Below, piece by piece: positions 1 to 13,515 of a DNA stretch of 13,515 nucleotides. Position numbers and translations under genes: made by a program. The notes under the pieces are model-generated. The model did not search any database. It had not been told where the DNA came from and saw only the letters and a list, made by a program, of their open reading frames with translations. The stretch is from positions 1 to 13,515 of the forward strand of contig MGDH01000015.1 of the NCBI GenBank assembly GCA_001790855.1. Direction: 5' to 3'. Each line of letters starts with the position of its first letter. Position 1 is the stretch's first letter. The stretch is from Candidatus Schekmanbacteria bacterium RIFCSPLOWO2_02_FULL_38_14. GTDB lineage: Bacteria > Schekmanbacteria > GWA2-38-11.

Positions 1-1114
1 AGGATTCTTGCTTTTAACAAATATCCCTGCAATACAGAGATTATCTGATATTTTCTTTGATTTCTCTGAAAAGTATTTTCTAAGCGTCAAGCAACCATAT
101 TTTCACATAAGCTATCTTTTGGGTGCGGTTTTTATTCTTGTTCTTGCTTTAAACCGCAGAATAATGAGGTTCTGGTGCCGTGCCCTGTGCCCTCTCGGCG
201 CCCTTATGGGGATTGCATCATGGTCATCAATCTTTGGAATGGAAAAAAAGCATGAGAGATGCACAGACTGCAACCTATGCCTTGTCCACTGCCAGGGAGC
301 CTGCGAGCCAATCGGAAGGGTTAAATGGAAGGCGTGGGAGTGCCATATCTGCTTTAACTGCAGGGTTGTGTGTCCTGAGGACGTCATAAGATTCAAATTC
401 TTCCCAAAGGATGAGGCAATTGAATCAGTCCCTGACCTCAGCAGGAGAAGAATTTTAAGAAGCGCTTCACTTGGCCTCATAATACTCCCCTTTTCAAGAG
501 TAAGTGATGAATTTAAAGTTAATTACAATTCAAGATTAATCAGGCCTCCGGGCTCACTTGAAGAAAAAGAGTTTCTTGCAAGATGCATTAAATGCGGTGA
601 GTGTATGAAAGTATGCCCGAACAATGCCATCCATCCATCGCTGCTTGAATCAGGAATTGAAGGAATCTGGTCCCCGATTATAATTCCGAGAATCGGTTAC
701 TGTGAATACACATGTGTCCTCTGCAGCCAGGTCTGTCCCACAGGGGCTATAAAGAAAATAACAGAGGAGGAAAAACTTGGAATAAAAACAAAGAAACCAA
801 TAAAAATCGGGCTTGCGTTTTACGACAAGGGGAGATGCCTTCCCTGGTCAATGGCAACCCCTTGCATTGTATGTGAAGAGTGGTGCCCGACTCCCAAAAA
901 AGCTATATGGCTTGAAGAAACCCTTGTAACTTCTCCCTCAGGAGAAAAGATAAGGGTCAAGCTTCCCTATGTAAATCCTGAGCTCTGCAATGGATGCGGC
1001 GCTTGCGAAACAAAATGCCCAGTTGCTGACAGACCAGCAGTCTATGTTACAAGTATTGGCGAATCAAGGTCAAAAACAAACCAGATTCTGCTGAATCCAT
1101 ATGGAAAGAAGTAA
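1..1114 (+). CDS. NapH-NapG-like fused membrane polyferredoxin (5' partial)
   Basis: This is a membrane-anchored iron-sulfur electron-transfer protein. The reading frame is open to the left window edge and the first start-like codon (TTG at 8) lacks visible context, so the N-terminus is probably missing. Numbering from that TTG: a membrane segment lies near residues 34-49, followed by FWCRALCPLG (C57, C61), typical of NapH/CcoG-type proteins. Two 4Fe-4S motifs follow, at C85-C95 and C112-C122. A twin-arginine-like stretch, SRRRIL (145-150), precedes a hydrophobic run at 153-162. Four more clusters follow: C193-C203, C232-C243, C286/C289/C293 with C277 nearby, and C327-C337. Two plus four clusters equals NapH followed by NapG/MauM, so the gene looks like a natural fusion of the two. 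Such proteins pass electrons from quinol to periplasmic partners; the partner here is unknown. It lies upstream of DUF6599 and DUF362 genes on the same strand. Confidence 0.85.
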   Translation, partial: GFLLLTNIPAIQRLSDIFFDFSEKYFLSVKQPYFHISYLLGAVFILVLALNRRIMRFWCRALCPLGALMGIASWSSIFGMEKKHERCTDCNLCLVHCQGACEPIGRVKWKAWECHICFNCRVVCPEDVIRFKFFPKDEAIESVPDLSRRRILRSASLGLIILPFSRVSDEFKVNYNSRLIRPPGSLEEKEFLARCIKCGECMKVCPNNAIHPSLLESGIEGIWSPIIIPRIGYCEYTCVLCSQVCPTGAIKKITEEEKLGIKTKKPIKIGLAFYDKGRCLPWSMATPCIVCEEWCPTPKKAIWLEETLVTSPSGEKIRVKLPYVNPELCNGCGACETKCPVADRPAVYVTSIGESRSKTNQILLNPYGKK

Positions 1115-1134
1115 AGGAGTGAATAGTCATTGGC

Positions 1135-1272
1135 AGGGTGGTGAAAAACTCAATGAATGTCATTGCGAGCGCAGCGAAGCAATCTCGGTTTCTTATAAAT
1201 CAATTAATTTCAGATTGCTTCGTCACTTCGTTCCTCGCAATGACGGTTAAAAAAGAACTTTTTCAGCAACCT
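1135..1272. repeat. Nested palindromic interspersed repeat (MITE/REP-like)
   Basis: A 138-bp imperfect palindrome fills most of the gap between two plus-strand genes. The outer arms are 1135-1151 and 1255-1272, sharing the core GTGAAAAA / CTGAAAAA with about 14 of 18 aligned positions matching. The inner arms are 1159-1185 (begins GTCATTGCGAG) and 1212-1244 (ends CTCGCAATGAC). They match perfectly for 11 bases at the outer ends and about 11 at the inner ends (CGAAGCAATCT); the left arm is six bases shorter in the middle. The GTCATTGCGAG...CGAAGCAATCT sequence is recalled as a widespread interspersed element in several bacterial lineages. It encodes nothing evident and could act as a transcript-folding or attenuating element. 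Confidence 0.8.
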
Positions 1273-1316
1273 TTTAGCGAATAGTATTTAATGAAAATAT
1301 TAAAGGAGGATTCTCA

Positions 1317-1829
1317 ATGAAAAAAGGCTTTATTTTCTTTTTAATCTCCGTAGTTTTATCTATTTCCACGATTTCTTTTGCAGAGGAAGAACTCGTAAAA
1401 CTTTTGCCAGAGCAAATGAAGGGAACACGTTTCAAAACCCCGTATGGGTATAAAATATATGATGACCGTTCTCTTTATGATTATATTGATGGCGGCGCCC
1501 CTTTCTACATTGACAAAGGATTCCTGAAATTAATCAACAACGAATATCTTGAGGGTGATGACTCTTTTATAGTTGATATCTATATGATGAAGGATGATAA
1601 AAGCGCAGCTAGCCTTTTTAATGCAGTCAAGAAGAAAGACGCAAAGCCGCTCAGGATTGGAAAAGAAGGACAGGAAGGAATAAATCAGGTTGAATTTTTT
1701 CAGGATAAATATTTTGTAAGAGTGGCTGCATTTAAAACTGACACCAAAACTAAAGACACAATAAAAAAATTTGCCGAAACGACTTTATCAAACATTACTA
1801 ACCGTTCAGCAAAACAGAAAAAGAAATAA
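1317..1829 (+). CDS. Secreted DUF6599-like protein
   Basis: This is a 170-residue exported protein of unknown function. The start is fixed by AGGAGG a few bases upstream of the ATG. Residues 1-22 form a Sec signal peptide: MKKGF, then a hydrophobic run, ending SFA before EEE, a probable cleavage after A22. The mature part contains the segment SLYDYIDGGAPFYIDKGF, which matches the hallmark of DUF6599-type proteins (Y-I-D/N-G-G-A-x-x-Y). A beta-rich middle includes DIYMMKD, and the C-terminal tail is lysine-rich (KQKKK). DUF6599-type genes are often near DUF362 and 4Fe-4S genes in anaerobes, as here; the DUF362 gene starts 24 bp downstream. A periplasmic role alongside the neighbouring redox proteins is inferred only. 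The family assignment rests on motif recall. Confidence 0.75.
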   Translation: MKKGFIFFLISVVLSISTISFAEEELVKLLPEQMKGTRFKTPYGYKIYDDRSLYDYIDGGAPFYIDKGFLKLINNEYLEGDDSFIVDIYMMKDDKSAASLFNAVKKKDAKPLRIGKEGQEGINQVEFFQDKYFVRVAAFKTDTKTKDTIKKFAETTLSNITNRSAKQKKK

Positions 1830-1853
1830 CTCTATATCCTCAGGAGAACAGCT

Positions 1854-2885
1854 ATGAACTCTTCACGGAGAAGTTTTATTAAAAAATCATTTCTCGGCTC
1901 TGCATTTCTCGCTGGTTCAAAAATATTAGGAATACCCGCAGATGAACTATTCGCTTCCGATGAAAAAGTTGCAGTTCAACTGAGAAAGGGGATTGGAAAT
2001 CTATTTTTAAAAAACGGCAAACCATTATTAATTGCTGTTGAAGGCAGCAATAAAACAGAAATGCTTAAAAAAGGAATTGAAAAGCTTGGAGGTTTTGACA
2101 AACTGGTTAGAGGAAGAAACGTTATTCTGAAACCAAACGTTGTTGCGCCGGGTCCCTACCCAGTTTCAACCGACCCTGATTTCCTCATTGCTGTAGGAAA
2201 AACAGCAATTGATGCAGGAGCAAAGAAGGTTTCAATATTTGATTCTCCCGGACGCTCCGAACGTATTTTCAAACTAATGAACCTTTATGAAAAAACCGCA
2301 GGAACTGGAATAGAATTATTACCTATTGATGCAACTGTTGCCAAATTCTTTGTGGCTGTTAAAAATCCCGCATGGGAGATAATGAAAGAAATCAGCATAT
2401 CAACACATTTGAAAGAAGCTGACGTAATCATAAATGTTCCTGTGGTTAAACGCCATCTTGAAGCCGGTTTCAGCTGCGCAATGAAAAACCATTTCGGTTC
2501 TGTCTACGGACCAAACCGCTGGGACCCCCATGCAAAACTCCACAAAGGCGGCTCGTTTAACACATGGGATGAGTCATTTAAGGTTCCATTCAAAAAAATC
2601 GCTGCAGAGTTTTCAGATGCTGTCAGGTGCGAGCTAAATATAGTTGATGCGCAGCATCTTCTTATAAAATCAGGGCCTCTTCTTGACGGAGCCGAAATAA
2701 AAAAGGATGTGAACAGGCTTATTATTTCCGGAGATATAGTTGCAACTGACGCATACTGTTCATCACTTATGGTTAAGCATGATACAACCTACTCAACTGA
2801 CTTATGGGAACCTGCAATAAAATATGGTGAAAAGCTCGGACTTGGAATATCAGATATTAAGAAGGTTGAATTAATTGAAATATAA
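1854..2885 (+). CDS. Tat-exported DUF362 domain protein
   Basis: This is a 343-residue protein with a twin-arginine signal: SRRSFIKK at residues 4-11, then a short hydrophobic stretch (FLGSAFLAGS), predicting folded export to the periplasm. AGGAG at 1842-1846 supports the ATG. The rest is a DUF362 domain: a segment reading ILKPNVV with a following P-G-P-Y-P-V-S-T-D-P, then TAIDAGAKKVSIFDSPG, ADVIINVPVVKRH, SCAMKNHFGSVYG, and IVDAQ followed by RLIISGDIVATDAYCSSLM. It carries no CxxC-type 4Fe-4S motifs of its own, unlike DUF362 proteins fused to ferredoxin domains. The polyferredoxin two genes upstream could supply that role, which is inference. Biochemical function of DUF362 is not established. 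The Tat signal fits a cofactor-containing or pre-folded protein. Confidence 0.9.
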   Translation: MNSSRRSFIKKSFLGSAFLAGSKILGIPADELFASDEKVAVQLRKGIGNLFLKNGKPLLIAVEGSNKTEMLKKGIEKLGGFDKLVRGRNVILKPNVVAPGPYPVSTDPDFLIAVGKTAIDAGAKKVSIFDSPGRSERIFKLMNLYEKTAGTGIELLPIDATVAKFFVAVKNPAWEIMKEISISTHLKEADVIINVPVVKRHLEAGFSCAMKNHFGSVYGPNRWDPHAKLHKGGSFNTWDESFKVPFKKIAAEFSDAVRCELNIVDAQHLLIKSGPLLDGAEIKKDVNRLIISGDIVATDAYCSSLMVKHDTTYSTDLWEPAIKYGEKLGLGISDIKKVELIEI

Positions 2886-2895
2886 AAAATATTTT

Positions 2896-3087
2896 CTACT
2901 TAGAAATGGATTCTATTGCCTTACGTGTCAGAGCAAATTCTGGATTTATTCTTAAAACAGTCTTAAATTTCTCTTCTGCTTTGTTTAATAAACCCATGTC
3001 TCTATACACAACTCCAAGGTTAAAATGGGCTTCTGCGTAATCTGAAAAAACCTCTTTTGCCTTTTTTCGCTGAGCTTTTTCTTCCAT
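2896..3087 (-). CDS. Small TPR protein or TPR gene remnant
   Basis: This 63-residue reading frame contains one complete tetratricopeptide repeat: residues about 17-50 carry the pattern A-x-x-x-L-G-x-x-Y-x-x-x-G...A...F...L-x-x-N-P, with LGVVYRDMG and LRINPE visible. Part of the next helix follows. TPRs mediate protein-protein contacts. One repeat is too few for a stable solenoid, and there is no good ribosome-binding site upstream. An in-frame stop at 3100-3102 sits just before the ATG, so this may be the C-terminal leftover of a longer TPR gene. It converges on the DUF362 gene with only 10 bp between. The sequence is clearly protein-like; whether it is expressed is uncertain. Confidence 0.55.
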   Translation of the reverse strand: MEEKAQRKKAKEVFSDYAEAHFNLGVVYRDMGLLNKAEEKFKTVLRINPEFALTRKAIESISK

Positions 3088-3137
3088 AATTTTTTTTAAT
3101 CAAATTATAATAAAAACTCTTTTGGCAAAATAATCAT

Positions 3138-3165
3138 TTGCTAAGCTTATTAAAAGTATTATAAT
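3138..3165 (+). promoter_or_regulatory. Candidate sigma70-type promoter for the arn operon
   Basis: A perfect TATAAT lies at 3160-3165. A TTGCTA box (4 of 6 to TTGACA) lies at 3138-3143, giving a 16-bp spacer. The -10 box ends 48 bp before the arnB-like ATG at 3214, in a 126-bp AT-rich gap. The fit is good, but AT-rich DNA produces such matches by chance. No operator-like site (for example a PmrA direct repeat) was recognised. Confidence 0.5.
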
Positions 3166-3213
3166 ACCAAAATATTTTCAATAAATTAAGAATTTTTATA
3201 AAGGTTTTATAAA

Positions 3214-4380
3214 ATGAAGCGTGAAAATTTTCTTCCCTTTTCTCTGCCTACTATTGAAGAAGATGAGATTTCTGAAGTTGTGGACTCTTTGCGTTCAGGA
3301 TGGATAACTACCGGTCCTAAGGTAATAAGGTTTGAAGATGATTTTAAAAAGTATATTGGCTCACCTCATGCAATAGCTGTTAACTCAGGAACAGCAGGGC
3401 TTCACATATCTCTCATGGCTTCAGGAATATGTGACGGAGATGAAGTTATCACAAGCCCGATGACCTTTGCAGCTACCATAAACACTATTGTTTTGCAGAG
3501 AGCAAAACCGGTTTTTGTTGATATAGACCCGGATACGTTTAATATTGATACTGAAATAATTGAAAAGAGAATAACCAGAAGGACAAAAGCGATAATCCCA
3601 ATCCATATTGCAGGGCAACCCTGCAATATGGATAAAATCATGAATATTGCTAAAAAATATAATCTTATTGTTATTGAAGATGCTGCTCACGCAGTTGGAA
3701 CTGAGTACAAAAAAATAAAAATTGGCAATATCAGCGATCTTACTGTTTTCAGTTTCCACCCAATAAAAAACATGACTACAGGTGAAGGCGGAATGATAAC
3801 GATAAAAGATGAAGTGATTGCTGATAAACTCAGGCTATTGAGGTTTCACGGAATAAGCAAAGAGGCATGGAAACGCTACGGGAAAGAAGGTTCCCCTCAG
3901 TATGAAATCCTCCTGCCCGGATTAAAATACAATATGCTTGATATCCAGGCAGCAATGGGAATTCACCAGCTAAAAAAACTGGACAGATTTATAGAAACAA
4001 GAAAAAATATTGCGCAGAAATACGACAAGGCATTGAAAGACATTCCAGAAGTAATCATTCCCGGAAGAGTTGATTATGAGTGCCTCCATGCCTGGCATCT
4101 CTATATAATAAAACTCAGGCTTGAAATGCTCAAAATCAGCAGGAATGAATTTATTGAAGAATTAAAAAAGGAAAATATCGGAACAGGCATACATTTTACC
4201 GCTGTTCATCTTAACCCCTTTTACGAAAAAGAGTTTGGGTTTAAAAGAGGGGATTTTCCAAATGCTGAATTTGCCTCTGACAGGATAATCTCTATTCCGC
4301 TTTACCCGCGAATGAAGGATGAAGACGTTGATTACGTGATAGACAAAATAAAAAAGATTGTGAAATTAAACAAGAGATAA
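3214..4380 (+). CDS. arnB: ArnB-like UDP-4-keto-pentose aminotransferase
   Basis: This is a PLP-dependent DegT/DnrJ/EryC1-family sugar aminotransferase of 388 residues, about the length of E. coli ArnB. It would convert UDP-4-keto-pentose to UDP-L-Ara4N using glutamate in the cytoplasm. Similarity to ArnB is seen by eye along the whole length: FLPFS near the start, SGWITTGPK (28-36), HAIAVNSGTAGLHISLMA, GDEVIT (75-80), RTKAIIPIHIAG, VIEDAAHAVGT with D156 (ring nitrogen contact) and FSFHPIKN with K185 as the Schiff-base lysine. Later blocks include LKYNMLDIQAA, HAWHLYIIK, GTGIHF and the C-terminal IPLYP. A weak AAGG at 3201-3204 precedes the ATG. It is the first gene of a same-strand run ordered like arnBCADT. 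The coding region contains a perfect 15-bp inverted repeat at 3601-3633. Related PseC/WecE-type activities are less likely given the neighbours. Confidence 0.9.
   Translation: MKRENFLPFSLPTIEEDEISEVVDSLRSGWITTGPKVIRFEDDFKKYIGSPHAIAVNSGTAGLHISLMASGICDGDEVITSPMTFAATINTIVLQRAKPVFVDIDPDTFNIDTEIIEKRITRRTKAIIPIHIAGQPCNMDKIMNIAKKYNLIVIEDAAHAVGTEYKKIKIGNISDLTVFSFHPIKNMTTGEGGMITIKDEVIADKLRLLRFHGISKEAWKRYGKEGSPQYEILLPGLKYNMLDIQAAMGIHQLKKLDRFIETRKNIAQKYDKALKDIPEVIIPGRVDYECLHAWHLYIIKLRLEMLKISRNEFIEELKKENIGTGIHFTAVHLNPFYEKEFGFKRGDFPNAEFASDRIISIPLYPRMKDEDVDYVIDKIKKIVKLNKR
3601..3633 (+). repeat. Perfect 15-bp inverted repeat inside the arnB-like gene
   Basis: The left arm ATCCATATTGCAGGG (3601-3615) and right arm CCCTGCAATATGGAT (3619-3633) are exact reverse complements separated only by CAA. 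The RNA would form a 15-bp hairpin with a triloop in the middle of the coding sequence. The codons specify I-H-I-A-G-Q-P-C-N-M-D, a stretch conserved in the ArnB family (H-x-A-G-x-P...D), so it is real coding sequence. There is no T-run after it, so it is not a standard intrinsic terminator. Confidence 0.9.
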
Positions 4381-4419
4381 TATAAATAATAAAACTTACA
4401 ATAAATTACTTTAAGAAAA

Positions 4420-5388
4420 ATGGAAGAAAAACAGGAAATAACAGCAGATAAAAAGAATCATCAATCACCTTACCTTAGCATAGTAGTCCCTGTTTGCAAT
4501 GAACAGGAAAACCTCGCTCATCTCTACTCAAGATTAAAAAAGACCCTTGATAGCCTCAACTCATCATATGAAATCATTTTCATTGATGATGGCAGCAGGG
4601 ATAAGTCATGGGACATCCTTGAGGATTTCAGGAACAAGGATAATCTTATAAAAATATTTCAATTTAACCGCAACTATGGTCAGCATACAGCAATTCTTGC
4701 AGGTTTTGAACTGTCAAGAGGAGAAGTAATTGTAACCATAGACGCAGACCTTCAGAACCCTCCTGAAGAAATTCCCAAGCTTTTAAAAGAGATTGAAAAT
4801 GGCCATGACGTTGTTGGAGGATTGAGAAAGAACAGAAAAGACCCTTTTTTAAGAAAATTTATATCCAAGGTAGGTAATAAGGTTCTTGCAAAAATAACTG
4901 GAATAAAGCTTAAAGATTACGGGTGCATGTTGAGGGCTTACAGGAAAGAAGTGGTAAAAAGGATATGCGATGTCAATGAGTTCTCAAGTTTTTTTATTCC
5001 GGCGCTTGCTTACACATATGCCAACAATCTGATAGAAATCGTTGTAGAACATAATGAGAGGCTTGAGGGAAAATCAAAATATAACTTATTAAAACTTGCA
5101 AAGCTTAATTTTGACATTCTGACAAGTTTTTCTCTTATACCAATTCAGATTATAACACTTTTAGGCTTCTTTATTGGTCTGACCGGAGGAACATTTGGGG
5201 GAATCCTTATCCTTTTAAAAATATTTTTCAATGCATCAAACGGATTTCTTACCCTTATTTCTATCCTTGCAGCGTTTACAGGACTTCAGGTTTTCCTTCT
5301 TGGATTAATAGGTGAATATATTGGAAGAATCTATGTTGAGGTAAGGAAAAGGCCCCGTTATATTATCAACGAAAAAAATAATTCTTGA
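4420..5388 (+). CDS. arnC: ArnC-like undecaprenyl-phosphate aminosugar transferase
   Basis: This is a GT2-family membrane glycosyltransferase of 322 residues, as in E. coli ArnC. It would transfer the formylated aminopentose from UDP to undecaprenyl phosphate on the inner face of the membrane. The GT-A domain starts with LSIVVPVCNEQENL (19-32). It continues with IIFIDDGSRD, then FNRNYGQHTAILAGF, closely matching ArnC's NRNYGQHSAIMAGF. DADLQNPPEEIP supplies the D108-x-D110 metal motif, and DYGCMLRAYR (166-175) is another near-exact ArnC block. Two membrane helices follow (about 240-267 and 277-297), ending GLIGEYIGRIYVEVRKRPRY. No strong Shine-Dalgarno sequence is seen before the ATG, 39 bp after arnB. 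The generic alternative, a dolichyl-phosphate-mannose-type GT2, is unlikely given block identity and gene order. Confidence 0.92.
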   Translation: MEEKQEITADKKNHQSPYLSIVVPVCNEQENLAHLYSRLKKTLDSLNSSYEIIFIDDGSRDKSWDILEDFRNKDNLIKIFQFNRNYGQHTAILAGFELSRGEVIVTIDADLQNPPEEIPKLLKEIENGHDVVGGLRKNRKDPFLRKFISKVGNKVLAKITGIKLKDYGCMLRAYRKEVVKRICDVNEFSSFFIPALAYTYANNLIEIVVEHNERLEGKSKYNLLKLAKLNFDILTSFSLIPIQIITLLGFFIGLTGGTFGGILILLKIFFNASNGFLTLISILAAFTGLQVFLLGLIGEYIGRIYVEVRKRPRYIINEKNNS

Positions 5389-5390
5389 AA

Positions 5391-6326
5391 ATGCGAATAT
5401 TAGTTTTTGGTTATCACAATGTTTGCCATGTATGTCTTGAAGAACTTCTCAGACTTGATGAAAACGTAATTGGTATTGTAACCCACAGCGATGACCCAAA
5501 TGAAAATATATGGTTTAAATCAGTTTATGAATTAGCTGCTAAAAACAATATTCCTGTTTTTTCCCCTTCTGATGTAAAAGAAGACAGTTTTTATGAAACA
5601 GTAAAGAAACTTGATCCGGAGATAATTTTTTCATTTTACTATCGCTATATTATACCTGAGAAGATTCTGAAAATACCTCGCTATGGTTCCATAAACCTCC
5701 ACGGTTCCCTGCTTCCAAAGTACAGAGGGAGATGCCCTGTTAACTGGGTATTGGTAAATGGCGAGAAAATAACAGGTGCGACACTTCACTATATGGAAAA
5801 AAGTCCTGACACAGGAGATATAATCTCTCAGAAAGAGGTGCCAATTTCAGATAATGACGATGCCTTTACACTCTTTAATAAAATTACTGAAGCAGCAAAT
5901 ATCCTTTTTAATGAAACATGGCCTCTCATAAAATCAGGGAAATCTAAGAGGATTCCCCAGGACCCGGCAAAGGCAACATATTTTTCAGGAAGGAAACCTG
6001 ACGACGGACTGATAGACTGGAAAAAAAGTTCAGAAGAAATTCATAACCTGATACGTGCAGTCACACACCCCTATCCCGGAGCATTTACCTTTTATAAAGG
6101 GAAAAAGCTATTTATCTGGAAATCAGTATTGATATCAGATATAGATAACTGCAATAAACTCTCAGGAACAATCTTAAAAATTGATAGTGTAAACGGGATG
6201 GTTGTCAAAACAGGTACTGATTGCATTGGAATTAAGTCCCTTCAATTTCAGGAAGAAGAAGAGATAAGAGAAAAAAAACTATATAAATATTTCTCTCATA
6301 CAGAGGGAAAACTTCTCGGAAATTAA
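5391..6326 (+). CDS. arnA: Stand-alone ArnA-type formyltransferase
   Basis: This is the N-10-formyltetrahydrofolate-dependent formyltransferase matching the N-terminal half of E. coli ArnA; it would N-formylate UDP-L-Ara4N. I chose ATG 5391 (311 residues) over an in-frame TTG at 5385. MRILVFGYHN then aligns with the ArnA start, and the catalytic residues fall at N102 and H104 (in INLHGSLLPKYRGR) and D140 (in SPDTGDII), the E. coli numbering. FSFYYRYIIP matches ArnA's FSFYYRHLIY. The C-terminal third is the OB-like domain, beginning near FSGRKPDDGLIDW and HPYPGAFTFY. The gene lies 2 bp after the arnC stop, implying coupled translation; no clear Shine-Dalgarno is visible. Unlike E. coli ArnA, it ends without the dehydrogenase domain, which is the next gene. 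The symbol denotes the domain, not the full bifunctional protein. Confidence 0.9.
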   Translation: MRILVFGYHNVCHVCLEELLRLDENVIGIVTHSDDPNENIWFKSVYELAAKNNIPVFSPSDVKEDSFYETVKKLDPEIIFSFYYRYIIPEKILKIPRYGSINLHGSLLPKYRGRCPVNWVLVNGEKITGATLHYMEKSPDTGDIISQKEVPISDNDDAFTLFNKITEAANILFNETWPLIKSGKSKRIPQDPAKATYFSGRKPDDGLIDWKKSSEEIHNLIRAVTHPYPGAFTFYKGKKLFIWKSVLISDIDNCNKLSGTILKIDSVNGMVVKTGTDCIGIKSLQFQEEEEIREKKLYKYFSHTEGKLLGN

Positions 6327-6346
6327 ATAAATAAGGAGGATTTTCA

Positions 6347-7312
6347 TTGAAAGTATTAATTACAGGAGGAGCAGGTTTTCTGGGGTCCCATCTTGGAGAT
6401 GCGTTTCTCGCAAAAGGCGATGAGGTCTTTGTTCTTGACCAGGCAAAGGATTTTAAAATCAGGCATAATCTTGGAAACCCAAAGTTCCATTACTTCCAGG
6501 ACTCAATCCTTAACGAAGAAATACTCGACAGTCTTGTTTTTAAAACAGACCTTATTTATCATATGGCTGCTGTGGTCGGTGTGGAACACTATGTTGGAGA
6601 CCCATATAATGTCTTAAATGTAAATATCAACGGAACGCAGAACGTCCTGAAGGCTGCTTTCAAATACAACAAGAAGATTATATTCACTTCCACCTCTGAA
6701 GTTTATGGCAGGAACCCGAAGGTTCCATTCAGCGAAGACGACGACAGGGTTCTTGGTTCCACAAGAATAGACAGGTGGTGCTATTCCACATCAAAGGCAG
6801 CAGGAGAACATTTCTGCTTTGCCTATTATAAAATGGGTTTGCCTGTTGTAATTTTAAGGTATTTCAATGTTTACGGACCAAGACTTGATAAAATTGATGT
6901 GGGAAGAATATTAACTATTTTTATGGGGCAGATTTTAAGAAATGAACTCCTCTCTGTCATAGGTGACGGGATGCAGACGAGGTGTTTTACTTATATAGAC
7001 GACGCAATAAAGGCAACCGTCGCAGCAGGGTTATTAAAGGAGGCTGAAGGAAAGATATTCAATGTCGGGGATGAAAAAGAAACTACAATTAAAGAACTGG
7101 CAGAGAGAATGATAAAAATCTCAGGAGCAAATACTACCATAAAATATGTGACAAAAGAATCAGTATACGGAGACAGCTATGAAGATATACAAAGGAGGGT
7201 TCCAAAGGTAGAATTAATGAACAATATTTTAAAAGTCCACGCAGAAACTTCTCTTGACGATGGGTTGAGAACGACAATCGAATGGTTTAGAGCCATAGGG
7301 AAAAACTTTTAG
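6347..7312 (+). CDS. NAD-dependent UDP-sugar dehydrogenase/decarboxylase (ArnA C-domain-like)
   Basis: This is an extended short-chain dehydrogenase of 321 residues, likely the UDP-glucuronate oxidative decarboxylase step that yields UDP-4-keto-pentose. The start is a TTG at 6347, fixed by AGGAGG at 6334-6339. A Rossmann motif GGAGFLG lies at 7-13, the catalytic STSEVYG at 115-121 (S117, E118), and Y146-x3-K150. YEDIQRRVP at 278-286 places R284 at the position of ArnA R619; S117 and E118 match ArnA S433 and E434. DxRW before Y146 and YFNVYGPRLD also resemble ArnA. It lies 20 bp after the formyltransferase gene and fills the role of the missing ArnA half. A UXS-type decarboxylase making UDP-xylose, or a GalE-like epimerase that shares the TSEVYG motif, are the alternatives; overall similarity to ArnA is moderate. 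Confidence 0.8.
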   Translation: MKVLITGGAGFLGSHLGDAFLAKGDEVFVLDQAKDFKIRHNLGNPKFHYFQDSILNEEILDSLVFKTDLIYHMAAVVGVEHYVGDPYNVLNVNINGTQNVLKAAFKYNKKIIFTSTSEVYGRNPKVPFSEDDDRVLGSTRIDRWCYSTSKAAGEHFCFAYYKMGLPVVILRYFNVYGPRLDKIDVGRILTIFMGQILRNELLSVIGDGMQTRCFTYIDDAIKATVAAGLLKEAEGKIFNVGDEKETTIKELAERMIKISGANTTIKYVTKESVYGDSYEDIQRRVPKVELMNNILKVHAETSLDDGLRTTIEWFRAIGKNF

Positions 7313-7324
7313 AAACTGGAAAAG

Positions 7325-8221
7325 ATGAACCTCAGCATAAAAGTTGATGTGGATACCTATCAGGGGATGAAAGAAGGAGTTCCTAACCTTTTAGAAATTT
7401 TCGGAAAGATGAAAATCAGGGCTTCATTTTTTATTGCTATGGGCCCTGACAATTCAGGAAAAGCAATCAAAAGAATTTTCAGAAAAGGTTTTTTAAATAA
7501 AATGCTCCGCACAAAAGCCCCGAGTGCATACGGGATAAAAACTCTATTATACGGCACTCTCCTCCCGGCACCTCTTATTGGAAAAAACTTTGATGCTCTG
7601 TTTCTGGAAATAAAAAATTCAGGGCACGAAGTCGGTATTCACGGGTACGACCATGTAAAATGGCAGGATGAACTGGATTTCATGAATTATAACGAATTTA
7701 AGGATGAGTTTAAAAAAGCTGTTGACGAATATATACGCATATTCAAAACCAACCCCACCTCATCAGCTGCCCCTGCATGGAAATGTAATGAAATAAGCTT
7801 TTCAATTGAAGATGAAAACAACCTTCTCTATCACAGCGACACAAGAGGGGAGCATCCCTATTTCGTTAAATTCTCATCTTCAATTTTCAAAACCCTTGAG
7901 ATACCAACTACCCTTCCAACGCTTGATGAGATTTACGGTCTTGAAGGCTTCTCAGAAAATAACATAATCCCCTTCTATCTCTCTCAGCTTAATAACGACA
8001 AATTGAATGTTCTGACCATCCATGCTGAAATGGAAGGAAAATGGAAAAAAGAGCTTTTTGAGGAATTTCTAAAAAAAACATCTGAACTTAACTGCAATTT
8101 TATTACACTGGAAAAAGCGGCGGGGAAATTAATGGCTTCAAAAGAAAATATTCCTGTCTGCGAAGCATCGCAGTCGGTTATACTTGGAAGAAGCGGCAAG
8201 GTCTTCTGCCAAAAACCCTGA
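7325..8221 (+). CDS. arnD: ArnD-like deformylase (polysaccharide deacetylase family)
   Basis: This is a 298-residue CE4/NodB-fold hydrolase like ArnD, which removes the formyl group from undecaprenyl-phosphate-L-Ara4FN and so makes the attachment irreversible. Visible matches are KVDVDTYQGMKEGVP (6-20), with D8 and D10 as catalytic and metal aspartates, and FFIAMGPDNSG. FLNKMLRTKAPSAYG parallels ArnD's FLWKMLRSNAASLYG. HEVGIHGYDHVKWQ carries metal ligands H106 and H110, and SDTRGEHP, IPTTLPTLDE and TIHAEMEG (H233) follow. This is a specific match to ArnD rather than to general chitooligosaccharide deacetylases. The ATG lies 12 bp after the dehydrogenase gene. Presence of ArnD implies that formylation and deformylation both occur. 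Confidence 0.92.
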   Translation: MNLSIKVDVDTYQGMKEGVPNLLEIFGKMKIRASFFIAMGPDNSGKAIKRIFRKGFLNKMLRTKAPSAYGIKTLLYGTLLPAPLIGKNFDALFLEIKNSGHEVGIHGYDHVKWQDELDFMNYNEFKDEFKKAVDEYIRIFKTNPTSSAAPAWKCNEISFSIEDENNLLYHSDTRGEHPYFVKFSSSIFKTLEIPTTLPTLDEIYGLEGFSENNIIPFYLSQLNNDKLNVLTIHAEMEGKWKKELFEEFLKKTSELNCNFITLEKAAGKLMASKENIPVCEASQSVILGRSGKVFCQKP

Positions 8222-8255
8222 ATAATGTCTCCAACACACTCTTTTTCAAAAATAT

Positions 8256-10202
8256 ATGGAAGAAAACTCAATAAATTCTCACGAAAATAGAATAATCTCT
8301 TTATTGCTTATAATCAGCATAATACTCCTTGGCACTTTCCTTCGGATTTTTATGTTAGGAGATATTGGATTTTGGGGAGATGAGATCCAGTCAGTATCAT
8401 TTGCTAAAAAAAATATATCAACACTGCTGCAGTACATCTCGAAAACAGAATTCTCCCCTCCCTTAAACTACATAGTCCTCCACTTTGCATCTTATTTTGG
8501 GAAAAGCGAATTTATATTCAGGCTTCCTCTTGCCCTTTCAGGCATAATAACAATTTATGTAATTTACAAACTTGGCAGCCTGCTTTTTACATCTAAAGAG
8601 GGACTGGTAAGCGCATTTTTGCTTGCAATCTCCCCTTTCCATACCCTCTATTCGCGCGATGCCAGAATGTATTCACTGTTCACTCTTTTCTCTTTATCTT
8701 CATATCTGTTTTTTTATCTCGCATCAAAAAATAATAAATTGTTTCTATGGATATTATATTCTTTCAGCATCACCCTTTCTCTTTACACTCACTACTTTAT
8801 GGTTTTTGTAATATTTTCCCAATTTATCATTGTCTTTATCTTTATCTCTGAAGGCGCTCAGTTTTTTGGACGAATAGCCTCAAAATTCTTTTTATCACTC
8901 GCTTTTTCTTTCCTGCTCTTTCTACCATGGATTCCATCATTGATCCGACAGTTATCTATCAATCAGCAATTCATCACAAAAGTATCAGTATCAGGAGTTC
9001 TCCTGTGGATAATTGATGAAACTTTCAGATGGCTTGGAACAGGAACATTACCCGGAATGTTTTTCTTCTTGCTGATTGTTGCCTCAGGAATTCTTTTTTC
9101 TATTAAAACCTTCAGGCACCAGACCTTCCTCCTTTTATCTGCATTCTCAATCCCAATACCTTTTACAATTTTTCTTGTAATATTTCGCAACTGGCTTTTT
9201 CAGCCAAGATACATCCTTTTCATACTCCCATTTTATTTAGTCCTTGCTGCGAGAGGAATATGCGAAACAGGAACTAGATTAAAACGCTTTAAAATAAAAG
9301 AATCTTTATCAATTTTTCTGCTGCTAGTAACTATATTCTATCTTTCACTTTCTCAGGTAGAAAATATCTTCTCCCTTGAAAAAGAAAACTGGAAAGATGC
9401 TGCTTCATATATCTCCAGAAATATGCACCACAAGGAACTTCTTATTGTTCAGCCGTCATGGGGTTTCTGGGCACTTGATTATTACAAGAGCTTGAATTAT
9501 TCTGATACATCGTTAGCAGATGAGAATATAAAAAAAACCGGTGTATGGTTTGTAAAACCCTATGATGGCAAGCCAGGAAAAGATTTAGAGAAAACCACTG
9601 GTTCACCTTTTACACTGAAAAGAAGCTTTAAAGGATGGAATACAATAAATATTTGGTATTCCTCTTCAAATCTCGAAGAATTAAACTTTCCATTTTTATC
9701 GTTTCGCAATACAAATAAAATGGAAAATAAATATGATAGAGAATTTAAAATGGACTGGTCATGGTTTTCATCATCTGGCAAATCTCCAAAGTATTCATTC
9801 TCAGAAAATTCTTTTATCCTGGTTTCAAAATCTCCGTTAAAAAACTATCTGCTTTTATCATCTCCGATTCTGCTTTCAGATTCTGACTCAGCTATAAATC
9901 ATAAATCTTTTAATGGCTTATACTGCTCAGCGAGAATCAAAGCATCAAGCCGCAAAATATTACCCAGAATGGACTTATACTTTTATAACAAAAATAAGGA
10001 AAATATATCTATTGCTGGATTGGAAACTAAAGGTTTTATGACAGGCGATTTCACCCACTGGGGATGGATAAGCGAACCTGTAAATATTCCCAGCAATGCG
10101 TTTTTCGTTAAAGTAGCTTTTGAAATACCTGAGATTGATAACGAAGGCGAATGGGTGATGTTTGATAATATTAAATTCTACGGTTTTAGCTCCAGTCCTT
10201 AG
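8256..10202 (+). CDS. GT39/ArnT-like membrane glycosyltransferase with C-terminal beta domain
   Basis: This is a 648-residue polytopic transferase of the PMT/ArnT superfamily that would use a polyprenyl-phosphate sugar on the periplasmic face. After a first membrane helix (about 12-33) comes FWGDE (39-43), the acidic loop motif of this superfamily, with D42/E43 the likely catalytic pair. SPPLNY (67-72) and SRDARMYSL (133-141), common in bacterial GT39 proteins, follow. Many membrane helices run to about residue 366, then a soluble part begins near NWKDAASYI. The last ~150 residues are beta-rich and end GEWVMFDNIKFYG (631-643), resembling the end of jelly-roll carbohydrate-binding modules; E. 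coli ArnT lacks this exact arrangement as far as I recall. It is last in the arn-like operon, so L-Ara4N transfer to lipid A is the best guess. Another acceptor is possible, so I withhold arnT. No strong Shine-Dalgarno is seen. Confidence 0.75.
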   Translation: MEENSINSHENRIISLLLIISIILLGTFLRIFMLGDIGFWGDEIQSVSFAKKNISTLLQYISKTEFSPPLNYIVLHFASYFGKSEFIFRLPLALSGIITIYVIYKLGSLLFTSKEGLVSAFLLAISPFHTLYSRDARMYSLFTLFSLSSYLFFYLASKNNKLFLWILYSFSITLSLYTHYFMVFVIFSQFIIVFIFISEGAQFFGRIASKFFLSLAFSFLLFLPWIPSLIRQLSINQQFITKVSVSGVLLWIIDETFRWLGTGTLPGMFFFLLIVASGILFSIKTFRHQTFLLLSAFSIPIPFTIFLVIFRNWLFQPRYILFILPFYLVLAARGICETGTRLKRFKIKESLSIFLLLVTIFYLSLSQVENIFSLEKENWKDAASYISRNMHHKELLIVQPSWGFWALDYYKSLNYSDTSLADENIKKTGVWFVKPYDGKPGKDLEKTTGSPFTLKRSFKGWNTINIWYSSSNLEELNFPFLSFRNTNKMENKYDREFKMDWSWFSSSGKSPKYSFSENSFILVSKSPLKNYLLLSSPILLSDSDSAINHKSFNGLYCSARIKASSRKILPRMDLYFYNKNKENISIAGLETKGFMTGDFTHWGWISEPVNIPSNAFFVKVAFEIPEIDNEGEWVMFDNIKFYGFSSSP

Positions 10203-10338
10203 AATCAAGTTTTAAAAATCTTTTCTTGAAAAGAAAAGCCAAATTCCAAAACCCGTCACCCCAGAGGTTTAACTTGCTGTCATCTTCCCTCTTGACATAA
10301 TAAAATTCAATTGGAATCTCTCTTGTTTTTAAATCCAT
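10186..10338 (-). pseudogene. C-terminal relic of a family-2 glycosyltransferase
   Basis: A 50-codon minus-strand frame starts at an ATG and ends at TAA, overlapping the end of the upstream convergent gene by 17 bp. It reads REIPIEFYYVKREDDSKLN, then LWGDGFWNLAFLFKKRF. This matches the usual C-terminal block of dolichyl-phosphate-mannose-like GT2 enzymes (E-x-P-V-x-F-x-x-R-x-x-G-x-S-K...D), with the usual glycine before S-K replaced. The catalytic GT-A domain is absent: an in-frame stop lies two codons upstream of the ATG, and only about 45 bp separate it from the ccdA stop. It is best read as the tail of a deleted or rearranged gene, not a functional protein. It accounts for nearly all of 10203-10383. 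Confidence 0.6.
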
Positions 10339-10383
10339 GTTTTAAAAAACTACTGATTCTTTTCGTTATAGATAAAAAATATT

Positions 10384-11106
10384 TCATATATTGATTTTCC
10401 ATGGAATATAATAGGCTAAAATCTGCAAATTATTTGAAAATATCAGAAGCCCTATTATAACCAGCAACAATCCAGAAATTATTTCAATCTTTCTAAAATG
10501 TTTTTTTATGGATTTGAAAAGTTTAAGGAATGTGTTCATTGCAATTGCAGTAATTAAAAACGGAATCCCAAGCCCTAAAGAATAGACCGACAGGAGTAAA
10601 ATCCCCTGCAAGACTGTATCCCTTGTAGAAGCAAGGGCTAAAATTGCGCCAAGAATCGGACCAATGCATGGAGTCCATCCAAATGCAAAGGCAAATCCAA
10701 CAAAAAACGAGCCTGCAATCCCGTAAGTTTTTTTCCTGACATTAATCCTTTTTTCAATATCAAGAAATCTTATCCTGAAAATTCCCATCGTATGAAGACC
10801 AAATATTATAATTATTATTCCTGCAAGCTGAGTAAAAAGTGATAATTTTGAAAGCAAAAACTTTCCGGCTATTGTGGCAGATGCACCAAGCACCACAAAT
10901 ACAATGGAAAATCCTGCTATAAAAAAAATGGAATTCAAAGTAACTTTGTTTAAATTCTTTTTACCTTCCACTCCTTCTTTGAACTCTTCCATTGATATGC
11001 CTGATATAAAGGATATATAAGCAGGTATGAGCGGAAGCACGCACGGCGAGATAAAAGAAAATATTCCTGCAGCAAAGGCTGTAATAAACTCAATGTTATT
11101 ATTCAC
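10384..11106 (-). CDS. ccdA: CcdA-type thiol-disulfide transmembrane transporter
   Basis: This 240-residue, about six-helix inner-membrane protein of the DsbD/CcdA family carries electrons from cytoplasmic thioredoxin to periplasmic thiol proteins, often for cytochrome c maturation. Two half-repeats are visible, each with its redox cysteine: FISPCVLPLIPAYIS (C22) and GWTPCIGPILGAIL (C147). Length is typical of CcdA, without the extra domains of full DsbD. The start is GTG at 11106, with AAGGA eight bases before it. The last 8 bp of the upstream channel gene overlap this start, implying translational coupling. No thioredoxin-like partner (ResA/TlpA) or cytochrome c gene is in the window, so the actual client is unknown; the Tat- and Sec-exported redox proteins at the left end are far away and not obviously linked. 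Confidence 0.92.
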   Translation of the reverse strand: MNNNIEFITAFAAGIFSFISPCVLPLIPAYISFISGISMEEFKEGVEGKKNLNKVTLNSIFFIAGFSIVFVVLGASATIAGKFLLSKLSLFTQLAGIIIIIFGLHTMGIFRIRFLDIEKRINVRKKTYGIAGSFFVGFAFAFGWTPCIGPILGAILALASTRDTVLQGILLLSVYSLGLGIPFLITAIAMNTFLKLFKSIKKHFRKIEIISGLLLVIIGLLIFSNNLQILAYYIPWKINI

Positions 11107-12115
11107 CTACATATTCCTTTAATCTTTTAACTTCATCTTTACTTGCTAAAATAACCAGTGTTGAATCTGACTTAATTATTATATCAGGTCCGGGATTGTA
11201 AATAAAATCATCTCCTTCAGATTCACGGATTGCAAGCACAGGTATGCCAAACTCTTCATAAACGCCTATCTCTTCTAACCTCTTTCCTATGGCTTTAGAT
11301 CTCTCAGAAATTTTCACTTCTTCAAATCTGTATATCTCATCTCTCTCTCTCAGCATTTTATCAAGGAAAGTAACAACATGAGGCCTTACCATTTCAGAAA
11401 CCATCCTTAATCCGCCAATGGCGTTCGGAGACACTACTGAATCAGCTCCTGCTTTAATCATCTTTGACCTTGATTGCGGATCAATCACTTTTGCAATAAT
11501 TCTGATATTCTTGTTCAGTTCTCGCGCTGTAACTGTTACAAACAGATTGTCTTTATCATCAGGAAGGGCTGTCGCAATCCCTTTTGCGTGCTTTATGCCT
11601 GCTTTCAGAAGTATATCATCATCAGTTGCATCTCCTATTATGTAATGGAATTTCCCCTCTTTTTTAATCCGCTCAAAATTTTCATCCTCCTTGTCTATAA
11701 CTACAAAGTCTCTCCCTGTTACAAGCAGTTCTTCAATTATAAAAAACCCTGTTGAACCTGCACCGCAAACAATGAAATGTCCCCTTTTTTTCTCAATCTC
11801 TTTTTCCATTTTTTTCCTCCATAAAACCTTTGTAAGGTCTCCCTCAACAATAAAAGCTGTAATAGTACTCATTCCATAAAGAAGAACACCCATTCCTGAA
11901 AATATAAGAAAAATTGTATATATCCTTCCTGCAGGGTTATGGCTTAAATCAAATATTTCACCATACCCAACAGTTGCAATAGTAATAATTGTCATATAAG
12001 CACAATCAAGAAGACTCCAGTAATTGTCTGTTGCTATTCCTACAATCATATAGCCTGATGTTCCAATAACAATTACTGCAACTATTAAAAAAACAGCCTG
12101 AAATATCCGTTGCAT
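11099..12115 (-). CDS. Two-TM potassium channel with RCK (TrkA-N/TrkA-C) domains
   Basis: This 338-residue Kch/MthK-like K+ channel has a first helix at about 5-26, a pore helix and selectivity filter TIATVGYGE with T48-V-G-Y-G52, and a second helix at about 66-90. After a charged linker (KKMEKEIEKKRG) comes an RCK/TrkA-N Rossmann domain, HFIVCGAGSTG (G118, G120, G123), with VVIDKEDENFERI and IIGDATDDD, which would bind nucleotide or another ligand. A TrkA-C domain occupies about 255-336. The architecture is the standard single-pore plus RCK subunit that assembles as a tetramer. AGGAGAGG a few bases upstream supports the ATG. It overlaps the ccdA-like start by 8 bp. The ligand that gates it cannot be told from sequence. 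Confidence 0.93.
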   Translation of the reverse strand: MQRIFQAVFLIVAVIVIGTSGYMIVGIATDNYWSLLDCAYMTIITIATVGYGEIFDLSHNPAGRIYTIFLIFSGMGVLLYGMSTITAFIVEGDLTKVLWRKKMEKEIEKKRGHFIVCGAGSTGFFIIEELLVTGRDFVVIDKEDENFERIKKEGKFHYIIGDATDDDILLKAGIKHAKGIATALPDDKDNLFVTVTARELNKNIRIIAKVIDPQSRSKMIKAGADSVVSPNAIGGLRMVSEMVRPHVVTFLDKMLRERDEIYRFEEVKISERSKAIGKRLEEIGVYEEFGIPVLAIRESEGDDFIYNPGPDIIIKSDSTLVILASKDEVKRLKEYVGE

Positions 12116-12147
12116 TTCTTTACCTCTCCTGAAACCATTATTTGAAA

Positions 12148-12176
12148 AAATTAACTCAAAATAGACTTACAGTCAA
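12148..12176 (-). promoter_or_regulatory. Weak candidate promoter for the channel-ccdA pair
   Basis: On the minus strand TTGACT (12176-12171, 5 of 6 to consensus) is followed after 17 bp by TAATTT (12153-12148, 3 of 6), about 30 bp before the channel ATG. The -35 is good and the -10 poor. It lies in the divergent gap between the channel and the CDF gene. Confidence 0.3.
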
Positions 12177-12251
12177 TCACTTGCTTACACTAATTTTTAA
12201 TTTAAACTGAGTCTCAAAAAACTTCAATAAAAATAAGCGGTTACAATTCGT

Positions 12252-12281
12252 TTGACTTTTTTAAAAACAGCTTGATATTAA
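12252..12281 (+). promoter_or_regulatory. Candidate promoter for the cation diffusion facilitator
   Basis: TTGACT at 12252-12257 is followed by TGATATTAA at 12273-12281. This can be read as an extended -10 (TGA then TATTAA, 18-bp spacer) or as ATATTA with a 17-bp spacer. It lies about 60 bp before the ATG at 12340. No metal-regulator operator was recognised. Confidence 0.4.
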
Positions 12282-12289
12282 TGTTATGT

Positions 12290-12310
12290 AGCTACAGGCT
12301 TTAGCCTGCG
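12290..12310. repeat. Short CAGGCT-TT-AGCCTG palindrome
   Basis: CAGGCTTTAGCCTG at 12295-12308 is a perfect 6-bp inverted repeat with a TT loop, within AGCTACAGGCTTTAGCCTGCG. This core resembles a short interspersed palindrome I recall from many bacterial genomes. It lies between the candidate promoter and the CDF start, so it would be in the 5' leader of that mRNA. Whether it is a decayed repeat or a regulatory hairpin is unclear. Confidence 0.5.
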
Positions 12311-12339
12311 AAAAATTATTCTCACTAAGTTAGAAACAC

Positions 12340-13206
12340 ATGGAACAGATAAGAAAAAAAAAGAGGCGTGCAGCTTCATATTCTATAATAAGCAATTCTA
12401 CCCTTATTGTACTAAAAGGTATTGCAGGCTTCGTCACTGGCTCTATTAGTATAATCGCTGAATCAATTCATTCCGCAGTAGATCTTTTAGCTGCTGTAAT
12501 CGCTTATGTGGCAGTTAGTTATTCAAGCAATCCTCCAGATAAAAAACATCCTTATGGCCATGGAAAGATTGAGAATATAGCAGGAGCTATAGAAGCAATT
12601 TTAATATTTGCTGCAGCTGGATATATAATATATGAATCGATTTTGAAAATGACCAAAGGGTTTGAGCTGGAAGCACTCGGATTGGGAATATTTGTTATGT
12701 TTATTTCAGTAGTGGTTAATATCCTTGTGTCTCGGTATCTTTTGAAGGTCGCACGTGAAACTTCATCAATTGCCCTTGAAGCTGATGCTGCTCATCTTAC
12801 AACAGATGTATATACTTCATTAGGAGTTTTTGCAGGGCTTTTTGCTGTCAAATTGACAGGCTATAATATTCTTGACCCGATAATTGCCATAGCTGTAGCA
12901 CTCTTTATTATAAGAGCTGCATATCTGATAACCAAAAAAACTGTTCTTGATCTTGTAGATTATTCAATTCCTGATGAAGAGGCTGAAAAAATCAGAAAAA
13001 TTCTCAAAGAGCATCAGGATAAGTTTATAAGCTATCATAAATTCAGGTCAAGAAAATCAGGCAGTGAAAGACAGATTGACTTACATCTTGTAATGGCAAA
13101 CGGAATAAGCCTCAGTGATGCACATAAATTCTGCACTCATATCGAGAAGGATATTGAGAGAATTCTTCCAGGTTCAATAGTTACAATCCACGTAGAACCA
13201 GCATAG
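12340..13206 (+). CDS. Cation diffusion facilitator (CDF) metal efflux transporter
   Basis: This 288-residue inner-membrane divalent metal/proton antiporter is of normal CDF length. Six helices are expected from residue ~12 to ~205. The transport site is visible as H44-x3-D48 in ESIHSAVD and H152-x3-D156 in EADAAHLTTDVYTS; an H/D-H/D site is typical of Zn-handling CDFs, though Fe, Cd or Co cannot be excluded. HPYGHGKIE (70-78) is the conserved loop after helix 2. The C-terminal cytoplasmic domain (about 210-286) has the ferredoxin-like dimer fold pattern: SYHKFRSRKSG, QIDLHLVM, and TIHVEP with H283 and E286. The ATG has only weak ribosome-binding sequence. It is divergent from the channel gene; no metal-sensor gene is adjacent. 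Confidence 0.93.
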   Translation: MEQIRKKKRRAASYSIISNSTLIVLKGIAGFVTGSISIIAESIHSAVDLLAAVIAYVAVSYSSNPPDKKHPYGHGKIENIAGAIEAILIFAAAGYIIYESILKMTKGFELEALGLGIFVMFISVVVNILVSRYLLKVARETSSIALEADAAHLTTDVYTSLGVFAGLFAVKLTGYNILDPIIAIAVALFIIRAAYLITKKTVLDLVDYSIPDEEAEKIRKILKEHQDKFISYHKFRSRKSGSERQIDLHLVMANGISLSDAHKFCTHIEKDIERILPGSIVTIHVEPA

Positions 13207-13208
13207 GG

Positions 13209-13340
13209 AAAATCCTAAATACTAAATCCGAAATCCTAAACAAATTCAAATGACCAAAATTCAAATCTCAAAGCAGTTCAGAACATTGAAATTTTGAATT
13301 TTGATATTGTTTAGGATTTAGATATTAGAATTTAGAATTT
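13209..13340. repeat. AT-rich palindromic interspersed repeat
   Basis: About 130 bp form an imperfect inverted repeat filling the convergent gap between the CDF stop and the next minus-strand stop. The left arm contains AAATCCTAAACAA (13231-13243) followed by repeated AAATTCAAA-type words. The right arm contains the complement TTGTTTAGGATTT (13307-13319) preceded by TTTTGAATTTTGA. The outer parts (ATCCTAAATACTAAATCC and its loose complement in ATATTAGAATTTAGAATTT) match imperfectly. The word CTAAAT/TCCTAAA recurs several times in each arm. I recall the same motif family as a dispersed element in several bacterial phyla. It could act as a two-way transcript end, but there is no classical GC stem and T-run. 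Confidence 0.75.
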
Positions 13341-13514
13341 TTATTCTGATGCTATCCACTCCGTCTCCCCTATCCCTTTTGCAAAACAGATGTAGCGGAC
13401 TTTCTTTGGAGTGATTTTTATCAGCTTCATCAACTGCGGCGGCGGTGGGTTTATCCCCTTCATCTCCTTTTTAAAGCTCTCAATCTCTTCTTTGAAAAGC
13501 TGAAAGGCTTTCAT
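13341..13514 (-). CDS. Hypothetical protein, 57 codons, possibly 5' partial
   Basis: This minus-strand frame runs from an ATG at 13514 to TAA at 13341. It could be a complete 57-residue protein or the end of a longer gene continuing beyond the window. The N-terminal part is charged and helical (FKEEIESFKKEMKG). A proline run follows (N-P-P-P-P-Q), then LMKLIKITPKKVRYICFAKG and the ending IGETEWIASE. Codon pattern and composition look like real coding sequence (GGG and CCG codons unlike the surrounding AT-rich repeat). I do not recognise a family. Its stop codon abuts the palindromic repeat directly. Confidence 0.5.
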   Translation of the reverse strand: MKAFQLFKEEIESFKKEMKGINPPPPQLMKLIKITPKKVRYICFAKGIGETEWIASE

Positions 13515-13515
13515 T

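Follow-up and report, generated by a model that had tools for sequence, protein, structure and literature searches.

The DNA analysed here (the window: 13,515 nucleotides of contig MGDH01000015.1 from Candidatus Schekmanbacteria bacterium RIFCSPLOWO2_02_FULL_38_14) carries an operon whose probable product is undecaprenyl-phosphate-L-Ara4N, a cationic sugar (aminoarabinose) carried on a lipid, formed through Arn chemistry in which two independent enzymes stand in for the bifunctional ArnA. The operon is genuine and well conserved, and varies a pathway already known. That formyltransferase (FT) and dehydrogenase (DH) are split is ordinary; the replacement of the DH and the missing ArnT are the noteworthy parts.

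An arn-type operon conserved in Schekmanbacteria

ORF calling placed six close-packed genes on the + strand at 3214–10202, with gaps of 39, −4, 20, 12 and 34 bases between them, in order. A 328-base gap precedes the operon and a convergent gene (10384–11106, −) follows it. The features are:

3214–4380, +: ArnB-like PLP aminotransferase, 388 aa (predicted: UDP-4-keto-pentose to UDP-L-Ara4N)
4420–5388, +: ArnC-like GT2, predicted undecaprenyl-phosphate 4-formamido-L-arabinose transferase, 322 aa
5385–6326, +: stand-alone ArnA1-type FT, 311–313 aa (predicted: UDP-Ara4N to UDP-Ara4FN)
6334–6339, +: AGGAGG ribosome-binding site of the DH gene, within the 20-bp FT/DH spacer (direct sequence reading)
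6347–7312, +: UDP-glucuronate 4-oxidase/decarboxylase-like SDR (DH) of a clade outside ArnA-DH, 321 aa, TTG start
7325–8221, +: ArnD-like deformylase, NodB/polysaccharide deacetylase fold, 298 aa
8256–10202, +: glycosyltransferase of the GT-C (PMT_2) type, an integral membrane protein of 648 aa carrying an additional C-terminal region; not ArnT

The best NCBIfam match of the aminotransferase, which has a DegT_DnrJ_EryC1 domain, was PRK11658 (ArnB; 442.6 bits), with PseC second (409). The GT2 protein matched PRK10714 (ArnC; 320.6 bits) and the deformylase, with a Polysacc_deac_1 domain, PRK15394 (ArnD; 233 bits). All three fall under the curated cut-offs (443 vs 631, 321 vs 529 and 233 vs 382), yet these are the best-scoring models, and the cut-offs missed by the B, C and D homologues and by the DH are enterobacterial ones. 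Homologues of ArnB, ArnC, the FT, a UDP-GlcA decarboxylase-type DH and ArnD are clustered here, as expected of an Arn (Und-P-Ara4N) biosynthesis operon. This gene order recurs, FT and DH again being separate, in all four of the Schekmanbacteria genomes on which conservation in this phylum rests (G000, the window's own, and G001, G002 and G003). The operon of G001, a same-family relative, lies on contig C89; the FT alignment also matched contig MGDB01000089.1 of Candidatus Schekmanbacteria bacterium GWA2_38_11 at 3547–4473 (69%).

A preliminary description had reported six same-strand genes colinear with arnBCADT, forming an arn-type pathway in a probably non-enterobacterial genome. The ORFs and family matches bear out the six genes and the pathway, and the host is Candidatus Schekmanbacteria. 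Colinearity holds for the first five genes (arnB-C-A(N)-A(C)-D) and fails at the sixth, which has neither the family match nor the signature of ArnT.

Family searches also found LpxC, LpxK and a protein of the UDP-glucose dehydrogenase (Ugd) family in the window's own genome, so that a lipid A-containing outer membrane and a supply of UDP-GlcA are plausible. We found no paper on Schekmanbacteria LPS. Scans for promoters and terminators found nothing clearly in excess of shuffles, and searches for Rfam families and tRNAs returned zero matches. Upstream of the operon, at 8–2885, a same-strand group encodes a NapG/NapH-like polyferredoxin, a DUF6599 protein and a DUF362 protein.

A separate observation concerns LpxC itself. 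In each of the four Schekmanbacteria genomes, the only LpxC lies in an open frame of 731–755 residues (L004:1489–3726 (−) in G000:C1; L155, L156 and L157 in G002, G001 and G003). The G000 protein is an NtrC-type response regulator (REC, sigma-54 AAA+ and lid) fused to LpxC, joining a lipid A enzyme to a transcription regulator. A limited literature search found no paper on such a fusion.

The formyltransferase and the FT/DH gene boundary

The FT passes the cut-off of the stand-alone family PRK06988 (357.5 bits, cut-off 316), the next model being ArnA PRK08125 (324). Its closest PDB matches are ArnA FT domains (E 4e-69), and residues N102, H104 and D140 are invariant with E. coli ArnA. In the FT tree it falls outside the single clade of fused ArnA proteins (100/98). 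The gene ends at a taa stop (6324–6326), followed by AGGAGG at 6334–6339 and the TTG start at 6347, from which the DH N-terminus reads (M)KVLITGGAGFLGSH. FT and DH are thus on separate polypeptides in the window, and the junction is a true gene boundary, exactly as the stop, AGGAGG and TTG had first been read. Since the boundary recurs in all four genomes, the gene-order survey called for in the preliminary description leaves no room for a sequencing or assembly error.

The dehydrogenase belongs to a separate branch

The DH shares 32% identity with the E. coli ArnA DH. Its best family match, the ArnA dehydrogenase PRK11908, reached 190 bits, under the cut-off of 294; the split ArnA-type DH of locus L013 scores 569. 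In the DH trees, the four Schekmanbacteria proteins form one clade with those of L043, L071 and L087 (99–100/97), apart from the ArnA-DH clade, which has support of 100/100 on a branch of 2.4–3.3. Among the arn loci surveyed, this DH type occurs in Schekmanbacteria and only these three others. Constraining the window DH beside Burkholderia PbgP3 (ArnA2) and L028 gave a tree 158 log units worse (p-AU 1.9e-31), so that identity as a plain ArnA2 is rejected by the AU test as well as by the PRK11908 family cut-off. On these sequence comparisons, the DH represents its own branch among the UDP-GlcA decarboxylase SDRs, outside the ArnA-DH lineage.

All nine ArnA residues checked (T432, S433, E434, Y463, K467, N492, R510, Y613 and R619) are kept in all seven members of the clade, which also carry the ArnA-like motifs RW.YS.SK and YG..Y.D...R.P. 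UDP-GlcA oxidation and decarboxylation are therefore expected. Conservation of residues is nevertheless weaker evidence than it appears, since in EvdS6 the arginine aligned with ArnA R619 is dispensable for the keto product (PMC10338323). Two structure models were made for the DH: one from 5 sequences (pLDDT 59) was set aside and one from 23 sequences (pLDDT 89.5) was used. The latter matched ArnA, UAXS and UXS at Z 41–42 with other SDRs nearly tied; as ArnA-DH rows were part of its alignment and numerous SDR folds score nearly as high, the support it lends to the function is weak. A relative in Streptomyces finlayi (43% identity) adjoins a nucleotide sugar dehydrogenase, consistent with UDP-GlcA as the substrate. 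In the best tree the window-type clade is, with weak support, sister to ArnA-DH (85/77), while a union with UXS is not rejected (p-AU 0.143); given these placements, the clade might release UDP-xylose rather than the 4-keto sugar. The choice between 4-keto pentose and UDP-xylose is left unexplained by structures (PMC10338323).

In L043, L071 and L087 the same DH type stands in arn clusters together with ArnT-motif transferases, which ties it to the Ara4N pathway. It accompanies FTs from different parts of the FT tree. The L071 FT groups with those of L013 and L017, whose DHs are ArnA-type (97/94, long branch), suggesting an exchange of modules.

More distant relatives of the window DH (38–40%) were seen in L159:6302–7288 (the L097 gene), L096 and L100 (G002, G003). 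These SDRs keep the S/E/Y/K/R positions, alter R510 and Y613, and form a further SDR group; the G003 member lies among glycosyltransferase genes.

Split and fused ArnA across phyla

The FT alignment found 80 named loci, a set biased to FTs like the window's, so that the counts are not frequencies. FT and DH share one open frame in 53 loci and are split with an ArnA-type DH in 22 by score (including L075, a member of the fused clade whose reading frame looks broken). A window-type DH is present in three besides the Schekmanbacteria locus, and a DH is absent nearby in one. Groups in which split arnA is common include Syntrophaceae, Scalindua and Elusimicrobia.

With the exception of L089, the fused proteins form one nested clade in the FT tree (100/98) and in the DH tree (100/100), and split forms surround it in both, arguing that the split is ancestral and the fusion derived. 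The linker between FT and DH in the fused clade is 11–17 residues long and nearly always 14, which favours one fusion followed by spread over phyla. The ArnA fusion can thus be dated as one derived event that later spread. It was claimed in 2025 that the fusion is exclusive to Pseudomonadota, as a Gammaproteobacterial innovation (PMC12650200). We found fused FT-DH in Planctomycetota, Lentisphaerota, Kiritimatiellota, Thermodesulfobacteriota, Acidobacteriota, Auribacterota and others (loci outside Pseudomonadota include L014, L015, L019, L025, L030, L040, L045, L046, L050 and L054), which contradicts that claim. Phylum names follow NCBI's assignment of the record titles, in which the mapping of 'Deltaproteobacteria bacterium' to Myxococcota is not to be taken literally. 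Misbinning may affect single MAG contigs, but many independent assemblies contributed the fused loci.

Three loci stand out individually. L089:4996–8022, from an Acidobacteria MAG, has FT and DH in one frame with a 26-residue proline-rich gap, is nested among split Acidobacteria relatives (L070) and looks like a second, young fusion. In L075:5487–7288 (Desulfobacteraceae) FT and DH overlap in different frames and the DH match starts at model position 84, so this split is probably a frameshift. L022:5995–6912 (Dethiosulfatarculus sandiegensis) is an FT that belongs to the fused-ArnA clade but stands alone, no DH being detected up to 6 kb away; it is a candidate for true later loss of the DH half.

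For the window, an FT outside the single fused clade and a DH from a separate UDP-GlcA decarboxylase SDR branch imply an arrangement that was never a fused ArnA. The preliminary description had written of 'ArnA split into two genes', either ancestral or a later fission, and had proposed domain phylogenies as the check. The FT proved to be ArnA1-like and outside the fused clade, and the DH fell in its own SDR clade. An ancestral split is the more likely of the two histories, fission being disfavoured by both trees, but the wording itself does not survive: one of the genes derives from another enzyme branch, and the fused form is ancestral to neither, so 'broken ArnA' is wrong.

The last gene and the acceptor

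The product of 8256–10202 has a PMT_2 (GT-C) domain. It gave no match to the ArnT model NF009784 and none in a PDB sequence search, and it lacks the signature DE.RY...EKP, which is shown by the ArnT-like proteins of L043, L071, L087, E. coli and G003. Judged by its sequence it is not ArnT, and the operon encodes no ArnT (GT83) as terminal transferase. Orthologues directly follow arnD in G002 and G003; in G001 the orthologue is on another contig. G003 has an unlinked ArnT (L176:7555–9231) scoring 498 bits against the ArnT model, slightly below the cut-off of 567, while the unlinked GT83 proteins of G000, L164 and L168, are weaker (192 and 126 bits). There is no ArnE/ArnF flippase in the operon, and a family search limited to PF00893 found no such protein in the four genomes. 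Because the last gene is not ArnT, a lipid A acceptor and polymyxin resistance are not supported by the operon alone, and the intrinsic resistance first suggested for this organism is weakened. An arnBCAD cluster without ArnT should not be read as polymyxin resistance.

Proposed pathway and alternatives

Each reaction, the acceptor and the phenotype are predictions from the observed gene content and order, phylum conservation, tree positions and catalytic residues. Ugd, encoded elsewhere in the genome, would provide UDP-GlcA, which the SDR of 6347–7312 would oxidize at C4 and decarboxylate at C6 to UDP-4-keto-pentose. The ArnB-like enzyme would aminate this product, the FT of 5385–6326 would trap UDP-Ara4N as UDP-Ara4FN, the ArnC-like enzyme would load undecaprenyl phosphate and the ArnD-like enzyme would strip the formyl group. 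The non-ArnT GT-C may then pass Ara4N on to lipid A or another glycan as the envelope acceptor. Read this way, the Arn pathway has B, C, FT and D fixed, with the decarboxylase and the last transferase exchangeable.

An assembly or frameshift artefact dividing a real fused gene has a negligible probability and is ruled out: four independent genomes share the identical split, the stop, ribosome-binding site and start are clean, and nothing was found in its favour. Fission of a fused ArnA in the Schekmanbacteria ancestor, followed by divergence, would account for an FT-DH gene order that equals the domain order of ArnA, but is very improbable with the FT outside the fused clade (100/98), the DH excluded from the ArnA-DH clade with all its fused and split members (100/100; p-AU 1.9e-31), and the fused clade surrounded by split forms in both trees. 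It is somewhat less improbable, though still unlikely, that the SDR is a 4,6-dehydratase or other enzyme and the product an undecaprenyl-linked 4-amino-4,6-dideoxyhexose made under the same strategy of formyl protection. The SDR is matched by the LegB and RmlB models as well, and the PseC score of the aminotransferase (409) nearly equals that for ArnB (443). However, S433/E434/R619 are retained in the SDR, as are the RW and Y613 features it shares with ArnA, whereas positions 433 and 619 of the RmlB reference L129 are D and Y, respectively; the ArnC- and ArnD-type partners are Arn-specific families; and the same SDR type adjoins ArnT-motif genes in L043, L071 and L087.

For the acceptor, canonical lipid A modification, through a separate GT83/ArnT-like protein or with the GT-C as a functional ArnT and leading to cationic-peptide resistance, has a little under an even chance. 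It differs from the Ara4N pathway preferred here only in the acceptor, and the confidences of the two overlap. LpxC and LpxK are present, as are the ArnT of G003 and the GT83 proteins of G000; against this, the operon's own transferase shows no ArnT match or signature, and the GT83 genes are unlinked, those of G000 being distant from ArnT. We also suggest, more tentatively and as the less likely outcome, an Ara4N pathway in which a separate SDR lineage has replaced the ArnA dehydrogenase and a non-ArnT GT-C has replaced ArnT, the cationic sugar then reaching a surface polysaccharide or a protein instead of lipid A.

Comparison with known systems

Split arnA is already known from Burkholderia, with the same gene order. 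In B. cenocepacia, arnA1 and arnA2 (BCAL1933/BCAL1934) are two genes, both required for Ara4N (PMC3123600), and B. thailandensis BTH_I2193–I2189 has the order B-C-(I2191)-I2190(ArnA)-D and Ara4N-modified, colistin-resistant lipid A (PMC7835334). The window shares B-C-FT-DH-D with separate FT and DH, and its FT passes the PRK06988 cut-off. In contrast, the Burkholderia DH (PbgP3, PDB 3slg) lies inside the ArnA-DH clade and the window's outside, and Burkholderia has ArnT and a flippase in a second transcriptional unit whereas the window operon ends with a non-ArnT GT-C. The enterobacterial arnBCADTEF operon (E. coli K-12) agrees with the window in the logic of its five enzymatic steps and, as far as arnD, in gene order, but its ArnA is fused and ArnT, ArnE and ArnF are linked, while the window has separate FT and DH and none of these linked.

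L043 (Armatimonadetes), L071 and L087 (Deltaproteobacteria MAGs) share the window's DH clade (65–66% identity) and a separate FT. Unlike the window they have ArnT-motif transferases, and their FTs lie elsewhere in the FT tree, suggesting that FT and DH were combined more than once. UXS and UDP-apiose/xylose synthase resemble the window DH as UDP-GlcA decarboxylase SDRs, in the E and R catalytic positions and in fold; UXS lacks its RW and Y613 features, and the window's own genome has a separate UXS-clade gene (L099).

Follow-up and report, generated by a model that had tools for sequence, protein, structure and literature searches.

An arn operon in a Schekmanbacteria genome closes with a GT-C glycosyltransferase carrying a predicted C-terminal jelly-roll domain

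The aminosugar Ara4N is known chiefly from lipid A and Kdo, which it modifies. ArnB, ArnA, ArnC and ArnD produce undecaprenyl-phosphate-Ara4N, which is flipped and then used by a periplasmic GT-C enzyme. The DNA analysed here, referred to as the window, comprises 13,515 nucleotides at the start of contig 15 of Candidatus Schekmanbacteria bacterium RIFCSPLOWO2_02_FULL_38_14 (draft genome of 2.68 Mb, 99% complete). It holds an arn operon in which a transferase with an additional C-terminal domain stands where the enzyme that modifies lipid A is usually found. The question raised by this locus is which acceptor receives the sugar, and what the additional domain contributes to its transfer. The window genome is denoted G000 and the other three genomes of its order G001 to G003. 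The features discussed in the following paragraphs, all on the + strand, are:

3214..4380, +: arnB-like aminotransferase (best NCBIfam match ArnB, E 8.5e-133, under the curated cut-off)
4420..5388, +: arnC-like undecaprenyl-phosphate Ara4FN transferase (best NCBIfam match ArnC, E 9e-96, under the curated cut-off)
5385..6326, +: formyltransferase half of ArnA, as a separate gene (NF005414, 357 bits, over the cut-off; it also matches positions 1-304 of the NCBIfam ArnA model, E 1.3e-96)
6347..7312, +: decarboxylase half of ArnA, UDP-xylose-synthase-like (closest in NCBIfam: UDP-xylose synthase and the C-half of ArnA)
7325..8221, +: arnD-like deformylase (best NCBIfam match ArnD, E 3.3e-69, under the curated cut-off)
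8256..10202, +: GT-C (PMT_2/GT39-type) glycosyltransferase with C-terminal jelly-roll domain, 648 aa
8256..9665, +: GT-C core, residues 1-470 (PMT_2 match, hydropathy count, homologues without the extra domain)
8379..8384, +: D42-E43, candidate catalytic acid of the GT-C fold, after the first transmembrane segment
9735..10190, +: jelly-roll domain, residues 494-645, predicted to be periplasmic (AlphaFold2 model, Foldseek and VIA-align matches, conservation)
10041..10070, +: TGDFTHWGWI motif, residues 596-605, the most conserved stretch of the domain

The order arnB, arnC, split arnA and arnD, followed by the transferase, places the latter in an arn (Ara4N) operon. Most of the arn genes score under the strict equivalog cut-offs, and their names are those of the best NCBIfam match. 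Genes for the ArnE/ArnF flippase were not seen among the open reading frames of at least 80 aa in the window. Upstream of the operon, positions 8-2885 hold a ferredoxin-type gene (assigned by eye) and genes for a secreted DUF6599 protein and a DUF362 protein; in G002, too, the arn operon is preceded by a DUF362-like gene, also assigned by eye (L030:37-1134). CcdA-like and potassium-channel/TrkA-like genes (by eye) lie convergent with the operon at 10384-12115, and such a pair is also found near the transferase gene in G001.

Pfam assigns residues 69-226 of the transferase to PMT_2 with 61.9 bits, above the gathering score of 26.1, and the enzyme thus belongs to the PMT_2/GT39-type GT-C transferases. 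A simple hydropathy count gives 11 hydrophobic segments in the core, the same number in all three orthologues, and these are followed by an ordinary extracytoplasmic tail of about 90 residues, which begins with ENWKDA. The pair D42-E43 is invariant in the three orthologues and, by its place in other GT-C enzymes (PMC11127046), would be the position of the catalytic acid.

The earlier note had described a GT39/ArnT-like core in an arn operon, of which the PMT_2/GT-C family and the arn genes stand, but the enzyme is not ArnT. The transferase gives no match to the ArnT equivalog profile NF009784 at E <= 1, and a search of its own genome with the ArnT model (E <= 0.001) does not return it. Furthermore, RYA and YFEKP in the first periplasmic loop, which are functional motifs required in the ArnT proteins of Burkholderia and Salmonella (PMC5377068), are absent; DEIQSVSFA and EFSPPLNY are found in their place, with equivalents in both orthologues. 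The position in the arn operon, the PMT/GT-C clan and the DE after the first transmembrane segment are shared with ArnT, whereas these differences, together with an extra domain of 150 residues, set the window transferase apart. In seven other arn clusters, located around arnD homologues in other phyla (L125, L126, L127 with two copies, L129, L133, L135, L136), the transferase matches the ArnT model at E 1.8e-34 to 4.9e-152. The arn clusters L124 and L126 (G361, G094) have a second arnC-like gene after arnD. Judged on its sequence, the window transferase is not ArnT.

Since the transferase is not ArnT, an acceptor other than lipid A becomes more plausible, although the missing signatures leave room for lipid A in this role. 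Lipid A should exist as a possible acceptor, because each of the four genomes of the order has genes for LpxC and for the Kdo-transferase N-domain family. The enzyme could be a functional substitute for ArnT that transfers Ara4N to lipid A or to the Kdo inner core, with the jelly roll steadying the enzyme or binding core sugars of the same molecule. We regard this as rather unlikely, given that both ArnT motifs and the model match are missing and that G002 encodes a separate ArnT-like protein (C6:65602-67212, L165; 497.6 bits, cut-off 567), about 44 kb from the arn operon of a genome that also holds the jelly-roll transferase. Its weight comes from the position of the transferase, which replaces ArnT as the last gene of a nearly complete arn operon, from the lipid A genes, and from Burkholderia ArnT, which can itself act on an inner-core sugar (PMC5377068).

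In the reading that we prefer, the C-terminal domain would hold an acceptor glycan. This domain is an addition to the GT-C core and separate from it. A full-protein profile finds homologues in 36 of 386 genomes, all four genomes of this order among them. Most of the core homologues from outside the order are open frames of about 460-560 aa, and most end near residue 470; none of them, in the 386 genomes, matches the profile past about position 495. Relatives of the domain itself were found in these genomes only within its own order, plus one weak, frame-broken match in G189, and none was found in IMG/VR. Residues 490-648 have no family in Pfam, NCBIfam or PHROGs (two weak PHROGs matches both concern other members, not the window domain), and a sequence search of the PDB returned no match for the domain. 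The domain is kept in two related genera, and TGDxTxWGWI is retained both in the G001 orthologue (660 aa, 52% identity over the full length) and in the G002 orthologue (589 aa, 36%). Over the domain, identity to these two other complete copies is 40% and 32%, and 22 columns, including those of TGDxTxWGWI, are invariant among the three; this conservation places the domain beyond chance. In a third genus, represented by G003, the same operon is present and the contig breaks off within the core. GT39-type proteins of 644-672 aa in G038, three in tandem (L033:5070-11001 and L034:8038-9996), carry different-looking C-terminal extensions of their own, and C-terminal modules on GT39 enzymes may have been gained more than once.

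The earlier note had also read residues of about 490-648 as a beta-rich region with the pattern of a jelly-roll sugar-binding domain. The pattern is present as quoted (HWGWIS, with three residues between W602 and S606; VNIPSNAFFVKVAF; GEWVMFDNIKF), and the region is real, being all-beta in two independent single-sequence models and conserved in G001 and G002. AlphaFold2 without an alignment predicts an all-beta structure for residues 494-645 (pLDDT 61.9, pTM 0.55), and a poorer one, again all-beta, for the longer construct of residues 469-648 (pLDDT 51). With the model of residues 494-645, Foldseek returns 86 PDB matches at E <= 0.001, headed by glycan-binding jelly rolls: TmCBM61 (E 1.5e-5), the hyaluronan-binding module 4d0q (TM 0.61), CBM4 and CBM16 are among the top matches, as are phage tail-fibre and depolymerase domains. 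VIA-align gives a Z of 11.3 over 133 residues at 2.7 A to the surface glycan-binding protein 7kwb and a Z of about 10 for CBM15, CBM4-2 and CBM61; viral capsid jelly rolls score about as high, as do Stig cyclases. Structures of EmbC, AftD and ArnT are absent among the fold matches listed, which excludes none of them. Structure prediction and fold search recover the jelly-roll topology. An identity with the ordinary periplasmic domain of ArnT/PMT enzymes was rejected, given the jelly-roll model and the fact that core homologues stop short of this region.

As single-sequence models go, the jelly roll has good support, and a fold of the carbohydrate-binding-module type is likely, by structural match on a model of middling confidence. 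The resemblance to carbohydrate-binding modules claimed from the sequence is therefore one of fold, shared by the predicted model with CBM4, CBM16, CBM61, CBM15 and CBM27, and not one of sequence, as no relationship to Pfam CBM_4_9 or to any other Pfam family is detectable. CBM_4_9 (PF02018), the only sequence-defined family tested in depth, was rejected (hhalign 0.4%, no hmmscan match); since all 12 positive controls, three-sequence CBM_4_9 subsets of equal depth, reached 96-99.6% against the rest of the family, the domain is not a recognisable member. Glycan binding is only suggested by the company of the fold matches, and no glycan-binding-site residues could be mapped on the domain. Jelly rolls are widespread and functionally diverse.

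Characterised extra modules of GT-C enzymes, namely those of EmbC, AftD and ORF12, bind the acceptor glycan (PMC11127046). In ORF12 of Citrobacter youngae O1 (GT136), a GT-C core (residues 1-502) is followed by a module (503-652) which binds unmodified O-antigen LPS (PMC11127046). The C-terminal domain of EmbC binds acceptor analogues, and mutation of its conserved tryptophans lowers acceptor binding and LAM extension, with loss of activity (PMC3044687). The closest architectural precedent for the window transferase is ORF12, as both consist of a GT-C core of about 500 residues and a C-terminal beta-sandwich module (503-652 in ORF12, 494-645 in the window), and both are encoded with the genes that make a lipid-linked pentose donor, which in the window would be Ara4N. 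ORF12 differs in that its donor is undecaprenyl-phosphate-ribofuranose and its module is described as immunoglobulin-like; H179 and R318-Y319 of the window protein recall its H174 and R349-Y350 by position only, not by alignment. EmbA, EmbB, EmbC and AftD are likewise GT-C enzymes with carbohydrate-binding modules, which contact the acceptor (PMC3044687, PMC11127046), but they are mycobacterial and use a D-arabinofuranose donor and arabinan acceptors, and the C-terminal domain of EmbC is formed by two subdomains. A GT-C core with an acceptor-binding module is thus an architecture already known from a few sugar transferases; what is new here is that the last gene of an arn operon encodes a transferase other than ArnT, and that this enzyme bears a jelly roll which is unclassified and confined to the order.

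A structural or protein-protein role for the jelly roll, in which it would bind no sugar, is in our estimation improbable. Glycan binders dominate the matches of the better model, and the modules of EmbC, AftD and ORF12 speak against it; the fold lists also hold furin P-domain, TNF-family, viral capsid and cyclase jelly rolls with non-sugar roles, and the ORF12 core without its module was still active in the tests made (PMC11127046), both of which would fit such a role.

In G000, G002 and G003, arnD directly adjoins the transferase gene (in the last of these the transferase is cut by the contig end), and this order is kept across two families. The arn contig of G001 stops about 430 bases past arnD, within a gene that belongs to another, lineage-specific GT-C-like family; a piece of that same family, beside the transferase, also forms the end of the transferase contig. 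A single operon of arn genes and transferase in G001 is plausible, but the likeness of the two contig ends does not establish it, because these genomes contain several such GT-C-like genes. A join of the contigs by way of a homologous G038 protein did not succeed for one of the halves; both contig ends are explained by a paralogue family in G000, which does not prove that they join. The GT-C-like family, mostly of 730-840 aa with a repeat-rich C-terminal half (YYYEGIG.., ..KGIGYLLF..), has six matches in G000 and is nearly absent outside the order:

G000, C20:28792-29592, C21:42228-43058, C24:56204-56986, C10 (two) and C9: GT-C-like repeat family
G001, C30/C16, and G002, C8/C7 (L168, L172, L169): members of this family

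That the transferase uses another lipid-linked sugar and stands in the arn operon by chance, which its broad GT39 core (also found without arn genes, and with no tested feature that identifies the donor) would permit, is very unlikely, because G000, G002 and G003, which span two families, all keep the transferase directly after arnD.

We return to the reading in which the domain serves the choice of a glycan acceptor, for which donor, sugar binding and acceptor are inferred from the operon and from the enzymes named above. The upstream arn genes would make the undecaprenyl-phosphate-Ara4N donor, and the transferase, by its gene position, would be the natural user of it. Facing the periplasm, the GT-C enzyme would move Ara4N to a glycan rather than, or besides, the phosphates of lipid A. 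The jelly roll lies downstream of the last transmembrane segment and would be exposed on the periplasmic side, where it probably binds a sugar chain on the outer side of the inner membrane; by analogy with the C-terminal modules of EmbC, AftD and ORF12, it would most likely hold the acceptor glycan near the active-site groove. This glycan could be the LPS core, O-antigen or another exported polysaccharide. Taken as a whole, transfer of Ara4N by the GT-C enzyme from undecaprenyl phosphate onto a glycan that its jelly roll holds has, in our view, about an even chance of being the correct explanation.

A wider version of this idea is put forward tentatively: the locus may encode a dedicated, ArnT-independent branch of Ara4N use, in which a GT-C enzyme, equipped with an unclassified glycan-binding module of its own, attaches Ara4N to a polysaccharide or to an outer LPS glycan, in a lineage that may keep ArnT for lipid A as well. 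The domain, of about 150 residues, is small and expressible and thus offers a handle for finding which glycan is concerned. A different GT-C transferase, with a module of the acceptor-binding type, at the end of an arn operon suggests that the donor pathway has been turned to another glycan.
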